NCBI RefSeq assembly: GCF_003001815.1
Contig: NZ_PVMZ01000030.1
Coordinates: forward strand, 1-64,000
Reading direction: 5' to 3'
DNA from: Actinoplanes italicus
GTDB taxonomy: Bacteria > Actinomycetota > Actinomycetes > Mycobacteriales > Micromonosporaceae
Length of the DNA: 64,000 nt
Part shown: piece after piece, positions 1-64,000 of the stretch
Layout of the letters: every line of letters begins with the position of its first letter
Numbering within the stretch: the stretch's first letter is position 1
The notes under the pieces: model-generated
Told to the model about the DNA's origin: nothing
Databases searched by the model: none
Seen by the model: the letters and a program-made list of their open reading frames with translations, nothing else
Made by a program: the position numbers and the translations under genes

Positions 1-84
1 CCTCGCCCTCGCCCTCGCCCTCGCCCTCGCCCTCGCCCTCGCCCTCGCCCTCGCCCTCGCCCTCGCCCTCGCCCTCGCTCTCGC
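1..84. repeat. Hexanucleotide tandem repeat (CCTCGC)n
   Basis: About thirteen near-perfect copies of the 6-base unit cctcgc run from the window edge, with one changed copy (gctctc) at the right end. The array may continue to the left of the window. A 6-bp unit keeps reading frame, so it could be the end of a coding repeat, but I see no gene it belongs to. Confidence 0.95.
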
Positions 85-230
85 CGCGATCTTGGCGTTG
101 CCTGTGCTATCGGCGACTATCAATAGTCAAGGTCCACAACCGTTGAGGAACCTGGAGCGATGATCAACTTCTGACCGAAGCTCACATGATCTGGGCGCGA
201 GAACGGAGGCGAAGGGGTCGCTTGACTCAG

Positions 231-293
231 CCCTCGCCGATCTTGTGAGCTTCCGCCCACCGGGCAGCCCGAATCTCACAAGATCGGCGAGGG
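231..293. repeat. GATCTTGTG palindrome, copy 1
   Basis: Two perfect 19-base arms (231-249 and 275-293) flank a 25-base centre. The arm reads CCCTCGCCGATCTTGTGAG and its reverse complement follows. The core GATCTTGTG/CACAAGATC is shared with the elements at 360, 446, 35483 and 35640, so this is a dispersed palindromic repeat, REP-like in form. It could also fold as an RNA hairpin downstream of the minus-strand gene at 796. Confidence 0.9.
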
Positions 294-359
294 GCGCTGT
301 CAAACGGTTGCGACGCGGGGCGGCCGGCCGCCCTGGCCGCCGCCAACGCTCATCGATGC

Positions 360-414
360 GGCAGATCTTGTGAGGTTCGGCCGTCATCTCGACCCGAACC
401 TCACAAGATCTGCC
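360..414. repeat. GATCTTGTG palindrome, copy 2
   Basis: Two perfect 21-base arms (360-380 and 394-414) flank a 13-base loop. The arm begins GGCAGATCTTGTGAGGTTCG. This is the longest and cleanest copy of the family in the window. Confidence 0.92.
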
Positions 415-445
415 GCCAGGATGGCGAAACGGCGAAGGGAAAGGC

Positions 446-492
446 GATCTTGTGCGGCTACGCCGCCCGATCAACCGCAACCGCACAAGATC
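446..492. repeat. GATCTTGTG palindrome, copy 3
   Basis: Perfect 12-base arms GATCTTGTGCGG (446-457) and CCGCACAAGATC (481-492) surround a 23-base centre. The outer nine bases match copies 1 and 2, while the inner arm bases differ in compensating pairs, which suggests the pairing itself is conserved. Confidence 0.88.
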
Positions 493-527
493 TGGGAGGC
501 GAGGGTGAGGGGCGAGCGGCGACGCGA

Positions 528-635
528 CCGCCGACTGACGCGACCGCCGGACGGCACGACCGCCGGACAACACGACCGCCGGACGGCACGAACGCCGGAC
601 GGCACGACCGCCGGACAACACGAACGCCGGGCGGC
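528..635. repeat. Short tandem repeat (CGACCGCCGGACRRCA)
   Basis: Degenerate repeats of about 14-15 bases built on acgaccgccggacggc/acgaacgccggacaac run next to the palindrome cluster. No gene is seen here. Confidence 0.75.
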
Positions 636-795
636 GGGGAGGCCGGGCGTGGGAGGAGTGGGGGCGCGGCGGGGCGGTAGCGGTGACCGAAGGCCTCAGC
701 CCCGGCGGTCGCGTTGGGGCCGTGCGCCGGGCCTGCGTCGCGCCGCTATCACGGGACTGTGTGGTCCGGCGAAGGGCTGCGAGTCCCGTACAAAA

Positions 796-1464
796 TCAGC
801 GCCTTGGCCCGTGGATCTCGCGATGCAGGCGTTCCATGCGCAGGTCGAGCCGCGCGGCGTCCTCGGCGGCGGCGGTGAGTTCGTCGCGCAGGCGCGGAGG
901 GACGACGTCCGGGTCGTGTTTGTAGTAGATCTTGTGCTCGAGGCTGGCCCAGAAGTCCATGGCGACCGTGCGGAGCTGGACCTCGACCGGCACGGCGACC
1001 ACCCGGTCGGACATGAACACCGGGATCTCGACGATCAGGTGCAGGCTGCGGTAACCGTTCGGCTTGGGCTTGGCTATGTAGTCCTTGGTGACGACCAGGT
1101 TGACGTCGGGCTGGCGGGTGAGCATGTTCGCGACCGTGTAGACGTCGGAGACGAAACTGCACACGATCCGGATTCCGGCGATGTCGCGGATCCGGGCCCG
1201 CATGTCGTCGAAGTGCAGCGGGCAGTTGAGCCGCCGGGCCTTCGCCGTGATGCTCGCCGGGGACTTGAGGCGCGGGCTGACGTGTTCGATGGGATTGCCG
1301 GAACCGCGGTGGGTCAGCTCCTCGGCGAGGATGGTGATCTTCGTGTTGATCTCAGCGAGTCCGAATTTGTACACCATGAGGAAGTGGTTCAGATCGGTCC
1401 ACTGCTCGTGCCAGGCCTCGGCATGTCCCCACCTGGCGAGTTGGCCGGGCTGATCAGTCGTCAC
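796..1464 (-). CDS. Small alarmone synthetase (RelA/SpoT-domain (p)ppGpp synthetase)
   Basis: Predicted to transfer pyrophosphate from ATP to GDP/GTP, making the stringent-response alarmone in the cytoplasm. At 222 aa it holds only the synthetase domain, without the hydrolase, TGS or ACT domains of long RelA/Rel. Visible signatures are RIRDIAGIRI (residues 91-100), DYIAKPKPNGYRSLH (128-142, the nucleotide-binding loop) and EVQLRTVAMDFWASLEHK (161-178, with the catalytic Glu region). The GTG start is chosen because GGAGAAA lies 5 bases before it. Upstream starts would overlap the diguanylate cyclase gene, which ends 22 bases away on the same strand, so the two are probably one operon. Confidence 0.9.
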   Translation of the reverse strand: MTTDQPGQLARWGHAEAWHEQWTDLNHFLMVYKFGLAEINTKITILAEELTHRGSGNPIEHVSPRLKSPASITAKARRLNCPLHFDDMRARIRDIAGIRIVCSFVSDVYTVANMLTRQPDVNLVVTKDYIAKPKPNGYRSLHLIVEIPVFMSDRVVAVPVEVQLRTVAMDFWASLEHKIYYKHDPDVVPPRLRDELTAAAEDAARLDLRMERLHREIHGPRR

Positions 1465-1486
1465 GTCGCTTTCTCCACGGCATCCG

Positions 1487-3277
1487 TCATCGTCGACGCG
1501 CGGCCGACTTCGCCCGGTACATGGCGGCGTCAGCCTCGCGCAGCAGCAGGTCGGGGTCGGCCGACCCGTCACCGGAGACCGCGGACCCGATGCTCAGCCC
1601 CACTTCGACGACCTGCCCGTCGATCGTGTAAGGCTCGGTCACCGTGGCCTCGATCCCGGCGCGGACCGCTTCGTCCCCGCCCGGCCCGGAGACGTCGTCG
1701 ATCAGTACGACGAACTCGTCCCCACCCAGCCGGGCTACCGTATCGGTGCGCCGCAACGCCGCTGTCAGCCGCCTCGCCACCTGGACCAGCAGCTGGTCAC
1801 CGGCCGCGTGCCCGAGTGCGTCGTTGACCGCTTTGAACCCGTCCAGGTCGAGCAGCAGCACCGCGAAACGGTAGCCGGGTTCGCGTGCCGCCCGCAGCCC
1901 GGCCTGGGTGAGGCGGTCCTCCAGAAGCAGACGGTTCGGCAGGCCGGTCAGGTGGTCGCGCATCGCGGCCGTACGCAGCCGTTCCTCCATCACCCGGTAG
2001 TCGAGGGCCTTTGCCAGCAGCGACCCGGAGTGGTTCATCATCTCGCGGCCGGGCGGGGTGGCCGACTGGATGCGGCCGACCGCGGCGAGCATCCCCCAGT
2101 CCCGCATCCGGCTGCGGACCGGCACCGTGAACACGATGTCGCCGGCCGGCCCGTCGGCCAGTTCGAACAGATCGGCCGGCGGAAATTCATCCACGGGAAG
2201 TACGCCGGACACCCGGCACCGGAACGCGCCCACCACGTTCAGCTTCTCCGGCTCGCCACTGTCCCACATGCCGAGACAACCGGCCAGCGCCGGAGTCTGG
2301 TCCAGCCAGTCCAGATGCGCCGGGTCGCCGCCGCCCTGCCCGGCCAGCAGCGCGACGCCCAGTTCGTACTGCACGTTGAGGGTGTCCTGCAGGTAGCGGA
2401 CCTGGCCGAACAGCTCCCGGGTGTGCTCCTCGGAGACGGCGAGACCGCCGGTCCGGCAGCCGCACGACTCGCGGGGCTGGAACAGCGTCGGCACCTGGAG
2501 GGTCTGCGGTGGCTTGTCCATCAGGTCGTAGACGGCCGCACCCAGCGCGTCCAGCGGCTGCCGCACGCTGGACAGGGCGGGGCGCAGGTACGCGGCGTCG
2601 GCGATGTCGTCGAACCCGACCACCGCCAGGTCACGCGGCAGGTCGTACCCGGCATCGATCAGCCGCGCGATCAGCCCCATCGCGTTGCGGTCGGTGCCCA
2701 GCACGATCGCGGTCACCGGCATCCCGGCCCGGATCAGCGCGTCCGCGACCGACTCGCCGCCCGACTCGTGGTTGTCGCCGGCGTCGAAAAGCAGCGGTGA
2801 CAACCCGTGCTCGGACAGCCCGGCCACGTACCCGGCGGCGCGTTCCCGCAGGTCGAAGTGGGCCATGTAACCGGCGAAGGCGATCCGTTCGTGACCGTGC
2901 TCGATCAGGTGGGCGACCGCGTCGCGGACTCCGCTGCGGTTGTCGGCCGCCACCACCGACATGCCGGGGCCCGCCGACTCGGCCGCCACCATGACGACGG
3001 GCAGCCCGGCCCGCCGGGCGGCCGCCGCGTATTCGGGTGACACGGCTCCCGGCAGCACCGCCAGCCCAGAGACGTGCCGCCACGCCACCGGCCGGTGGAA
3101 GTCCGGCAGACCGCTGCGGTCCGCGCTGTGCGACCCCGGGTCCAGCGTCTGTACGGCCATCACCCGGTCACCACCGGCCACCGCGGCCGCGTTGATCCCC
3201 TCGATGATCGCCCCGTAGTAGTCCCCTCCGACGAACGGCGACAGGATCCCGAACGTGCGCCCAATCACGCTCTTCAT
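1487..3277 (-). CDS. Diguanylate cyclase with LacI/periplasmic-binding-like sensor domain
   Basis: Predicted to make cyclic di-GMP from two GTP. The 596-residue protein opens with a LacI-type ligand-binding fold (about 5-270: GDYYGAIIEGIN, VVAADNRSG, LPRDLAVVGFDDI) but has no helix-turn-helix and no signal peptide, so the sensor is probably cytoplasmic. A linker of about 150 residues follows, then a GGDEF domain starting at HLTGLPNRL. The active motif GGDEF is intact at 518-522, with an RxxD inhibitory site (RRTD) exactly five residues before it, suggesting product feedback. There is no EAL domain. The alarmone synthetase gene follows after 22 bases. The ligand is unknown; sugars are common for this fold. 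Confidence 0.9.
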   Translation of the reverse strand: MKSVIGRTFGILSPFVGGDYYGAIIEGINAAAVAGGDRVMAVQTLDPGSHSADRSGLPDFHRPVAWRHVSGLAVLPGAVSPEYAAAARRAGLPVVMVAAESAGPGMSVVAADNRSGVRDAVAHLIEHGHERIAFAGYMAHFDLRERAAGYVAGLSEHGLSPLLFDAGDNHESGGESVADALIRAGMPVTAIVLGTDRNAMGLIARLIDAGYDLPRDLAVVGFDDIADAAYLRPALSSVRQPLDALGAAVYDLMDKPPQTLQVPTLFQPRESCGCRTGGLAVSEEHTRELFGQVRYLQDTLNVQYELGVALLAGQGGGDPAHLDWLDQTPALAGCLGMWDSGEPEKLNVVGAFRCRVSGVLPVDEFPPADLFELADGPAGDIVFTVPVRSRMRDWGMLAAVGRIQSATPPGREMMNHSGSLLAKALDYRVMEERLRTAAMRDHLTGLPNRLLLEDRLTQAGLRAAREPGYRFAVLLLDLDGFKAVNDALGHAAGDQLLVQVARRLTAALRRTDTVARLGGDEFVVLIDDVSGPGGDEAVRAGIEATVTEPYTIDGQVVEVGLSIGSAVSGDGSADPDLLLREADAAMYRAKSAARRR

Positions 3278-3325
3278 GATCCCGCAAATCGGCGGCCGAC
3301 AGGCGATTCCGGGCGGAAGCGACTA

Positions 3326-4069
3326 TTACCGCTCGCAGGCGATCCCGTCGGAGTCGCGGTCGATGTACCAGTCGTACTCCGGATCGGTGCCGCGGACGTA
3401 GGGGCCGTAGCCGGCGGCGTTGGCCTTCGCGCAGGTGTCGAACCGCGGGTCGGTGCCGGTGGCCGGCTCCTCGGTCTCGACGGGCACGTGGTCGTCGCCG
3501 TTCGACTCGCAGGCGATCCCGTCGCCGTCGCGGTCCAGTCCGGCGCGATAGCCGGGGTCGCCGCTGGCCAGCTCGCCGGGAGCGGCGTCGCAGTCCGCGT
3601 AGTGGACGGTCACCGGAGTCTTCGGCGGGGTCTTCGTCGCGTCCGGCCCGCGCGTGGTCGCCGACGGCTTGGCGGACTTCGACGCGACCGGGGTGGTGCC
3701 GGGCTTCTGGCCCGTGGCCGTGGTCGCGGTCCGGGCCGGGCTCTCGTCCGCATCGACGGTGGCCGCCTGCCGTACGGCCGCGGCCGCGCTACCACCCGGA
3801 TACGTGGCCGGCCCGGACCCGGTGTCGGGCGCGAAGATCACGATCGCGCACAGGCCCAGGGTCACTACGCCGAGGGCGCCCAGCACCGCCTTGTGCCAGG
3901 GCTGCCAGCGCGCGGGCGGCCTCATTGCCAGGGGCGCCGGGCTCCTTCCCAGTTGCGCCGGGCTCACCCCCAGTGGCACCGGGTCACTGGGAGGCGCATA
4001 CGGAACGTAGTGGGTGGGCGGCGGCTCCCCCGGGGCAGCCCACGGGTCCTGAGGAGGCGGCAAGTTCAC
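3326..4069 (-). CDS. Membrane-anchored protein with two excalibur calcium-binding domains
   Basis: A 247-aa protein with a Pro-rich cytoplasmic N-terminus (1-57), one membrane helix (about 60-82, AVLGALGVVTLGLCAIVIF), a Thr/Lys/Pro-rich extracellular stalk (85-150) and two excalibur repeats. Each repeat carries the family's Asp-rich loop and paired Cys (YADCDAAPGEL...DRDGDGIACE and FDTCAKANAAGYG...DRDSDGIACE). The DxDxDG-type loops suggest Ca2+ binding outside the cell, and such domains often accompany surface nucleases or adhesins. No enzyme domain is present. The GTG start has no strong ribosome site, so a slightly different start is possible. Confidence 0.85.
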   Translation of the reverse strand: MNLPPPQDPWAAPGEPPPTHYVPYAPPSDPVPLGVSPAQLGRSPAPLAMRPPARWQPWHKAVLGALGVVTLGLCAIVIFAPDTGSGPATYPGGSAAAAVRQAATVDADESPARTATTATGQKPGTTPVASKSAKPSATTRGPDATKTPPKTPVTVHYADCDAAPGELASGDPGYRAGLDRDGDGIACESNGDDHVPVETEEPATGTDPRFDTCAKANAAGYGPYVRGTDPEYDWYIDRDSDGIACER

Positions 4070-4155
4070 AGCGTGAGCCTGGTGTCGCTCCGTAACGTAC
4101 GGTATTGGCCGTCCGGTTGATGCCGCCGCTACCCGGATGGGCGATTAGTTGCGCC

Positions 4156-4689
4156 TCAGAGGTCCGTGATGTGGCCGCCGTCACCGAACGCGACGACCGC
4201 TTCGAGGAGCTTCTCGAGAAACTCACGCAGGTCATCGGCCACGGCGGTGATTCCGGGGCCGCTGTAGACGCCACCCACGTACCCGGCCTCCTGCAGCCGG
4301 AAGACCCGCCCGTCGAGCGTTGTCGCATATTGGTCACCGCCGCCGTTGCCGCCGAACACCACGACGTCGACCGCCGCTTCGTCCAGCCGGTCCGGCCGGC
4401 CGTCCCGGTGATCGAGAAAGCCGGGCAGGTCGCGGGCCGAGTACAGGAAGTACCCGTTGCAGATGTCCGGCAGCGACGCCGGGCCGACGACGCGCTGCAG
4501 AGTGACGATCCCGTCCGGCACCCACGGCATCCGTTCGCGCAGCTCGGCCAGTCGCTCCGGCGGCGCGGGCGGGCCGACCTCGTGCTCACCCGCCTCGAAC
4601 GGGAAGCCGGCGACGACGTCGCGCAGCGCCGCCCCGACCGCGGCCCGGAGCAGCTCCGCCCATCCGGCCAGCCATTCGTCAGTCAGCAC
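4156..4689 (-). CDS. SMI1/KNR4 (SUKH) family protein
   Basis: A soluble protein of about 177 aa with features of the SUKH fold: WLAGWAELLRAAV at the start, the central FPFEAGEHEVGPPAPPERL, VTLQRVVGPASLPDICNGYFLYSA, and the C-terminal ADDLREFLEKLL. SUKH proteins often act as immunity partners of polymorphic toxins, but many stand alone. No toxin gene is adjacent. The GTG start lies 50 bases from the divergent SIMPL gene start, so the two share a promoter region. In-frame codons continue upstream, but they would overlap the divergent gene. A second SUKH domain occurs in the fusion at 40506. Confidence 0.65.
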   Translation of the reverse strand: MLTDEWLAGWAELLRAAVGAALRDVVAGFPFEAGEHEVGPPAPPERLAELRERMPWVPDGIVTLQRVVGPASLPDICNGYFLYSARDLPGFLDHRDGRPDRLDEAAVDVVVFGGNGGGDQYATTLDGRVFRLQEAGYVGGVYSGPGITAVADDLREFLEKLLEAVVAFGDGGHITDL

Positions 4690-4738
4690 GCGATCATCAT
4701 TCCGGCCGGGATGGACATCCGTCGCTACGCTCCGCACC

Positions 4739-5380
4739 GTGCAGCTGATCGAGAACCCATGGGGTGTGACCGCTTTCGGGGCGGCGAGTGTCAAGTCGAA
4801 GCCGGATCTCGTTCGCGTGCGTTTCGAGGTGTCCCGGATTGAGCCGCAGCCAGCCGAGGCGTTCGCGCAGGTCAACGGGACGGTCCGAGAGGTCAGGCGG
4901 GTGCTGCGGGAGCACGGTGTCCCGGACTCAGCGGTGCAGCGGTCCGGGCTCGATCTGTCGGCGGCGTGGAACGGTTACGGCGCCGAGCGCAAGTTCCGGG
5001 GTCACGAGTGCACGGCCTCGTTCGTCGTCGAGTCGCGGAACCTGGACGACACCCAGGGGCTGCTCACCGAACTCATCGCGGCCGGTGTCACCGAGATCAA
5101 GTCCGTCGACTTCGACACCGTCACCAAGCCCGACCTGCGGGCGCGGGCCCGGCGGGAGGCGGTCGCCGTCGCCCGGCGCAAGGCTGAGCTGTACGCGGAG
5201 GCGGCCGGGGTCGTGCTCGGGCCGGTCGTGCACATCGAGGACGTCGACCCGGAGCGCCCGGGCGCCGAACGCTACCGGAGTCACGGTGGCGGCGGCGAGA
5301 CCTCGGCGGAGGACCTGGCGCCCGGCCAGGTCGTCGTCTCGGCCGCGGTGATCCTCGGTTTCGAGATCGCCGGGAACTAG
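4739..5380 (+). CDS. SIMPL (DUF541) domain protein
   Basis: A 213-aa protein with the SIMPL/DUF541 pattern: GAASVKSKPDLVRVRFEVS, then VREVRRVLREHGVPDSAVQRSGLDLSAAWN, and the family's LRARARREAVAVARRKAELYAEAAGV with VVHIEDV near the C-terminus. Most family members are exported, but this one has no signal peptide or lipobox. Its molecular role is not established. The GTG start has no ribosome site in the preceding bases and could be leaderless. A long hairpin overlaps its stop codon. Confidence 0.8.
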   Translation: MQLIENPWGVTAFGAASVKSKPDLVRVRFEVSRIEPQPAEAFAQVNGTVREVRRVLREHGVPDSAVQRSGLDLSAAWNGYGAERKFRGHECTASFVVESRNLDDTQGLLTELIAAGVTEIKSVDFDTVTKPDLRARARREAVAVARRKAELYAEAAGVVLGPVVHIEDVDPERPGAERYRSHGGGGETSAEDLAPGQVVVSAAVILGFEIAGN

Positions 5381-5447
5381 GGCCCGCACCGAAGTGGGGG
5401 TCGGAGCGAGGCGAGGTCCAGGTGTCCCCCACTTCGATGCAGGCCCT
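5379..5447 (+). terminator. Long hairpin terminator after the SIMPL gene
   Basis: Arms GAAGTGGGGG (5391-5400) and CCCCCACTTC (5426-5435) pair perfectly. An outer AGGGCC/GGCCCT pair (5379-5384, 5442-5447) encloses them. There is no T-tract, as is usual for GC-rich actinomycetes. Confidence 0.7.
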
Positions 5448-5545
5448 GAGCCTTCTCCGCGAATCGATCAGTCGGTGCCCCCGGCGGCCGGCGCTGTAGT
5501 GAAAATGTGTTGCCGAATCGGTCGGCGGGATGCTGGGCTCAGCGG

Positions 5546-6337
5546 ATGGATCATGATGAGGTGCTCGCCCTGTTCGACCGGCAGATGCGGCGGGAGGTCC
5601 GGGCCGAGGGCTCGGATTCCCGGATCGAACCGGATGGACCGGCGATCCGGCACGTCGCGACCGATCCGCTGGGGTGGAACGCGGTCATCTGGTCCGGCCT
5701 CGGCGAGTCCGATGCCGACGCGGTGATTGCCCGGCAGGTGCAGCGGTTCGCCGAGCTGGGCTTCGGCTTCGAATGGAAGCTCTACGCCTACGATCAGCCC
5801 GCTGACCTGCCGGAACGCCTGCTCGCCGCGGGCCTCGTCCCGGACGAGCAGGAGACGCTGATGGTCGGCGCGATCCGAGATCTCAAGGTCGAAGGTCAAC
5901 TTCCCGATGGCGTACGGATTGATCGCGTCACCGACGCGGCCGGTGTCGAGCTGATGGTCCAGGCGAGTGAGAAGGCGTTCGGTGAGAGCGCCGACTGGCT
6001 GCGGCACCGTGCGCTGGACCAGCTGGCCAACGATCCCGGCAACGCGTACCTGTTCGTGGCGATGGCCGGTGACGAGCCGGTGTCCGGCGCGCGGATGGAC
6101 GTCAACCACGGCACCGCCTTCGCCGGCCTGTGGGGTGGCGGCACAGCGCCGCAGTGGCGGGGCCGCGGCATCTACCGTGCCCTGGTCGCCGAACGGGCCC
6201 GGATCGCCGCCGACCTCGGCTACGAGTACCTGCAGGTGGACGCCTCCGACCAGAGCCGCCCGATCCTGGAGCGCCTGGGCTTCGCCGTGCTGACCACGAC
6301 CACCCCGTACAACATGCCCGCACCCCGCCAGCCGTAG
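5546..6337 (+). CDS. GNAT family N-acetyltransferase
   Basis: A 263-aa cytoplasmic protein. The C-terminal half carries the acetyl-CoA-binding motif A (PQWRGRGIYRALVAERARIAADLG), a following strand (YEYLQVDASDQS), and a typical end (ILERLGFAVLTTTTPYNM). The N-terminal 120 residues are GNAT-like but divergent, so the protein may hold two half-domains. The substrate cannot be read from sequence. The ATG at 5546 is preferred because the upstream in-frame codons encode low-quality sequence (LPNRSAGCWAQR). Confidence 0.85.
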   Translation: MDHDEVLALFDRQMRREVRAEGSDSRIEPDGPAIRHVATDPLGWNAVIWSGLGESDADAVIARQVQRFAELGFGFEWKLYAYDQPADLPERLLAAGLVPDEQETLMVGAIRDLKVEGQLPDGVRIDRVTDAAGVELMVQASEKAFGESADWLRHRALDQLANDPGNAYLFVAMAGDEPVSGARMDVNHGTAFAGLWGGGTAPQWRGRGIYRALVAERARIAADLGYEYLQVDASDQSRPILERLGFAVLTTTTPYNMPAPRQP

Positions 6338-6600
6338 CCCAGCCACAACACCCCACACCGCGCCAGCCGCCGCCCAGCCACAACACCCCACACCGCGCCA
6401 GCCGCCGCCCAGCCACAAAACCCACACCGCGCCAGCTGTCGCCCGGCCCACGAACCCCACCGGCCTCTGCCGCCGCCCAGCCCACGAGCCCCATGCCGCA
6501 ACCGGCCGCCGCCCAGCCCAGAAACCCCACCCGCGTCGGCCGCCGCCCAGCCCACAAACCCCACCCGCCCAGCCCGCAAACCCACCCCGCAGCCGGCCTG
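6338..6600. repeat. About 35-bp tandem repeat between a GNAT and a MOSC gene
   Basis: Starting directly after the GNAT stop codon, the unit agccgccgcccagccacaac plus accccacaccgcgcc recurs twice almost exactly, then in increasingly degenerate copies. Two convergent genes border the array (stops at 6337 and 6621). It holds no credible gene and no separate terminator. Confidence 0.85.
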
Positions 6601-6620
6601 ACGTTCGGCCGCGGGTGGGG

Positions 6621-7325
6621 TTACAGCAGGGTGCACGCGTCGCCGGTGTGGAGGACGCCGGGTGACTCGACGGTCGCGACGACGCCGAAGGTCATCCCGT
6701 GGTGGGTGGCCAGCGTCTTGAGCAGGTCGTTGCGTGCGGGAGCGGCGTCCTGCGGCATGTCGATCATCACGCAGCGCGTCAGCGGCCGCATCACGCGGAG
6801 GATCACGTCCGCGCCGAGGCGCAGGCGGCGGCCTGCCCAGTCGTCCTCCGGGTGGCCGGTGCCGGGCGTGCCGATCAGCAGGTTGGCCCGGAAACGCTGC
6901 GGATCGACGGCGGCGCCGTCCGGTCCGCCGCCGGTCAGGGCGGTCAGTGCGCGGATTCCGGCCGTGGTGATCACGCTGATCGGGCCCTCGTCGTGGTGCG
7001 GAACCGCGGCCTCGCGTGCCAGCGTGACCGGGCGGCCGAGCACCTCGCTGACCGCCGGGTGGACGCCGGGGTCTTCGGTGTCGAAGCGGCGCCCATCCGG
7101 CAACTCGACGACGTGGAGTGGGCCGAGGGTGTAGGCACGGAGACCGAAGAGGCCCGGCATGCGGCGGAACCGGCGGGTGTTCTTGCCACTGCCGAACTTG
7201 CCGTCAGCGTCGCGTACCGCCCACAGCCGGTCACCCTCCAGACCCCGGTCGCCGGCCACGGCCACCGGCAGGAACTCGCCGAGCAGGGATTTAACCGGGT
7301 AGCGGCGGATCTCGATCAGCTCCAC
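6621..7325 (-). CDS. MOSC domain protein (molybdenum cofactor sulfurase-like)
   Basis: A 234-aa protein with an N-terminal MOSC_N beta-barrel (ELIEIRRYPVKSLLGEFLP, GDRLWAVRDADGKF) and a MOSC domain with the conserved Cys in MRPLTRCVMIDMPQ and the FRANLLIG motif. Family members carry sulfur or bind a molybdenum cofactor and act in N-hydroxylated compound reduction or cofactor handling. There is no ferredoxin domain, so it is the short type. It stands alone, convergent with the GNAT gene and divergent from the GNAT gene at 7394. Confidence 0.88.
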   Translation of the reverse strand: MELIEIRRYPVKSLLGEFLPVAVAGDRGLEGDRLWAVRDADGKFGSGKNTRRFRRMPGLFGLRAYTLGPLHVVELPDGRRFDTEDPGVHPAVSEVLGRPVTLAREAAVPHHDEGPISVITTAGIRALTALTGGGPDGAAVDPQRFRANLLIGTPGTGHPEDDWAGRRLRLGADVILRVMRPLTRCVMIDMPQDAAPARNDLLKTLATHHGMTFGVVATVESPGVLHTGDACTLL

Positions 7326-7393
7326 GCCCCGACAGTAGGAGATGCGGGGAAGCGCCGGCCCGATGGTGATGACCCGCTGTTAGGGTCGCCGCT

Positions 7394-7834
7394 GTGAGTG
7401 TCGACATCGAGGTCGTACGGTCGGTCACCGATGAGCTGGTGGAGGCGTTCGGCCGGCTGCTCCCGCAGTTGTCCGGCTCGGCGCCTGTCCTCGACGCGGG
7501 GACGCTCGGTGAGCTGGTCGGGTGGCCCGGCAACCATCTGCTGGTGGCGCGGGTCGATGGCCGGATCATGGGCACGTTGACGCTGGTCACCTTCCCGATC
7601 CCGACGGGTCTGCGGGCGTGGATCGAGGACGTGGTCGTGGACGGCGACGCCCGTGGGCGCGGGGTCGGTGCGGCGCTGACCACGGAGGCGGTACGGATCG
7701 CGCGGGCAGCCGGTGCGCGTACCGTGGACCTCACGTCACGGCCTTCGCGGGCCGCGGCGAATCGGCTGTACGAGCGGCTCGGGTTCCAGGTCCGCGACTC
7801 GAAGGTCTTCCGGCTGGCCGCGGACAGGCTGTAG
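7394..7834 (+). CDS. GNAT family N-acetyltransferase
   Basis: A compact single-domain acetyltransferase of 146 aa. Motif A is DGDARGRGVGAALTTEAVRIARAAGA, preceded by RAWIEDVVVD and followed by TVDLTSRPSRAAANRLYERLGFQVRDSKVFRL, the classic motif B of small N-acetyltransferases. It starts with GTG 68 bases from the divergent MOSC gene. The substrate is unknown. Confidence 0.88.
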   Translation: MSVDIEVVRSVTDELVEAFGRLLPQLSGSAPVLDAGTLGELVGWPGNHLLVARVDGRIMGTLTLVTFPIPTGLRAWIEDVVVDGDARGRGVGAALTTEAVRIARAAGARTVDLTSRPSRAAANRLYERLGFQVRDSKVFRLAADRL

Positions 7835-8133
7835 CCGCAGGGGTCGCCTTCCATCCCGGCGGCGGCGCCGGGGCCGGGAGGTCCCGCCTGCGTCGCCGGG
7901 GGTGCCCCGGTTCGCGAATGGTGCTTTTGGGTCAGCACTGGCCGTACCTCAGCGTGGTTTGTGGTTTGACGGACGGTGAGAACCGCCTTCCTGGCCATGG
8001 CGGACAACCGGGTTTGTGGGATTCCTACAAATTGCGCTGCGCGACATGCATGATCCGGCCCATGGCTCGACCGGTCGGTAGCCGGGAGGGTGAGGGTGGA
8101 GATAGCTGGATGGGCGTCAGGGAGGCTCGGCAA
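7835..8133 (+). other. Long leader region of the carboxylase gene
   Basis: About 300 bases without a gene. They contain a TTGACG hexamer near 7967 and a 19-base palindrome at 8013-8031. Codons from about 8050 onward are open in the carboxylase frame, and an ATG at 8110 is an alternative start. No riboswitch consensus is recognised. Confidence 0.5.
8013..8031. promoter_or_regulatory. Probable operator upstream of the acyl-CoA carboxylase
   Basis: TTTGTGGGATTCCTACAAA is an odd-length palindrome with 8 of 9 arm bases paired, about 110 bases before the carboxylase start. It is AT-rich against its surroundings and has the size of a TetR-type operator. The regulator is not in this window, as far as I can tell. 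Confidence 0.55.
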
Positions 8134-11100
8134 GTGTTCAGGCGTGTCGCGATCATCAACCGTGGAGAGGCCGCGATGCGGCTCATCCACGCCGTGCGGG
8201 ATCTGTCCGCGGAGACCGGGACCCGGATCGAGACGGTCGCCCTCTACACCGACGAGGACCGGACCGCGACGTTCGTGCGTGAGGCGGATCTGACGTATCC
8301 GCTGGGCCCGGCGGCCGCGCGCCCGTACCTCAATCATGGGCTGCTGGAGCAGGCGCTGAAGGACACCGAGGCCGACGCGGCCTGGGTGGGCTGGGGTTTC
8401 GTGGCCGAGGACCCGGTGTTCGCGGAGCTGTGCGACCGGATCGGGGTGACGTTCGTCGGGCCGAGCGCCGAGGCGATGCGCAAGCTCGGTGACAAGATCG
8501 GCTCGAAGCTGATCGCCGAGGAGGTCGGCGTCCCGGTCGCGCCGTGGAGCCGCGGTGAGGTCGCCACGCTCGAGGACGCCCTGCGTGCCGGTGACGAGAT
8601 CGGCTATCCGCTGATGCTGAAGGCGACCGCCGGTGGTGGCGGGCGCGGTATCCGGCGGGTCGACTCGGGCGAGGACCTGACCGACGCGTACGAGCGGACG
8701 AGCCAGGAGGCGCTGCGGGCGTTCGGTTCGGGCGTCGTGTTCCTGGAGCGCCTGGTGACCGGCGCCCGGCACGTCGAGGTCCAGATGATCGCGGACGGTC
8801 AGGGCGGCGCGTGGGCGCTCGGTGTCCGGGACTGTTCGGTGCAGCGGCGCAACCAGAAGATCATCGAGGAGTCGTCCTCGGTGGTGATGGCTCCCGAGCA
8901 GGCGGCGGAGCTGAAGTCGTCGGCGGTCCGGCTGGCGCTCGCCGTCGGCTACAAGGGCGCCGGCACGGTCGAGTTCCTTTACCACCCCGGTGACGGGCTG
9001 TTCGCGTTCCTCGAGGTCAACACCCGCCTGCAGGTCGAGCACCCGATCACCGAGATCACCACTGGCACCGACCTGGTCAAGCTCCAGCTGCACGTGGCCG
9101 CCGGCGGCCGCCTCGTCGGTGACCCCCCGGCGGAGCAGGGCCACGCGGTCGAGGCACGGCTCAACGCCGAGGACCCGGACCGTGACTTCGCGCCGTCGCC
9201 GGGCCGTATCTCGCGGCTGGCGCTGCCGGCCGGTCCCGGTATCCGGGTCGACACCGGGGTCAGCGAGGGCGACAGCATCCCGGCTGCGTTCGACTCGATG
9301 ATTGCCAAGATCATCGCGTACGGGAAGGACCGCGACGAGGCGCTCGGCCGTCTGCGCCGCGCCATGGCCGAGACGACCGTCATCATCGAGGGCGGCTCGA
9401 CCAACAAGAGCTTCGTCCTCGACCTGCTCGACCAGCCCGAGGTGATCGACGGCAGCGCCGACACCGGCTGGATCGACCGGGTCCGCGCCGAGGGCCGTCT
9501 GGTCAGCCACAAGCACTCGGCGATCGCGCTGGCCGCCGCCGGTATCGAGGCCTACCAGGACGAGGAGGAGATCAGCCGGCAGCGGCTGCTCGCCACCGCG
9601 CACGGCGGCCGTCCACAGGTGCAGCACGACAGCGGCCGTCCGCTCGACCTGAAACTGCGTGGCGTCGGTTACCGGGTGCAGGTCTCCCGGCTCGGGCGCA
9701 ACCGTTTCCGGGTCGGCATCTCGGCGGGCGAGGCGTTCAAGACCGCTGACGTCGTCAGCGAGCGGTTCGACGAGCACAGCGCGCAGATGTACGTCAACGG
9801 CCACCGGTTCCGCTTGATCACGGCGACGCACGGGCCGATCCACACGATCGAGGTCGACGGGGTCACCCACCGGGTCAGCCGGGACGAGGGCGGCGTGGTC
9901 CGCTCCCCCGCTCCCGCGCTGGTCGTGGCCACGCCGCTGGCCGTCGGCGACGAGGTCGAGGCGGGCGCGCCGATCCTCGTGCTGGAGAGCATGAAGATGG
10001 AGAACGTGCTGCGGGCGCCGTTCAAGGCCCGGGTGCGGGAGTGCCCGGTCGCCGTCGGCAGCCAGGTGGAGACGGGCGCGCCGCTGATGCGCCTGGAGCC
10101 CCTCTCGTCCGAGGAGGAGACCGCCTCCGACCCCGTCGCGGCCGTCGAGATCGACCTGCCCGCCGGGGTGCCGGCCGGTCAGGATGTGGACGACCTGCGG
10201 GCGCTGCTGCTCGGGTACGACGTCGAGCCGGCCGTCGTCAAGGGTTACCTGACCGACCACGGCCGCCGCCCCGTGCCGGGCGAGATCGACCTGCTCACCA
10301 TCTGCGCCGACCTGCTCGAGCTCAGCCGCAACAAGCCGGGCGACGACTGGCAGACCGAACCCGGCAACGCCGTCCGCAGCCCGCGCGAGAACTTCCACAC
10401 CTACCTGCAGAGCCTCGACATCGAGCGGGCCGGTGTCCCGCAGGCGTTCCAGGACCGGCTGTCGCGGGTGCTCGCCCATTACGGCGTGACGAGCCTCGAC
10501 CGGACGCCGGAGCTGGAGGACGCGGTCTTCCGGATCTTCCTGGCGCTGCAGCGGTCGGCCGCGAACGTCGGCGTCGTCTCGTCGGTGCTGCACCAGTGGA
10601 TCGCCGGCAACCCGCCGCAGGACACGCTGGCCGAGCGGGCCGGCATCGCCCTCGAGCACCTGATCGAGGCCACCCAGGTGCGGTTCCCGTCGGTGTCCGA
10701 CCTGGCCCGCGGCATCGTCTTCCGCTGGTACGCCCAGCCGCTGCTGCGGCGCACCCGCGCCGAGGTGTACGCGTCGGTCCGCGCCGACCTGCGGCACCTC
10801 GACCACCACCCGGACTCGGAGGACCGCGACGAGCGCATCCAGCGGATGGTGGCCTGCTCGGAACCGCTGGTCCGGCTGGTCGGGCAGCGGATCGGGCGGC
10901 CGGGGCGGGACCACATGCCGCTGCTGGAGGTCCTCACCCGCCGCTATTACGAGAACCGTGATCTCTCCTCCTTCTCGGTCGAGTCCGTCGGCGACATCCG
11001 GTTCATGACCACGACGCACACCGGTTCCCGCGTCACCCGCGTCGCGGCGGCCGCCGTCGACATCGCGGACCTGCCGGCAACGCTCGCCGCGCTCTCCTCG

Positions 11101-13530
11101 GACGTCGCGGACATCTACGTCGCCTGGGACGACCAGCCCGGCGCCGATGAGATGGCGGCGCAGCTCAGCGCCCTTTTCTCCGGCCTCTCCCTGTCGGGCA
11201 CCCGGCGGATCACCACCACGATCGCGGGCACCAGCGGCGCGGTCATGCACCACCACTTCACGTTCCGCGTCGACGAGTCCGGAGTTTTCACCGAGGACCG
11301 CCTCATCCGTGGACTGCACCCGCAGATCGCGCTGCGCCTCCAGCTTGAGCGGCTGCGCGAGTTCGACCTGACCCGTCTGCCGTCCACCGACGAGGAGATG
11401 TACCTCTTCAAGGCGGTCGCCAAGTCGAACCCGTCCGACGAGCGGCTCATCGCGATGTACCAGGTCCGCGACCTGACCGCGCTCCGCGAGACCGACGGCC
11501 GGCTCGTCGCGCTGCCAGCGCTGGAGGAGGGCATCACCCTCACCCTCGATGCGATCCGCAACATCCAGGCGCTGCGTCCGCAGAACAAGCGGTTCGACAC
11601 CAACCGGATCATGATGTACGTCTGGCCGGTCACCGAGTTGTCCATCGACGAACTGAACGCGCTGGTCCAGCGCATCCTCCCGACCGCCAGCGGGGCGGGT
11701 CTGGAGGAGGTGCAGTTCATCGCCCGGCAGCGCCGGTCCAGCGGTGAGCTCACCGAGGTCGCGGTGACCATCACGCTCGAACCGGGCAACGGCGCGAACC
11801 TTCACGTCGGCGAGCCGTCGACCGATCCGGTGCAGCCGCTCGACGACTACCGCCAGAAGGTGTTGCGGGCCGCGCGACGCGGGACGGTGTACCCGTACGA
11901 GCTCACCGGTCTTCTCGGCAGTTTCACCGAGTACGACCTGGCGCCGTCCGGTGTGCTCGAGCCCGTCGACCGGCCGAAGGGGAAGAACTCGGCGGCGATC
12001 GTGGCCGGCGTCGTCACCACGCCGACCGACCGTTACCCCGAGGGAATCACCCGGGTCGTGCTGCTCGGTGACCCGACCAAGTCGCTGGGCGCGCTGTCCG
12101 AGCCGGAGTGCGCGCGGGTGATCGCCGCCCTCGACCTGGCCGCGTCCATGAACGTGCCGCTGGAGTGGTTCGCACTGTCCGCGGGCGCCCGGATCTCGAT
12201 GACCTCCGGAACCGAGAACATGGACTGGGTGGCCGCCGCGCTCAAGCGGATCGTCACGTTCACCCAGGCCGGCGGTGAGATCAACATCGTGGTGGCCGGC
12301 ATCAACGTGGGCGCCCAGCCGTACTGGAACGCCGAGGCCACGATGCTCATGCACACCAAGGGCATCCTGGTCATGACTCCCGACTCGGCGATGGTGCTCA
12401 CCGGCAAGCAGTCGCTCGACTTCTCCGGCGGTGTCTCGGCCGAGGACAACTTCGGCATCGGCGGCTACGACCGGGTGATGGGCCCGAACGGTCAGGCGCA
12501 GTACTGGGCGCCGTCGCTTCCGGCGGCTCGGGACGTACTGATGGCGCACTACGACCACACGTACGTCGCGCCCGGCGAGAGCGGCCCGCGTCCGGCGTCC
12601 ACCGCGGACCCGGCGGACCGTGACGTGTCCGACTTCCCGCACACGTTCGCCGGAAGCGACTTCACCACGGTCGGCCAGATCTTCTCGTCGACGCACAACC
12701 CGGACCGTAAGAAGGCGTTCGACATCCGCACCGTCATGCGTGCCGTGTCCGATCAGGATCACGCGGTGCTGGAGCGCTGGGCGGGGATGGCCGACGCCGA
12801 CACGTCGGTCGTCCAGGACGTGCACATCGGCGGGCGCCCGGTCTGCCTGATCGGCATCGAGTCCCGTTCGGTGTCGCGGCGCGGCTTCCCGCCCACCGAC
12901 GGCCCCGACACGTACACGGCGGGCACCCTGTTCCCGCGTTCGTCGAAGAAGACCGCCCGGGCGATCAACGCCGCCTCCGGCAACCGCCCGCTGGTCGTCC
13001 TCGCGAACCTGTCCGGTTTCGACGGCTCCCCCGAGTCGATGCGGAACCTGCAGCTCGAATACGGCGCCGAGATCGGCCGGGCCATCGTCAACTTCGACGG
13101 CCCGATCGTCTTCACGGTGATCTCCCGGTACCACGGCGGCGCGTTCGTCGTCTTCTCCAAGGCCCTGAACCCGAACATGACGGTCCTGGCCCTGGAGGGT
13201 TCGTTCGCCTCGGTCCTCGGTGGCGCCCCCGCCGCCGCGGTCGTCTTCTCCGGCGAGGTCAACAACCGGACCGCGAACGATCCGCGCGTCACCGAGCTGC
13301 AGTCCCAGGTCGCCGCCGCGACCGCCGCCGAGCGTTCGGCCCTCACGGCCAGCCTGGCTGAGGTGCAGTCCTCGGTACGGGCGGAGAAGCTGGGCGAGGT
13401 GGCGTCCGAATTCGACCGCGTCCACAGCATCCAGCGGGCCGTCGAGGTCGGATCGGTGGACGCCATCATCGGCACCGCCGAACTGCGCCCGCGCATCATC
13501 GAGGCCATCGAGCACGGCCTCAAGAGCTGA
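8134..13530 (+). CDS. Giant single-chain biotin-dependent acyl-CoA carboxylase
   Basis: About 1,798 residues carry all activities of an acetyl/propionyl-CoA carboxylase on one chain. Biotin carboxylase with ATP-grasp is at about 1-470 (VAIINRGEAAMRLI, KATAGGGGRGIR, FLEVNTRLQVEHPITE). The biotin carrier follows at about 575-650, with the biotinyl Lys at 621 in ESMKME. A central region of about 550 residues comes next, as in eukaryotic ACC, then carboxyltransferase (about 1220-1790: GASMNVP-like stretch, GGVSAEDNFGIGGYDR, SGFDGSPESM). Bacteria normally split these into separate subunits. The GTG at 8134 is preferred because GGGAGG lies 8 bases before it and homologues begin near FRRVAI; ATG 8110 is possible. 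The acyl substrate is not determinable. A terminator follows. Confidence 0.92.
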   Translation: MFRRVAIINRGEAAMRLIHAVRDLSAETGTRIETVALYTDEDRTATFVREADLTYPLGPAAARPYLNHGLLEQALKDTEADAAWVGWGFVAEDPVFAELCDRIGVTFVGPSAEAMRKLGDKIGSKLIAEEVGVPVAPWSRGEVATLEDALRAGDEIGYPLMLKATAGGGGRGIRRVDSGEDLTDAYERTSQEALRAFGSGVVFLERLVTGARHVEVQMIADGQGGAWALGVRDCSVQRRNQKIIEESSSVVMAPEQAAELKSSAVRLALAVGYKGAGTVEFLYHPGDGLFAFLEVNTRLQVEHPITEITTGTDLVKLQLHVAAGGRLVGDPPAEQGHAVEARLNAEDPDRDFAPSPGRISRLALPAGPGIRVDTGVSEGDSIPAAFDSMIAKIIAYGKDRDEALGRLRRAMAETTVIIEGGSTNKSFVLDLLDQPEVIDGSADTGWIDRVRAEGRLVSHKHSAIALAAAGIEAYQDEEEISRQRLLATAHGGRPQVQHDSGRPLDLKLRGVGYRVQVSRLGRNRFRVGISAGEAFKTADVVSERFDEHSAQMYVNGHRFRLITATHGPIHTIEVDGVTHRVSRDEGGVVRSPAPALVVATPLAVGDEVEAGAPILVLESMKMENVLRAPFKARVRECPVAVGSQVETGAPLMRLEPLSSEEETASDPVAAVEIDLPAGVPAGQDVDDLRALLLGYDVEPAVVKGYLTDHGRRPVPGEIDLLTICADLLELSRNKPGDDWQTEPGNAVRSPRENFHTYLQSLDIERAGVPQAFQDRLSRVLAHYGVTSLDRTPELEDAVFRIFLALQRSAANVGVVSSVLHQWIAGNPPQDTLAERAGIALEHLIEATQVRFPSVSDLARGIVFRWYAQPLLRRTRAEVYASVRADLRHLDHHPDSEDRDERIQRMVACSEPLVRLVGQRIGRPGRDHMPLLEVLTRRYYENRDLSSFSVESVGDIRFMTTTHTGSRVTRVAAAAVDIADLPATLAALSSDVADIYVAWDDQPGADEMAAQLSALFSGLSLSGTRRITTTIAGTSGAVMHHHFTFRVDESGVFTEDRLIRGLHPQIALRLQLERLREFDLTRLPSTDEEMYLFKAVAKSNPSDERLIAMYQVRDLTALRETDGRLVALPALEEGITLTLDAIRNIQALRPQNKRFDTNRIMMYVWPVTELSIDELNALVQRILPTASGAGLEEVQFIARQRRSSGELTEVAVTITLEPGNGANLHVGEPSTDPVQPLDDYRQKVLRAARRGTVYPYELTGLLGSFTEYDLAPSGVLEPVDRPKGKNSAAIVAGVVTTPTDRYPEGITRVVLLGDPTKSLGALSEPECARVIAALDLAASMNVPLEWFALSAGARISMTSGTENMDWVAAALKRIVTFTQAGGEINIVVAGINVGAQPYWNAEATMLMHTKGILVMTPDSAMVLTGKQSLDFSGGVSAEDNFGIGGYDRVMGPNGQAQYWAPSLPAARDVLMAHYDHTYVAPGESGPRPASTADPADRDVSDFPHTFAGSDFTTVGQIFSSTHNPDRKKAFDIRTVMRAVSDQDHAVLERWAGMADADTSVVQDVHIGGRPVCLIGIESRSVSRRGFPPTDGPDTYTAGTLFPRSSKKTARAINAASGNRPLVVLANLSGFDGSPESMRNLQLEYGAEIGRAIVNFDGPIVFTVISRYHGGAFVVFSKALNPNMTVLALEGSFASVLGGAPAAAVVFSGEVNNRTANDPRVTELQSQVAAATAAERSALTASLAEVQSSVRAEKLGEVASEFDRVHSIQRAVEVGSVDAIIGTAELRPRIIEAIEHGLKS

Positions 13531-13566
13531 GAACGCTGCGCCTCGCCTGAACCCGTCCAACTCCCG

Positions 13567-13595
13567 CGCGGCGGTCCGGTCTCCGGGCCGCCGCG
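13567..13595 (+). terminator. Strong hairpin terminator after the carboxylase
   Basis: CGCGGCGGTCCGG (13567-13579), loop TCT and CCGGGCCGCCGCG (13583-13595) form a 13-pair stem with one G-T pair, 37 bases after the stop codon. Several T follow. Confidence 0.85.
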
Positions 13596-13635
13596 TTCCC
13601 TCTGCGGTGTGGCGTAGCCGTTCTCGTCGCGCCGG

Positions 13636-13745
13636 CACACGGGCGGATGCGGCGGTCCGGGCGGCTGCCCTCCCAGTCGCGGACGCGGCGGCCCGGGCGC
13701 CTGCCCTCCCAGTCGCGGATGCGGCGGCCCGGGCGCCTGCCCTCT
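13636..13745. repeat. 36-bp tandem repeat, three copies
   Basis: Units of gcggatgcggcggcccgggc plus gcctgccctcccagtc repeat three times and end on the last bases of the response regulator gene (minus strand, stop at 13745). The first unit carries a few substitutions. Confidence 0.9.
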
Positions 13746-14389
13746 CAGTTCTGGAGATAGCGGATCACCGCCAGGACCCGTCGGTGATCGGCGTCGGACG
13801 GTGGCAGGTCGAACTTGCCGAAGATGTTGGTCACGTGTTTCTCGACGGCCCGCTCGCTGACGCGGATCGCGCCGGCGATGGCCGTGTTCGAGCGGCCCTG
13901 CGCCATCAGGTCGAGCACCTCCCGTTCACGTGGGGTCAGTTCGGTGAGCAGGTCACGGTTCCGGCTGCGGCCGAACAACTGGTTGACCACCTGCGGGTCG
14001 AGCGCCGTGCCGCCGGCCGCGACCCGATCCAGCGCGTCGACGAAGTCGTCCAGCTGAACCACGCGCTCCTTCAGCAGGTAGCCGACCCCCTCGGACCCAC
14101 CGGCCAGCAACTCGGCGACGAAAGCCGTCTCCACGTACTGCGAAAAGATCAGCACCCCCGTCCCGGGCACCTCCCGCCGCAGACGGATCGCGGCCCGCAG
14201 CCCTTCGTCGGTGTGGCTCGGCGGAAGCCGGATGTCCACGATCGCCACATCGGGCGGCTGAACGGCGACCGCCTCGAACAGCGCCGGAACGTCGACGACA
14301 GTGGCCAGCACCTCGTGCCCCCGCATGGTGAGCAGTTGGGCGAGCCCTTCACGGAGGATCGCGGAATCCTCGGCGATGACGATGCGCAT
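13745..14389 (-). CDS. NarL/FixJ-type response regulator (LuxR HTH)
   Basis: A 214-aa transcription factor. The receiver domain (1-120) shows the acidic pocket (ED at 7-8), phospho-acceptor Asp52 (AIVDIRLPP) and the conserved Lys107 (YLLKERV). A LuxR-type helix-turn-helix follows at about 148-205 (LTPREREVLDLMAQGRSN, SERAVEKHVTNIF). It is the downstream partner of the histidine kinase, with 7 bases between the genes, and controls unknown targets. Confidence 0.93.
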   Translation of the reverse strand: MRIVIAEDSAILREGLAQLLTMRGHEVLATVVDVPALFEAVAVQPPDVAIVDIRLPPSHTDEGLRAAIRLRREVPGTGVLIFSQYVETAFVAELLAGGSEGVGYLLKERVVQLDDFVDALDRVAAGGTALDPQVVNQLFGRSRNRDLLTELTPREREVLDLMAQGRSNTAIAGAIRVSERAVEKHVTNIFGKFDLPPSDADHRRVLAVIRYLQN

Positions 14390-14396
14390 CCGGGTG

Positions 14397-15620
14397 TTAC
14401 CGCCTCTCCATCGGTGCCGGACAGGGAATCTCCACGGTCACGGTCGTCGGGCCACCCGGCGGACTGTCGATCGACAAACCGCCGTCGACCACCCGGACCC
14501 GCTCGGTCAGCCCGGCGAGCCCGCCACCGGCCCGCGGATGGGCTCCACCCTGTCCGTCGTCGTGCACCCGCAGGTGCAGGACGTCGTCACGCAGATCGAC
14601 CCGGACCGAAGCGTTGCGGGCGCCACTGTGCCGGCCCGCGTTGGTCAGCAGCTCGCACACCGTGAAGTAGGCGATGCTCTCCAATGCCGGAGGTGGTCGG
14701 CCCGGCAGGTCGGTCTCGACCGTCACCGGCACCGCGCTGCCGGCCGCGACGGTGGCCAGCGCCGCGTCCAGACCGCTGTCGAGCACCGGCGGATGAACGC
14801 CGCGCACCAGGTCGCGCAGCTCGGCGACGGCGGTGGCGAGCGTCGCCTGCGCCGTGTCGACCGCCGCCACGACACGGTCGGGAGACGCCTGCGCGGTAAC
14901 GAGCTCGCGAACCATGGCCAGATGCATCCCGACACCGATCAACCGGGCCTGGGTGCCGTCGTGCAGGTCGCGCTCGAGTCGCCGGAGCGTGATGTCGGCG
15001 TCGTTGACCGCGCGATCACGAAAATCCTGCAGGTCGCTGATCCGCTGGCTCGCCCGGCTGGGCCCGAGCAGTCCCCGGATCAGCAGACGCTCGACGCCGA
15101 GCACGGACCGCACCATCCACGGGCCGAGCAGCAGCAGGATCACGCTGGTCACCATGATGGCGACGGCCTCCGCGCCGAACTCGCCCTCGTAGAACGGCAG
15201 GTAGATCAGGCTGATCAAGCCATACAGATAGAAGCCACCGGCCAGCGCCAGGGACACCACCGCCAGCGGCGGCTTGATCAACGCGTAGGCCAGGACACGC
15301 CAGCCGACCGGGTCGCTGAGAACCGCCCGCCGCCAGCCGAAAAAGCCCTTGCCCGTCACCGGTAGCCGTGCCGGCGCGGGAACCCGGTCACCGAGCAGGC
15401 GGGCCGCCAGCTCACGCCGTCTCGCACCGAGACCGGCGGCACCACGCAGCACCGCCGCCAGCAGCCACGCACCGAGCGGGGTCAGCAGCAACACCGCGCC
15501 GAGCACCCCACCGAGCAGGAGAAGGATGCCGCTGATCAGGTCGATCGGGGCGACCAGCAGCAGATATCCCAGCCCTTGGCGTGAGCGGCGATCAAAGATC
15601 GGGGCCAATATCCTCTTCAT
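14397..15620 (-). CDS. Sensor histidine kinase (HisKA_3 with PF13796-like sensor domain)
   Basis: A 407-aa membrane kinase. Residues 15-175 form the putative sensor fold with four hydrophobic segments in two pairs (about 17-60 and 108-172), with little extracellular loop, which suggests membrane stress sensing. The dimerisation/phospho-acceptor helix contains LERDLHDGTQARLIGVGM with His220. The ATPase domain has ELLTNAGRHSGA (N box) and VHDDGQGG/GGGLAGLTERV (G boxes). It forms a pair with the response regulator 7 bases downstream. A palindrome about 40 bases upstream of its start is nearly identical to one before the stand-alone sensor gene at 39793. Confidence 0.93.
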   Translation of the reverse strand: MKRILAPIFDRRSRQGLGYLLLVAPIDLISGILLLLGGVLGAVLLLTPLGAWLLAAVLRGAAGLGARRRELAARLLGDRVPAPARLPVTGKGFFGWRRAVLSDPVGWRVLAYALIKPPLAVVSLALAGGFYLYGLISLIYLPFYEGEFGAEAVAIMVTSVILLLLGPWMVRSVLGVERLLIRGLLGPSRASQRISDLQDFRDRAVNDADITLRRLERDLHDGTQARLIGVGMHLAMVRELVTAQASPDRVVAAVDTAQATLATAVAELRDLVRGVHPPVLDSGLDAALATVAAGSAVPVTVETDLPGRPPPALESIAYFTVCELLTNAGRHSGARNASVRVDLRDDVLHLRVHDDGQGGAHPRAGGGLAGLTERVRVVDGGLSIDSPPGGPTTVTVEIPCPAPMERR

Positions 15621-15657
15621 CGCGGTTCAGCATGCCCCGGTGGGTCCTCGGGCGCGA

Positions 15658-15671
15658 TGGTGCCAGCACTA
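15658..15671. promoter_or_regulatory. TRGTGC-CA-GCACTA palindrome before the histidine kinase gene
   Basis: The sequence tggtgccagcacta has inverted arms GTGC/GCAC (TGGTGC/GCACTA with one mismatch). It matches 13 of 14 bases of the palindrome at 40495-40508, which lies upstream of the other sensor-domain gene. It sits about 40 bases before the kinase start codon, a position suited to repression. Confidence 0.55.
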
Positions 15672-15678
15672 GGAAGGT

Positions 15679-15698
15679 TGGTTCGGATAACCGAACCA
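15679..15698. promoter_or_regulatory. TGGTTCGG-ATAA-CCGAACCA operator-like palindrome
   Basis: Perfect 8-base arms with a 4-base spacer lie between the divergent kinase and hydrolase genes. It could control either gene. It could also be a short hairpin. Confidence 0.55.
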
Positions 15699-15754
15699 TC
15701 AGCCGCATGCCTGCCCGACTGTGTCCACGGCCGATTGTGGCCAGGCTCAATGGC

Positions 15755-17029
15755 ATGCCCCACGCCCTGATCAAGTCCCGGAACGCCCGCATGACCGCCG
15801 CTCTCGCCGGCCTCACCGGCCTCGCCGTGTGCGGCCTGAGCCTGCCGATGCCGCACGATGCGACGGCCTTCCCTCCCGGATCGCTCGGCGCTCCGATCAC
15901 CCTGCTCAGACCACCCCTGCCGGGGCAACCTGCCGCCGTCCCCCTGTTCAGACGGCCGCGGGCGGTGGCACCTCCCAGCCCGGCGGTCGTGCACGCCTGG
16001 CTGGCCGACCCGCTCTCACCACCGGACCCACTCACCACCACACCCGCCGAGGTCTCGGCATTCTTCGCCCGGGTCTCGTCAGACGAGGCCGCGATACTGG
16101 CCCGGAGCCATCCGGAGATCGTCGGCAACCTCGACGGCGCACCGACGGCCCTGCGCTACACCGCCAACGCCGCGCGGTTCCCGCAGTCGGCCGACCGGCA
16201 GATCCTGGCGTTCGACGACCACGCCGACGGCCGTGTCGTCGAGGTCCTCGGTGACCTCGACACCGCCGACCGCGTGGTGATCCTGATCCCCGGTGCGGAC
16301 ACCGAGGTAGCCAATTTCGACAACGGGCTCGGCGATGTCGAACGCCGGTCGCCACGATGGCAGGCCCGCCGGCTCCAGGAGCGGATCCAGGCAGCCGATC
16401 CAGGTGCGAGGGCCGCCGTGGTGGCCTGGCTGGGTTACGACCCGCCCGAGGGCATGGGCGTCGCGGTGGTCCGCGAGGACAGGGCGGCTGCCGGCGCCGA
16501 GGCACTCACCCGGTTCGTCGACGGTCTGCTGCTCGGGCGTCCCGACCGGTCCGTCGCCATCGTGGGCCACAGTTACGGGTCCACCGTGGCCGGGCTCGCC
16601 GCGCCTCACCTCAGCGGACGGGTGACCGACATGGTCGCGATCGGCAGCCCCGGCATGGGCGTCGCCGACAGGTCTGCACTCCACACCTCCGCCCGCGTAT
16701 GGGCCTGCGCCGCTCCCGACGACTGGATCCGGCGAGTTCCAGGCGTGCGGTTCCTCGGCATGGGCCACGGCACCCTGCCATCCGACCCGGAGTTCGGCGC
16801 CCTCCCGCTGCCGTGCGACGACGTCGAGGGTCACGACGGCTACTTCGTGCCCGGCGCGTCAGCGTTACCGGCCATCGCCGACATAGTCATAGGCATCCCC
16901 TCGCCGTCACCCGCCACCGGCGCTGCCGCATCACGTCTCGTCGCAGGCGCTCTCACGTCAGCATTCGTCGCCGGCGAGCCTGTCGGCTGGGCAGACCCGG
17001 CAGCTCAGACGGAGGCGAACTCCCGATGA
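15755..17029 (+). CDS. Exported alpha/beta hydrolase (DUF1023 type)
   Basis: A protein of about 424 residues with an N-terminal signal-like segment (MTAALAGLTGLAVCGLSLP) and a hydrolase domain typical of actinomycete DUF1023. The nucleophile elbow is GHSYGS, with Asp in APDDWIRRVPG and His in EGHDGYF as likely catalytic partners. The oxyanion region is LIPGADTEVANFDNG. The substrate is unknown; family members resemble lipases or esterases. ATG 15755 is chosen just before the charged n-region (HALIKSRNAR), and ATG 15707 is an alternative. The C-terminus is low-complexity Ala/Ser-rich. Confidence 0.82.
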   Translation: MPHALIKSRNARMTAALAGLTGLAVCGLSLPMPHDATAFPPGSLGAPITLLRPPLPGQPAAVPLFRRPRAVAPPSPAVVHAWLADPLSPPDPLTTTPAEVSAFFARVSSDEAAILARSHPEIVGNLDGAPTALRYTANAARFPQSADRQILAFDDHADGRVVEVLGDLDTADRVVILIPGADTEVANFDNGLGDVERRSPRWQARRLQERIQAADPGARAAVVAWLGYDPPEGMGVAVVREDRAAAGAEALTRFVDGLLLGRPDRSVAIVGHSYGSTVAGLAAPHLSGRVTDMVAIGSPGMGVADRSALHTSARVWACAAPDDWIRRVPGVRFLGMGHGTLPSDPEFGALPLPCDDVEGHDGYFVPGASALPAIADIVIGIPSPSPATGAAASRLVAGALTSAFVAGEPVGWADPAAQTEANSR

Positions 17030-17317
17030 TCATCGACGCTTTCGAGTTGCTCGCCCGCTGGGGCAGGCCCCGTCGTCCATGCGGCATCACCGATCGACCA
17101 GAGAGGATCGCCCCTCACACCGGCCATTCCGATGAAGCCGAGGGCTGCGACCAGACAGGCGCACTGTCGGATCAGCGAGTCCAGCGAGATGGCAAAGCCT
17201 GCGGGAACACGGCCCAGACAGTCCAGCAGAACGGCGAACCCTGCGGGAGCACGGCCCAGACAGTCCAGGAAAACGGCGGACTCTGCGGGAGCAAGGGCCA
17301 GCGCGTCGTCATGCCGG
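17030..17317. other. Intergenic stretch with repeats
   Basis: About 290 bases between two convergent genes. An open frame from ATG 17026 (MIIDAFELLARWG...) exists, but it runs mostly through the 42-bp repeat and lacks a recognisable domain, so I do not call it a gene. Confidence 0.5.
17185..17305. repeat. 42-bp tandem repeat, about three copies
   Basis: Units of ggcgaaccctgcgggagcac plus ggcccagacagtccaggaaaac recur with a few substitutions. The unit is a multiple of three, but no coding role is evident. Confidence 0.85.
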
Positions 17318-18316
17318 TCAGTGCCCGGACGACTCCATGTTGTGGGTCACCTCGACGGGGCGGAAGCCGAAGCTCTCGTTGATCGTTCGCATGGCGTCGT
17401 TGGTCGAGGCGGTCCAGGTGTGAATGTGCTGGGTCCGTGTGTGCCGGCTGACGAGTTCGCGTACGTTGCGAGCCTTTGCGAACGCGCCGAGCCGGTTGCC
17501 GCGGTGTGCCTTCCGGACGTAGGTGTCGTCCTGGTGGACGTGGATGCCGTCGGCGTCCACGAGCAGCTGGGTGTATCCGGCCGGTTCACCGGAGTCGGTG
17601 GTTATCACGGTGGTGACCAGCGCGTACCCGATGGTGGTGAGACGTTCCTGGTTGGTGCCGAGGCGTTCGGCGTCCCAGCGGGCGGCTTCCACGTCCAGCT
17701 CGCCGGTCGGAACGTCGGTGGCCATCTCGCTGGTCAGGTCGGCGAGGGCGGCCAGGCTGCCCGGCGGCATCGGGCCATGCCAGGTCTCGGCCCGATAGCC
17801 GGGTTTAGCGAGGTCGTGCGTGGCCAGCACGTGTTCGGCGACGGGCAGGTCGAGCACCATCCGCTCCTCGGCGAGCGCCGACCCGAAACCTCGGGCGAGG
17901 GCGAAGCGGCCGCCCGGCCAGCCAGCCAGTTCCCGTCCTCGTGGAACGTGTACCTCGGCGATCACGGTGTCGCGTCCGGTGGTTCGGGCCCGGTTCAGGC
18001 CCGCGGTCCAGAGGGCGGCGCCGACACCCCGGCGGCGGTGCGCGGGCGGGACCGCGATGTCGATCTCTGCGCGGTGCAGGTTCTCCTGCAACGCCCATTC
18101 GACGAGCATCCCGCCGACACAGCTGTCGCCGTTCCAGGCGCCCCAGGCCTCCCGGTGCCGGTTCGGGTTGGTGGCGTTCGCGGCGAGCGACTTCAGCTGG
18201 CTGTCCCGGGACGTGACCAGAGCGGCATACCGGTCCGCGGTCGCGCCGCTGCGCCACGCGTCGTACCAGGCGGCCGCCTCGGGGCCATCGAACGTCGCCA
18301 GCCTCCTGATCTCCAT
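17318..18316 (-). CDS. Double-GNAT acetyltransferase
   Basis: A 332-aa protein built from two GNAT domains. The first has motif A in PPAHRRRGVGAALWTAGLNRARTTG (about 88-112). The second has a KAHRGNRLGAFAKARNVREL motif (about 268-287) and ends with NDAMRTINESFGFRPVE, a common closing segment. Tandem GNAT proteins of this size are widespread in actinomycetes. Some, such as mycothiol synthase, use only one active domain; I see no proof that this is mycothiol synthase. The substrate is unknown. Confidence 0.85.
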   Translation of the reverse strand: MEIRRLATFDGPEAAAWYDAWRSGATADRYAALVTSRDSQLKSLAANATNPNRHREAWGAWNGDSCVGGMLVEWALQENLHRAEIDIAVPPAHRRRGVGAALWTAGLNRARTTGRDTVIAEVHVPRGRELAGWPGGRFALARGFGSALAEERMVLDLPVAEHVLATHDLAKPGYRAETWHGPMPPGSLAALADLTSEMATDVPTGELDVEAARWDAERLGTNQERLTTIGYALVTTVITTDSGEPAGYTQLLVDADGIHVHQDDTYVRKAHRGNRLGAFAKARNVRELVSRHTRTQHIHTWTASTNDAMRTINESFGFRPVEVTHNMESSGH

Positions 18317-18388
18317 CCGGCGAGACTACCGACCACCCATGAACCACGATGCCCGATCAGGTCATCGATCGATCGCGAGCCGTCAAGG

Positions 18389-19639
18389 TCACCCGGGTGT
18401 CCCTTCCGGGGATCGGCAACCGATGGCCGGCCGCACCACTTCGAGTCGTCTGGAGAGCATCTTGGATCTGATCAGGTTCGGGAGCATACCGATACCTACG
18501 GCCAACGTCAGGGCGGCGAGTCCGAGCAGAGTCGAACGCCACGGCCATGCTGCTCCGGTGAGGTCGAGGTGACCGGCCGGGTGTTCGGTGAACTTCGCCG
18601 TTGTCCGGGCGGTGGCACGGTCGGCGTGCTCGGCGAGATCCCGCAGCAGCGGGTCGAACGCGAACTCCTCCGGCCGCCGTCCGGCGTTCGGGGCGGTGAT
18701 GTCGAGGCCGCGATCGGCACCCCACGCGGTCAGCTCGGCTCCGGCGTGACCGGCGTCGAGAACGATCAGGCGATCCAACGAGGCGTCGTCGGCTGCCGGT
18801 TGCCGGCCACCCCGGTCCGCGCCGGGGCCGGTCGGGAGCGCGATCAGCAGCAGGCCGTGGCGCGTGGTCACGGCCGACCTGCCGGCGATCGGGACAGCAC
18901 GGGCGGTGAACGACGTTCCGGCGTAGGTCTCGAAGGCCGCGGCCACGTCGATCTCGCCGGCACCGTCGGTCAGGCCGATGCCGACGGTCGGGCGCAGCCA
19001 GGGAAAGGCGGCGTTCATCGCGTACGGGAGGTCGGCCACGGCCAGGCTCTGCCCCGGGATCCGGGTGCTCGTGCCCGGTGTCCAGTCGCGGTAGGACACC
19101 TCCTGTCCGATCCTGATCGCCTCAGCCCGGCCGGCGAGCAGTTCGATGAGGCGCAGGGAGCCGGCCAGGCCGGAGGTGACACCGGCCGTCGTGAGGATCC
19201 GGTCGTCCTCCACGAACCGCTCCCCCGCGATCCAGGTGGTGCCCGGGAAGCCGCGCCGCAGCGCTCCGAGGCGCTGCCAGAACGACGTCGCCCGGCGTCC
19301 CGCCAGCAGTCCGGCTCCGGCCACGACCTCGGCTCCGGCGCAGACGCCGAGGACGTACGCTCCTCGCCCGGCCGCGCCGCGCAGCCACCCCTCGAGCGCC
19401 TGCTCCCGATGGACGACCGCCGGCACGACCACGACGTCGGGCTCGGGCGCGGTGTCGAAGGTGTGCTCCGGCACGGCCCGCAGACCGCCGGACAGCGGCA
19501 CCGGCCGCCGCTGCCCGGCGACCGTGTAGACGAAGAATCCGGAGGCACGGGCGAACGCCTCGTAGGGCAGCAGCGCGTCGCTGACCACCGAACCGCCGGT
19601 TCCGAGCACGACCGCGACCACGGTCGATCCGGATGGCAC
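18389..19639 (-). CDS. DJ-1/PfpI-type class I amidotransferase-like membrane protein
   Basis: A 416-residue protein with a DJ-1/PfpI fold at about 5-190 (VVAVVLGTGGSVVSDALLPYEAFA; nucleophile Cys in YVLGVCAGAEVVAGAGLL) and a second related part with no obvious Cys. One C-terminal membrane helix follows (STLLGLAALTLAVGIGMLPNLI). Related proteins usually begin with another membrane helix. Such a helix is encoded just upstream in a different frame (19668-19781), so this gene may be frameshifted at its 5' end. It follows the GlxA-like regulator on the same strand and is probably its target. The GTG start at 19639 is uncertain. Confidence 0.75.
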   Translation of the reverse strand: MPSGSTVVAVVLGTGGSVVSDALLPYEAFARASGFFVYTVAGQRRPVPLSGGLRAVPEHTFDTAPEPDVVVVPAVVHREQALEGWLRGAAGRGAYVLGVCAGAEVVAGAGLLAGRRATSFWQRLGALRRGFPGTTWIAGERFVEDDRILTTAGVTSGLAGSLRLIELLAGRAEAIRIGQEVSYRDWTPGTSTRIPGQSLAVADLPYAMNAAFPWLRPTVGIGLTDGAGEIDVAAAFETYAGTSFTARAVPIAGRSAVTTRHGLLLIALPTGPGADRGGRQPAADDASLDRLIVLDAGHAGAELTAWGADRGLDITAPNAGRRPEEFAFDPLLRDLAEHADRATARTTAKFTEHPAGHLDLTGAAWPWRSTLLGLAALTLAVGIGMLPNLIRSKMLSRRLEVVRPAIGCRSPEGTPG

Positions 19640-19667
19640 GCTCCGGGGCGCCGGCCATTCGCCCTTC

Positions 19668-19781
19668 TCATCGCTGGTGGGGTAGCTCTCGCATGGTGAA
19701 GGTCACGCCGCCGACGGCGATCCCGCCCAGGACGGCGGCCGCCAAGGCGGCACCCAGCAAATTCGACACGGCACGCCGCAC
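19668..19781 (-). CDS. Small membrane-helix ORF, possibly the detached N-terminus of the DJ-1 protein
   Basis: A GTG start 2 bases after the regulator stop codon opens a 37-aa frame: VRRAVSNLLGAALAAAVLG then GIAVGGVTFTMRELPHQR. It has a short basic head, one hydrophobic helix and a polar tail. This is the pattern expected at the N-terminus of DJ-1/PfpI membrane proteins with C-terminal helices. Its stop lies 28 bases before the downstream start, in another frame. It may be a real small protein, a genuine frameshift or a sequencing error. Confidence 0.5.
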   Translation of the reverse strand: MRRAVSNLLGAALAAAVLGGIAVGGVTFTMRELPHQR

Positions 19782-19783
19782 GG

Positions 19784-20743
19784 TCAGGCCGCCCGGCTCG
19801 CGGACGGCGGCATGCCGTACCGGTTGCTGTACAGCCGCCGGAAGTGGCGGGCGTCGCGGAACCCGCACCGGGCGGCCACCGACTCGACCGTCAGCGTCGT
19901 CTCGGCCAGCAGACCAGCGGCCAGCTCGAGTCGCAGCCGCTGCTGGTACTCCAGAGGTGTGCAGCCCGCGGCCGCGGTGAACGCCCGGCTCAGGCCGCGC
20001 GGCGACAGGTTCGCCACGCGGGCCAGGCCTGCAAGCGTGTGTGGTTCGTCCAGGTGCTGGGCCAGATGGTCCTGGACCCGGTGCACGCCCGGATGGAGGT
20101 GACCGCGATGTTCGAGGAACGGGCTCACCTGCCGCTGCGAACCGTCCCGCCGCAGGTAGACGACCAGGTCGCGGGCCACTGCGGCGGTCAGCGCCGGTCC
20201 GTGGTCGCGTTCGATCAGCGACAGCGCGAGGTCTATCCCGGAGGCGATGCCGGCGCTGGTGCTGACCGGGCCGTCGTGGACGAACAGGACCGCGTCGCGC
20301 ACGCGGGCAGCCGGGTACCGCACACGCATCAGGTCGACGAGCGACCAGTGCGTGGTGCACCGCCGCCCGTCGAGCAGACCCGCCTCTCCGAGCACGGCGG
20401 CACCGGTGCAGACCGACGCGACGCGCGCTCCGGCCCGGACCGCATCCCGCACCCAGGCGGTCACGGCGGTCGCGACCACCGGTCCGGGCGGCCGCAACCG
20501 CGGTCCCGGGATCAGCACCAGGTCGCCGGCTGCCACGCCGGGCAGCGGGCCGAGCCCGGCCAGCCGCAGTCCCTGCGCCGAGGACACCTCGCCGGGTTCG
20601 GCGGCGACTAACTCCAGCCGGTAACCCGCGCCCCGCTGCGCCGCCGCGTCGAAGGCCTGCACCGGGCCGCCCAGGTCGAGGAGGTTCACCTCGGGCATCA
20701 CCAGGACGACCACTCGTCCACTTCCACGGTCTTCGCTGCTCAC
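19784..20743 (-). CDS. GlxA-family transcriptional regulator (DJ-1/PfpI plus AraC HTH)
   Basis: A 319-aa regulator. The N-terminal amidotransferase-like domain (1-185) keeps the elbow Cys in RVASVCTGAAVLGEAGLLDG and the THWS motif. Two AraC helix-turn-helix units follow (LAGLARVANLSPRGLSRAFTA at about 240-260 and VESVAARCGFRDARHFRRLY at about 287-306). It probably senses a small metabolite and controls the DJ-1 gene downstream and/or the divergent hydrolase, whose start codon is only 4 bases away. With so little space, one of the two real starts may lie further inside. Confidence 0.88.
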   Translation of the reverse strand: MSSEDRGSGRVVVLVMPEVNLLDLGGPVQAFDAAAQRGAGYRLELVAAEPGEVSSAQGLRLAGLGPLPGVAAGDLVLIPGPRLRPPGPVVATAVTAWVRDAVRAGARVASVCTGAAVLGEAGLLDGRRCTTHWSLVDLMRVRYPAARVRDAVLFVHDGPVSTSAGIASGIDLALSLIERDHGPALTAAVARDLVVYLRRDGSQRQVSPFLEHRGHLHPGVHRVQDHLAQHLDEPHTLAGLARVANLSPRGLSRAFTAAAGCTPLEYQQRLRLELAAGLLAETTLTVESVAARCGFRDARHFRRLYSNRYGMPPSASRAA

Positions 20744-20747
20744 GGCA

Positions 20748-21572
20748 ATGACGGTAAGCGATCTGCCATGCCTGGCAGGAGGGCCGGAAAGGCCGTCGAC
20801 CGGACGGATCCGGCAGCCGTACGCTCCGGGGATTCCTCTTCCCGATCACCTGCAGCCGTTCGTCCTCCCGGTCGACGCCGTCACGCTGGACCGCCGGGGC
20901 GCCCTCGACGTGTATCTGCCGGAAGCCGCCGGTCAGAGCCCGGCGATCGTCTTCGTGCACGGCGGTCCGGTCCCGGCGGAGCTGCGCCCGACACCACGCG
21001 ACTGGCCGGTGTACCGGGGTTACGGCTCGCTCGCGGCCGCCCGCGGGATGGTCGGTGTGACCGTCGACCACCGTCTCCACGACCTCATCGCCTATCCGGC
21101 GGCGGCCGACGTGGCCGCGGCGGTCCGCACCGTACGCGATCTTCCGCAGGTCGATCCGGACCGTATCGCCATCTGGTTCTTCTCCGGCGGCGGCCTGCTG
21201 CTCGCCGACTGGCTGCGTACCCCGCCGCCGTGGCTGCGCTGCGTGGCCGCGACATACCCGCTGCTGATGCCGCCGCCGGGCTGGACCGTCGACCCGGCGT
21301 TCCGGCCGGTCGAGGCTGTGGGCACAGGTGCTCCCGGACTCAAGATCGTCCTGACGCGGGCCGGCCGGGAACGGCCCGAGGTTGCCCAGGGGGTCGAGGC
21401 GTTCGTTGTGGCCGCCCGCGGCGCTGGGACCGACCTGACGATCGTCGACGCGCCGAACGGGCGGCACGGTTTCGACATGCTCGACCACACCGACGAGTCC
21501 CGCGCCGCCGTACGACAGGCTTTCGATGTCGTTGCCGGAACCACTCAACAGATCCGAGGTCCCGGCGTGTAG
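20748..21572 (+). CDS. Alpha/beta hydrolase (esterase or dienelactone-hydrolase-like)
   Basis: A 274-aa protein with an oxyanion motif (AIVFVHGGPVP), a nucleophile elbow (IWFFSGGGLLLADW, with Ser in a slightly unusual SGGG context) and a final His in NGRHGFDMLDH. There is no signal peptide. It is cytoplasmic and of unknown substrate. The start is 4 bases from the divergent regulator, so an internal start near PLPDHLQPF cannot be excluded. The sigma factor gene begins 8 bases after its stop. Confidence 0.8.
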   Translation: MTVSDLPCLAGGPERPSTGRIRQPYAPGIPLPDHLQPFVLPVDAVTLDRRGALDVYLPEAAGQSPAIVFVHGGPVPAELRPTPRDWPVYRGYGSLAAARGMVGVTVDHRLHDLIAYPAAADVAAAVRTVRDLPQVDPDRIAIWFFSGGGLLLADWLRTPPPWLRCVAATYPLLMPPPGWTVDPAFRPVEAVGTGAPGLKIVLTRAGRERPEVAQGVEAFVVAARGAGTDLTIVDAPNGRHGFDMLDHTDESRAAVRQAFDVVAGTTQQIRGPGV

Positions 21573-21580
21573 TCATAGGT

Positions 21581-22060
21581 ATGAGAGGTCCTGGGTTCGA
21601 AACGTTCCTGCGGCAGAGCGCCGCCGGCCTGTTGCGGCTGGGCAACGCCCTGACGCTGGATCGGGCCGCGGCCGAGGATCTGGCCCAGGAAACCCTGATC
21701 AGGGTGGGGCTGGCCTGGTCGCGGGTGCGCAAGGACGGCAATCCGGTCGGGTACGCGCAGCGCACCATGGTCAACCTGTTCCTCAACGAGCGCAGGCGCC
21801 GCCGTCCCGTTCCGGTGGCGGAGGTTCCGGACCGGGCACGCGAGGACACCGCGCTGACGTCGGTCGACGACGCGGCGCACGTCCACCAGCTGCTGGCCGG
21901 GTTGCCGCCGCAGCAGCGGGCCGCCATCGCGCTGCGCTACCTGGCCGATCTGCCGGACGACCAGATCGGCGCGGCGATCGGCTGCAGCGCGGCGACGGTC
22001 CGGTCCCACCTGTCCCGGGGCCTCGCAACACTTCGTACCCAGATGACGGCGGAGGGCTGA
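21581..22060 (+). CDS. ECF sigma factor, SigE-like actinomycete family
   Basis: A 159-aa extracytoplasmic-function sigma factor. Region 2 covers FETFLRQSAAGLLRLGNALTLD and AAEDLAQETLIRVGLAWSRV. Region 4 covers LLAGLPPQQRAAIALRYLADLPDDQIGAAIGCSAATVRSHLSRGLATL. The ATG at 21581 begins the conserved fold, and upstream codons belong to the hydrolase region. The next gene starts 1 base after the stop, encodes a one-helix membrane protein, and is a likely regulator of this sigma factor. Confidence 0.9.
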   Translation: MRGPGFETFLRQSAAGLLRLGNALTLDRAAAEDLAQETLIRVGLAWSRVRKDGNPVGYAQRTMVNLFLNERRRRRPVPVAEVPDRAREDTALTSVDDAAHVHQLLAGLPPQQRAAIALRYLADLPDDQIGAAIGCSAATVRSHLSRGLATLRTQMTAEG

Positions 22061-22061
22061 C

Positions 22062-22739
22062 ATGCCGGAAATCCTGTCCACGACCGATTTCGATCTCCCC
22101 GTGACGGAGGAGTTCCTGAACCGGGTCCAGCGTGGTGTCCGCCGTCGGCGGGCCTTCCGGCTGACCGTCGCGAGTTGCGCGGTTCTCGCGGTCACCGGCG
22201 GCGTCTTCGCGGTCGCCCGGCCACATGAACCGGCACCGCCAGCGCCTGCCACCGTGCTCGGCCCGGCGCCCGTGGTGATCGGCCACGTTGAGCGCTACCG
22301 GATCGGCTTCGTCCCGGACGGCATCACGCTCGACCCGCGGTTGAGCAGCAGTACGTTGATCATCTCGCAGGACGGCGAAGAGGTCACCGACGGCCGACCG
22401 GCCGGCCCGCTGGACACCCCCGTGATGCAGTCGACACGCCGTTTCGAGAAGGCCAACGGCGGCTCCTACCTGTGGATCACCGTGTCACGGCCGTTCCCAC
22501 AGTCCCCGGGGCAGGGCTCCGCCATCCTCCTGAACACCCTGGCGAACCGATCGACGGCGGGCAGTACCCCCGTCGAGACCTTCAGCGTTCCGGCCGGGAC
22601 CGCCCACCTCACGCGAAAGGCCGAAGGCTACGGCGTAGTGATCATGGCCACCGACCTCTCGGTGATCACGATCGAGGCCAACACGCAGGTCCCCGCCGAG
22701 GAACTCAAAGCGGTCGCCGTGGGCCTCACCCCCGCCTGA
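22062..22739 (+). CDS. One-helix membrane protein, possible anti-sigma partner
   Basis: A 225-aa protein coupled to the ECF sigma gene (gap of 1 base). It has a cytoplasmic head of about 30 residues (VTEEFLNRVQRGVRRRRAFR), one membrane helix (about 33-53, VASCAVLAVTGGVFAVA) and an extracytoplasmic domain of about 170 residues. The head lacks a zinc anti-sigma HxxxCxxC motif. Actinomycete SigE-like sigma factors commonly have such membrane partners; the anti-sigma role is inference from position. Confidence 0.6.
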   Translation: MPEILSTTDFDLPVTEEFLNRVQRGVRRRRAFRLTVASCAVLAVTGGVFAVARPHEPAPPAPATVLGPAPVVIGHVERYRIGFVPDGITLDPRLSSSTLIISQDGEEVTDGRPAGPLDTPVMQSTRRFEKANGGSYLWITVSRPFPQSPGQGSAILLNTLANRSTAGSTPVETFSVPAGTAHLTRKAEGYGVVIMATDLSVITIEANTQVPAEELKAVAVGLTPA

Positions 22740-22771
22740 ACCGGACGACCAGGCAGGTCACCGGCCCGGGT

Positions 22772-23040
22772 CCATCCATCCGGGCGCCGCCCACGGATGC
22801 GTCCAGTCGACGATCCGCAAACGGCCGCCGGGTTCCCGGATGACGTTGTCGCGGCGCAGGTCACCGTGGTGCGGCGCATGACCCGGCGCAAGCGCGTCGA
22901 GCCACCGGCTCTCCAGCTCGGCAGGAATCGACGGTCACGCCGTCGACGACCTCGTAGGCGGCCACCCGCCAGTCCCGCACTCGGCCGCGCCGAGGAGACG
23001 CGGCCCGAGGTCCCCGGCCACCTCGGCCGGCACCACCCCG
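22772..23040 (-). pseudogene. Broken aminoglycoside-phosphotransferase-like gene
   Basis: Reading right to left, three frames give consecutive parts of an APH-type kinase: VPAEVAGDLGPRLLGAAE, then RDWRVAAYEVVDG, then WLDALAPGHAPHHGDLRRDN followed by GGRLRIVDWTHPWAAPGWMD. The HGDLRxDN catalytic loop and VDW metal motif are intact, but they are split over frames, the N-terminal lobe is absent and a middle part is missing. This is a decayed fragment, lying between an intact sigma operon and another broken gene. Confidence 0.65.
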
Positions 23041-23244
23041 GGCGCGGGTCGTCGCCAGGGCGATTTTCCCGTCTTGCGCTGATCCGGAACCTGACCCGCC
23101 CCTACGTCGTCTACCGCTCCCGCGGCCCGCGCGCGGGCCGGCGCCCCCCATCGCGCCGGCCTGCGCCCCACCGCCCCGGCTGGGAGGGCCCGCCACCCAC
23201 GGCTGACCGGCCTACCCCTCCATCCGTGAAAGGCCTCGCCTCGG

Positions 23245-23576
23245 ATGCAGAAGACGTCGCTCGCCGACCTCGTCGAGCAGCACCTCGCCGCCGCCCGCAC
23301 CCCACCAGCCGGCCGCAGCGCGCACACCGTCCCCGGTGGCCACGACGCGATCCTGCGCCAGTCCCTCATCGCCCTGGCCCCCGGACAGAGTCTCGGCGAC
23401 CACGAGAGCCCGGCGAAGCCACCCTGCAAGTACTGCGTGGCCGGGTCCGCCTCAGCGCGGGCGACGACAGCGCCGACGCCTCCAGCGGTGAACTGCTCGT
23501 CATCCCGGACGCGCCGCGTCGGCTCGACGCTCTGCAGGGCAGCGTCATCCTGCTGACCGTCGCCAAGCGTCCCTGA
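23245..23576 (+). pseudogene. Frameshifted cupin-domain gene
   Basis: The frame from ATG 23245 reads MQKTSLADLVEQHLAAARTP through ILRQSLIALAPGQSLGDHESP. The cupin continues only in another frame from about 23414: GEATLQVLRGRVRLSAGDDS ... SGELLVIPDAPRRLDALQGS ... LLTVAKRP. One inserted base near 23412 (cccggcgaa) would join the halves into a normal small cupin of about 110 aa. It is either a recent pseudogene or a sequencing error. The neighbouring decayed kinase makes decay plausible. Confidence 0.8.
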
Positions 23577-23637
23577 CCCAGCGGCCCGGCTCGGCACCGA
23601 CGCTCGAGTCATGGCGGTCAAAGGTCCGGGCCAACGG

Positions 23638-23791
23638 CCATTCCAAGGGCGCAAGCCATTCCAAGGGCGCAAGCCATTCCAAGGGCGCAAGCCAATCCAA
23701 GGGCGCAAGCCAATCCAAGGCCGCAAGCCAATCCAAGGGCGCAAGCCAATCCAAGGCCGCAAGCCAATCCAAGGCCGCAAGCCAATTCAAG
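23638..23791. repeat. 18-bp tandem repeat, about nine copies
   Basis: The unit caagggcgcaagccaatc, with variants at two positions (gggcgc/ggccgc, attc/aatc), repeats head to tail. The 18-bp period keeps frame and leaves long open frames on both strands, a repeat artefact rather than evidence of a gene. Confidence 0.92.
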
Positions 23792-23919
23792 GCGAATGGC
23801 CAGGCCAAGACCGACGGGTCCGAGCTGCAGAGGAGGCCCAGGCCGAGCTCGATATCAGGGACCCCGCCAAGGCACCCGGCTCGGGTCGGCGAGCCAGCCA
23901 GGCGAAAGACGGCGGCCGA

Positions 23920-24036
23920 CCATGCGACAGACGCCCGAGCCGACCATGCAACAGACGCGCGGGCCGACCAACCGACAGACGCCCGAGCCGACCAACCGAC
24001 AAACGCCCGAGCCGACCAACCGACAGACGGCGGCCG
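23920..24036. repeat. 24-bp tandem repeat, about five copies
   Basis: The unit accgacagacgcccgagccg plus acca recurs with small changes immediately before the 3' end of the minus-strand glyoxalase gene. Confidence 0.88.
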
Positions 24037-24055
24037 GCCGGGCCAGGGTCGAGGG

Positions 24056-24445
24056 CTATTTCATCGCGGCGAGCTGGATCAGGTTGCCGCAAGTGTCATC
24101 GAGGACGGCGGTCACCACCGGGCCGTAGTCGATCGGGTCCTGCGTGAAGACGACGCCCAGCCCCTTGAGCCGCTCGACCTCCGCGTGAACGTCGTCGACC
24201 GCGAACTGGGTGAACGGGATACCGTCAGCGACCAGGGCGTCCTTGAGCGGTTTGGTCGCCGGGTGGCCCGCAGGCTCCAGGAGGAGCTCGACCCCGTCCG
24301 GGTCGGCGGGTGACACCACGGTCAGCCAGCGGGCGTCGCCCGTGGGCACGTCGGTCTTCTTGATGAAGCCCAGCTTCCCGGTGTAGAACGCCAGCGCCTT
24401 GGCCTGGTCGTCCACCCACACGCTGGTGAGTTTGACGCGGATCAT
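24056..24445 (-). CDS. VOC (glyoxalase/bleomycin-resistance fold) protein
   Basis: A 129-aa protein of the vicinal oxygen chelate superfamily with two beta-alpha-beta-beta-beta units: IRVKLTSVWVDDQAKALAFY through WLTVVSPADPDGVELLLEP, and FTQFAVDDVHAEVERLKGLG through TAVLDDTCGNLIQLA. The final strand carries the typical Gly-Asn. The ATG overlaps the TAA of the ArsR gene (TAATG), so translation is coupled. Function is open: isomerase, dioxygenase or drug-binding protein. Confidence 0.9.
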   Translation of the reverse strand: MIRVKLTSVWVDDQAKALAFYTGKLGFIKKTDVPTGDARWLTVVSPADPDGVELLLEPAGHPATKPLKDALVADGIPFTQFAVDDVHAEVERLKGLGVVFTQDPIDYGPVVTAVLDDTCGNLIQLAAMK

Positions 24446-24738
24446 TAACTCGGTTCCTCTCGCCGTGCGGGCCACCGCTCGACGATCGCCCGCAGCGGAC
24501 TCGTGTCGAGATGGTGAAACTTGTATCGCCCCTGTCGCCGGGTGTGCACCAGACCTGCCTCCTCGAGCACCGCCAGGTGCTGCGAGATGGCCTGCCGCGA
24601 GGAGGCCAGCCCGTGCTTCATGGTCAGCCTGCCGCAGATCTCGAACAGGGTCTGGCTGTCACGCTCGGTCAACTCGTCCAGGATGATGCGCCGGGTAGCG
24701 TCGCCGAGCGCTTTGAACAGATCGGCTCCCTCACCCAC
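24445..24738 (-). CDS. ArsR-type winged-helix repressor
   Basis: A 97-aa regulator: DLFKALGDATRRIILDELTE, then a helix-turn-helix (SSRQAISQHLAVLEEAGLV) and a wing (HTRRQGRYKFHHLD), ending with a SPLRAIVERW tail. No Cys metal site typical of arsenic sensors is seen, so it belongs to the non-metal branch often paired with VOC or SRPBCC genes. The GTG start lies about 7 bases from the -10 box, so the mRNA is probably leaderless. The promoter spacer contains its likely operator, suggesting autorepression. Confidence 0.9.
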   Translation of the reverse strand: MGEGADLFKALGDATRRIILDELTERDSQTLFEICGRLTMKHGLASSRQAISQHLAVLEEAGLVHTRRQGRYKFHHLDTSPLRAIVERWPARREEPS

Positions 24739-24745
24739 AGAACCT

Positions 24746-24774
24746 TCATAGGCAAGTCACCACTTGCATGTCAA
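24746..24774 (-). promoter_or_regulatory. ArsR promoter with operator in the spacer
   Basis: On the minus strand a perfect TTGACA (-35, 24769-24774), a 17-base spacer and CTATGA (-10, 24746-24751) precede the ArsR start. Inside the spacer, GCAAGT-GGTG-ACTTGC (24752-24767) is a perfect 6-base inverted repeat. A repressor bound here would block the polymerase. Confidence 0.8.
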
Positions 24775-24788
24775 GGAGCGACGAACCG

Positions 24789-26795
24789 TCAGGCGAGCAT
24801 GCGCGCGAACTCCTCCGGCTCGATGACGGGGATACCGAGCTGGGCGGCCTTCTTGGCCTTGCTCGTGGTGGTCTCGGAGGTGACCAGCGCCGTGGTCTTC
24901 GCCGACACGCTGCTGCTGGCCGAGCCGCCGAGGGCCTCGATCCGCTCGCTGACCGTGGTGCGCGTGTAGCCGGGAACCGAGCCGGACACCACGTAGGTCT
25001 GGCCGGCCAGCGGTTTCGCCCCGCCGTCGTCGACGACCCGCATGGTGAGCCCGTGGCCGGCGAGGCGGTCGATCACGTCGCTCATCGCGATCAGGCCGTC
25101 GACCACGTGCTGCGCCTTGATCAGACCCATCTTGTCGATCTCGGCGATCTCCTCCACCGAGGCGGCCCGCAGGGCCTCCATCGACTTGAAGCGGGCGGCC
25201 AGCCAGCGGCCGACGCTGCGCCCGGTCATCCGGATGCCGAGGCCGGTCACGACCCGGTTGAAAGGCTGCTGCTTGCTGGCCTCCAGGCCCGCGATGATCC
25301 GCTCGGCGTTGGAACGGCCGAGCATGACCGTGCCCCCGGCGGTGGTCTTGCCGACCGGCAGCTCGGCGATGTCGTCGGCGGTCAGCGCGTAGAGGTCGGC
25401 CACGTTGCGGGCCAGCCCGGCCTCGATCACCGCGTCACAGAACGAGTCGCCGGCGCCGTCCACGTCGAGGGCCTCGCGACTGCACCAGTAGGCCAGCGCG
25501 TTCGCGGCCGCACACGACGCGGTGTGGCAGCGCCAGAGCAGGGAGGACTTGTCCCACGCCTCGCCGCACTGCGGGCACAACTCCGGTGCGAGCCACGGGG
25601 TGAGGCCGTGCGGCTGCTCACCGATCGGTGAGGTCACCCGGGGGATGACGTCACCGGCCCGCCACACCGCGACGGTCTGCCCCAGGGCGAGGCCCTGCTC
25701 GGCGACCCACTGCGGATTGTGCAGGGTGGCCCTGGTGACCGTGGTGCCACCGACCACGACCGGGTCGATGATGGCGCGCAGGCTGATCCGCCCGGTCCGG
25801 CCGACCCGCACCTCGATGTCGCGCAGCACGGTGGACGCCGTGTCCGGCGGGTATTTGAAGGCGACCGCCCAGTAGGGCGTGCGGCTCGCCAGGCCCAGGC
25901 GGCGCCGGGTCGACTCGGCATTCGCCTTGATCACCGCGCCGTCGATCGGGAAGACCAGCGCCGCACGCCTGCCGCCGATCACCTCGATGGCGGCGTTGAC
26001 CTGCTCGGCGGTGAAGCACTCGCCCGCGACCTCGGGAATCAGCCGGCAGGCGGCCGGGAAACCGAGCTCCTGGGCCCTGTCCATCCGGCCGAGGTGGGTG
26101 CCGGCAGGGTCGATGCCGTCACCGGTGATCTCATAGGTCGCGAAGGTCATCGGCGCCTCGTAGGCCCGGTCGATGCTGCGGATCGCCCCGGCCACCGCAC
26201 CCCGCGAGTTGACGAACGCCTTGCCGCCAGCAGCGACCCGGTTGGCGCTGGCCGCCTCGAAGTCCTCGACCGTCATGTAGACCTCGCCGCGCACCTCGCC
26301 GCTCCATGGCGTGGCCAGCTCGGACGGCAGACCGGCGATCCCACGCCGCACCTGGGCGGTCACGTCCTCACCGGTGGCGCCGTCACCGCGCAGCGCGGCA
26401 AGGGTGAGCCTGCCGTCGGCATACTCGGCGCGGATGGCGAGGCCGTCGAGTTTCACCTCGACCAGGCAGCCGTCACCGCCGAGCGTGGCGACGAAAGCGT
26501 CGGCCTCCTCCGGCGTCTTGATCTTGTCGAGGGACAGCATCGCGGTCGGGTGCCGGACGTCGCCGCCCGCAGAGGCCCCCGCGGCCACTGCGGTGGTGAC
26601 GCCACGGTCGTCCCACTCGGGATGCGCCGCGACCGACGCCGCGATCCGGTCGGCCAGCTCGTCGTAATCCGCGTCGGTCATCACCGCGTCGCCGGTGTCG
26701 TAATAGGCCTGGGCGGCGCCGCGAGCCTGCTCCACCGCCTCGTCGAACTCGGCACGGCCGGCGAAGGCGGATGTTTCCGGTGAACGATTGACCAT
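24789..26795 (-). CDS. ligA: NAD-dependent DNA ligase (divergent LigA-type)
   Basis: A 668-aa ligase that seals nicks using NAD+. The order is: a short Ia domain (YYDTGDAVMTDADYDELADR), adenylation domain with Lys115 in EVKLDG, RGDG and SRGAVAGAIRS motifs, OB fold (RVGRTGRISLRAIIDPV, ATLHN), a four-Cys zinc finger (CPQCGEAW...CHTASC), helix-hairpin-helix repeats and a C-terminal BRCT domain (PLAGQTYVVSGSVPGYTR). Some usual signatures are altered: SLDKIKT replaces SLDNAF, and Ia is unusual. This may be a second, accessory LigA rather than the replicative one; the genome copy number cannot be seen. Start ATG 26795 has a weak ribosome site. Confidence 0.88.
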   Translation of the reverse strand: MVNRSPETSAFAGRAEFDEAVEQARGAAQAYYDTGDAVMTDADYDELADRIAASVAAHPEWDDRGVTTAVAAGASAGGDVRHPTAMLSLDKIKTPEEADAFVATLGGDGCLVEVKLDGLAIRAEYADGRLTLAALRGDGATGEDVTAQVRRGIAGLPSELATPWSGEVRGEVYMTVEDFEAASANRVAAGGKAFVNSRGAVAGAIRSIDRAYEAPMTFATYEITGDGIDPAGTHLGRMDRAQELGFPAACRLIPEVAGECFTAEQVNAAIEVIGGRRAALVFPIDGAVIKANAESTRRRLGLASRTPYWAVAFKYPPDTASTVLRDIEVRVGRTGRISLRAIIDPVVVGGTTVTRATLHNPQWVAEQGLALGQTVAVWRAGDVIPRVTSPIGEQPHGLTPWLAPELCPQCGEAWDKSSLLWRCHTASCAAANALAYWCSREALDVDGAGDSFCDAVIEAGLARNVADLYALTADDIAELPVGKTTAGGTVMLGRSNAERIIAGLEASKQQPFNRVVTGLGIRMTGRSVGRWLAARFKSMEALRAASVEEIAEIDKMGLIKAQHVVDGLIAMSDVIDRLAGHGLTMRVVDDGGAKPLAGQTYVVSGSVPGYTRTTVSERIEALGGSASSSVSAKTTALVTSETTTSKAKKAAQLGIPVIEPEEFARMLA

Positions 26796-26925
26796 GCCCG
26801 AAGGGTACGGCCAGGGTCCGACAAATTTTGCGCCTTCCATCGCCCACCTGCCCGCCCTCAGCGCGATCACGCGACGGGCCGCGGCACGACCGACAGAGTC
26901 AGGAGAAGCGAGAAGCACCGACGGG

Positions 26926-27429
26926 TCAGGAGAGGTCCGGCCGCACCAGGAACTCCTCGATGCGGCGCAGGTCGCGAGGGCGCAGACCGCGGCTCTCGTT
27001 CGGAGCCACGACCAGCGCCCGCCCGTCGGCCGTCCAGGTCCCGCACTCGCCGGCGTGGTGGGCGATCTCGACGTCGTCGGTCCAGACCAGGCGACGCCCG
27101 GAGGCGATCACCCGGCGGGCAGCGGCGGCTTTCGCCTGGCAGGCGGCTTCCCCGGCGGCGGTCGAGGCGAACGCGCGGGGCAGCTCGGGCAGCCCGAGAC
27201 CCTGTTCCAGCGCGGTCGCGTCGCCACACCACGTGGAGCACCAGGTTACTTCGGCCAGCCCGCCCTCATGGACTCGGCGGATCATTTCGAGCACGCGTGG
27301 CTCGTACCGGATCCGGTAGAGGTAGTCGTCGGCCGCCGAGTAGACCTGGACCAGGCGAGGGCCGGTGTACCAGCCGGCGCGGAAGGCGTTGACCACGCCG
27401 TCCACGTCGAGCAGCCAGACCGGGATCAC
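26926..27429 (-). CDS. HAD-like domain protein
   Basis: A 167-aa protein beginning VIPVWLLDVDGVVNAFRAGW, the first HAD motif (DxD). A WCSTWCGDATAL segment follows, then RRLVWTDDVEIAHHAGE, which supplies the last acidic motif. Such short actinomycete proteins are annotated as HAD-like; phosphatase activity is unproven. The GTG start overlaps the TetR stop by four bases (GTGA), so it is translationally coupled to the regulator. C-terminal ESRGLRPRDLRRIEEFL fits the family. Confidence 0.75.
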   Translation of the reverse strand: MIPVWLLDVDGVVNAFRAGWYTGPRLVQVYSAADDYLYRIRYEPRVLEMIRRVHEGGLAEVTWCSTWCGDATALEQGLGLPELPRAFASTAAGEAACQAKAAAARRVIASGRRLVWTDDVEIAHHAGECGTWTADGRALVVAPNESRGLRPRDLRRIEEFLVRPDLS

Positions 27430-28037
27430 GACGCCGGGAGCAGCAGCGCCCGCACTCCCGCCACGTATTCGGGCGCGGACGTGGGCGGCAGCAGCAGTCG
27501 CTGGAGGATGTAGCCCTGGACCAGGCTCAGCATGGCCGCGCCGACCTGGTCGGGTACGGCGTCGACGGGCAGGTTCCCCGCCTCCTGCCAGCGCCGCGCG
27601 GCCTCGGCGCAGTGTCCGCGGAGCCGGACCACGACGCCGGAGACCCGGGCGAGCACCTCGGGGTTGCGGAGTGCTTCGGCCCACACCTGAACGGCCAGGC
27701 GAGTCAGGTCGACGCCGATCTCCGGATCGTCGATGAGCTGCGCGGTGATGCCCTCGACCATCGCGCTCGCCACGTCCGCCGGCGAGGGGACGGCGTCCCC
27801 GGCCAGCAACCCGGCGAAGACCTCGTCGGCGGTGGACATGACCAGGTCGGCGACCGCCCCGATCAGCTCCTCCTTGCTCCGGAAGTAGCTGTAGACGGCA
27901 CCGGCCGACAGGCCCGACTCGGTGATGATCCCGGCCATCGAGGTGGCGTGGAATCCGTTGCCGGCGAAGAGCCGGGCGGCCGCGGCCAGGATCTCGGCGC
28001 GGCGCTCGGCCCGGTGCGACTCGGTGATACGTGGCAT
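27426..28037 (-). CDS. TetR-family repressor
   Basis: A 203-aa regulator with a helix-turn-helix near the N-terminus (AEILAAAARLFAGNGFHATS to SAGAVYSYFRSKEELI) and an all-helical ligand domain. ATG 28037 is about 8 bases from a -10 element. A perfect operator-like palindrome fills its own promoter spacer, and a second lies before the divergent exporter-like gene. It most likely represses both and is released by a small ligand. Confidence 0.92.
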   Translation of the reverse strand: MPRITESHRAERRAEILAAAARLFAGNGFHATSMAGIITESGLSAGAVYSYFRSKEELIGAVADLVMSTADEVFAGLLAGDAVPSPADVASAMVEGITAQLIDDPEIGVDLTRLAVQVWAEALRNPEVLARVSGVVVRLRGHCAEAARRWQEAGNLPVDAVPDQVGAAMLSLVQGYILQRLLLPPTSAPEYVAGVRALLLPAS

Positions 28038-28044
28038 GCGTCCT

Positions 28045-28073
28045 AAGTTAAAACGAACGGTCGTTCTTGACAA
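28045..28073 (-). promoter_or_regulatory. TetR promoter with operator
   Basis: On the minus strand TTGTCA (-35, 28068-28073), a 17-base spacer and TAACTT (-10, 28045-28050). The spacer contains GAACG-AC-CGTTC (28055-28066), the likely TetR site. Confidence 0.75.
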
Positions 28074-28098
28074 ACGACAGAACTCGGAGGACTCTCGA

Positions 28099-28116
28099 AA
28101 ACGAACAACCGTTCTC
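28099..28116. promoter_or_regulatory. Second TetR operator half-way to the exporter-like gene
   Basis: GAAC-AACC-GTTC (28103-28114) matches the operator at 28055-28066 in ten of twelve bases. It lies about 20-30 bases before the start codon of the membrane protein gene, suiting repression of that promoter. Confidence 0.7.
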
Positions 28117-28134
28117 TTAAAACAGGGAGTCGAC

Positions 28135-29148
28135 ATGACCAGCGACAAACCGTCGTCCTGGCCGCAGGTAGCCGCGACGGTCGGGCTGCTCACGGTCATC
28201 ATCAGCGTGCTGCTGACCGCCTTCGCCTGGCCGGCCGTGCGATCCACGGTGCACGACATCCCGATCGCCGTCGCGGGGCCCGCCCCGGCCGTCCAGCAGG
28301 TCACGGCGGCCCTGGAACAGCGCCTGCCCGGTGCGTTCGAGGTCACCGCCGTCGACGGCACGGCTGCCGCCGAGCAGCTCGTCCGCGACCGCGAGGCGTA
28401 CGGCGCCATCGATCTGACCAGCGGAAAACCCCAGGTCATCACCGCCTCGGCGGCCAGCGCCCCGGTGGCGCAGACCCTCCAGGCACTGGCCGCCGGTCTG
28501 GCACAGGGCGAGTCGCCCGCGGTGGCGGCGCGTGACCTCGTGCCGCTGCCGGCCGACGATCCGCGCGGTGCGGGCCTGGCCGCCGGCGCCCTCCCCCTGG
28601 TGATCGGCGGGATCATGGCGGCCGCCCTGCTCACCGCACATCTTCGCGGCACCGGCCGCCGGGTGGCCGGCGCCCTGGCCTTCGCGATCACCGGCGGGCT
28701 GGCGATGGCCGCGATCCTGCAGTACTGGCTGGGTTCGCTCGAAGGCGACTATCCGGCCAACGCCGGCGGCATCGCGCTGAGCATCGGCGCCACGGCGCTC
28801 ACCCTGCTCGGCCTGGAGTCACTGCTCGGCACCGCCGGTCTGGGTCTCGGCGCCGCCGTGATGATGCTGGTCGGCAACCCGCTGTCGGGTGTGTCGAGCG
28901 CCCCGCAGATGCTGCCCGGCTGGGCCGGCGAGCTCGGCCAGCTGCTGCCGCCGGGCGCCGGCGGGTCGCTGCTGCGCTCGACCGCCTTTTTCGACGGCGC
29001 CGGCGCCACGCACGCGGTCGTCGTCCTGCTCTCCTGGCTCGCCTTCGGCGCCCTGCTCTGCGTGGCGAGCGCGCTGCGTGCCCGCCGGCGGCCGGCTGCG
29101 GTTGCCGCCGGACCGGCCTCGCGGGAAACCGAGCCGGTCACGGTCTGA
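28135..29148 (+). CDS. ABC-2/YhgE-like membrane protein (exporter-type)
   Basis: A 337-aa protein with one N-terminal helix (VAATVGLLTVIISVLLTAFAW), an extracytoplasmic domain of about 130 residues and five C-terminal helices (from about 152 to 315). This is the layout of YhgE/Pip and ABC-2 permease-like proteins. No ATPase gene is nearby, so it may act alone or with a distant partner. GGGAG precedes the ATG. It is divergent from the TetR repressor and carries its operator, a common arrangement for drug or lipid efflux. Confidence 0.75.
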   Translation: MTSDKPSSWPQVAATVGLLTVIISVLLTAFAWPAVRSTVHDIPIAVAGPAPAVQQVTAALEQRLPGAFEVTAVDGTAAAEQLVRDREAYGAIDLTSGKPQVITASAASAPVAQTLQALAAGLAQGESPAVAARDLVPLPADDPRGAGLAAGALPLVIGGIMAAALLTAHLRGTGRRVAGALAFAITGGLAMAAILQYWLGSLEGDYPANAGGIALSIGATALTLLGLESLLGTAGLGLGAAVMMLVGNPLSGVSSAPQMLPGWAGELGQLLPPGAGGSLLRSTAFFDGAGATHAVVVLLSWLAFGALLCVASALRARRRPAAVAAGPASRETEPVTV

Positions 29149-29155
29149 CCGGAAA

Positions 29156-29189
29156 GGGAAGCGGCCGCCTCTCGGGGCGGCCGCTTCCC
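29156..29189. terminator. Bidirectional terminator between exporter and nrdB
   Basis: A perfect 14-pair stem (GGGAAGCGGCCGCC at 29156-29169 and its complement at 29176-29189) with a 6-base loop lies between two convergent genes. Confidence 0.92.
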
Positions 29190-29198
29190 GCTGCCTAC

Positions 29199-30194
29199 CT
29201 AGAAATCCTCGTCGAAACCGACAGAACCCGAAACCCCCATCTGGTACGCCGAAACGCGGCGCTCGAAGAAGTTCGACAACTCCTGGACGTCCTGCAACTC
29301 CATGAACGCGAACGGATTCTTACTGCCGTAGATCGGGTCGATGCCGAGCGCGGCGAGCCGCCGGTCCGCCACGTGCTGCAGGTATTCGCGCATGTCGCCG
29401 AGCGAAAGCCCGGAGACGCCCTGTTCGAGCAGGTCCCCGGCGAACTGGACCTCGCACTCGACGGCCTCGGCGAGCATGTCGCGCACCTGCCGTTCCATCT
29501 CGGCGTCGAACAGATCCGGCTCCTCGGCGCGCACCTGGTCGACGACGTCGAAAGCGAACGCCATGTGCATGCTCTCGTCGCGGAACACCCAGTTCGTCCC
29601 GGACGCGAGACCCTGCAGGACGCCGCGGGAGCGCAGGAAGTAGACGTACGCGAAAGCGCCGTAGAAGAACAGGCCCTCGATGCACGCGGCGAAACAGATC
29701 ACGTTGAGCAGGAAAGCCCGCCGGTGTTCACGGGTCTCCAACCGGCGCAGCTCGAAGACCGAGTCGATCCACTTGAAGCAGAATTCGGCCTTGCGCGCGA
29801 TCGACGGGATGTTGTCGACGGCGGCGAACGCGGCCGCGCGCTCGTCGAGATCGGGCACATAGGTGTCGAGCAGGTTCAGATAGAACTGGACGTGCACGGC
29901 CTCCTCGAAGAGCTGCCGCGACAGATAGAGACGGCCTTCGGGCGAGTTGACGTGCTGATACAGGTTGAGGACCAGATTGTTCGCCACGATCGTGTCGCCG
30001 GTGGCGAAGAACGCGACGAGCCGCGACACCAGGTGTTTCTCGGCGTCACTCAGACGGGCCAGATCGGCGAGGTCGGAGTGCAGGTCGACCTCCTCCACCG
30101 TCCAGGTGTTCTTGATGGCGTCCTTGAAGCGGTCGAAGAAGTGCGGGTACTTCATCGGCCGCAGGGTCAGGTCCATTCCGGGGTCGAGCAGCAT
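29199..30194 (-). CDS. nrdB: Ribonucleotide reductase class Ia beta subunit
   Basis: About 331 aa. It houses the di-iron/tyrosyl radical site that starts deoxyribonucleotide synthesis with NrdA. Iron ligands and radical Tyr are visible in EEAVHVQFY (Glu-x2-His-x3-Tyr), with further ligands in CIEGLFFYGAF and FRDESMHMAF. The C-terminal tail VGFDEDF suits docking to the large subunit. The ATG (or GTG at 30197) overlaps the nrdA stop (TGATG), so both are co-translated under the cobalamin riboswitch. Confidence 0.95.
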   Translation of the reverse strand: MLLDPGMDLTLRPMKYPHFFDRFKDAIKNTWTVEEVDLHSDLADLARLSDAEKHLVSRLVAFFATGDTIVANNLVLNLYQHVNSPEGRLYLSRQLFEEAVHVQFYLNLLDTYVPDLDERAAAFAAVDNIPSIARKAEFCFKWIDSVFELRRLETREHRRAFLLNVICFAACIEGLFFYGAFAYVYFLRSRGVLQGLASGTNWVFRDESMHMAFAFDVVDQVRAEEPDLFDAEMERQVRDMLAEAVECEVQFAGDLLEQGVSGLSLGDMREYLQHVADRRLAALGIDPIYGSKNPFAFMELQDVQELSNFFERRVSAYQMGVSGSVGFDEDF

Positions 30195-32548
30195 CACTGA
30201 CAGGCCTCACACGATTCGGGGTTCTCCAGGGAGCAGGTCTCAGCCGGGGTGAGCTCGGGAATGAGCGACACGGTGGCCTGCTGGATCCGGGTCGCGGGGC
30301 GCGACCGCAGGTAATAGGTGGTCTTCAGTCCGGCTTTCCAGGCGTGGAGGTACATCGACGACAGCTTGCCGATGGTGGGCGCCGCCATGAAGAGGTTCAG
30401 CGACTGCGACTGGTCGATGAACGGGGCCCGCGCGGCGGCCAGGTCGATCAGGGCTCGCTGCGGCAGTTCCCAGGCGGTACGGAACAGCTGCCGCACGTCC
30501 TCGGGCAGCTCGGTGATGCCCTGCACCGACCCCTCGGCGCGCTTGATCCGCTCCCGGATGCCGGCGGTCCACAGATTCCGGGACTTCAGTTCCCGTACCA
30601 GATAGGTATTGATCTGAAGAAATTCGCCGGACATCGTCTCGCGTTTGAACAGATTGGACACCTGCGGCTCGATGCACTCGTAGGCGCCGGCGATCGAGGC
30701 GATCGTCGCGGTCGGCGCGATCGCGACGAGCAGGGAATTGCGCAGGCCGTGCCCGGCGATCCGGGTCCGCAGCGCATTCCAGCGGTCCGGCTGCGAGATC
30801 GGTGCGTTCCATAGGTCCGGATGCAGGTCACCCTTGGCGGCACGGGTCTGGGCGTACGCCGGATGCGCTCCGTGGTTCGCGGCGAGATCGGCCGACACCT
30901 CCAGGGCGGTGAGAAGGATTTCCTCCTGTACGCGGGTCGACAGTTCGCGAGCCTCGGCCGAGTCGAACGGCAGGCGCAGCCGGAAGAACGCGTCCTGCAG
31001 GCCCATCAGCCCGAGCCCGACCGGCCGCCAGCGCGGATTCGACGCGGCGGCCTGCGCCGACGGGTAATAGTTGATGTCGATGACCCGGTCCAGGAAGACG
31101 ACCGCCGTGCGGACCGTTTCCCGCAGCCTGACCCAGTCGACACCGTCGGCGCCGACGTGCGCGCCGAGATTGATCGATCCCAGGTTGCAGACCGCCGTCT
31201 CGTCGTCGCTGTTGACCTCGAGGATCTCGGTGCACAGATTCGACAGGTGAATGGTGTTGCCCGGCTCACCGGTCTGGTTCGACAACGCGTTGGAACGGTC
31301 CTTGAACGTCATCCACCCGTTGCCGGTCTGTGCGAGCGTGCGCATCATCCGCCCGTACAGATCCCGTGCCTTGATGGTTTTGACCGCCTTCTTCTCCGCC
31401 CCGCGGTAGGCCTCGTCGAAGGCCTCGCCGAACAGATCGGGCAGTTCCGGGGCGTCCGACGGGTCGATGAGCGACCATTCGGCGTCCGCCTCGACCCGGC
31501 GCATGAACTCGTCCGGGATCCAGTTGGCCAGATTCAGATTGTGGGTACGCCGGGAGTCCTCACCGGTGTTGTCGCGCAGTTCCAGGAACTCCTCGACGTC
31601 CGGATGCCACGGTTCGAGGTAGACACAGGCCGCACCCTTGCGCCGGCCGCCCTGATTGACCGCCGCCACACCCGCGTCGAGCGTTTTCAGGAACGGGACG
31701 ATGCCGTTCGACTTCCCGTTCGTGCCCCGGATCAGCGCGCCGCGACCGCGGATCCGCGACCAGGCGATGCCGATTCCGCCGGAGAACTTCGACAGTTTCG
31801 CGACCTGGTGGTAACGCTCGTAAATGGAGTCGAGCTCGTCCTTCGGGGAGTCGACCAGGAAGCACGACGACATCTGGGTGTGCCGGGTGCCGGAGTTGAA
31901 CAGGGTCGGTGAGCTGGGCAGATAGGCCAGGCTCGACATGAGGCGGTAGAAGCCGATCGCCTCGTTCGCGTTCCGCGACAGCCCGCAGGCGACGCGCAGC
32001 AGCCAGTACTGCGGCGTCTCGACGACGACGCGGCCGGTGGGGTGGCGCAGCAGGTAGCGGTCGGCGACAGTGCGCAACCCGAAATACTCGAACCGCCGGT
32101 CACCGTCCGGGTCGACGGCGTCGTCGAGCTTGCGGGCGTTGCGGGCCACGAACGCCGCGGTCTCGTCGCCGATGAGGCCGAGGCCGTGCGCGAAGCGGAT
32201 CGACTGGCTGAAGCTCTCGACGCCCTGCCCGCGAACCTCCTTGCCGACGTACGCGGCGAGCAGCCGGGCCGCGAGGCGGGAGTACTGCGGTTCCTCGCCG
32301 ATCAGTTCGGCCGCCGTCTGAATCGACAATTTGTCCAGCTCAGCGGTGGTCGCACCGTCGTACAGTCCGCTGATCGTCCTGGTCGCCACCCGCAGCGGGT
32401 CGACCTCGTCGAGGTCCGCGACCCACAGCTCGACCGCTTTGACGATCTTGTTGACGTCCACCGGCACCAGGTCGCCGTTGCGTTTGCGCACCTGCATCAC
32501 GTGCCTGCGCTGCTCCGGCACGCCCGACTTCTGCGGCGTGAGTGTCAT
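30194..32548 (-). CDS. nrdA: Ribonucleotide reductase class Ia alpha subunit
   Basis: A 784-aa catalytic subunit reducing ribonucleoside diphosphates. An ATP-cone allosteric domain lies at about 17-105 (MQVRKRNGDLVPVDVNKIVK). The barrel follows with substrate-site Cys in QMSSCFLVD, the active NLCTEI loop (thiyl Cys and Glu), and GLGLMGLQDAF. The C-terminus ends SCEACQ, the shuttle Cys pair that receives electrons from thioredoxin. ATG 32548 is followed by TLTPQKSG. The gene is the first of nrdAB, about 135 bases after the riboswitch. Confidence 0.95.
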   Translation of the reverse strand: MTLTPQKSGVPEQRRHVMQVRKRNGDLVPVDVNKIVKAVELWVADLDEVDPLRVATRTISGLYDGATTAELDKLSIQTAAELIGEEPQYSRLAARLLAAYVGKEVRGQGVESFSQSIRFAHGLGLIGDETAAFVARNARKLDDAVDPDGDRRFEYFGLRTVADRYLLRHPTGRVVVETPQYWLLRVACGLSRNANEAIGFYRLMSSLAYLPSSPTLFNSGTRHTQMSSCFLVDSPKDELDSIYERYHQVAKLSKFSGGIGIAWSRIRGRGALIRGTNGKSNGIVPFLKTLDAGVAAVNQGGRRKGAACVYLEPWHPDVEEFLELRDNTGEDSRRTHNLNLANWIPDEFMRRVEADAEWSLIDPSDAPELPDLFGEAFDEAYRGAEKKAVKTIKARDLYGRMMRTLAQTGNGWMTFKDRSNALSNQTGEPGNTIHLSNLCTEILEVNSDDETAVCNLGSINLGAHVGADGVDWVRLRETVRTAVVFLDRVIDINYYPSAQAAASNPRWRPVGLGLMGLQDAFFRLRLPFDSAEARELSTRVQEEILLTALEVSADLAANHGAHPAYAQTRAAKGDLHPDLWNAPISQPDRWNALRTRIAGHGLRNSLLVAIAPTATIASIAGAYECIEPQVSNLFKRETMSGEFLQINTYLVRELKSRNLWTAGIRERIKRAEGSVQGITELPEDVRQLFRTAWELPQRALIDLAAARAPFIDQSQSLNLFMAAPTIGKLSSMYLHAWKAGLKTTYYLRSRPATRIQQATVSLIPELTPAETCSLENPESCEACQ

Positions 32549-32683
32549 GCCTGCTCTCTCCTCGCGAGCTCGGCGCGTGGAGGCAGACACCAACGATCCC
32601 CGGGCACACGGCCGCGAGGACACATCCGGCGTCGGCCGTCCCACGCGGCCTTCGACCGCCGGACACCACGATGGCGTACGGCG
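32549..32683 (-). other. Expression-platform region between riboswitch and nrdA
   Basis: The nrdA leader downstream of the aptamer. It contains GAGAG-rich sequence just before the ATG (ribosome site region) and GC-rich blocks that could pair with the aptamer end. I cannot decide between transcriptional and translational control by eye. Confidence 0.45.
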
Positions 32684-32850
32684 CGCTGGCAGGTCTTCGG
32701 ACTCATGGGCACGGCTTGACGCCACCTACTGGCCGTCGCTTCCCAGGCCCGTGAAGGCCCAGTGCTTCCTGACGGCGGTCGTTCCCACTCACCGCTGCGG
32801 GGCAGTCCCGGATTCACACCGGGTTCCCTCTTGCCTCGGACACGCCCTGA
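32684..32850 (-). ncRNA. Cobalamin (B12) riboswitch upstream of nrdAB
   Basis: On the minus strand the conserved pieces appear in order: GAGGGAACCCGGTGTGAATC (peptidyl start), CGGGACTGCCCCGCAGCGGT, GAGTGGGAACGACCGC, a CAGGAAGCACTGGGCC block, and the 3' signature GAGTCCGAAGACCTGCCAGC. Adenosylcobalamin binding should reduce nrdAB expression. This agrees with the known B12 control of class Ia reductase in Streptomyces, where a B12-dependent class II enzyme takes over; that gene is not in this window. Confidence 0.95.
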
Positions 32851-32880
32851 TGGACGCGGCCGAACCAGCTGCGAAAGGCA

Positions 32881-32906
32881 CTATATATGGCCGCTCCTCG
32901 CGACCG
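32881..32906 (-). promoter_or_regulatory. Possible nrdAB promoter
   Basis: On the minus strand TCGACG, 17 bases and TATATA precede the riboswitch by a few tens of bases. It is back to back with the promoter of the divergent operon. Confidence 0.45.
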
Positions 32907-32950
32907 TCGACACCACATGGCGTGTCGTTTATATTGGCGGAACGCCAATA
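32907..32950 (+). promoter_or_regulatory. Promoter with overlapping operator before the oxidoreductase operon
   Basis: TCGACA (-35, 32907-32912), 17 bases, TATATT (-10, 32930-32935). TATTGGCG-GAA-CGCCAATA (32932-32950) is a perfect 8-base inverted repeat covering the -10 and the start point. A repressor here would silence the three genes at 32964-34983. No regulator is adjacent. Confidence 0.75.
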
Positions 32951-32963
32951 AGAGGGGTCGGCC

Positions 32964-33431
32964 ATGGACGCCACAGCAGCTCGAACCCGCATCACGGAGA
33001 TCCGCTCCACCGGCGGACAGACCACGATCGATGAGCTGGACGGACTGTGGGCGGCCCTGCCACCGGCCCGCCCCGACGACATCCTCGGCTCCTGGAAAGG
33101 CAGCGAGTTCACCAGCGGCCACCGCTTCGAGGGCTACCTGCCGAAGATCCGCTGGCACGGCAAGCGGTTCACCTCGTACACCGATGTCGCCCCGCTCGTC
33201 TGCCGCGACGAGAACGGCGAGCTCTTCGACGACCTGGAACGCGCCAAGGGCGGCGCGAGCCTGTGGACCGTCGAGTTCCGCGGCGAGCCGACCGCGACGA
33301 TGGTCTACGACGGACAGCCGGTGCTCGACCACTTCAAGTGGATCGACGACGACACCCTGCTCGGTGTGATGAACGGCAAGGGCGTCCTCGACAACGGCCG
33401 GCACTACTACTTCGTCCTCGATCGGGAGTGA
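32964..33431 (+). CDS. GXWXG/DUF4334 family protein
   Basis: A 155-aa protein with the two-part pattern of this family: the GXWXG motif in ILGSWKGSEF (about 40-49) and the DUF4334 end MVYDGQPVLDHFKWIDDDTL and MNGKGVLDNGRHYYFVLDR. Biochemical function is not established. It is the first gene of an operon with a dehydrogenase (gap 3 bases) and a cupin. The ATG is 14 bases after the operator. Confidence 0.85.
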   Translation: MDATAARTRITEIRSTGGQTTIDELDGLWAALPPARPDDILGSWKGSEFTSGHRFEGYLPKIRWHGKRFTSYTDVAPLVCRDENGELFDDLERAKGGASLWTVEFRGEPTATMVYDGQPVLDHFKWIDDDTLLGVMNGKGVLDNGRHYYFVLDRE

Positions 33432-33434
33432 CCG

Positions 33435-34487
33435 ATGCGTATCCGGGCGGCCCTCGTCGAAACGGCCGGCGGGCCGTTCACCATCCGTGACATCGACCTC
33501 GAACCACCCCGTTCCGACGAGGTGCTCGTCCGGATCACCGCGGCCGGCATCTGCCACACCGACCTGACCATGCGCCGCCGCTGGCCGGCCCGGATCTCCC
33601 CGATGGTCTTCGGCCACGAGGGCGCCGGCGTGGTCGAAGCCGCGGGCGACGCGGTCACTTCGGTCGCGGCCGGCGACACCGTGGCGCTCAGTTACCGCAG
33701 CTGCGGCAGCTGCGAACTGTGCCGGGGCGGCCATCCCGCGTACTGCCTGCTCAGCGACCTCAACATGCGTGGCACCCGCGCTGACGGCAGCAGCCCGCTC
33801 AGCAGCGGCGGAGACCGGGTGTTCGGCAACTTCTTCGGCCAGTCGAGCTTCGCCACCCACGTCCTGGCCTACGAGAGCAACATCGTCCGGATGCCCGCCG
33901 GCCTGTCACCGAGCGTGGCCGCGCCGCTCGGCTGCAGCGTCCAGACCGGCGCCGGCACCGTCCTCAACGTGCTACGCCCCGCCCCCGGCGACACCGTCAT
34001 CGTCTTCGGCGCCGGCAGTGTCGGCCTGTCCGCCGTCATGGCAGCCGTCTCCCTCGGCTGCGAGGTCATCGCCGTCGACCCGGTCCCCGCCCGCCGCGAA
34101 CTCGCCGTGTCCCTCGGCGCCACGAGCACCGCCCTCGGCACCGACCCGAAGACCGCCGACCACGCCATCGACACCACCGGCCGCGCCGACGTGATCGCCC
34201 AGGCCCTCGGCCTGCTGCGCCGCCGCGGCACCCTCGCCCTGGTCGGCCTCGGGGGCAAGGCCGAGATCGACATCATGACCGTGATGTACAACGGCCTGCG
34301 CATCCGCGGCGTCATCGAGGGCGACGCCGCACCCGCCACATTCCTGCCCCAGCTCGTCGACCTGCACCGGCTCGGCCGCCTGCCCGTCGAGAGGCTGGTC
34401 ACCGAATACCCGTTCGACGCCATCGAGACCGCCGCTTCCGACGCCGCGGCGGGCAAAGTCGTCAAACCGGTGCTGACCTTCGGGTAG
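33435..34487 (+). CDS. Zinc-dependent alcohol dehydrogenase (MDR family)
   Basis: A 350-aa NAD(P)-dependent oxidoreductase. The catalytic zinc site is Cys40 (GICHTD), His61-Glu62 (GHEGAG) and a later Cys in PLGCSVQTGAGTV. The structural zinc Cys are at 90, 93, 96 and 104. The Rossmann motif is FGAGSVGLSAVMAAVSLG, with VIAVDP suggesting NAD. It resembles aryl-alcohol-type dehydrogenases. The substrate is unknown but likely an aldehyde or alcohol connected with its operon partners. Confidence 0.92.
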   Translation: MRIRAALVETAGGPFTIRDIDLEPPRSDEVLVRITAAGICHTDLTMRRRWPARISPMVFGHEGAGVVEAAGDAVTSVAAGDTVALSYRSCGSCELCRGGHPAYCLLSDLNMRGTRADGSSPLSSGGDRVFGNFFGQSSFATHVLAYESNIVRMPAGLSPSVAAPLGCSVQTGAGTVLNVLRPAPGDTVIVFGAGSVGLSAVMAAVSLGCEVIAVDPVPARRELAVSLGATSTALGTDPKTADHAIDTTGRADVIAQALGLLRRRGTLALVGLGGKAEIDIMTVMYNGLRIRGVIEGDAAPATFLPQLVDLHRLGRLPVERLVTEYPFDAIETAASDAAAGKVVKPVLTFG

Positions 34488-34497
34488 ACATAGATCC

Positions 34498-34983
34498 ATG
34501 ACATATCCGCCGCCGAAATACCACGGGGACGACGGGGAGAAGAGCGCGGTCTACCGGCCGGCCGGCACGGCCCCCGACTTCGTCTATCCGAACAACGGCA
34601 CCCAGGTCCACTATCTGTCCAGCGGGGCCTCGACCGGAGGACTTTTCGGCCTCTACCGCTGGGAATGCGGGCCCGGCGTCACCGGACCCGACCCCCATTT
34701 CCACCGTACGATCAGCGAGTCCTTCTACATCCTGTCCGGCGTGATGAGCATCTACGACGGAACACGCTGGATCGAAGCCCAGCCGCACGACTGGGTGCAC
34801 GTCCCGATCGGCGGCATCCACGGTTTCAAGAACCGTTCCGGCGAACCCGCCTCGATGCTGCTGCACTTCTCGCCGGGCGCGCCGCGCGAGGGCTATTTCG
34901 AGGGCCTCGCCGACATCGGAACGATGAGCGACTCGGAGAAGGCCGCGTTCTACCTGGAACACGACAACTACTGGCTGGACTGA
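34498..34983 (+). CDS. Cupin-domain protein
   Basis: A 161-aa single cupin. Metal-binding motif 1 is PDPHFHRTISESFYILSGVMSI, with His, His and Glu. Motif 2 is WVHVPIGGIHGFKNRSGEPAS. The tail EGYFEGLADIGTMSDSEKAAFYLEHDNYWL is conserved in actinomycete relatives. It may be a dioxygenase or an isomerase acting with the dehydrogenase 10 bases upstream. Confidence 0.88.
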   Translation: MTYPPPKYHGDDGEKSAVYRPAGTAPDFVYPNNGTQVHYLSSGASTGGLFGLYRWECGPGVTGPDPHFHRTISESFYILSGVMSIYDGTRWIEAQPHDWVHVPIGGIHGFKNRSGEPASMLLHFSPGAPREGYFEGLADIGTMSDSEKAAFYLEHDNYWLD

Positions 34984-35037
34984 CCACCCGCGACGGCCGG
35001 CCACCCCGCCGGCCGTCCCGGCCACGTCCCTCAGCCA

Positions 35038-35100
35038 CCGTCACCCACGCACCCACGCACCCACGCACCCACGCACCCACGCACCCACGCACCCACGCAC
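35038..35100. repeat. 8-bp tandem repeat (ACGCACCC)n
   Basis: About eight copies of acgcaccc run uninterrupted shortly after the cupin stop codon. Confidence 0.92.
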
Positions 35101-35132
35101 CAGGATCTTGGTCCCTTGTCACCGGCGATATC

Positions 35133-35343
35133 CGCTTGTGGCGGCCTGGTGGGCAAATCACTGCCCCAACGACCACCAGCACCCATATCCACAACGGCGC
35201 CTGCCGATGTGATCGGCGACTTCGCCGAGCCGCAGCCGCCACACAAGATCTGTCCATCCAGACGAGCGGCGATCCTGCGCCACCCACCCATCTGCGGATC
35301 TTGTGAGGTTCGGGTCGCCTCCACGGCCAAACCGAACAAGTTC
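35133..35343. repeat. Degenerate GATCTTGTG palindromes
   Basis: CTTGTGGCGG (near 35135) faces CCGCCACACAAGATC (near 35229), and GGATCTTGTGAGGTTCGGG (near 35293) faces a decayed CCGAACAAGTTC (near 35332). These look like worn copies of the family seen at 231-492. Confidence 0.65.
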
Positions 35344-35449
35344 AGACCGCCCCTTCCGGTCGGCGGTCGGGAGGGGGCGGTCGGCGGTCGGGAGAGGGCG
35401 GTCGGCGAGCGGCAGTCGGGAGGGGGCGGTCGGCGGTCGGCGGTCGGCG

Positions 35450-35533
35450 GTCGGTGGTCGGTGTTTGACTACAACCCTCCCAGATCTTGTGAGGATCCGG
35501 CTACGCCGACGGCACAACCCCACAAGATCGGCA
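35450..35533. repeat. GATCTTGTG palindrome, copy 4 (left member of a direct duplication)
   Basis: GATCTTGTGAGG (35483-35494) faces CCCCACAAGATC (ending 35529) around a centre with the internal hairpin CCGGCTACGCCG. The block with its flank gcggtcggtgtttgactaca is repeated at about 35607-35690. Confidence 0.85.
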
Positions 35534-35606
35534 GGCAGCGGACCGCAAACGGCGCAGACAACGCGTGGGCGGCGGCAAGCGCAACAAGCAGCGGGGCAGG
35601 ACGGCG

Positions 35607-35690
35607 GTCGGCGGTCGGTGTTTGACTACAACCCTCCCAGATCTTGTGAGGATCCGGCTACGCCGACGGCACAACCCCACAAGATCGGCG
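35607..35690. repeat. GATCTTGTG palindrome, copy 5 (right member of the duplication)
   Basis: Base-for-base repeat of the preceding block, offset by 157 bases, including the flank tttgactacaaccctccca. Identity over about 84 bases indicates recent duplication. Confidence 0.88.
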
Positions 35691-35694
35691 GGCC

Positions 35695-35945
35695 GCGGGC
35701 CGCGGGCCGCGGACGGCGGGCGGCGGGCGGCGGACGGCGGACGGCGGACGGCGGACGGCGGACGGCGGACGGCGGACGGCAGACGGCAGACGGCAGACGG
35801 CAGACGGCAGACGGCGGACGGCAGACGGCAGACGGCAGACGGCGGACGGCAGACGGCGGACGGCGGACGGCAGACGGCAGACGGCAGACGGCGGACGGCG
35901 GACGGCGGACGGCGGACGGCGGACGGCGGACGGCGGACGGCGGGC
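35695..35945. repeat. 7-bp tandem repeat (RGACGGC)n, about 34 copies
   Basis: Long array of ggacggc and agacggc units in mixed order, ending about 55 bases before the NUDIX start. The 7-bp period leaves the three frames of each strand open without coding meaning. Its length is likely variable between isolates. Confidence 0.95.
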
Positions 35946-36003
35946 GGCGCCGGTCGCGGCGGACGGCGGTGAACTGGTGGCGGATGGTGCCTAGGTTGGG
36001 GTG

Positions 36004-36477
36004 GTGAGTGTGGACTGGACGGCTACGTTGCCCCGTAAGCGGATAGGAGCCGGCGTTCTGCTTCGCGATCAGCGGGAGCGGGTGTTGCTGGTCGAGCCGA
36101 CGTACAAGTCGCACTGGGAGGTTCCCGGTGGCTGCGTCGAGGCCGACGAGTCGCCTCGGGCGGCGGCCGGGCGGGAGCTGCGGGAGGAACTGGGGCTTTC
36201 CGTGCCGGTGGGGCGGCTGCTCGTCACCGACTGGGTTCCGGCGCGCGATGGGCGTACCGAAGGGTTGATGTTGATCTTTGATGGTGGTGTCCTCTCGGCT
36301 GAGGAGACCGCTGGTATCCGGGTTCCCGCTGAGGAGCTGCGGGGATGGGCCTGGTGCACCGCGGCAGAGGCCGGTGAGCGGCTGCTGCCGTTGCTGGCCC
36401 GGCGGATCGCCGCGGCGGTGCGGGTCCTGCCGGCGGGCGGGTGCGCCTACCTGGAGGACGGATACGAGGCCGCGTGA
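36004..36477 (+). CDS. NUDIX hydrolase
   Basis: A 157-aa pyrophosphohydrolase. The NUDIX box GGCVEADESPRAAAGRELRE followed by ELGL (about 47-70) has all the family's Gly, Glu, Arg and Glu positions. The preceding GAGVLLRDQRERVLLVEPTYKSHWEVPG is typical of the first strands. It may clean up modified nucleotides or another nucleoside diphosphate; specificity is not evident. The start is GTG at 36004 or 36001. Confidence 0.9.
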   Translation: MSVDWTATLPRKRIGAGVLLRDQRERVLLVEPTYKSHWEVPGGCVEADESPRAAAGRELREELGLSVPVGRLLVTDWVPARDGRTEGLMLIFDGGVLSAEETAGIRVPAEELRGWAWCTAAEAGERLLPLLARRIAAAVRVLPAGGCAYLEDGYEAA

Positions 36478-36602
36478 GAAGCGAACGACGCCGCGTCAGA
36501 GGCGAACGAGGCCGCCTGACGAAGCCGGGAAAGAGAACGGGTTACAGGCCGCGGACGGCGGGAAAGGCTGGACGCGGCCGCCTAAGCCGCCCGCGCGGCT
36601 GC
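36478..36602. other. Short gap with inverted repeats
   Basis: A GC-rich gap between convergent genes. It contains gcggccgcctaagccgcccgcgcggctgcctaagccgcctgcgcggctgcc, split as a doubled 22-base unit with self-complementary parts, which may terminate both transcripts. Confidence 0.5.
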
Positions 36603-37736
36603 CTAAGCCGCCTGCGCGGCTGCCTCCTCGACCTGGGCCAGGATGCTGGTCGCTCCGGCTTCGGTGGCCAGCTCCCGCGCCTCGGTGATCAAGGGGGCGG
36701 TGTCGCGGCCCTCGGCTGCGGCTAGGTAGATCAGGCCGACCAGGTTGGCGGCGACGCCGATGATGAAGCCCGCCTCTCGCCGCAAGGTCGTCGACTCCTC
36801 CAGCAGGGCCCGGGCTTCGGGCAGGTCGCCGGCGTGGTGGGCGGCGATGCCGAGGTGCCGCAGCGCGTAGGAGCGCAGCAGCGGGTCGGGGGCCAGATCG
36901 GCCGCGCGGCGCAGGTACGGCAGCGCCGCGGGATCGTCGTTCAGCACGAACTGGTGGTAGATCCCGATCCAGCACAGTGCCTCAGCCTCGCCGCGTACGT
37001 CACCGATGCCCCGGTAGAGCGTGAGCGCCCGGTCCAGCAGGCTGGACTCCTCGCTGTGGTCGCCGGTTCCGGTGATCAGGCGGGCGTGGGCCAGCTTCGC
37101 CCGGGACAGGTACAGGTCCGCCTCCAGCGTGGCCAGATCGCGCTCGGCGCCCGTCAGCGAGCCGGGGTCACCGGCGAAGGCTGCCCGGTCGTAGGCGGCG
37201 GCCGCCCGGCGGATGGCCTCCGGCGCCGCCGCGACCGGTGCGTCGGCGTCCTTGCGGAGGTCCTTGCGCATCTGCTGGGAGACGACCCGGTAGCCGGAGG
37301 TGCGGTAGAGCTCGGCGGCCACCGGGTTGGCGCCGAACACGTTGAGTTCCAGTGCGGCCGCCCCGCGCGCTCGGGCCGCCTCCTCACCGGCGGTGAGCAG
37401 TGCCCGGCCCAGCCCCTCACCGCGGCGGGCCTCGATCACGTCGATGTCGTAGATGAACGCGCAGTCGGCGACCCCGGCCGGGTGGGTGAGCCCGATCCAC
37501 AGACGGCCGACGAGCGACCCGTCGACCTCGCCGGCCAGCAGCAGCATGCCCTCGGTCCCGAGGCCGTCCGGCAGGCGGGACGCGCTGTCCGCGAGGGCAC
37601 GGTCGTAGGCGCCCTCCTCCGGCCAGTTACCGGCTCTGACCTTCTCGGCGGCATAGCCGACAGCGAGCTCGTGCTGCCACTGCTGGTACTCCTCGGCGGT
37701 CATCGGGCGGACGGTCACTGCGGTCGGCTCGGTCAC
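36603..37736 (-). CDS. GNAT acetyltransferase fused to a TPR-like domain
   Basis: A 377-aa fusion. The GNAT part (about 1-155) shows AFIYDIDVIEARRGEGLGRALLTAGEEAARARG with motif A, and LELNVFGANPVAAELYRTSGYRVVSQQM. The C-terminal 220 residues are helical and TPR-like (EEALCWIGIYHQFVLNDDP, LLRSYALRHLGIAAHHAGDL, PEARALLEESTTLRREAGFI), matching the style of tetratricopeptide repeats in actinomycete regulators. The substrate may be a protein bound by the TPR part. The GTG start is uncertain. Confidence 0.78.
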   Translation of the reverse strand: MTEPTAVTVRPMTAEEYQQWQHELAVGYAAEKVRAGNWPEEGAYDRALADSASRLPDGLGTEGMLLLAGEVDGSLVGRLWIGLTHPAGVADCAFIYDIDVIEARRGEGLGRALLTAGEEAARARGAAALELNVFGANPVAAELYRTSGYRVVSQQMRKDLRKDADAPVAAAPEAIRRAAAAYDRAAFAGDPGSLTGAERDLATLEADLYLSRAKLAHARLITGTGDHSEESSLLDRALTLYRGIGDVRGEAEALCWIGIYHQFVLNDDPAALPYLRRAADLAPDPLLRSYALRHLGIAAHHAGDLPEARALLEESTTLRREAGFIIGVAANLVGLIYLAAAEGRDTAPLITEARELATEAGATSILAQVEEAAAQAA

Positions 37737-37819
37737 CCGGAAAACTTTATTCGCCAGACGTGTAGTAGACCGCCCCGCCCGTTCGTCATGCCGGTGTGAG
37801 AGATACGAGAAACAGGGAC

Positions 37820-38290
37820 ATGGACCTGGTGACGGGTACGGGAGTGACGGTCGAACTCGTTGTGCCGCTACCACCGGAGCAGGTGTGGGAGCTGGTCACG
37901 GCCGTCGACCGGATCGGCGAGTGGAGCCCGGAGGCGACCGGTGGCCGCTGGTGCGACGAGTCGCCGGGGCCGGTCACGGGTGCGCGGTTCACCGGGACGA
38001 ACCGGTTCCCGAACGGGTTCGAGAGCACGGTCACGTGCCTGGTCACGGAGGCACGCGAGCCCGAGGTGTTCGCGTGGGACGTGCTCGACGGCAACGGGGC
38101 CACCGGGTCGTCGTGGCGGTACGAGTTGTCCGGCGGCACCACGCCGGGCACCACGATCGTCCGGCAGTCGTTCCGGCACGGGCCGGGTGTGACCGGCGCG
38201 CGGCTGGGCGGCCCGATCGAGGGTCGGCTCACGGTCCTCTGTAGCAACATGATGTCCACGATCAACGCGATGACGGGGGTTGCACGATGA
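37820..38290 (+). CDS. SRPBCC (START/AHSA1-like) protein
   Basis: A 156-aa protein of the helix-grip fold: VTVELVVPLPPEQVWELVTAVDRIGEWSP at the start, RFTGTNRFPNGFESTVTCLVTEA in the middle, a C-terminal helix RLTVLCSNMMSTINAM. These proteins bind hydrophobic ligands. ATG 37820 is preceded by CAGGGAC. It overlaps the next gene by four bases (ATGA), so it is part of the sigma-factor operon below. Confidence 0.85.
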   Translation: MDLVTGTGVTVELVVPLPPEQVWELVTAVDRIGEWSPEATGGRWCDESPGPVTGARFTGTNRFPNGFESTVTCLVTEAREPEVFAWDVLDGNGATGSSWRYELSGGTTPGTTIVRQSFRHGPGVTGARLGGPIEGRLTVLCSNMMSTINAMTGVAR

Positions 38291-38628
38291 AGTACCTGAT
38301 GCTGGTCTGCATCGATCCCGAGTTCACGCCGGGGCAGGACGACGGCAAGCCGGAGGTCGACGACTGGGCCGGTGAGATGGACGGCAAGGGCATCCGGCTC
38401 ATGGGTGACCGGACCAGGCCGTCGAGCGCCGCCACCACGGTCCGGGTCAGGGACCGGGAGGTACTGGTCACGGACGGGCCGTTCACCGAGACCAAGGACG
38501 TGATCTGCGGGTTCGACGTGCTCGAGTGCGAGGACCTGGACCAGGCGATCGAGGTGGCGTCGAAACACCCGATGGCCTGGACCGGCGCGATCGAGCTGCG
38601 TCCGGTGTGGCCGTGGGGCGTCGACTGA
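38287..38628 (+). CDS. YCII/DGPF-domain protein
   Basis: A 113-aa protein: MKYLMLVCIDPEF, then EVLVTDGPFTETKDVICGFDVLECEDLDQAIEVASKHP. The DGPF motif is the name-giving signature of the family found next to ECF42-type sigma factors. The role is unknown but genetically tied to that sigma factor. The sigma gene starts 2 bases downstream. Confidence 0.92.
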   Translation: MKYLMLVCIDPEFTPGQDDGKPEVDDWAGEMDGKGIRLMGDRTRPSSAATTVRVRDREVLVTDGPFTETKDVICGFDVLECEDLDQAIEVASKHPMAWTGAIELRPVWPWGVD

Positions 38629-38630
38629 CG

Positions 38631-39869
38631 ATGGACGACACCATCGCCGGAATCTACGCCGACGGGTGGAGCCGGATCGTCGCCACGATGATCCGGTTCA
38701 CCGGCGGTGACTGGGATCTGGCCGAGGAGTGCGCGCAGGACGCGTTCGCGCAGGCGTTGCGGGTGTGGCCGGCCGACGGTGTCCCGGACCAGCCGCTCGC
38801 GTGGCTGACGACCGTGGCGCGCCGTCGTGCGCTGGACCGGATCCGGCGTGCCGGGGTGGAGCGGGAGAAGCTGCGGGAGGTGGCGATGGAACCGGTGCCT
38901 CCGCCGTACGCCGGGGACGCCGACATCCCGGACGAGCGCCTCGAGCTGATGTTCACCTGCTGTCATCCGGCGCTCAACGTCGAGGCGCAGGTCGCGCTGA
39001 CCCTGCGCAGTGTCGCCGGGATGAGCACGGCGGAGATCGCGCGGGCGTTCCTGGTGCCGGAGAAGACCCTCGGCCAGCGGCTGTTCCGCGCCAAGCAGCG
39101 GATCAGGCAGGCGGGCATACCGTTCCGGGTGCCGCCGGGGCACCTGTTGCCGGAGCGGCTGTCGGCAGTGCTCCACGTGCTGTATCTGCTGTTCAACGAG
39201 GGCTGGTCGGGCCGGGAGCAGCTGTCGGTGGAGGCGATCCGGATCGGACGGACGCTGACCGTGCTGATGCCGGACGAGCCGGAGGCGCTGGGCCTGCTCG
39301 CGCTGATGCTGCTGCAGGACGCCCGCCGCGAGGCCCGGACCGGGGTGGACGGCGAGCTGCTGACCCTGGAGGAACAGGACCGGTCGCGGTGGGACCGTCG
39401 ACGGATCGACGAGGGCGCGGCACTGGTCGAGCGGGCGCTGCGTCGCGGGCGGGCCGGGGCGTTCCAGTTGCAGGCGGCGATCGCGGCCTGTCACGCGACC
39501 GCGCCGAGCATGGACGAGACGGACTGGCCGCAGATCGTGGGGTTGTACGACGTGCTGCGGACGGTCGCGCCGGGGCCGGTGGTCGAGCTGAACCGGGCGG
39601 TCGCGGTGGCGATGGCCTCCGGACCGGAGGCCGGGCTGGCGCTGGTGGACACGATCGACGGTCTTGACGGCTATCACCTGCTGCACGCCACCCGCGCCGA
39701 GCTGCTGGTGCGGGCCGGACGGGCCGACGAGGCCGCGAAGAGCCTGAGCCGGGCCGTGGACCTGGCGCCGACCGAGGCCGAGCGGCGCCTGCTCACCGAG
39801 CGGTCAGCAGCTTCTCGGCGAACCGGGCCTCGAACAGGGCCGCTCTCCGGACCACCGCCGGCAGGGTGA
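38631..39869 (+). CDS. ECF42-like RNA polymerase sigma factor with long C-terminal domain
   Basis: A 412-aa sigma factor. Region 2 (IVATMIRFTGGDWDLAEECAQDAFAQAL) and region 4 (LRSVAGMSTAEIARAFLVPEKTLGQRLFRAKQRIRQ) are followed by about 230 residues of helical TPR-like sequence (ERLSAVLHVLYLLFNEGWSG, LLALMLLQDARREART, LNRAVAVAMASGPEAGLALVD). This extension is typical of the group, replaces an anti-sigma factor, and probably regulates activity. The last 25 codons overlap the convergent sensor gene. Confidence 0.92.
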   Translation: MDDTIAGIYADGWSRIVATMIRFTGGDWDLAEECAQDAFAQALRVWPADGVPDQPLAWLTTVARRRALDRIRRAGVEREKLREVAMEPVPPPYAGDADIPDERLELMFTCCHPALNVEAQVALTLRSVAGMSTAEIARAFLVPEKTLGQRLFRAKQRIRQAGIPFRVPPGHLLPERLSAVLHVLYLLFNEGWSGREQLSVEAIRIGRTLTVLMPDEPEALGLLALMLLQDARREARTGVDGELLTLEEQDRSRWDRRRIDEGAALVERALRRGRAGAFQLQAAIAACHATAPSMDETDWPQIVGLYDVLRTVAPGPVVELNRAVAVAMASGPEAGLALVDTIDGLDGYHLLHATRAELLVRAGRADEAAKSLSRAVDLAPTEAERRLLTERSAASRRTGPRTGPLSGPPPAG

Positions 39870-40434
39870 CCACGAGGAAAGCGGCGATCGCGGCGTAGAA
39901 GGCGACGTTGGTGAGGTAGGCGTCGCCGAAACCCAGCAGCTCGGGCAGCTCGCGGTCGCCGTCGGGCAGCGACCAGCCCCACAGCACCCAGCTCAGGCCG
40001 CCGAGGATGCCGGCCCACCACGTCGCGACGACGGTGAAGGCGATCGTGCTCGGGATCCAGCGCAGGGTGGCGTGGGCCAGATCGCGCCAGGTCTGCCCGT
40101 CGATGAGCACGGCCCAGAGACGCGGCAGGAGGCGGGACACTTCAGACGTACGATATGAGGGGTTCTGAATCTCTCGTCCCAGGACCCCGGCGATGCGCTC
40201 GCGCTCGGTGGCGGCGAAACCGCGGGCCTGCATGAGGGCGAAGAAGGTGAGTGGCACGCCCACCCAGAGCACCGCGAGACCGAGCCCGGCGGACATCGCC
40301 GTGGCACAGACGACGACGGCGGCCACCGCCAGCGGAAGGCCGGTCAGGACGTAGCGGGTGTCGGCGGCCAGCCGGGGCAGGACACGGGCGACCGGGGCGG
40401 GTGTGAGGACCGGTTCGAGCTGCGTCGTCGTCAT
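39793..40434 (-). CDS. Stand-alone PF13796-like sensor-domain membrane protein
   Basis: A 213-aa protein with four helices in two pairs (about 22-70 and 115-200), matching the sensor part of histidine kinases such as that at 14397, including ER...LG after the first pair. The kinase part is absent. MTTTQLEPVLTPAPVARVL starts the protein. Its stop lies inside the convergent sigma gene (77-base overlap). A perfect palindrome 59 bases upstream of its start matches the one upstream of the kinase gene. Confidence 0.72.
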   Translation of the reverse strand: MTTTQLEPVLTPAPVARVLPRLAADTRYVLTGLPLAVAAVVVCATAMSAGLGLAVLWVGVPLTFFALMQARGFAATERERIAGVLGREIQNPSYRTSEVSRLLPRLWAVLIDGQTWRDLAHATLRWIPSTIAFTVVATWWAGILGGLSWVLWGWSLPDGDRELPELLGFGDAYLTNVAFYAAIAAFLVVTLPAVVRRAALFEARFAEKLLTAR

Positions 40435-40492
40435 GCCGTAGACGCTATTCACGCGGGAGTCCGTTGTGGATATGGCAGGCTTCCCCTTCGAT

Positions 40493-40510
40493 GGTAGTGC
40501 TGGCACTACC
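40493..40510. promoter_or_regulatory. GGTAGTGC-TG-GCACTACC palindrome
   Basis: A perfect 8-base inverted repeat 59-76 bases upstream of the sensor gene (minus strand), overlapping the stop codon of the gene before it. It matches 15658-15671 in 13 of 14 central bases. It could be an operator of the sensor gene or a short terminator of the upstream operon; the match favours an operator. Confidence 0.62.
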
Positions 40511-41810
40511 TCCGGAGGATCTCCCAGTCCACCGCACCGTTCACGACCCGCGGCTTGTAGCGCCCCTCGTAGGGCTTCCCCGTCTCCAGCGACGTCGCGG
40601 TCCTCTCCAGCAGTTCGGCGACCGACGCGGGCCAGCGCTCGAAGTTCGTTCCGTCCTCGGGGTAGAACTCGCCGACCCGGCCGTGGCCTCCGGGCCGCTG
40701 GTCGACGACCAGGCTGCCGCCGTCACCCGCCTCGGCGAACGGCACGAAGTCCGGGTGCCACCAGGGTTCGGCCCATTCGCCGGCGGCACCCGCCAGCACC
40801 TTGCAGTTGACCTGCCAGTCACGGTAGATCTGGTCGACGCTCTCCGGGGCGAAGAAGGGTGGCAGGCTGAACCGGTTGCCGCCGTCGTGCCGCCGCAGTG
40901 ACGCGACCAGATCGTCGGGGAACGCTACCGACATCCGCCGCTGGGCAACGTCGATCGAGGCGGACGAGGCCGGAGGTCGCAGGGAATCGTGGCTGACCGG
41001 CGCGTTGGCGGCCAGCCATTTCTCGATCCGCTGCCAGGCCCGGTCGACCCGGGCAGTGGCGGCCCGGCCGGGACGGCCGACGGTGACCGGGCCGGCGTGT
41101 TCGGGGCAGACGTCGGTGGAGAGCCGCTGACGCACCGACGGAACCGGGGGTGGCGCCGCCATCGAGAGGACGGCGGTAGGGGTGAACGACGTCGTGGCGG
41201 TCGTCTCGGTCCGATTGCAGAACGCCAGCCCGCACGGGGCAAGGACCATGACCGCGAAGACGCCGGCCAGGGAGACCACGAACCTTCTGCCGCTGATCGT
41301 TTCGGCTCGCGGCTCGGCCGGGAGCGGCGGCCGCGTCTCGACCGGGACCGGCCCGACGGGTTTCACCGAGAGGTCGCCGTCCTCGATGGTCAGCACCGAC
41401 GCAGGGATGCCACGGCCGGAGAGCGCGTCGAGGGCCAGCGAGAGATGGTTCTCCGTGTCCTTCCCCGGGGCGGCCACCACCAGAACGGGGGCGGGAAGCC
41501 GCACGGCCAGGTCGACGAGGGTCCAGCCGTCCTTGCCGAGCGGCAGGAGGAGCCCGGCGCCTCCGGAGATCAACACGAGGTCGTACGCCCTGGTCATCGC
41601 ACCGATGAGGTCCCGAGCCCGTTCGACACTCACACTCTCGGCATCGGTCAGGTGAAGGGCCCCGGCCGCCGGCACCGCATCTCCGGGACCGACGAGCACC
41701 GTCGCGACATGGTCCCCTTCGACCAGGGCCTTCACCGCGTCGTTCACCTCGATGTCAGCCGAGGTCGCCGCAATCACCCACGGGCCGCGGCCCGCCCATC
41801 CCCGCTCCAC
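40506..41810 (-). CDS. Dethiobiotin-synthetase-like domain, membrane helix and SUKH domain fusion
   Basis: A 434-aa protein in three parts. Residues 10-150 follow the BioD fold (WVIAATSADIEVNDAVKAL, then YDLVLISGGAGLLLPL and LPAPVLVVAAPGKDTENH). The Walker A Lys is lost: the GTDTEVGKT-like position reads ATSADIEVND, so ATP-dependent catalysis is unlikely. A membrane helix follows (VVSLAGVFAVMVLAPCGLAF), then an extracytoplasmic SMI1/KNR4 domain (about 245-430: RVDRAWQRIEKWLAANAPVS, WWHPDFVPFAEAGDGGSLVV, ELLERTATSLETG). This placement of SUKH outside is unusual. It follows the DMT transporter by 9 bases. Confidence 0.7.
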   Translation of the reverse strand: MERGWAGRGPWVIAATSADIEVNDAVKALVEGDHVATVLVGPGDAVPAAGALHLTDAESVSVERARDLIGAMTRAYDLVLISGGAGLLLPLGKDGWTLVDLAVRLPAPVLVVAAPGKDTENHLSLALDALSGRGIPASVLTIEDGDLSVKPVGPVPVETRPPLPAEPRAETISGRRFVVSLAGVFAVMVLAPCGLAFCNRTETTATTSFTPTAVLSMAAPPPVPSVRQRLSTDVCPEHAGPVTVGRPGRAATARVDRAWQRIEKWLAANAPVSHDSLRPPASSASIDVAQRRMSVAFPDDLVASLRRHDGGNRFSLPPFFAPESVDQIYRDWQVNCKVLAGAAGEWAEPWWHPDFVPFAEAGDGGSLVVDQRPGGHGRVGEFYPEDGTNFERWPASVAELLERTATSLETGKPYEGRYKPRVVNGAVDWEILRR

Positions 41811-41819
41811 TCGGACACT

Positions 41820-42812
41820 TTAGACACCGGGAGTCCGGTATGCGGCCCCTGCCGGAACGACCGGCTCCGCCGGGACGGCAGGCTCAGCAGGCACGGCGGG
41901 CTCAGCGGGAACGGCAGGCTCAGCCGGGATGGCCGCGATACCGGCCAGGATCAGCAGGCCACCGGCCATCTGCAGCGGGGTGAGCGCCTCCCCGACCACG
42001 ATCCACGCGAGCACCGAGGCGAACACCACCTCCAGCAGCCCGACGAACGACGCGAGCCGCGAGCCCAGCCGGCCGGAGCCGAAGATCCCCGCCGCGTACG
42101 CCACCGCGGTCCCGAAGAACGCCACCACCATGAGCGGCACCCACCATGGAACGATCGCGCCGAGCAGCGGCACCTGGTCGAAGCGCGCCTCCATCGGCAC
42201 CAGCCCGACCGCACCGGCCAGGCCCAGCGCGAGCCCGCCGAGCAGCAGCCCGATCCCGGCCAGCGCCACCGGCGGCAGCCCGTCGGAGGGCCGTGCCGCG
42301 ACCACGAAGTAGACCGCGCAGCCGACCGCCGCCGCGAACGCCAGCGCCACGCCGACCGGGTCGACGGCGTTGATTGCTCCCGGCCCGATGACCAGGACCA
42401 GCCCGCCGATCGCGAGCACCGACCCGAGCAGCACCATCGGCCGGGGCACGCGCCGGGTGGTCACCGCGACCCAGATCACCAGCAGCAGCGGCGCGAGATA
42501 CTCGACGAGCAGCGCCGTGGAGACCGGGATGAGCCGGATCGCCGCGAAGTAGGTGAGCTGCGTGAACGCCACCGCGATGAGACCCATGCCGAGGATGCGC
42601 CAGCGGCCGCGCCACAGTGCGTCCCATCTGCCGCGCAGGGAGAACACCACGAGCGGAAGCAGGAGAAGGCCGGCGACGAGCGCGCGGGCGGTGACGGCGG
42701 CGGCCGGTGACCAGCCCGCTTCGAGCAGTGGCTTGATGAAGGCGCCGGACGTGGCGAAGGTGGCTGCGGATGTGACCGCGGCGGCGAGCCCGACGAGCTG
42801 CGGCGATTTCAC
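41820..42812 (-). CDS. EamA/DMT-family transporter
   Basis: A 330-aa protein with ten membrane helices in two EamA repeats (VTSAATFATSGAFIKPLL at the start of the first; AVGCAVYFVVAARPSDG opening the second; final GEALTPLQMAGGLLILAG). It probably exports an amino acid or metabolite. After the last helix a short Pro-Ala-Glu repeat (PAEPAV, four copies) extends the cytoplasmic tail, an in-frame 18-bp repeat. It is divergent from the CGNR regulator and forms an operon with the downstream BioD-like/SUKH gene. Confidence 0.9.
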   Translation of the reverse strand: MKSPQLVGLAAAVTSAATFATSGAFIKPLLEAGWSPAAAVTARALVAGLLLLPLVVFSLRGRWDALWRGRWRILGMGLIAVAFTQLTYFAAIRLIPVSTALLVEYLAPLLLVIWVAVTTRRVPRPMVLLGSVLAIGGLVLVIGPGAINAVDPVGVALAFAAAVGCAVYFVVAARPSDGLPPVALAGIGLLLGGLALGLAGAVGLVPMEARFDQVPLLGAIVPWWVPLMVVAFFGTAVAYAAGIFGSGRLGSRLASFVGLLEVVFASVLAWIVVGEALTPLQMAGGLLILAGIAAIPAEPAVPAEPAVPAEPAVPAEPVVPAGAAYRTPGV

Positions 42813-42881
42813 GGCATCCCCTTGTGATGGGCTAAATTACTTACGCCCCTGACGCTAGGCCGCTCTGGATAAGGAGTCAAA

Positions 42882-43424
42882 TTGCTTTTTGCCCCTGACA
42901 CCGAGGAGGCGCTGAATTTCGTCGTGGACCTCGCCAACACCTCACCGGGCGCTTCCCGGTCCGGCGGCGACGAGCTGACGACCCTCGAACAGCTCGACGC
43001 GCTACTGGTCGGCTACACCGGCCGTAAGGACCGCGACAAGGCCGAGCTCGCCGCCGTCCGCGAGACCCGTGACCTGCTGCGCGAGGTCTGGGTGCTGGAC
43101 CGCGACGACGCTGTCGACGCCGTCAACCGCATGCTCCGCGAGGCACACGCCGTGCCCCACCTCGTCCGCCACGACGACTACGACTGGCACATCCACGCCA
43201 CCGAACCCGACGCGCCCCTCGCCGAGCGCATCCGGGTCGAGGCAGCCATGGGCCTCATCGACGTGATCCGGATGAACGAGACCGGCCGCCTCCGCGTCTG
43301 CGGCGCCGACGACTGCGACGGCCTCTTCCTCGACCTCTCCCGCAACGGCTCCAAGCGCTTCTGCTCGGTCCGCTGCGGCAACCGCGTCAACATGACGGCC
43401 TTCCGGGCACGCAGGAACCGCTAG
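42882..43424 (+). CDS. CGNR zinc-finger (ABATE domain) regulator
   Basis: A 180-aa transcriptional regulator. An N-terminal ABATE-like part contains LNFVVDLANTSPG and TLEQLDALLVG. A C-terminal zinc ribbon (CGADDCDGLFLDLSRNGSKR then FCSVRCGNR) carries the family signature CGNR and the four Cys. It starts with TTG, supported by AAGGAG five bases before. It faces the DMT transporter gene, so it likely controls it. Confidence 0.9.
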   Translation: MLFAPDTEEALNFVVDLANTSPGASRSGGDELTTLEQLDALLVGYTGRKDRDKAELAAVRETRDLLREVWVLDRDDAVDAVNRMLREAHAVPHLVRHDDYDWHIHATEPDAPLAERIRVEAAMGLIDVIRMNETGRLRVCGADDCDGLFLDLSRNGSKRFCSVRCGNRVNMTAFRARRNR

Positions 43425-43430
43425 ATCACC

Positions 43431-43790
43431 TCAGGAGACATACCAGTCAAAGACCTTCCAGCCGTACGGGGAAAGCATCGTCACCAGCATCAGGGCACAG
43501 ACCGTGGTAGCGGCCGCCAGCAGGCGCCAGTGGTCGTTGCCGGCCCGGTACTCACCGCCCCGCAGCAGGACCAGCCCGCCCACCACACCGATCAGACCCA
43601 GCACCGGCCCGAAGAGCGTGGCCAGCACCGCGGGGATCGCCCAGGCCGGCGGCGCGTGCTCGGGAAAGGACTCGGCCTCGGTGGCGGCGAAGGCCACGAC
43701 CCCGTAGAAGTAGGCGGCCGCCACGACCGTCTGGAGCACGACGAGAAACCAGGTCAGACGCCGGGCGGGAACGGTGACGCTCTGCTGCAT
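43431..43790 (-). CDS. Four-helix membrane protein of unknown function
   Basis: A 119-aa protein with hydrophobic segments at about 13-33, 48-68, 72-78 and 85-105. No family is recognised. It is convergent with the CGNR gene (6 bases apart) and divergent from the DUF1963 gene. Confidence 0.65.
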   Translation of the reverse strand: MQQSVTVPARRLTWFLVVLQTVVAAAYFYGVVAFAATEAESFPEHAPPAWAIPAVLATLFGPVLGLIGVVGGLVLLRGGEYRAGNDHWRLLAAATTVCALMLVTMLSPYGWKVFDWYVS

Positions 43791-43834
43791 CGGGGCAAGA
43801 TACCGTCCCGCACCGCCGCCTATGATCACCGGCC

Positions 43835-44767
43835 ATGACGCCGATCACGCCGCCGCTCCCACTCGACGTACTCGAGCTGTTCCCCGACCTGGCCGGGCAT
43901 GCGGCGACCGCCACCCGGCTGCACCCGAGGCCCGGAGCGCCGACCATCGCGGACAGCTCGATCGGTGGCCCGCTGCTGTGGCCGGCCGACGAGCCGTGGC
44001 CGGTCTGCGAGGACGGCGGCCATCACTACGTGTTCCAGCTCAGCACCCCGGCGGCGGTCCACCGGAGCCGGGCGATCATCGCGGGGGCCTCCGGAGAACT
44101 CAACGACCTGACCGGCCAGGATCTAGGCCACCTGATCGAGCAGCCGATCTCCCTGGTCCCGGTGGCGCAGCTGTACCGCCGCGACATCCCCGACTACACC
44201 GGGCCCGGCGACACCGATCTGCTGCAGGTGCTGTGGTGCCCGCTCGATCACCCGGAGGAGGGCTACAACCCCCGGCCCCGGGTCTACTGGCGGCGGACCG
44301 CCGACATCACCTCGCCCCTCAGCACGGCACCGGAGCCGCTGGTCGTCCGCGACGACTATCTGCCGGCGCCCTGCGTGGTCCACCCCGAGCAGGTCGTCGA
44401 GTACCCGTACCCCGACCTGCTGCCCGAGGATCTGCAAGCACTGGTCACCGCTTCGGAGGAGGACGAGGACGACGACGAGGTGATCGGCTATTTCGAGGTG
44501 TCCCAGGCGCCGGGCTTCAAGGTCGGCGGTCACGCCAACTGGTCGCTCACCGACCCGGCGCCGATGGACTGCGCCGAGTGCGGCACACCGATGACGCTGC
44601 TGTTCACCGCGGCCTCCTCCGAACGCAACGGCCGGGAGTGCGTCTGGGCGCCGTCGGAGGACACGCCGTTCACCCCGACCGGGATCACCATCGGGCGCGG
44701 CTACTCGCTGTACGTCTTCCGCTGCCCGGCCTCGTTCGGCCACCCGACCGCGACCGCCATGCAATGA
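43835..44767 (+). CDS. DUF1963-type (YwqG-like) protein
   Basis: A 310-aa cytoplasmic protein. The family features are SSIGGPLLWPADEPWPVCED near the start, FQLSTPAAVH, and SQAPGFKVGGHANWSLTDPA, followed by a zinc-ribbon-like CAECGTPMTLLFTAAS. The last strand is GRGYSLYVFRCPASFGHPTA. The molecular role is unknown. A run of acidic residues (EEDEDDDE) lies before the last domain. Confidence 0.78.
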   Translation: MTPITPPLPLDVLELFPDLAGHAATATRLHPRPGAPTIADSSIGGPLLWPADEPWPVCEDGGHHYVFQLSTPAAVHRSRAIIAGASGELNDLTGQDLGHLIEQPISLVPVAQLYRRDIPDYTGPGDTDLLQVLWCPLDHPEEGYNPRPRVYWRRTADITSPLSTAPEPLVVRDDYLPAPCVVHPEQVVEYPYPDLLPEDLQALVTASEEDEDDDEVIGYFEVSQAPGFKVGGHANWSLTDPAPMDCAECGTPMTLLFTAASSERNGRECVWAPSEDTPFTPTGITIGRGYSLYVFRCPASFGHPTATAMQ

Positions 44768-44835
44768 CCGTTCGCCGCCCTTCGAGTGGTAAGGGCCACC
44801 ACCGCGGATCGGCCCGTACTCGATAGATTCGGTGG

Positions 44836-46224
44836 GTGCCCCGCCGGAACACTGTCGTCCTCACCGTCTGCCTCGCCGCCGCCTTCACCACGCTGGTCGA
44901 CCAGGCCAGCCTGAACACCGCGATCCCTGCGCTACGCGAGTCGCTGGGTGCCGGACCGGCCACCATCCAGTGGATCGTCGCGGGGTATTCGCTGACGTTC
45001 GGGCTGGTCATGGTCCCGGCCGGGCGGCTCGGTGACGCGCACGGCCGCAAGTGGCTGTTCGCGGGCGGGATCGCTCTGTTCACCGCGGCCGCCGTGGTCG
45101 CCGGCACCGCCTCGCAGCCGTGGGTGGTGGCTGTCGCGCGGCTGGTGCAGGGTGCCGGCGCCGGGATCGTGAACCCGCAGGTCTATGGCATCATCCAGGA
45201 CCTGTTCGCCGGCCGGGAACGGGCCCGTGCGCTGGGCGCCTATGCCACGGCCGCCGGGATCGCCTCCGTGCTCGGGCCGCTCGTCGGGGGCGCGGTCCTC
45301 GGGGCCGCCGGTGATGAGCACGGGTGGCGGGTCGTGCTCCTCCTGACCGTGCCGTTCGGGCTGCTCACCGTACCGATGGCAATGAAGTTCCTGCCCGGTG
45401 GCCGGCCCGCGGGTGCACGTCGCACCACACTGGACCTGCCCGGGCTGGCCCTGCTCGGAACCGTGACACTGTGCCTGCTGCTGCCGTTCGTGCTGCCGTC
45501 CCGGCAGGGGTTGCCGACGGCCGCGTGGCCGGCGATGGCCGTGGTCGCGCTGCTGGCGCTGGCCTGGTGGGAGCGGCGGTACGCCCGTTCCGGCCGGACG
45601 CCGGTGCTGATGCCGGAACTCCTCGGCTCGCGCGGGTTCAGCCTGGGCACGCTGACCGCAATGTTCCAGTTCGGGGCGTCGCTGTCGACGGTGCTGGTGC
45701 TGGTGCTGTATCTGCAGGACGGGCTCGGCTGGTCACCGCTGGCCGCGGCGTCGACCACGGTCTTCGGGGCGGTCGGTTTCGCGGTGGCCGCGTCGCAGAG
45801 CTGGCGGCTCCTGTCCCGCTTCGGCCGCGCCGGGGTGGTCGGCGCGCTGATCGGCTCGGCGGTCTCGATCGCGGCGACGATCGTGGTGCTGCACACCGTC
45901 CCCGAACCGGCGATCGGGATCGCGCTGTCGGCCACCCAGTTCCTGTCCGGGTTCAGCGGCGGCCTGATGATGTCGCCGAACCAGGCTCTGACCCTGGCAC
46001 ACTCCCCCGCCGGAGCGGCCGGGCTGGCCGGCGCGTTCCTGCAGGTCTCGCAGCGGATCTCGGCGACCCTGGCGACGGCCGCGGTCACCGGCCTGATGGC
46101 GGCCGGCCAGCAGGTGACCGCGGCGCTGGCGATCTGTCTGGCGATGATGACCGCCTCCGCCGCCTGCGCGGCCCTCGATCTCCGCACCCCGCGAGCCGCC
46201 CCGCACCTCGCCGTCCCCGCCTGA
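44836..46224 (+). CDS. MFS transporter, EmrB/QacA (14-helix) type
   Basis: A 462-aa transporter with motif A GRLGDAHGRKWLFAGG and motif C-like GPLVGGAVLGAAGDEHGWR. The start is VVLTVCLAAAFTTLVDQASLNTA with an Asp in helix 1, which suits proton-driven export of drugs or metabolites. The GTG start at 44836 has no strong ribosome site. A hairpin lies after its stop. Confidence 0.92.
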   Translation: MPRRNTVVLTVCLAAAFTTLVDQASLNTAIPALRESLGAGPATIQWIVAGYSLTFGLVMVPAGRLGDAHGRKWLFAGGIALFTAAAVVAGTASQPWVVAVARLVQGAGAGIVNPQVYGIIQDLFAGRERARALGAYATAAGIASVLGPLVGGAVLGAAGDEHGWRVVLLLTVPFGLLTVPMAMKFLPGGRPAGARRTTLDLPGLALLGTVTLCLLLPFVLPSRQGLPTAAWPAMAVVALLALAWWERRYARSGRTPVLMPELLGSRGFSLGTLTAMFQFGASLSTVLVLVLYLQDGLGWSPLAAASTTVFGAVGFAVAASQSWRLLSRFGRAGVVGALIGSAVSIAATIVVLHTVPEPAIGIALSATQFLSGFSGGLMMSPNQALTLAHSPAGAAGLAGAFLQVSQRISATLATAAVTGLMAAGQQVTAALAICLAMMTASAACAALDLRTPRAAPHLAVPA

Positions 46225-46290
46225 CCGGCACCGCCACCCGCCCCTCCGGCCCGCTCGCCGTCACCCCTTGTCGCAAGCCGCCGTCCCTGA

Positions 46291-46314
46291 GACAGGTATC
46301 GCGGATCACCTGTC
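46291..46314. terminator. Hairpin between convergent MFS and DUF1648 genes
   Basis: GACAGGTATC-GCG-GATCACCTGTC pairs with one bulged base. It can terminate transcription from both sides. Confidence 0.75.
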
Positions 46315-46331
46315 CCGTGGAGGACCGGCGG

Positions 46332-47312
46332 TCAGGACGTTCGGGCGGTGTCGAGCAGGCTGTTGACCAGGGCGGCCACGGTCTCCGGGTCGCGGACGGT
46401 GGCCAGCAGGTAGCGGTCGTCGGACAGTTCGAGCCGTACGGCCGGACCGCTGCTGCGCAGGATCAGCCCACGACCGTGGCCGTCGAGGCTGACCCGGTAT
46501 CCCCAGCCGCCCCACTGTGCGATCTGGACGGAGCCGGGCGCGGCCGAGACGATCTCGCGCAACGGCACCCGCACACGGGGCCATCCCCACGGCCCGAACC
46601 CGATCGTCACTCCCCTGCCATCGACGGTGAACCGGGCCTGGAGCGCGACCATCACGATCCCGGCGACGAGCACCAGCGGCACGGCGACCCAGGCGTTCAC
46701 GGCGACGGCGAGCACGGCGGCGATCCCGAGCAGCGCAGCCAGCACCCAGAAGGCGATACGCGGGATCGGCGCGATCTCGGTCCAGGCGGCACGCTGGCCG
46801 GGCGCGAGGTCGAGACGGGCGAGCCCGGCCGGCGGCGGGTCGGTGACGCCGGACCGTGCCGGAGCCCTCCCGCACGACAGCGCGACGACCACGCCCCACG
46901 CCGCCGCGCCGAGCAGCAACGCCGTCACCTGCCAGCCGGGGTTGGTCACGTCTTCGGCCGTGGCCGCGTCCAGTGACATCCCCGCGGTCATCATCCAGAT
47001 GCCGGCAGCACCGGCCGAGTGGACGGCGGCCACGGTGATCACGACCCGCCGCACCCGCCAGGACAGGGCCGGCACCAGGGCCACCACGAGCGCGACCAGG
47101 ACCGCGAGACCCGCGATCACGAGCGTCGTGGTGGTCATCCCGGCGACGCTCGCGGTGCGGTCGACGTGACCGGCGATGTTCCAGTGGATCGGCAGCGGGT
47201 CGGGCAGCCGGTCCACCCAGGCCCGCTCGATGAGCGGCACCAGCAGAGCGGGCAGCGCTGTCAGTGCGACGCCCGGCAACCAGCGCGCCCGGCCTCCGTT
47301 GTCGATGGTCAT
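46332..47312 (-). CDS. DUF1648-containing membrane protein
   Basis: A 326-aa protein with about six helices. The first part has the DUF1648 signature DPLPIHWNIAGHVDRTAS, then paired helices. A beta-rich C-terminal PH-like portion follows (RFTVDGRGVTIGFGPWGWPR, VPLREIVSA). It is the second gene after a small GntR regulator and overlaps it by four bases (ATGA), the typical arrangement for YtrA-type regulators and their membrane targets. Confidence 0.85.
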   Translation of the reverse strand: MTIDNGGRARWLPGVALTALPALLVPLIERAWVDRLPDPLPIHWNIAGHVDRTASVAGMTTTTLVIAGLAVLVALVVALVPALSWRVRRVVITVAAVHSAGAAGIWMMTAGMSLDAATAEDVTNPGWQVTALLLGAAAWGVVVALSCGRAPARSGVTDPPPAGLARLDLAPGQRAAWTEIAPIPRIAFWVLAALLGIAAVLAVAVNAWVAVPLVLVAGIVMVALQARFTVDGRGVTIGFGPWGWPRVRVPLREIVSAAPGSVQIAQWGGWGYRVSLDGHGRGLILRSSGPAVRLELSDDRYLLATVRDPETVAALVNSLLDTARTS

Positions 47313-47659
47313 GCCAGCCTCCGTACTTCCTCGACTACCTCGTCGATGTCCAGTCCCAGCCGCCGGCCCGCGTCGAGCAGCGTGTGCACGGCGTCGACCA
47401 GGCGGGCCCGGTCGGCCGCTTCGTCACGGCGGACCGTGGCGCCACGCCCGCGGCGCAGCTCGATCAGACCCTCGTCACGCAACTGCGCGTAGGCCCGCAG
47501 GATCGTGTGCATGTTGACCTCCAGCGCCTCGGCCAGCTCACGGGCCGCGGGCAGCCGATCGCCGGGAACGAGGCGTCCGGCGGCGACCGCCCCGCGCACC
47601 TGCGAGGCGATCTGGTCGGCGAGCGGCATGCTCGAGGCCGGGTCTATGCGAACCAACAT
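47309..47659 (-). CDS. YtrA-type GntR regulator
   Basis: A 116-aa regulator with a winged helix (LADQIASQVRGAVAAGRLVPGDRLPAARELAEALEVNMHTILRAYAQLRDEGLIE) and a short helical tail of about 40 residues (LVDAVHTLLDAGRRLGLDI), the YtrA subclass. Start ATG 47659 is immediately preceded by an operator-like palindrome. It likely represses its own operon, including the DUF1648 gene. Confidence 0.92.
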   Translation of the reverse strand: MLVRIDPASSMPLADQIASQVRGAVAAGRLVPGDRLPAARELAEALEVNMHTILRAYAQLRDEGLIELRRGRGATVRRDEAADRARLVDAVHTLLDAGRRLGLDIDEVVEEVRRLA

Positions 47660-47680
47660 GTTCGCATTGTATGCAAACAA
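47660..47680. promoter_or_regulatory. GntR operator-like palindrome
   Basis: TTCGCAT-TGT-ATGCAAA (47661-47677) has 6 of 7 arm bases paired. It abuts the GntR start codon, an autoregulatory position. It also lies about 40 bases before the divergent zinc-ribbon gene. Confidence 0.65.
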
Positions 47681-47715
47681 TCAAGGCAAGCGCCAGTTAT
47701 ATGCCGATCGATACG

Positions 47716-48534
47716 ATGGGTGACATGGTCTGTCCCACCTGCGGCTTGGACAACGACCCGGCCAGCACGCTGTGCGCCCGGTGCAACTCCGCGCTGACCC
47801 GGCAGACCGCGGTTCACCCGCCCGCACCGGTTCCGCCGCCGCCGAACCGGCGGACCATCCGGATCCCGCTGCTCGCCGGTGTCGGCGTGCTGGTCCTGCT
47901 CCTCGCGGTCGCCGCTGGGCTCTACCTGCGATCCGGCCGCGATGAACCGGATCCGCCTGTGCGGGCCGGCTCGTCCCTGACCGTGCCCACGACGGATCCG
48001 ACGACAGCAGTGACCCCGCCGGCGGCGGCAGCTACCACGCCGAGCGCGGTGACCACGCCGACCGGCTCGGCATCGCCGACGGCCCTCGCCGACCCGCGGG
48101 CGCAGGCTCGGGTCGTCGACGCGGTGCTGTCGGAGAGCGTCGCCAGCCGCCGCAAGCTCAACGTGGCGATCGAGCGGGTCGGCGACTGCGAGAACCTGTC
48201 CGGCGCGGTCGCGGACATCCGGGCCGTCGGCGTCGAGCGGCAGTCCCAGATGGACACCGTGCGCAACGCCGATCTGAGCGCCGTGTCCGGCGGCGAGACG
48301 CTGCGGGCCGGATTGATCGAGGCGCTGCGCTTCGCGTGGGAGGCCGACCAGGGCTTCCTGACCTGGGCCGAGCCCACCCTGCGGGGCGGATGCGACGCGA
48401 CCGACGAGGCCGGTTACGCCCGTGGCCGCAGCGCCTCGGACAGTGCGGGCACGGCGAAGCGCGCCTTCCTCAGGGAGTGGAACCCGGTCGCCCGGGCCAA
48501 CGGCCTGAAAACCCGGTCCGCCAACGACATCTGA
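47716..48534 (+). CDS. Zinc-ribbon, single-helix membrane protein
   Basis: A 272-aa protein with an N-terminal CPTC...CARC zinc ribbon, a Pro-rich link, one membrane helix (about 54-75, IPLLAGVGVLVLLLAVAAGLYL), a Thr/Pro/Ala-rich stalk and a helical extracellular domain of about 150 residues (RVVDAVLSESVASRRKLNVA, AIERVGDCENLS ...). Domain function is unknown. It is divergent from the GntR operon; the start ATG 47716 versus 47725 is uncertain. Confidence 0.7.
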   Translation: MGDMVCPTCGLDNDPASTLCARCNSALTRQTAVHPPAPVPPPPNRRTIRIPLLAGVGVLVLLLAVAAGLYLRSGRDEPDPPVRAGSSLTVPTTDPTTAVTPPAAAATTPSAVTTPTGSASPTALADPRAQARVVDAVLSESVASRRKLNVAIERVGDCENLSGAVADIRAVGVERQSQMDTVRNADLSAVSGGETLRAGLIEALRFAWEADQGFLTWAEPTLRGGCDATDEAGYARGRSASDSAGTAKRAFLREWNPVARANGLKTRSANDI

Positions 48535-48548
48535 CCCGGATCGACCGG

Positions 48549-48758
48549 CGACCCAGAACGGCCGGCGACCCAGAACGACCAGCGACCCAGAACGACCAGC
48601 GACCCAGAACGACCAGCGACCCAGAACGACCAGCGACCCAGAACGACCAGCGACCCAGAACGACCAGCGACCCAGAACGGCAGGCGACCCAGAACGACCA
48701 GCGACCCAGAACGACCAGCGACCCAGAACGGCTGGCTACCCAGAACGGCTGGCGGCTC
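48549..48758. repeat. 17-bp tandem repeat, about twelve copies
   Basis: The unit gacccagaacgaccagc repeats directly after the zinc-ribbon stop codon and runs up to the stop of the minus-strand small gene. The 17-bp unit disrupts frame, so it is a non-coding minisatellite. Confidence 0.95.
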
Positions 48759-49098
48759 AGAACGGCCAGTTCGCGGCCACGATGCCGGCGATCACACCGA
48801 CCGCCGCGAACGCCTCGGCGGCGGTCTGCACGGTGCCGAGTTTGCTGGTCAGCCCGTCGATCGCCTGCTGGATCCGGCCGCGATTCTCCTCGGTCGGGTG
48901 GGCCAGCGCCTGCTCGATGGCGGCGACGTCGGACTCGACGGCCGCCGGGTCCGGCGCGGTACGCCGGATCGTCTCCAACTGGCCGACGATGGCATCCCGC
49001 TCGTCGCCGTAGTGGTTGGTCTGGCTCACCGTGTTGTGGTCGCCGAAGACCTGTTGTCCACCGTGGAAGGTGAAGTTCTCGAAGCGCTGCTCAGCCAC
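48757..49098 (-). CDS. Small helical protein sharing a motif with its membrane neighbour
   Basis: A 113-aa protein of no recognised family. It begins with a Gly/Asn/Gln-rich motif (TFHGGQQVFGDHNTVSQTN at 10-28), followed by a charged helical segment (about 33-90: DAIVGQLETIRRTAPDPAAV, SDVAAIEQALAHPTEENRGR) and a hydrophobic end (AAEAFAAVGVIAGIVAANWPF). A GTG start is supported by AGGAGG five bases before. It overlaps the end of the upstream membrane-protein gene by 8 bases. The same motif is found near the C-terminus of that protein. Confidence 0.7.
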   Translation of the reverse strand: MAEQRFENFTFHGGQQVFGDHNTVSQTNHYGDERDAIVGQLETIRRTAPDPAAVESDVAAIEQALAHPTEENRGRIQQAIDGLTSKLGTVQTAAEAFAAVGVIAGIVAANWPF

Positions 49099-50851
49099 CG
49101 GCACCTCCTCTGGGCGTCTTCGGGATGTTCGTCTGGCTGATCCGGTTGTGGCTGCCGAAGACCTGCTGGCCGCCGTGGAACGTCTTCGTGCTGAAGTCGA
49201 AGGACATGCTGGCCGCCTTGGCGCGGAACTCGGTGGTGTTGACCCCGTGCTCGTCCAGAAAGTCCAGAATCGACTGTGTGACGGCCTTGTCCAGAAGCGC
49301 AATGTACTTCGCGGCGTCAAGATGGTGCATGTACTTGCCGGTCGGCCAGTCCGAGCCGTGCTCCCGGACACTGAGGTCGGCGCCGTAGTCGTAGAAGCGG
49401 AACTCGTCGGCGTCTCGCGCCGACTTGGACATCCGGCCCTGCAGGCGGATCACGTTCCAGCCGATCCGGGCCAGGTGGATCACGCCGAACAGGTTGTCAC
49501 GGAAGAAGTGCCGCAGCGTCGTCTCGGCGGCGTGCACCGGCACCCGCTCGGGTTTCAGGATGTCACCGAGCTGGTAGAGCCGTCGCACCTCGGGCATCAC
49601 GGTGGCGACGAACTCGGCGTAGAGCAACCCGCCCTCCAGCGCCAGATGGACGAAGGCGGTGACCGCGACGCCGCTGTCCTGCGCCGGCAGCACGGGCCTG
49701 CCCTGTGGGGTGCGGACCTCCTTGCCGTGGGCCGGGACGACCGCCCGCAGATAGTGCCGCATGCCGCCCTGCGGGCACGCCTCGATCGCGGCGAGGGTCT
49801 CCGGCGAGGCCATGGTGTACGGCGCCCGCGTGGCCGGGTCGACGAGAGGGTCGTCGGTGCGCCGCCACCCGTCGGCGGCCACGTACGGCACGACGAACAC
49901 GTTCGGGATCTTCTCGCCGTCGCCGAGTTGCTCCGACCGCAGGTCGAGGATCGCCTTCGATACCCGCCGGTTCAGCTCCGCCCCGTCGAGGTGGACGCGC
50001 TCCGGCACGGTCTCGCCCTCGGGCCGCTCGGCCGGGCCGAGGGTGATGGCGAACTCCCACCCGTGCTCGAACCAGCCCGCACCGAGGAACGGGTCCCGGT
50101 CGTGCACGGCGATGTTGCCCCGCTGCATCCCGGCGACGACGGCGAGCCGCCGTTCCACCCGCGGGTTGGTGCTGCGCGGTGCGGTCGTCGGGGTGCCCGG
50201 CGCCAGCTCGGTGGTGATGATGCCGAACACGTGCCGGCGCGACAGGAACAGCACCGCGAACATGGCCGAGGCCAGCAGCAACGGGTAGAGGAAGTCGAAG
50301 ACCGTCAGCCCGAAGCCGCCGCCATCGAACCCGCTCTCGCCGAAGTCGGATCCGTAGGTGCCGCTCCCGTAGTCGCTGAAGAGGAGCAGATCCTCGAGGT
50401 CGCCCATGCTCTGCAGCATCGAGAAGGCGACCGAGCAGAAGCCGACCACCACGATCGCTGCCACGATCGCCCACCGGACCTGCGGTGCCAGTGCCCGCAT
50501 CACCCGCGAGCGGACGGCCACCACGAACCCGCACAGCAGCAGCCAGCAGAACGTCGCGAGCGGGCTGAGGCAGTAGCCGACGATCAGTACGAACGTGACC
50601 AGCGCGTACCGCAGCACCAGCAGCCGCCGGGCCCGCAGGCTGTGCCGGACCACCGGATCGATGTCGAAGCCGTACGACGGTGGCACCGCCTTGCGCTCCG
50701 ACTCGACGACCTCCCTGATGACGTCGTCGGCAAACGTCACATCCACATAGGGCGCCGCGCACAGGTGCCGGGTGGTGGCGTTCATCGTCTCGGGCGGCCG
50801 GTACCCCGGGGTGCTCAACAACGGTTCGGACGGAACCTCCGGATCGACCAT
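49091..50851 (-). CDS. Large membrane protein of unknown function with C-terminal GGQQVFG motif
   Basis: A 586-aa protein. Residues 1-70 are soluble, then four helices (about 77-97, 99-115, 124-146, 185-205), with a Gly/Asp/Ser/Phe-rich loop (SDYGSGTYGSDFGESGFDGG) between the third and fourth. About 350 cytoplasmic residues follow with no domain I recognise (AFVHLALEGGLLYAEFVATV, ETTLRHFFRDNLFGVIHLAR). It ends TKTFHGGQQVFGSHNRISQTN plus a basic tail. GGAGGG lies five bases before ATG 50851. Translationally coupled to the small protein at 48757. Confidence 0.7.
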   Translation of the reverse strand: MVDPEVPSEPLLSTPGYRPPETMNATTRHLCAAPYVDVTFADDVIREVVESERKAVPPSYGFDIDPVVRHSLRARRLLVLRYALVTFVLIVGYCLSPLATFCWLLLCGFVVAVRSRVMRALAPQVRWAIVAAIVVVGFCSVAFSMLQSMGDLEDLLLFSDYGSGTYGSDFGESGFDGGGFGLTVFDFLYPLLLASAMFAVLFLSRRHVFGIITTELAPGTPTTAPRSTNPRVERRLAVVAGMQRGNIAVHDRDPFLGAGWFEHGWEFAITLGPAERPEGETVPERVHLDGAELNRRVSKAILDLRSEQLGDGEKIPNVFVVPYVAADGWRRTDDPLVDPATRAPYTMASPETLAAIEACPQGGMRHYLRAVVPAHGKEVRTPQGRPVLPAQDSGVAVTAFVHLALEGGLLYAEFVATVMPEVRRLYQLGDILKPERVPVHAAETTLRHFFRDNLFGVIHLARIGWNVIRLQGRMSKSARDADEFRFYDYGADLSVREHGSDWPTGKYMHHLDAAKYIALLDKAVTQSILDFLDEHGVNTTEFRAKAASMSFDFSTKTFHGGQQVFGSHNRISQTNIPKTPRGGAGG

Positions 50852-50929
50852 CGCCACCCTCCGATATGGAACGAGATGGCCAACGTATCGGCTCGCCGGG
50901 GCGGAAGGGGTCCGCCGAGCGGCTGATCG

Positions 50930-51373
50930 TCATCGGCGTGTCAGGGTCCGGCGCCAGTGCGGCCACGCGTCGCGCACATAAAGACCGAACGGGAGCCACC
51001 AGATCAGGTCGTTGGTGAGCAGGATGACGCCCGACGCGAGTGGCCACTCGCCGGTGATGTAGAGACCGAGCCACCCGATCGGCCCGAGCAGCTTGCCGGC
51101 CAGCCCGACCGCGGCGATCGCGAACCCGTCCTCGGGACGGCGTGCCACCTCCAGGTACAGCAGGCCGTACAGCCCGAGAACCATGCCGAGTGTCATGAAG
51201 ATCTGCGGCTGATTCTGCGGCGTCATGCCGGACACCCGGAACAGCCACTGGGGGTCGGCCACGGCATACAGCCCCCACGCGATGTTGTAGACGCCGGCGG
51301 CCACGAACACGGCGCGGTGCAGACGGCGCCGCGGCAGATGCGCTTCGATCATGCGTCGCAGTATTCCGCTCAC
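50930..51373 (-). CDS. Four-helix membrane protein
   Basis: A 147-aa protein with four hydrophobic segments (about 20-40, 58-75, 83-103, 109-130) containing GVYNIAWGLYAVADPQWLFR and GLYGLLYLEVARRPEDGFAI. It resembles small uncharacterised actinomycete membrane proteins. Its GTG overlaps the stop of the MMPL exporter by four bases (GTGA), so it is co-expressed with it. Confidence 0.72.
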   Translation of the reverse strand: MSGILRRMIEAHLPRRRLHRAVFVAAGVYNIAWGLYAVADPQWLFRVSGMTPQNQPQIFMTLGMVLGLYGLLYLEVARRPEDGFAIAAVGLAGKLLGPIGWLGLYITGEWPLASGVILLTNDLIWWLPFGLYVRDAWPHWRRTLTRR

Positions 51374-53487
51374 CGATCACCGGGAAGTGCCTCCACTCGC
51401 GTCAACCTCGCGGCATGCGGGCGTGGTGCGGCCGGGCGGGCAGGCCACCAGTTGGCGCGTCCGGCCAGCCGCATCAGTGCGGGCACCAGGATCGCGCGGA
51501 TGATCGTGGCGTCGACAATGATCGCGACGGCGGTGCCGACGCCGACCATCTGCAGGTACATGACCTCACCGGTGGCATAGAGGGCGAACGACACGGCCAG
51601 GATCGCGGCGGCCGCGGTGACCAACGGGGCACTGCGTTGCAGCCCCTCCAGAACGGCGCGGGTGTTGTCACCGGTCGCGTCGTAGCGCTCTTTGATACGC
51701 GACAGCAGGAACACCTCGTAGTCCATGGACAGGCCGTAGGCGACGCAGAACATCAGGATCGGGAACGCTGGGTCGAGGGTGCCGATCGGCGTGAAGCCCA
51801 GGACGCCGGCGAGGAAGCCGTTCTGGAACACGGTGACCAGCACTCCGAACATGACGGCGAGACTCAGCAGATTGAGGACGGTCGCCTTGACCGGGATGAG
51901 CAGGCTGCGCGACATCGCGAACAGCACCGCGAACGAGATGGCCAGCAGCACGGCGGCCACGAGCGGGATACGGTCGGTGAGCATGGCCCGGAAGTCGGTG
52001 AGCTCCGCCGGGTAGCCGCCGACCAGCGCGCCACCGGGTGGCTGCGGCACGGCACGCACGGCCGCGACCAGCGCGGGCGTCTCCGTGCCGGAGAGGATCT
52101 CGCGGGTGGGCACGGCTTCGAGCCGGGAACCGGTGAACGGCGCCGGGCCGACACGGACGCCGCCGACGAACACCCCGGCCGCCGCGTTGACCTGTGCGAT
52201 GCCGGGAACGCGCGACACCTCCGCGGCATAGCCGGCCACATCCGTCGAGGTGGTCACGATGTGCAGGGCGTCCTGCGGCTCGGTGGGCAGCACGTCACGC
52301 ATCACGTCATAGGTCTGCCGGGTCGAGGCGGTCGGCGGGAGCACCCGATCGTCGGGTAATCCGAGGCGCAGGCCGAGAGCCGGGGCGGCGAGCACGCCGA
52401 CGACGAGCAGGCCGAACGCGGCGAACAGGACCGGCCTGCGCATGACCGCCCCACCGGCGCGGACCCAGAATCCGTCGTCGGCCTCGGGCCGAGGGTTGCG
52501 TCGGAGCGCCCGCGGGCCGAGAACGGCCAGGGCTGCAGGAAGGATCGTGAGGGCGCCGAGGACGGCCAGGGCCACGACCAGGATGCCGGCGTAGGCGAAC
52601 GACCGGAGGAAGGCGAACGGGAACAGCAGCAGCGCCGACAGCGACGCGGCCACGGTCAGTCCGCTGAAGACGACCGTGCGCCCCGCTGTGCGTACCGTGG
52701 AAATGATCGCGTTCTTGATCGTCGCACCCGCGGTGAGCTCCTCGCGGAACCGCGCGATGACGAACAGGCTGTAGTCGATGCCGAGACCGATGCCCATCAC
52801 CAGGGTGATGTTCGCGGCGAAGGTGGCCACTTCGGTGAATCCGGTGAGCATCCGCAGCCCGGCGAGGGTGCCGAGCACCGCGAACAATCCGATGGCGAGG
52901 GTGAGCAGAGCGAGCCGGACCCGGCGGTAGAGCCACACGAGCAGGATCGTCATGACCGGCAGGATCAGCAGCTCGGCGCGCAGGAAGTCGCGGGTGGCCT
53001 GCTGGCTGACCTGACTGGACACCGCCTCGGCACCGCCCACGTCGACCCGGAGGACGCCGTCGTCGCGGGTGTAGGTGGGCAGGATCCGCTCCCTGATCAG
53101 CAGGCGCGCACTGGTGGCGTCGCCGGTGACGTGCGCGAGGATGACCGCGTGCCGGCCGTCGGAACTGCGCATCGTCGGGTCGCCGCCGCGTGACCAGTAG
53201 GACCAGACGTCGCCCACCGCCTGCTCGCCGCGCAGTTCGGTGGCGACCGCTGTGGCCGCCGCGGCTGTGGCTGGATCGTCGATCGCCCCGCTGACCAGCA
53301 GCACCAGATTGGCGTTGCCGGTGCCGTGGTCGCGGGCGAGCAGCTCCTGCACCTGGACGGACTCACTGCCGGGCGCCTCCCAGCGGCTGAGCACCATGGC
53401 GTTCATCGCCCCGGCGGCGACCGCACCGAGAACCACGGTCAACAGGCCGGTGAGCAGCAGAATCAAGCGTCGGTGACGAAATGGCAC
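51370..53487 (-). CDS. MMPL/RND-family exporter
   Basis: About 705 aa with twelve helices in two halves, each with a large extracytoplasmic domain. Key pieces are GIGLGIDYSLFVIARFREEL in the first half and VAYGLSMDYEVFLLSRIKERY in the second, holding the Asp-Tyr pairs used for proton coupling. Family members export lipids or drugs. The GTG at 53487 is preferred over 53496 on spacing from GGGGG. It is divergent from a TetR repressor with two operators, the usual layout of inducible efflux. Confidence 0.92.
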   Translation of the reverse strand: MPFRHRRLILLLTGLLTVVLGAVAAGAMNAMVLSRWEAPGSESVQVQELLARDHGTGNANLVLLVSGAIDDPATAAAATAVATELRGEQAVGDVWSYWSRGGDPTMRSSDGRHAVILAHVTGDATSARLLIRERILPTYTRDDGVLRVDVGGAEAVSSQVSQQATRDFLRAELLILPVMTILLVWLYRRVRLALLTLAIGLFAVLGTLAGLRMLTGFTEVATFAANITLVMGIGLGIDYSLFVIARFREELTAGATIKNAIISTVRTAGRTVVFSGLTVAASLSALLLFPFAFLRSFAYAGILVVALAVLGALTILPAALAVLGPRALRRNPRPEADDGFWVRAGGAVMRRPVLFAAFGLLVVGVLAAPALGLRLGLPDDRVLPPTASTRQTYDVMRDVLPTEPQDALHIVTTSTDVAGYAAEVSRVPGIAQVNAAAGVFVGGVRVGPAPFTGSRLEAVPTREILSGTETPALVAAVRAVPQPPGGALVGGYPAELTDFRAMLTDRIPLVAAVLLAISFAVLFAMSRSLLIPVKATVLNLLSLAVMFGVLVTVFQNGFLAGVLGFTPIGTLDPAFPILMFCVAYGLSMDYEVFLLSRIKERYDATGDNTRAVLEGLQRSAPLVTAAAAILAVSFALYATGEVMYLQMVGVGTAVAIIVDATIIRAILVPALMRLAGRANWWPARPAAPRPHAARLTRVEALPGDR

Positions 53488-53528
53488 AGGGAGCACCCCC
53501 TGGTAGGCTTCCGAGCGGAGAGAAAATA

Positions 53529-53579
53529 CGAGTGGTCGCTCGTGAAACGAGAATACGAGCGGTCGCTCGCATTCGTCAA
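53529..53579. promoter_or_regulatory. MMPL promoter with two TetR operators
   Basis: CGAGTG-GT-CGCTCG (53529-53542) and CGAGCG-GT-CGCTCG (53556-53569, perfect) lie 27 bases apart. On the minus strand TTGACG (-35, 53574-53579), 18 bases and TATTCT (-10, 53550-53555) bracket the second site, so binding blocks the exporter promoter. The first site probably serves the same promoter. Confidence 0.82.
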
Positions 53580-53592
53580 GGGACGGTGCACT

Positions 53593-54165
53593 GTGGTCAA
53601 ACGGCAGGCGCGCGGGCGGCAGCGGATCCGCGAGATCCTCGACGCGGCGCTCGCCCAGTTCGCCGAGACGGGCTACGAAAAGACGTCGACCAACGCGATC
53701 GCCGCCCGCGCCGGCATGTCCCCCGGCTCCCTCTACCAGTACTTCCCCAACAAGGAGGCCATCGCCGACGCCCTGTCCCAGCGGCTGCTCGATGAGCTGC
53801 GGGAGGCGCACGCCGCCGCCTTCGACGACACCGCGGTGACCGAGCTGCCACTGCCCGACCTGGTCTCCCGGGTGGTCGACCCGCTGGTCTCCTTCCACGT
53901 GACCCACCCCGGCGCCAAGGTCCTCATCGGCGAGCGCGGCCAGCCGCTGCACACCGGCGTCGCCGACCGGGTGGCGGCACTGCTGCGGGCCCGCTCATCC
54001 GAGTCGCCCGACGACGACGTGCGGCGCAGTTCGGCCGTAGCGGTACAGATCGTCGCCGCGCTGATGGGCGGCATTGTCGCGGCACCCGAGCCGGAGCGGA
54101 GTGCGCTGGTCCACGAGCTGAAACGGGCACTCACCGGATACCTGAATCAGCCGGCGGGCCTCTAA
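53593..54165 (+). CDS. TetR-family repressor of the MMPL exporter
   Basis: A 190-aa regulator. The helix-turn-helix spans IREILDAALAQFAETGYEKT to SPGSLYQYFPNKEAIADAL. The C-terminal ligand domain has AVQIVAALMGGIVAAPEPER. The GTG at 53593 is favoured over upstream starts that would place the operators inside the gene. The STPK gene follows after 9 bases and may be co-transcribed. Confidence 0.9.
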   Translation: MVKRQARGRQRIREILDAALAQFAETGYEKTSTNAIAARAGMSPGSLYQYFPNKEAIADALSQRLLDELREAHAAAFDDTAVTELPLPDLVSRVVDPLVSFHVTHPGAKVLIGERGQPLHTGVADRVAALLRARSSESPDDDVRRSSAVAVQIVAALMGGIVAAPEPERSALVHELKRALTGYLNQPAGL

Positions 54166-54174
54166 GCTGTCGCG

Positions 54175-55617
54175 GTGCTTCAGGCCGGCGTACGACTAGG
54201 CAACCGCTACCTCCTGCAACAGCGCCTCGGCGCAGGCGGGATGGGCGAGGTGTGGCTGTCCGTCGACGAGGTGCTGCGGCGCACCGTCGCGGTCAAGGTC
54301 ATGCTGCCTTCGGTCGCCGACGACCCGGACTTCGCCAGGCGGTTCGAGGCCGAGGCCACGGCGATGGCCCGGATCAACCACCCGGCCGTCGCGTCGATCC
54401 ACGACTTCGGCCGGGACCAGGGCGTCCTCTACCTCGTGATGGAGTTCGTCGACGGCGAGTCGCTGGCGCAGCGGCTGAGCCGGGACGGGCGGATCGCCCC
54501 CGACGAGACGATGCGGCTCATCGAGCAGGCCGCAATCGGGCTGCAGGCCGTCCACGACCAGGGCCTGGTGCACCGCGACATCAAACCGGCGAACCTGCTG
54601 GTCCGCCGCAACGGCACGGTGGTCATCACCGACTTCGGCATCGCCCGGCACGAGGCCGCAAGCCGCCTCACGGTTTCCGGAGCCATTCTCGGTACGCCTA
54701 CGTACCTCTCCCCCGAGCAGGTACGCGGTGAGCCCGCGGGCCCGCAGAGCGACGTCTACTCACTCGGCCTCGTCGCCTACGAGTGCCTGGCCGGCGACAA
54801 GCCGTTCGTCGGCGACAGCCCATACGCGGTAGCCCTCCAGCGTCTGCAGGAGGGCCCGCGCACGATCAAGGTGACGCTGCCGGTCCCGGTCCAGGCGGCC
54901 GTCGAACGCGCACTGGCGATCGACCCACGGGACCGCTGGCCGTCCGCAGCCGCGTTCGCCGCAGCCGTGCGTCAGGTGCTGTCCGGCCCGCCCTCGGCCT
55001 CGATCGCGGCGCCGGCACAGACACCGCCATCGCTCTCGTTCTCGCTCTCGCCGAAGCCAGGCTCGAAGCGCCTGCCGGTGCTGCTGGCCGCGCTGACCGC
55101 GCTGCTGGTGATCGGCGGCGGCGCGATCGCCTGGGGAGTACTCGGCGACGACGAGCCCGACGCGCTCCTGCAGATGCCGGGGGCCGCGGCCGCGCAGTCC
55201 GGCGGCCAGCCCGGCAAGCCCGGGCAGCAGTGGGAGCCCGAGCTTTTCACCACCTGCGGTGACGCGTACTGCCCGGTCGAGCCGATGTGCTGGGGCGGGA
55301 TGACCGCCAACAGCGGCGTCCCCCTGCCACCGCGCCGCGTCGACTGCGAGGAACCGCACTACTGGGAGACGTTCCGGGCCGTGCCCCTGCCCGCCGGCGG
55401 CGTCACGATCGACAGCGACGCCCCGCTGATCGAACGGGACGACCTGGCCGAGTCCTGCTCGGAACAGGCGATGACCTCTCGCAGCGTCGAGCCGGCGAAG
55501 ACCCGCCGCTGGCGGCGCGACGCCTGGCCGATCCCGGTCGGCGCCGACACCACCCTGCACTGCATTGCCAGCGCCCCCGGCGGCGAGTCCACCGGGGGCT
55601 ACTTCCGCCGGTCCTGA
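54175..55617 (+). CDS. Receptor-type serine/threonine protein kinase
   Basis: A 480-aa Hanks-type kinase. The P-loop GAGGMGEV, Lys41 in VAVKVM, catalytic HRDIKPAN (133-140), metal-binding DFG (Asp153) and SPEQ in the activation segment are all present, so it should be active. One membrane helix (299-323) leads to an extracellular domain of about 155 residues with six Cys (TTCGDAYCPVEPMCWGG, VDCEEPHYWETF, LAESC, LHCIAS), unlike PASTA domains. The ligand is unknown. It follows the TetR gene; GTG start. Confidence 0.93.
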   Translation: MLQAGVRLGNRYLLQQRLGAGGMGEVWLSVDEVLRRTVAVKVMLPSVADDPDFARRFEAEATAMARINHPAVASIHDFGRDQGVLYLVMEFVDGESLAQRLSRDGRIAPDETMRLIEQAAIGLQAVHDQGLVHRDIKPANLLVRRNGTVVITDFGIARHEAASRLTVSGAILGTPTYLSPEQVRGEPAGPQSDVYSLGLVAYECLAGDKPFVGDSPYAVALQRLQEGPRTIKVTLPVPVQAAVERALAIDPRDRWPSAAAFAAAVRQVLSGPPSASIAAPAQTPPSLSFSLSPKPGSKRLPVLLAALTALLVIGGGAIAWGVLGDDEPDALLQMPGAAAAQSGGQPGKPGQQWEPELFTTCGDAYCPVEPMCWGGMTANSGVPLPPRRVDCEEPHYWETFRAVPLPAGGVTIDSDAPLIERDDLAESCSEQAMTSRSVEPAKTRRWRRDAWPIPVGADTTLHCIASAPGGESTGGYFRRS

Positions 55618-55623
55618 CCGCTC

Positions 55624-56448
55624 CTACGACAGGGCACTCAGCACCAGAACCCCCATCGCGAACGTCGACAACAGCCCGACGACGACGGCGAACACTGCCC
55701 GCCCGGTGCCGCGTGCCTTCTCCCGGCGGGCGCGGGCCAGTGCCCAGACACCCAGCCCGAGGGCCAGCGGGCCGAGGACCCACACGACGATCGAGAACAG
55801 GGCGAGGTAGCCGGCGACCACCGACTGCCAGGAACGCCCGACCGGCACCACCCAGTGCAGCACGCTGCCCGGACCATGACTCTCCCGCGGCGCGGACCCG
55901 GCATGCGAAGCAGCACCCGGCGGATAAACACCAGGCTGCGGGTACGCTCCAGCAGGAACCGCGGGTCCCGAGTAGGCGCCGACAGAACCCGTGGCCGGCG
56001 GATACGCGCCAGCCGGAGCCACAGGCGGCGGGTACGCACCGACCGGAACCGCAGGCGACGGATACGCTTCGTGCGCGGCCGCGGGTGGCGGATACGCCCC
56101 AGCCGGAGCCACAGGCGCCGCGTAAGCAGCAACCGGAACCGCAGGCGACGGATACGCTTCGTGCGCGGCCGCGGGTGGCGGATACGCGCCAGGTGGATCC
56201 GTGGGTGCCGGATAAGCGGCAGTCGGCGCCTCGACCGGCGGATACGCGCCATGCGGCACCGGCGGTGGTGCATATCCGCCGTGCGGCACCGCGGGCGCCG
56301 AGTGGGCGGCGTGCGGCTGCGGGGAGGGTCCGGCGCCGGCCATCTCGTAGGTGGGGGCCGGCTGTGGGCGTACGCCGATCGGGCTGCCGCAGCCGGTGCA
56401 GGTGGCCGCCGAGACCGGTACGGCGAAACCGCAGATATGGCAATGCAT
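55624..56448 (-). CDS. Zinc-ribbon, Pro-rich repeat and DUF4190-like membrane protein
   Basis: A 274-aa protein with an N-terminal CHIC...CTGC zinc ribbon, about 150 residues of Pro-Ala-Tyr repeats (AYPPPAAAHEAYPSPAVPVG units), and two C-terminal helices (about 200-230 and 250-272, VVAGYLALFSIVVWVLGPLA). The latter match DUF4190-type pairs. Pro-rich tails may scaffold other proteins. It is convergent with the kinase, 6 bases apart. Confidence 0.8.
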   Translation of the reverse strand: MHCHICGFAVPVSAATCTGCGSPIGVRPQPAPTYEMAGAGPSPQPHAAHSAPAVPHGGYAPPPVPHGAYPPVEAPTAAYPAPTDPPGAYPPPAAAHEAYPSPAVPVAAYAAPVAPAGAYPPPAAAHEAYPSPAVPVGAYPPPVAPAGAYPPATGSVGAYSGPAVPAGAYPQPGVYPPGAASHAGSAPRESHGPGSVLHWVVPVGRSWQSVVAGYLALFSIVVWVLGPLALGLGVWALARARREKARGTGRAVFAVVVGLLSTFAMGVLVLSALS

Positions 56449-56925
56449 GGCGGCCCTTATCGGCGGTTCCGGTCATGACCTGCGGTTTGGAAGCCATCAG
56501 AATCGCACCCGGCCGCCAGCACCCGAGCCCACGTCGTGAAGTCGCCCGGCCACGCCATCACGATCTTGGCCGCTCGCAGTCCCGCGACTTCCGCACTCTC
56601 GTTCGTCGTCACATCCGCTGCGTGGTGACCTACGCCCGTATACGTGCCACCAATCACCACGCGCCCTGTCCCCGCCGGCTGCGTGGTGACCTACGCCCAC
56701 ATACGCGCCACCAATCACCACGCGACCCAGCACCACCGACCACGTGGTGACCTGCGCCCACATACGCACCACCAATCACCACGCAACCGAGAGGGCGGGC
56801 CTGCCCGAGCGACCGGTTGACGACGTGATCATCGCCCGGCACGCGACCGCGATGATCAAGGTCGAGCCCCTGAGCCTGCCCTTCCGAGCGGGCCCCGGCG
56901 AGGCCGATCCCGCGAGCCGACCTCT
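56449..56925. other. Gene-free region with palindrome array
   Basis: About 480 bases. They hold a gatcttggccgctc stretch (56562), three palindromic units (56620-56784) and AT-poor sequence. No gene is credible. Confidence 0.6.
56620..56784. repeat. GCGTGGTGA palindromes, three tandem copies
   Basis: GCGTGGTGA...TCACCACGC (9-base arms, 25-base centre with tacgcccacatacgcgccac) occurs at 56620-56662, 56681-56723 and 56742-56784. The period is about 61 bases, and spacers between copies differ. This is a second palindrome family, distinct from GATCTTGTG. Confidence 0.9.
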
Positions 56926-57171
56926 TTAGCGGGCGTCGGCCAGGGCTGCCAGCGCCTGCGCGGCCCGGAAGTACTTGTTACGGCCCAGCTCGCCGATGGT
57001 CTTGACGCCGAGGGCGTCACGGATCAGCTTGCCGCCGCTCTCGCTCACGCCGGCCAGCGCCTCCACCGGCGCGTCCAGGATCTCCTCCAGGGACTTGTCC
57101 TGGTACGCCTTGTCCAGCACCTTCTGCAGGTCGGCGGTGACAGCCACGATATCTCCCACGAATGTCGACAA
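56926..57171 (-). CDS. Small helical conserved protein (helix-hairpin-helix-like)
   Basis: An 81-aa protein with DIVAVTADLQKVLDKAYQD then SLEEILDAPVEALAGVSESG and GVKTIGELGRNKYFRAAQAL. The middle resembles a helix-hairpin-helix. Relatives are frequent in actinomycetes, but I know of no assigned function. It is divergent from the DUF4440 gene. Confidence 0.72.
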   Translation of the reverse strand: MSTFVGDIVAVTADLQKVLDKAYQDKSLEEILDAPVEALAGVSESGGKLIRDALGVKTIGELGRNKYFRAAQALAALADAR

Positions 57172-57271
57172 TGGATCTTCCGGGCGCGCAGCCTACTTGA
57201 TCATTTTCGGTCACCCGCGGGCGGTATGGTGCGATCGAAGGACCAGCTGAGACGACCGTACGGAGGCAACG

Positions 57272-57640
57272 ATGCCCGCTACCGAGGCCGCACTTCTCGA
57301 CGCCGAGCACCGCCTGCAGCAGGCGCAGCGGGACGGGGACGTGGCGGCGCTGGACCGGCTGCTCGACGACCGGCTGGTCGCGGTCGGGCCGGACGGCACC
57401 CGTTTTCGCAAGTCCGACGACCTCGACGCGTACCGGTCGGGGAGCTCGAAGATCGACTCGCTGGTCGAGGAGGATCTGGAGATCCTCGCTGTGGGAACTA
57501 CCGGGGCCACGTTCGCGCTCTGTGCGGTGAGCGGCACGTTCGGCGGGCAGCCGATGTCGGCGCGGCTGCGATACGCGCGCACGTGGACGTACGACCAGGG
57601 GGTCTGGAGAATCGTGGCCGCCCAGATGAGCCTGGCCTGA
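57272..57640 (+). CDS. DUF4440/SnoaL-like protein
   Basis: A 122-aa cone-shaped (NTF2-like) fold: LLDAEHRLQQAQRDGDVAAL, DRLLDDRLVAVGPDGTRFRK, DDLDAYRSGS, and the end LRYARTWTYDQGVWRIVAAQ. Members bind small molecules or act as isomerases; this one has no specific hint. Confidence 0.85.
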   Translation: MPATEAALLDAEHRLQQAQRDGDVAALDRLLDDRLVAVGPDGTRFRKSDDLDAYRSGSSKIDSLVEEDLEILAVGTTGATFALCAVSGTFGGQPMSARLRYARTWTYDQGVWRIVAAQMSLA

Positions 57641-57641
57641 A

Positions 57642-57831
57642 GCCCGGCCGCGAGAGGCGACCGGGCACCGAAGAAAACCGGATACGACAGCACCCGGCCG
57701 CCACGAGACGACCGGGCACCGAAGGAACCGGATGCGACAGCACCCGGCCGCCACGAGACGACCGGGCACCGAAGGAAACCGGATACGACAACACCCGGCC
57801 GCAACGAGACGACCGGGCACCGCCGAGAGGG
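57642..57831. repeat. About 51-bp tandem repeat, 3.7 copies
   Basis: Units carry cccggccgccacgagacgac plus cgggcaccgaaggaaaccgg plus atacgacagca. Each unit can fold through CCCGG/CCGGG. The array fills the space between the convergent DUF4440 and FAD oxidoreductase genes and may serve as their terminator. Confidence 0.9.
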
Positions 57832-58986
57832 TCAGGACAGCAGCCGGCCGAGGTTCTCGGGAGCGAAGAACTCGGCCGGTGACGTGACGCCGGAGTTGAG
57901 GCGGGTGAAGGCGTCCATCGCCTCCTGCTTGCCGGCGATGCCCATGACCAGCTGGATCATCTGCTCGTCCGGCGGCTGCAGCGACGCGATGCCGAGCGTC
58001 ATCTGGTAGAACGGCATGGCCCGGGCGTCCCGGCGGGCCTGGTATCCGGGCAGGTCGTCGCCGGTGATCGCGTCGGCCAGCAACTCGGCGTCGAGGAACG
58101 CGTCGGTGATGCCCTGCGCGGTGATGTAGTCACGGTTGTAACCGGCGTCGCCGACGAGCGCCCATCCGGGGCCGTGCGGCACCCGGAAGTAGTTGTGCAC
58201 CGACGCGCCGACGAACTTGCTCTCCCGCTTGGCCTCGGCGATCCGGGCCGCGAAGCCGGGCGCCGACTCGAACGTCTTGAACAGGGTGCCTTCGATGTCG
58301 TTGCGGTGCTCGGCGAGTTCACTGTGGGCCCAGCCGCCGATCACCAGCGTCAGGTCGTCGTTGGTGGGGCAGACGGCCCAGCCGCGCCCGGGACGGCTGT
58401 ACGCCTCGAACGTGTCGGTCGGCAGGTTGCTCCAGTAGGAGTAGTAGCCGACGGTGAGGGGCGGGTGCTCCTCGTACGCGGGGGCGTTCACAGCCTTGGC
58501 GACCACCGAGTTGCGGCCGTCGGCGCCGACCACGATGGTGGCGTACTCGACCGTGCCGTCCTGGCCGCGGATACCGGTGACCCGGCCGTCGTCGTCGAAG
58601 AGGATCTCCTCGACGGTGTAGCCCTCGCGGATCTCGACGCCGGCGGCGGCCGCGGCGTCGAGCAGGATCTTGTCGAGCAGGATGCGGCGGGGCGCGTAGG
58701 CGTACGGCGACTCGGGTGTGCCGGGAGCGCCGCTGATCGTGACCGGACCGAAGTCGGTGGAGTACCGCCCGACCGGCGGGGCGCCGGTGGCCACGACCGC
58801 GTCGAGCAGGCCCCACCGCTGCAGCGCCGACACGCCCGGCGGGTGCAGGACGTGGGTCGAGACCGTGTCGCTGGGGAACGTGTCCCGGTCGACCAGCAGG
58901 GTCCGGTAGCCGCGCCTGGCCAGCAGCGTCGCCAGCGGGGACCCTGCGCAGCGTGCCCCCACCACGATTACATCGAAATTAGTCAT
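57832..58986 (-). CDS. FAD-dependent monooxygenase/oxidoreductase (geranylgeranyl-reductase-like)
   Basis: A 384-aa flavoprotein. The N-terminal FAD fold is FDVIVVGARCAGSPLATLLARRG, and the second FAD motif is GWALVGDAGYNRDYITAQG, where D and G contact the phosphate. VVGADGRNSVVAKAV is the conserved central motif. It belongs to the aromatic-ring hydroxylase-like group. GGGGAG precedes ATG 58986. The substrate is unknown. Confidence 0.88.
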   Translation of the reverse strand: MTNFDVIVVGARCAGSPLATLLARRGYRTLLVDRDTFPSDTVSTHVLHPPGVSALQRWGLLDAVVATGAPPVGRYSTDFGPVTISGAPGTPESPYAYAPRRILLDKILLDAAAAAGVEIREGYTVEEILFDDDGRVTGIRGQDGTVEYATIVVGADGRNSVVAKAVNAPAYEEHPPLTVGYYSYWSNLPTDTFEAYSRPGRGWAVCPTNDDLTLVIGGWAHSELAEHRNDIEGTLFKTFESAPGFAARIAEAKRESKFVGASVHNYFRVPHGPGWALVGDAGYNRDYITAQGITDAFLDAELLADAITGDDLPGYQARRDARAMPFYQMTLGIASLQPPDEQMIQLVMGIAGKQEAMDAFTRLNSGVTSPAEFFAPENLGRLLS

Positions 58987-59099
58987 ATTCTCCCCAGGTA
59001 GCCTTACGGAACGCGGCCGAGCCGATCTCTGGGCCATAGTGGAGGCTCGGGTCCGGCATGTCGATGGGCCTTCCGGACGGGTGCAGAGAAAGGCCGGGT

Positions 59100-59798
59100 A
59101 TGCGTGGACGCCGATGGATCATCGCGGGAGTGGCCGCCGGGCTGCTCGGCCTCGCAATCGGGGCGACGGCCCTGGCCGCACCCTCGATCGCGGCGATCGC
59201 CTGCCCGCAATGCTACGGCCTCTCCGACCTGGGCGGCGGCATCTACGCCGAGCAGGACGACGACCGGTTCCGGGAGATCGTCGCGGCGGCGGACCGGCGG
59301 ATCGGCGGCTTCTACGGCGAGCGGACGAGCGACGCGCGGGTGCTGATCTGCGCGACGAAGGACTGCTACTCGGGGATCGGCGGGGGCGGCGAGAAGGGCC
59401 GGGCGTTCGGGCGGTGGGCGTTGATGCTGTCACCCGACGGGGCGAACGAGACGATCGCGACGCACGAGCTCGCTCACCTGGAGCTGCACAAGCGGCTCGG
59501 TTCGGCGTACGACACGGTGCCCGACTGGTTCGACGAGGGGCTCGCGGTGCTGATCTCCGAGGATGTCCGCTACCTCAAGCCGGCGACCGAATCCGATCGG
59601 TGCCTGGTGCCGCACGCCGAGGCGGCGCGGATCACCGGCGCCGACTGGGACACGGCGGGACCGCCGGGCGACGACCGCAAGTATCTGCTGGCCGGCTGCG
59701 TGGTGAGCCGCTGGGTGAGCGAGCACGGCGGTCCGTCCGCCGTGCACACCCTGATCAGCGAGCTGCGTGAGGGCAAACCGTTCAGTGAGATCGTGTGA
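59100..59798 (+). CDS. Membrane-anchored zinc metallopeptidase-like protein
   Basis: A 232-aa protein with an N-terminal membrane helix or signal (RWIIAGVAAGLLGLAIGATA) and a gluzincin-type centre: His122-Glu123-x2-His126 in THELAHLEL and Glu146 in WFDEGLAV. Paired Cys (CPQC, CATKDC) suggest disulfides outside the cell. It resembles the peptidase MA group. AAAGG precedes ATG 59100 by 6 bases. Its 3' end overlaps the convergent ABC gene by 17 bases. Confidence 0.85.
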   Translation: MRGRRWIIAGVAAGLLGLAIGATALAAPSIAAIACPQCYGLSDLGGGIYAEQDDDRFREIVAAADRRIGGFYGERTSDARVLICATKDCYSGIGGGGEKGRAFGRWALMLSPDGANETIATHELAHLELHKRLGSAYDTVPDWFDEGLAVLISEDVRYLKPATESDRCLVPHAEAARITGADWDTAGPPGDDRKYLLAGCVVSRWVSEHGGPSAVHTLISELREGKPFSEIV

Positions 59799-60447
59799 CG
59801 GTTGTCAGGTCCTCGACCCGGTCGGCCCAGCGCTCCAGCAGCGCCGGATCGTGCGAGACGACCAGAACGCCCATGCCGGTGGCCCGCTGCTCGCCGATGA
59901 TCACCGAGGCGACCAGGGCCTGCGTGGAGGCGTCGAGCATGGTGGTGGCCTCGTCGCAGAGCAGGTGGCGGGGCCGGTGCACCAGCGCGCGGGCCAGGCA
60001 GGCGCGTTGCAGCTGGCCGTCGCTGACCGCGTGCGGGCGGCGGGCCAGCAGGTCGGCGGTGAGCCCGGCCCGGTCGGCGAGTTCGGCGACGCGTCCGGCG
60101 ATCAGGTCGCGCGGGTGGCGGACGGCGAGCAGCGGCTCGGCGATCAGCTGCTCGAGGGTCAGGCGTGGGTCGGCCGAGGCGCGCGGGCTCTGGAACAACA
60201 CCCCGATTCTGGTACGCACGGACGCCGGCACCCGGTGCCGTGTGCCGGTGATCCGCTCGCCGTCCAGGATCACGTGCCCGGTCTCGGGGGCGTGCAGGAG
60301 CGCGAGGACCCGTACCAGAGTGGATTTGCCACTGCCGGAGGGACCGCGGAGGCCGACCGTCTCGCCCGCCTCGACCGTCAGGGAGGCGTCCGTGAGGACG
60401 CGGCGGCCACGATATCCGGCGCTGACGCCGTCGGCGACGAGGCTCAT
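59782..60447 (-). CDS. Peptide-type ABC importer, second ATP-binding protein (DppF/OppF-like)
   Basis: A 221-aa ATPase with Walker A GPSGSGKST, Q-loop IGVLFQSPR, a degenerate signature (AVSDGQLQRACLARAL, where SDGQ replaces SGGQ), and Walker B HLLCDEATTMLD. The signature change may weaken but not abolish function. The ATG overlaps the upstream ATPase stop (ATGA). It is the last gene of the operon. Confidence 0.9.
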   Translation of the reverse strand: MSLVADGVSAGYRGRRVLTDASLTVEAGETVGLRGPSGSGKSTLVRVLALLHAPETGHVILDGERITGTRHRVPASVRTRIGVLFQSPRASADPRLTLEQLIAEPLLAVRHPRDLIAGRVAELADRAGLTADLLARRPHAVSDGQLQRACLARALVHRPRHLLCDEATTMLDASTQALVASVIIGEQRATGMGVLVVSHDPALLERWADRVEDLTTVTRSH

Positions 60448-61574
60448 GCGGGGACCTCCGCGGTGGTCAGCGGGTGATGGCAGGCGACCGGTCCGGCCGG
60501 CTGGACCTTGCATGCGTCGGTCACCCGCGTGCAACGGGCGGCGAACGCGCAGCCCGGCGGCAACGCGGTCAACATCGGCGGATGGCCCGGGATGGCCCGG
60601 AAGTCACGGTCCGGCAGGGCATTCAACAACCCTTGGCTGTACGGGTGGGCAGGCGCCCGGAACAGATCAGCAGCGGGCCGGTGCTCGACGATGCGGCTGG
60701 CGTACATGACGGCCACGGTGTCGGCGACCCGCTCCGCCGCCGCGAGGTCATGGGTGATCAGCAGGACGGCGGCGCCCTCGTCGCATCGGCGGCGCAGCAG
60801 GTCGAGGGTGTGGTCGACGAGCGGCCGGTCGAGCCCACTGGTCGGCTCGTCGGCGATCAGCAGCTCCGGGTCGCTGGCCAGGGCGAGCGCCGTGCACAGC
60901 CGCTGGGCCATACCGCCGGACAGCTCGAACGGGTAGCGCTCCAGGTCCGCCGGGTCGAGCCCGGCCTCGGCCGCCACCTGATCGGCGAGCCGGGGGTCGC
61001 GGCCGTGCTGCTTGAGCGTCTCGGCCAGCAGCCGGCGGCCTTTGCGCACGACGGTCAGCGCTGTGGCGGGGCTCTGCGGTATGAGGCCGATCCGCCGTCC
61101 CCGGATCTGCCGGGCCAGCGTCGTCTCCCCGCACCCCAGTAGATCGACCGTTCTGTCCCCCGGGCGCTCCCCACCTCCCGGTAGAACGAACGTTCTGTCC
61201 CCCGGGCGCTCCCCACCTCCCGGCAGAACGACCGTTCTGTCCCCCGGGCGCTCCCCACCTCCCGGCAGAACGACCGTTCTGTCCCCCGGGCGCTCCCCAC
61301 CTCCCGGCAGAACGAACGTTCTGTCCGTCGAGGTTCGGGCGACCCCGGCCGCGGGCGGCAATGTGATCAACGCCCGGCCCGTGACCCCGGCGTTGGCCGG
61401 CAGCAGGCCCAGCAGGGCGTGCGCCAGCACCGACTTGCCGCACCCGGATTCGCCGACGACGGCCAGGAGCTCGCCCCGGCGTACCGTCAGATCGAGGTTG
61501 GTGACGGCCTGGACCACCGCATCGCGCAACCGGAAGCGGACGGTGAGTCCGGTGATCTCCAGGAGGTCGGTCAA
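60444..61574 (-). CDS. Peptide-type ABC importer, first ATP-binding protein with repeat insertion
   Basis: A 376-aa ATPase (DppD/OppD-like) with Walker A GESGCGKS (41-48), Q-loop Gln167, signature LSGGMAQR (218-225), Walker B ELLIADEPTSGLD and a C-terminal oligopeptide-transporter tail with Cys (GCAFAARCTRVTDACKVQPAG, a possible iron-sulfur site). Between Walker A and the Q-loop (about 84-146) lie four and a half copies of a 14-residue repeat (DRTVVLPGGGERPG), absent from normal family members. The TTG start overlaps the permease stop (TTGA) and is tentative. Confidence 0.88.
   Translation of the reverse strand: MTDLLEITGLTVRFRLRDAVVQAVTNLDLTVRRGELLAVVGESGCGKSVLAHALLGLLPANAGVTGRALITLPPAAGVARTSTDRTFVLPGGGERPGDRTVVLPGGGERPGDRTVVLPGGGERPGDRTFVLPGGGERPGDRTVDLLGCGETTLARQIRGRRIGLIPQSPATALTVVRKGRRLLAETLKQHGRDPRLADQVAAEAGLDPADLERYPFELSGGMAQRLCTALALASDPELLIADEPTSGLDRPLVDHTLDLLRRRCDEGAAVLLITHDLAAAERVADTVAVMYASRIVEHRPAADLFRAPAHPYSQGLLNALPDRDFRAIPGHPPMLTALPPGCAFAARCTRVTDACKVQPAGPVACHHPLTTAEVPA
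61137..61325 (-). repeat. 42-bp in-frame minisatellite inside the ATPase gene
   Basis: Period 42 bases, encoding 14 residues. Units carry agaacgaccgttctgtcccc plus cgggcgctccccacctcccg. The palindromes AGAACGAMCGTTCT at 61183, 61225, 61267 and 61309 are one per unit. The repeat stays in frame with the gene. Confidence 0.95.
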
Positions 61575-62395
61575 AGGTTCAGCTCCGCTCGGACTCGGGG
61601 ATCGAGACGGTCGCGCCATCGGGCGGCCAGCGCCGCGATGGCGAGGGTGACGACGACGATGACCAGGCCCGGCACGAGGCTCGCCCACCAGGAACCGGTC
61701 AGCAGCGACCGCTGACCGTCATTGATCATGTTCCCGAGGGACGCCATGTGCGGCGGCAGGCCGAGGCCGAGGAAGCTCAGCGACGTCTCGTGCCAGACCG
61801 CGTGCGGGATCATCAGCGTGGTGGCCAGGGCGATCTTCGGAACCACGTGCGGCAGCAGATGCCTGGTCAGGACGCGGGTTCGGCTCGCTCCCCCGGCCAC
61901 GGCCGCGTCGATGAACGTGCGGGTGCGCAGCGACAGCAGCTCGGACCGGACGATCCGCGCGGTCGACAGCCAGTGGGTCAGCCCGATCGACAGGACCACG
62001 GCGCCGAGACTCGGCCGCAGCATGGCGACGATGAAGATGCCGAGCAGCAGGTGCGGCAGCGCCGCGATGGTGTCGACGATCCGCATCAGCACCCGGTCGA
62101 CCCAGCCGCCGAGCATCCCGGCGAGCCCGCCGACGAGGCCGCCGATGACGGTGGCCGCCAGCGCGGCGACGACACCGACCAGCAGCGACACCCGCAGTCC
62201 GTAGATGCTGCGGTGCAGCACGTCCCGGCCCAGGTCGTCGGTGCCGCCGGGATGCGTGAACGACGGCGGCAGGGCGACCCGGCCGAGGGCGACCGCGCTC
62301 TGATCGAGCGGGAAGAACAGCGGGACGAGCAGCGCGGCGCCGATCGCCAGCAGGAGCAGGGGCGCGGCGGGGCGCCGGATCAGGACGTCAGCCAT
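61571..62395 (-). CDS. Peptide-type ABC importer permease (DppC/OppC-like)
   Basis: A 274-aa permease with six helices. The region GGASRTRVLTRHLLPHVVPK is the EAA loop that docks the ATPase. An early GGTDDLGRDVLHRSIYGLRVSL motif is characteristic of the C subunit. ATG 62395 overlaps the upstream permease by 8 bases. Confidence 0.93.
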   Translation of the reverse strand: MADVLIRRPAAPLLLLAIGAALLVPLFFPLDQSAVALGRVALPPSFTHPGGTDDLGRDVLHRSIYGLRVSLLVGVVAALAATVIGGLVGGLAGMLGGWVDRVLMRIVDTIAALPHLLLGIFIVAMLRPSLGAVVLSIGLTHWLSTARIVRSELLSLRTRTFIDAAVAGGASRTRVLTRHLLPHVVPKIALATTLMIPHAVWHETSLSFLGLGLPPHMASLGNMINDGQRSLLTGSWWASLVPGLVIVVVTLAIAALAARWRDRLDPRVRAELNL

Positions 62396-63353
62396 CGATG
62401 CGCACCCGGGGGTCGGCGGCCGTGTAGGCCAGGTCGGTGAACAGGTTGGCAGTCAGCACCACCGCCGTGGTGATCAGGGTGATCGCGGCGAGCAGCGGGA
62501 AGTCGCTGCCCAGTGCCGCGTGCACGCTGACCGCGCCGAGTCCGGGCAGCGAGAACACCGTCTCGACCAGCACCGATCCGCCGACGAGCTCGGGCAGGTG
62601 GGTGCCGACCAGGGTGAGGAACGGCAGCAGTGCGGTCCGCAGTGCGTGCCCGAACAGAACGGTCCGTCCGGCGAGCCCGCGGGCCCGGGCGGCGAGCACG
62701 TGGTCCTCGCGCAGGCTCTCGGCCACCGAGTCGCGGACGAACAGCAGGAACCAGGGTGCCTGCGAGATCGCCAGCACGGTCACCGGCAGGACCAGGTGAT
62801 GGGCGACGTCCGCGAACGTGACCGACGTGGCCCGCACGTCGGTCAGGCCACCGGCCGGGAACCAGCCCAGACCGAGCGAGAACACGGCGATGGCGGCGAG
62901 CGCGAGCCAGAACGACGGCATCGACTGGACGGCGTACGCCGCGGCCCGCACCCCGCGGTCGAGCAGCCCGCCCCGCCGGTAGGCGGCGATCGTGCCGGCC
63001 ACCAGGCTGCCGATCAGGACCACGACCAGGGTGAGCCCGATCAGCAGCAGGGTCCAGCCGGCCCGGCCGGCGATCACCTCCCCGACCGCCTGGTGCCGCG
63101 AGGTGGACCAGCCCAGGTCGCCCTGGAGCAGGTTGCCCGCCCATCGCAGGTACTGCTCGTGCAGCGGATCGTCGACACCCCAGTTGTCGCGGATCTGGTG
63201 CAGGTTCTCCTCGCTCATGGTGAACGCGGCGGCGCCCGCGTACTGCCTGGCCGGGTCCATCGGGGACGCCGCGCCGAGCAGGAACATGCCGATGCTGGTG
63301 GCCATCAGCACGGGCAGGGCGAACGCGAGCCGCCGCAGGATCACCCTGATCAC
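62388..63353 (-). CDS. Peptide-type ABC importer permease (DppB/OppB-like)
   Basis: A 321-aa permease opening VILRRLAFALPVLMATSIGM and showing WGVDDPLHEQYLRWAGNLLQ plus GDLGWS, then AARARGLAGRTVLFGHALRT (EAA loop) and LVGGSVLVETVFSLPGLG, all standard B-subunit features. Six helices are apparent. The GTG start overlaps the binding-protein stop (GTGA). Confidence 0.94.
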   Translation of the reverse strand: MIRVILRRLAFALPVLMATSIGMFLLGAASPMDPARQYAGAAAFTMSEENLHQIRDNWGVDDPLHEQYLRWAGNLLQGDLGWSTSRHQAVGEVIAGRAGWTLLLIGLTLVVVLIGSLVAGTIAAYRRGGLLDRGVRAAAYAVQSMPSFWLALAAIAVFSLGLGWFPAGGLTDVRATSVTFADVAHHLVLPVTVLAISQAPWFLLFVRDSVAESLREDHVLAARARGLAGRTVLFGHALRTALLPFLTLVGTHLPELVGGSVLVETVFSLPGLGAVSVHAALGSDFPLLAAITLITTAVVLTANLFTDLAYTAADPRVRIDG

Positions 63354-64000
63354 TTGCGGGTCCAGGTGTGGATGTTCCACCAGAGGCTGTTGGCGACGTC
63401 GTGCTCGTGTGCCTCGACCCGCGGCGTGACTCCGGCGACGTCGTCGCGGACCACGTAGGTGTGCTGCAGGTAGGTGAGGAACACCCAGGGAGCGTCGGCG
63501 GCCAGTTGCTGCTGGAACGTGGCGTACGCGGCCTTGCGCCGCTCCGTGTCCGCGTTGTCCCGGCCGTCCTGCAGCGCCTTGTCGACGATCTCGGACCGGT
63601 ACGAGCCGGGGTTGAAGAACCCCTGCCCGGCGAACTGACCGCCGAAGAGCTTGTAGGAGACGAAATCCGGGTCGTACGGTGTGCCCCAGCCCATGATCAG
63701 GGCGTCGTCTCCCATGCGCGGCTCGATGGCGTCCCAGGTCAGCCCTTCCGGCTTGACCTCGATGCCGGCCTTCCTGGCGTCGGCGGTCACGGCCAGCGCC
63801 AGTTCCTTGCGGAGGCTGTCGGTGGCCGGGTACATCAGCGAGAACTCGGCGCGCTGCCCGTTCTTCGCCCGGATGCCGTCGCCACCCGCGACCCAGCCCG
63901 CCTCGTCGAGGTTCACGGGGGCCGGCTCGGTCGCGGTGTAGAACGCGGAGGTGGGCGGGACCGGACCGTACGCCGGATCGCCGGCCCCGGCCAGCACACC
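63350..64000 (-). CDS. Peptide-type ABC importer substrate-binding protein (partial, C-terminal part)
   Basis: The open frame runs off the right edge, so only the last 216 or so residues are seen. They match the second lobe of SBP_bac_5 proteins (LRKELALAVTADARKAGIEV, ALIMGWGTPYDPDFVSYKLF, APWVFLTYLQHTYVVRDDVA). The start, signal peptide and lipobox lie beyond position 64000. The ligand (peptide, metal chelate or other) cannot be told. Confidence 0.92.
   Translation of the reverse strand, partial: GVLAGAGDPAYGPVPPTSAFYTATEPAPVNLDEAGWVAGGDGIRAKNGQRAEFSLMYPATDSLRKELALAVTADARKAGIEVKPEGLTWDAIEPRMGDDALIMGWGTPYDPDFVSYKLFGGQFAGQGFFNPGSYRSEIVDKALQDGRDNADTERRKAAYATFQQQLAADAPWVFLTYLQHTYVVRDDVAGVTPRVEAHEHDVANSLWWNIHTWTRK

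What the first reader, a model, noticed from the sequence alone, without database searches (positions are those of the whole stretch)
48757..50851. Unrecognised two-gene membrane system whose products share a 19-residue motif
A 586-aa four-helix membrane protein ends with TFHGGQQVFGSHNRISQTN, and the 113-aa protein encoded next, overlapping by 8 bases, begins with TFHGGQQVFGDHNTVSQTN. Sixteen of nineteen positions agree, at the C-terminus of one and the N-terminus of the other. The genes are coupled and have good ribosome sites. A motif shared by two neighbouring partners suggests they bind the same target, form a joint fibre or beta-structure, or that the small protein arose from a duplicated tail. 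The small protein adds a charged helix bundle and a hydrophobic end that could insert in membrane. I know no named family. This is my first candidate for an undescribed system.
Basis: partly seen in the sequence, partly recalled or inferred. Interest (0 to 1): 0.82.

Follow-up and report, generated by a model that had tools for sequence, protein, structure and literature searches.

The report
Membrane protein–effector pairs sharing prion-like tags
Many soil actinomycetes carry neighbouring genes for a membrane protein and a partner protein that end and begin with the same short sticky-looking tag, a tag that changes from species to species but stays matched within each pair, which points to an undescribed fibre-type signalling system that starts at the membrane.

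Summary
In an Actinoplanes-type genome, a 586/588-aa four-helix membrane protein ends with, and the overlapping 113-aa protein begins with, the same 19-residue motif (16 of 19 identical). The membrane protein belongs to a family unnamed in Pfam, NCBIfam and PADLOC and found across Actinomycetes. In 89 of 98 loci its C-terminus matches the N-terminus of a following ORF better than all 300 shuffles. The motif differs greatly between lineages but stays matched within pairs (mean cognate score 73 against 30 non-cognate); where one genome has two pairs they are mostly distinct (29 of 32 comparisons). A Streptomyces paralogue without the tail motif has no partner (3 of 3). Partners are small helical proteins (as here) or nucleoside-phosphorylase-fold proteins. 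In four loci three adjacent genes carry the motif.

Best reading: a homotypic, probably cross-beta (amyloid-like) signalling motif by which a membrane sensor nucleates a cytoplasmic effector. It works like NLR-based bacterial (BASS) and fungal amyloid signalosomes, but with a membrane protein in place of the NLR and reversed motif ends. Cross-beta assembly, trigger and output are inferred. New variant of a known kind.

The parts
49091..50857 (-). Large membrane protein, 588 aa (586 from ATG at 50851): cytoplasmic N-terminal segment, four predicted membrane helices (residues 66-97, 99-116, 125-160, 186-217), cytoplasmic alpha/beta domain (about 240-558), low-confidence tail carrying the motif; proposed sensor
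   Evidence: AlphaFold pLDDT 89, pTM 0.85; hydropathy; loop 116-126 net +3, loop 160-186 net -4; family alignments A1 and A3
49127..49183 (-). Motif copy 1, C-terminal tail of the large protein: TFHGGQQVFGSHNRISQTN
   Evidence: lies in the low-confidence tail
48757..49098 (-). Small protein, 113 aa: N-terminal motif, four-helix bundle (helices 30-47, 51-66, 70-87, 91-110), hydrophobic last helix ending WPF; proposed effector
   Evidence: matches at E<=0.01 in 21 of 67 genus genomes, own genome included and at least one of them a chance hit
49015..49071 (-). Motif copy 2, N-terminus of the small protein: TFHGGQQVFGDHNTVSQTN
   Evidence: low-confidence in the model
47671..48534 (+). Third component of part of the family: N-terminal CxxC...CxxC zinc-ribbon-like segment, one hydrophobic stretch, P/T-rich linker, C-terminal domain; convergent to the small gene
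   Evidence: weak zinc-ribbon matches, below cut-offs; profile match at E<=9e-24 in 26 of 101 regions, 17 of them (window included) used to build the profile and 9 of the 80 non-genus regions found with it; single copy in the genome

Best explanation
This is a membrane-anchored signalling pair. The large protein sits in the membrane with both ends inside the cell. On an unknown cue its cytoplasmic domain or oligomeric state changes, so that its disordered C-terminal motifs come together and adopt a cross-beta (beta-arch, amyloid-like) form. The same motif on the N-terminus of the soluble partner is templated onto that nucleus, which clusters and activates the partner. Here the partner is a four-helix protein with a hydrophobic last helix, likely acting at the membrane in a Bell/HeLo/MLKL-like way; in other lineages it is a nucleoside-phosphorylase-fold protein. 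Shown by sequence: gene pairing, matched and covarying motifs, separate motifs for most paralogous pairs, two partner classes, a third motif-bearing gene in four loci, and absence of motif and partner together in one paralogue. Inferred from models and hydropathy: topology, disordered motifs, four-helix bundle. Inferred by analogy only: cross-beta templating, direction of signalling, membrane or metabolic attack, and a defence or cell-death output.
For: Matched ends in 89 of 98 loci; in 17 of 17 named loci, 12 of which have the contig length of a region already among the 98 and five are additional (L054, L061, L062, L063, L065); and in 6 of 10 further regions, the other four being three motif-less paralogues and one locus cut by a contig end. 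Cognate against non-cognate mean 73.2 v 29.8 over 98 loci; over 60 clusters 69.5 v 30.3, while the best of 10,000 permutations averages 38.4. Sixteen genomes with two loci each: cognate beats cross in 29 of 32; the three failures are loci without a significant pair. Codon test: 893 of 1398 same codon v 801.5 expected, so mainly protein-level matching. Background: 70 of 1210 other ORFs reach score 45, against 89 of 98 for this family. Motif composition in 51 representative pairs: N 4.5x, G 2.2x, I 1.8x, Q 1.7x over the large proteins, L 0.18x, charged 10% v 21%. Motif low-confidence in both models. Twelve of 98 partners are PNP_UDP_1-type, 11 of them with a significant motif match, and four loci have an upstream PNP_UDP_1-type gene ending in the motif: each beats 1000 of 1000 shuffles against the small head, and three of four against the large tail, L154 992 of 1000. 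In fungi, amyloid-motif effectors are likewise pore-forming four-helix or PNP_UDP proteins (PMC9815663, passages). One PNP partner is fused to bacterial Death-like domain bDLD3.
Against: No assembly, toxicity or defence was tested. No NLR/STAND module was found in either window protein. The motif matches the published BASS3 type only marginally (window copies p = 0.012 and 0.060; of 48 other motif lineages 3 reach p<=0.025, about what chance gives), and BASS1-10 profiles were not available. Nine of 98 loci show no significant match by the shuffle test (L166, L171, L144, L182, L188, L163, L160, L045, L179). The small domain has no clear fold relative and no sequence likeness to two Bell proteins. 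Only 20 of 76 small partners have a 19-residue stretch with hydropathy mean 1.6 or more. The tests do not model phylogeny explicitly. Over all 98 loci the cognate is the single best in only 57, and in 36 of 60 clusters, since neighbours share motif types.
Confidence: 0.62

Rival explanations
1. The motifs mediate specific homotypic or heterotypic docking (a small beta-solenoid or paired beta-hairpin) without amyloid polymerisation or templating: a membrane scaffold that stably holds its partner.
For: All the covariation and insulation data fit any specific motif-motif contact. Motif similarity to a published amyloid family is marginal.
Against: The motifs are low-confidence in both single-chain models and N/G/Q-rich with few charges and little Leu, as amyloid signalling motifs are. 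The partner classes (four-helix, PNP_UDP) are those of fungal amyloid signalosomes. Three different proteins in one locus carry the same motif, which fits a co-polymer.
Confidence: 0.24
2. The tail and head are linked by gene-end duplication or repeated gene conversion and have no interaction role.
For: Some pairs are nearly identical over long stretches (L154, L176, L194), and same-codon use is above expectation overall (893 of 1398 v 801.5), so homogenisation happens at times.
Against: In the window the codons agree no more than codon usage predicts (12 of 17 v 12.1). Matching is kept across large divergence while the sequence changes. Three motif-less paralogues have no partner, and the motif sits at either end of unlike partner proteins.
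Confidence: 0.04
3. Both ends bind a common third target (for example the zinc-ribbon membrane protein or a cell-wall or nucleic acid ligand), and the motif is a ligand-binding tag.
For: A zinc-ribbon membrane protein is encoded within the fetched stretch in 26 of 101 regions (17 of these used to build the profile), in some (L125, L126, L150) directly upstream on the same strand.
Against: The third gene is not detected in 69 of 101 regions (6 more have weak matches), among which matched motifs are common. A common ligand does not predict that each pair has its own motif, or that two pairs in one genome differ.
Confidence: 0.08

Closest known systems
BASS / Bell-NLR bacterial amyloid signalosomes (Dyrka et al. 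2020, not read; known here through passages of PMC7889193 and PMC8086366)
   Same: Adjacent or overlapping genes; a short motif at facing ends of the two products; motif families diverse between, matched within, pairs; a small helical partner with a hydrophobic segment; filamentous actinobacteria.
   Different: The partner is a four-helix membrane protein, not an NLR. The motif is C-terminal on the putative sensor and N-terminal on the small protein, the reverse of BASS. No detected sequence likeness between the small protein and two Bell proteins.
Fungal NLR amyloid signalling with HeLo-type or PNP_UDP effectors, including PUASM (PMC9815663, passages)
   Same: The same two partner classes: a four-helix membrane-type protein and PNP_UDP phosphorylase-fold proteins. 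In four loci here the PNP protein carries the motif at its C-terminus, as in fungi.
   Different: No NLR; bacterial; membrane protein as putative sensor; the motif sequences were not compared with the fungal ones here.
Effector-associated domain (EAD) and bDLD/TRADD-N conflict systems (PMC7159879, PMC8195603, passages)
   Same: The same adaptor is duplicated on a core component and on an effector in adjacent genes. PNPase-type effectors occur, and in L142 the partner also has bDLD3.
   Different: Those adaptors are domains and the cores described in the passages are NTPase systems; here the adaptor is a short, apparently disordered motif and the core is a membrane protein.
DUF5955 (PF19380)
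   Same: Small helical domain; four partners of this membrane family reach the family cut-off (loci of G682, G577, G638, G659), and a fifth (G653) does so only with its neighbours in the frame.
   Different: The window protein itself does not match. Streptomyces members that could be read in frame (for example L206, L207) show no N-terminal motif.

Membership tests
BASS / Bell-NLR amyloid signalosome | Shared short motif at ends of products of adjacent genes | tested here: met
   89 of 98 loci; 17 of 17 named loci (five additional to the 98)
BASS / Bell-NLR amyloid signalosome | One partner is an NLR (NB-ARC/NACHT STAND protein) | tested here: not met
   No such Pfam match in either window protein at E<=1; the large protein is predicted to be a four-helix membrane protein
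BASS / Bell-NLR amyloid signalosome | Motif C-terminal on Bell and N-terminal on the receptor | tested here: not met
   N-terminal on the small protein, C-terminal on the large one
BASS / Bell-NLR amyloid signalosome | Helical partner is a Bell-domain homologue | tested here: inconclusive
   Profile A4 against the control regions L259, L260: no significant match; only two Bell-type sequences compared
BASS / Bell-NLR amyloid signalosome | Motif belongs to BASS1-10 | tested here: inconclusive
   Against five BASS3-type sequences p = 0.012 (small) and 0.060 (large), other lineages mostly unrelated; BASS profiles not available
BASS / Bell-NLR amyloid signalosome | Motif forms amyloid and templates the partner | not testable with these tools
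   Needs peptide assembly and seeding assays
EAD / bDLD conflict systems | Known EAD, TRADD-N or bDLD domain in the pair | tested here: not met
   No such Pfam hit in the window pair; bDLD3 seen in the partner at L142, one of 10 partners scanned there
DUF5955 (PF19380) | Profile match at the curated cut-off | tested here: not met
   Window protein: no match at E<=1; four other partners pass, a fifth only with its neighbours in the frame
Known anti-phage systems (PADLOC) | Match to a PADLOC model | tested here: not met
   0 families for both proteins at E<=1
START/Bet v 1 or KA1 lipid-binding folds (cytoplasmic domain of the large protein) | Clear structural match | tested here: inconclusive
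   VIA-align best Z 8.1 (KA1 of SAD kinase, rmsd 2.9, 91 aligned) and 7.3 (StART/PR-10, rmsd 3.2-3.9, 123-128 aligned), within the range seen for models without clear relatives; Foldseek E>=0.06

The most novel reading that the evidence does not exclude
A large, undescribed class of bacterial amyloid signalosomes in which a membrane receptor, not an NLR, nucleates the cross-beta motif, with a per-locus barcode-like motif that keeps several such pathways separate in one cell and interchangeable effectors (four-helix membrane-active proteins or nucleoside-phosphorylase-fold enzymes, sometimes both in one operon).
Probability: 0.5. Interest if true: 0.88.

Novelty: new variant of a known kind. 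Interest (0 to 1): 0.78.

Why it matters
Amyloid signalling in microbes has been described, in the passages I could read, with NLR receptors. A widespread family with a membrane protein in that place would show that prion-like signal transfer is a more general wiring principle, one that can start at the membrane. Dozens of natural cognate and non-cognate motif pairs also give a ready-made set for testing what decides cross-seeding specificity, a long-standing question about functional amyloids.

Tried and rejected
No named family for the window pair in Pfam, NCBIfam, PADLOC or PHROGs; the PDB sequence search was run for the large protein only (nothing credible). The zinc-ribbon protein gave only weak, sub-cut-off zinc-ribbon matches in Pfam and nothing in PHROGs. 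Phage records: no match; plasmids: one partial match at 24.7% identity over 55% of the query. Structural second look at the large protein: KA1 and StART/PR-10 folds, too weak to name. Small protein: no Foldseek match at E<=0.001, the top rows being assorted helical bundles. RHIM/BASS3 membership of the motif: marginal. A DNA-level repeat or recent duplication: rejected for the window by the codon test. A third motif-bearing gene: supported in 4 regions; two matches in L194 I read as frame artefacts and the one in L176 as the partner gene beside a duplicated head. Literature searches for an earlier description: none seen in the listings, in a library of open-licence papers only; PMC12261475 was seen in passages and did not bear on it. 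One search's numbers (42 of 51) favour the cognate pair because motifs were cut from the cognate alignment; searches are the fair ones. L043 has only a 110-aa fragment of the large gene and L046 was a chance hit; L190 had no following ORF; these three were dropped from the 101 regions, leaving 98. Of the places listed regions were fetched, not all. The background ORFs include many frames that are probably not genes.
Full report
WHAT IS THERE. On the minus strand of the window lie two overlapping genes, 49091-50857 (588 aa; 586 from the ATG) and 48757-49098 (113 aa), sharing 8 bases. The first protein ends and the second begins with the same 19-residue motif, 16 of 19 identical; a search of the genome with the motif returned only these two places at E<=10. 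The large protein is single copy. Neither protein has a named family at a curated cut-off or a PADLOC or PHROGs match.

IT IS A FAMILY. The small protein has matches at E<=0.01 in 21 of 67 genus genomes, own genome included. I fetched regions from the 20 others; the large protein was detected in 19 of 20 and the small one in 19 of 20, with L043 a fragment of the large gene, L045 distant, and L046 a chance hit without the pair. With profiles, the large protein was found in 50 of 397 order genomes, 48 of 394 class genomes and 12 of 296 phylum genomes, the own genome being counted each time; two of the last are outside the class. One of those two (L248) has the pair; in the other (L247) the contig ends some 320 bases after the gene.

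THE MOTIF IS MATCHED WITHIN PAIRS AND DIFFERENT BETWEEN THEM. From 101 regions (window, 20 genus regions, 80 regions chosen), 98 had a large ORF and a following ORF. Taking the last 60 residues of the large protein against the heads of all following ORFs, 89 of 98 beat 300 of 300 shuffles. The nine others are L166, L171, L144, L182, L188, L163, L160, L045 and L179; four of these (L166, L171, L160, L045) have p between 0.02 and 0.05. Mean cognate score was 73.2 against 29.8 for non-cognate combinations scored in the same way, and the cognate was best of all in 57 of 98. With one locus per cluster of 60% identity, 60 clusters gave 69.5 against 30.3; 10,000 permutations reached at most 38.4 per pair; the cognate was top in 36 of 60. 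In 16 genomes from which two such loci were fetched, the cognate beat the cross score in 29 of 32 comparisons; the three failures are L144, L179 and L182, which have no significant pair. As background, 70 of 1210 other ORFs in the same regions reached score 45, most of those listed being low-complexity frames that are probably not genes, against 89 of 98 here. Examples: GVFIRGDNYGAAAGGPEASAV / GVFIGRDNHGAAAAGPHARAI (L127) and GVIQTGGLSVVGNQAVGAGARA / GIQQSGGVSQVGNQAVGPGAHA (L131). A Streptomyces paralogue of the large protein lacks the tail motif, and in 3 of 3 loci no following ORF has a matching head (L250-L252); the six other loci of that batch with a readable next gene have matched pairs (200 shuffles each).

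NOT A DNA REPEAT. In the 89 significant loci, 893 of 1398 identical residues use the same codon against 801.5 expected from codon usage; in the window 12 of 17 against 12.1. Matching is therefore mainly at protein level, with some homogenisation in places (L154, L176, L194).

PARTNERS ARE INTERCHANGEABLE. In 12 of 98 loci the following protein is of PNP_UDP_1 type: five Pfam-confirmed, the rest by a profile built from four of those five. Eleven of the 12 have a significant motif match; L160 has p = 0.037. One, L142, also carries the bacterial Death-like domain bDLD3. Most of the other partners are short proteins like the one in the window (85 of 98 best-matching following ORFs are under 250 aa); four reach the DUF5955 cut-off, a fifth only with its neighbours in the frame. 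In L141, L147, L153 and L154 a third gene, upstream on the same strand, encodes a PNP_UDP_1-type protein that ends with the motif (L141 by profile only). In a shuffle test each of the four beats 1000 of 1000 shuffles against the small protein's head, and three of four do so against the large protein's tail, L154 beating 992 of 1000. A zinc-ribbon membrane protein (window 47671-48534) is encoded within the fetched stretch in 26 of 101 regions at E<=9e-24; 17 of these built the profile and 9 of the 80 non-genus regions were found with it. In L125, L126 and L150 it sits directly upstream of the large gene on the same strand; in L040 and L044 it is some 3.5 kb away.

STRUCTURE. The large protein is modelled with high confidence (pLDDT 89, pTM 0.85): four long helices in the membrane region, an alpha/beta cytoplasmic domain, and a low-confidence tail holding the motif. 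Hydropathy and loop charges (loop 116-126 net +3, loop 160-186 net -4) fit both ends inside. The cytoplasmic domain resembles KA1 and StART/PR-10 folds only weakly (Z 8.1 and 7.3; Foldseek E>=0.06). This is a lead towards lipid sensing, no more. The small protein is a four-helix bundle with a low-confidence motif (pLDDT 74.5), hydrophobic at the last helix in the window; over 76 small partners, 65 have their most hydrophobic stretch near the C-terminus, but only 20 reach a mean of 1.6, so membrane insertion is uncertain for the family.

HOW IT LIKELY WORKS. The motifs are rich in Asn, Gly, Gln and Ile and poor in Leu and charge (51 representative pairs). Short matched motifs at facing ends of neighbouring gene products, with diversity between and matching within pairs, are the mark of amyloid signalling in fungi and bacteria (PMC7889193 and PMC8086366, passages; PMC8086366 section 13). 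The partner classes here, four-helix protein or PNP_UDP protein, are those given for fungal amyloid signalling (PMC9815663, passages). I therefore propose that a membrane sensor clusters, its tails form a cross-beta nucleus, and the partner's motif is templated onto it. Sensor role, cue, cross-beta state and output are inferred.

KNOWN OR NOT. As a positive control I searched 384 class genomes with a published BASS3 peptide and found two loci: L260, where a Bell-type C-terminal motif faces an N-terminal motif on an apparent NLR start (P-loop-like sequence, my reading; cut by the contig end), and L259. The present system differs in lacking an NLR, in motif orientation and in having no detected Bell similarity; the window motif resembles BASS3 only marginally. 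Nothing describing it was seen in the listings of seven literature searches of an open-licence library; the founding BASS paper (Dyrka et al. 2020) was not read. I judge it a new variant of a known kind.

Noticed in passing
window 48533-48769: A 17-bp tandem repeat (13.9 copies, 90% matches) fills the gap between the convergent zinc-ribbon and small genes and runs into the last codons of the small gene.
   Followed up: partly
L259 (G653:C44), minus strand about 5355-6425 in reverse-complement coordinates: A Bell-type protein with a BASS3-like C-terminal motif is followed by a 232-aa frame with the same motif near its N-terminus and a hydrophobic stretch, not by an obvious NLR: perhaps another amyloid-type motif next to a membrane protein.
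   Followed up: partly
L142:5536-6852 on the reverse complement: Partner protein with N-terminal motif, PNP_UDP_1 domain and C-terminal bDLD3/Death-like domain: a motif-bearing effector wired to a death-fold adaptor.
   Followed up: no
L250, L251, L252: A Streptomyces paralogue of the large protein ends without a motif and has no motif-bearing following ORF; its function is unknown.
   Followed up: partly
L176:5447-5934: The head of the small gene appears duplicated between the two genes, with the tail of the copy identical to the end of the large protein: possibly a snapshot of motif homogenisation.
   Followed up: no
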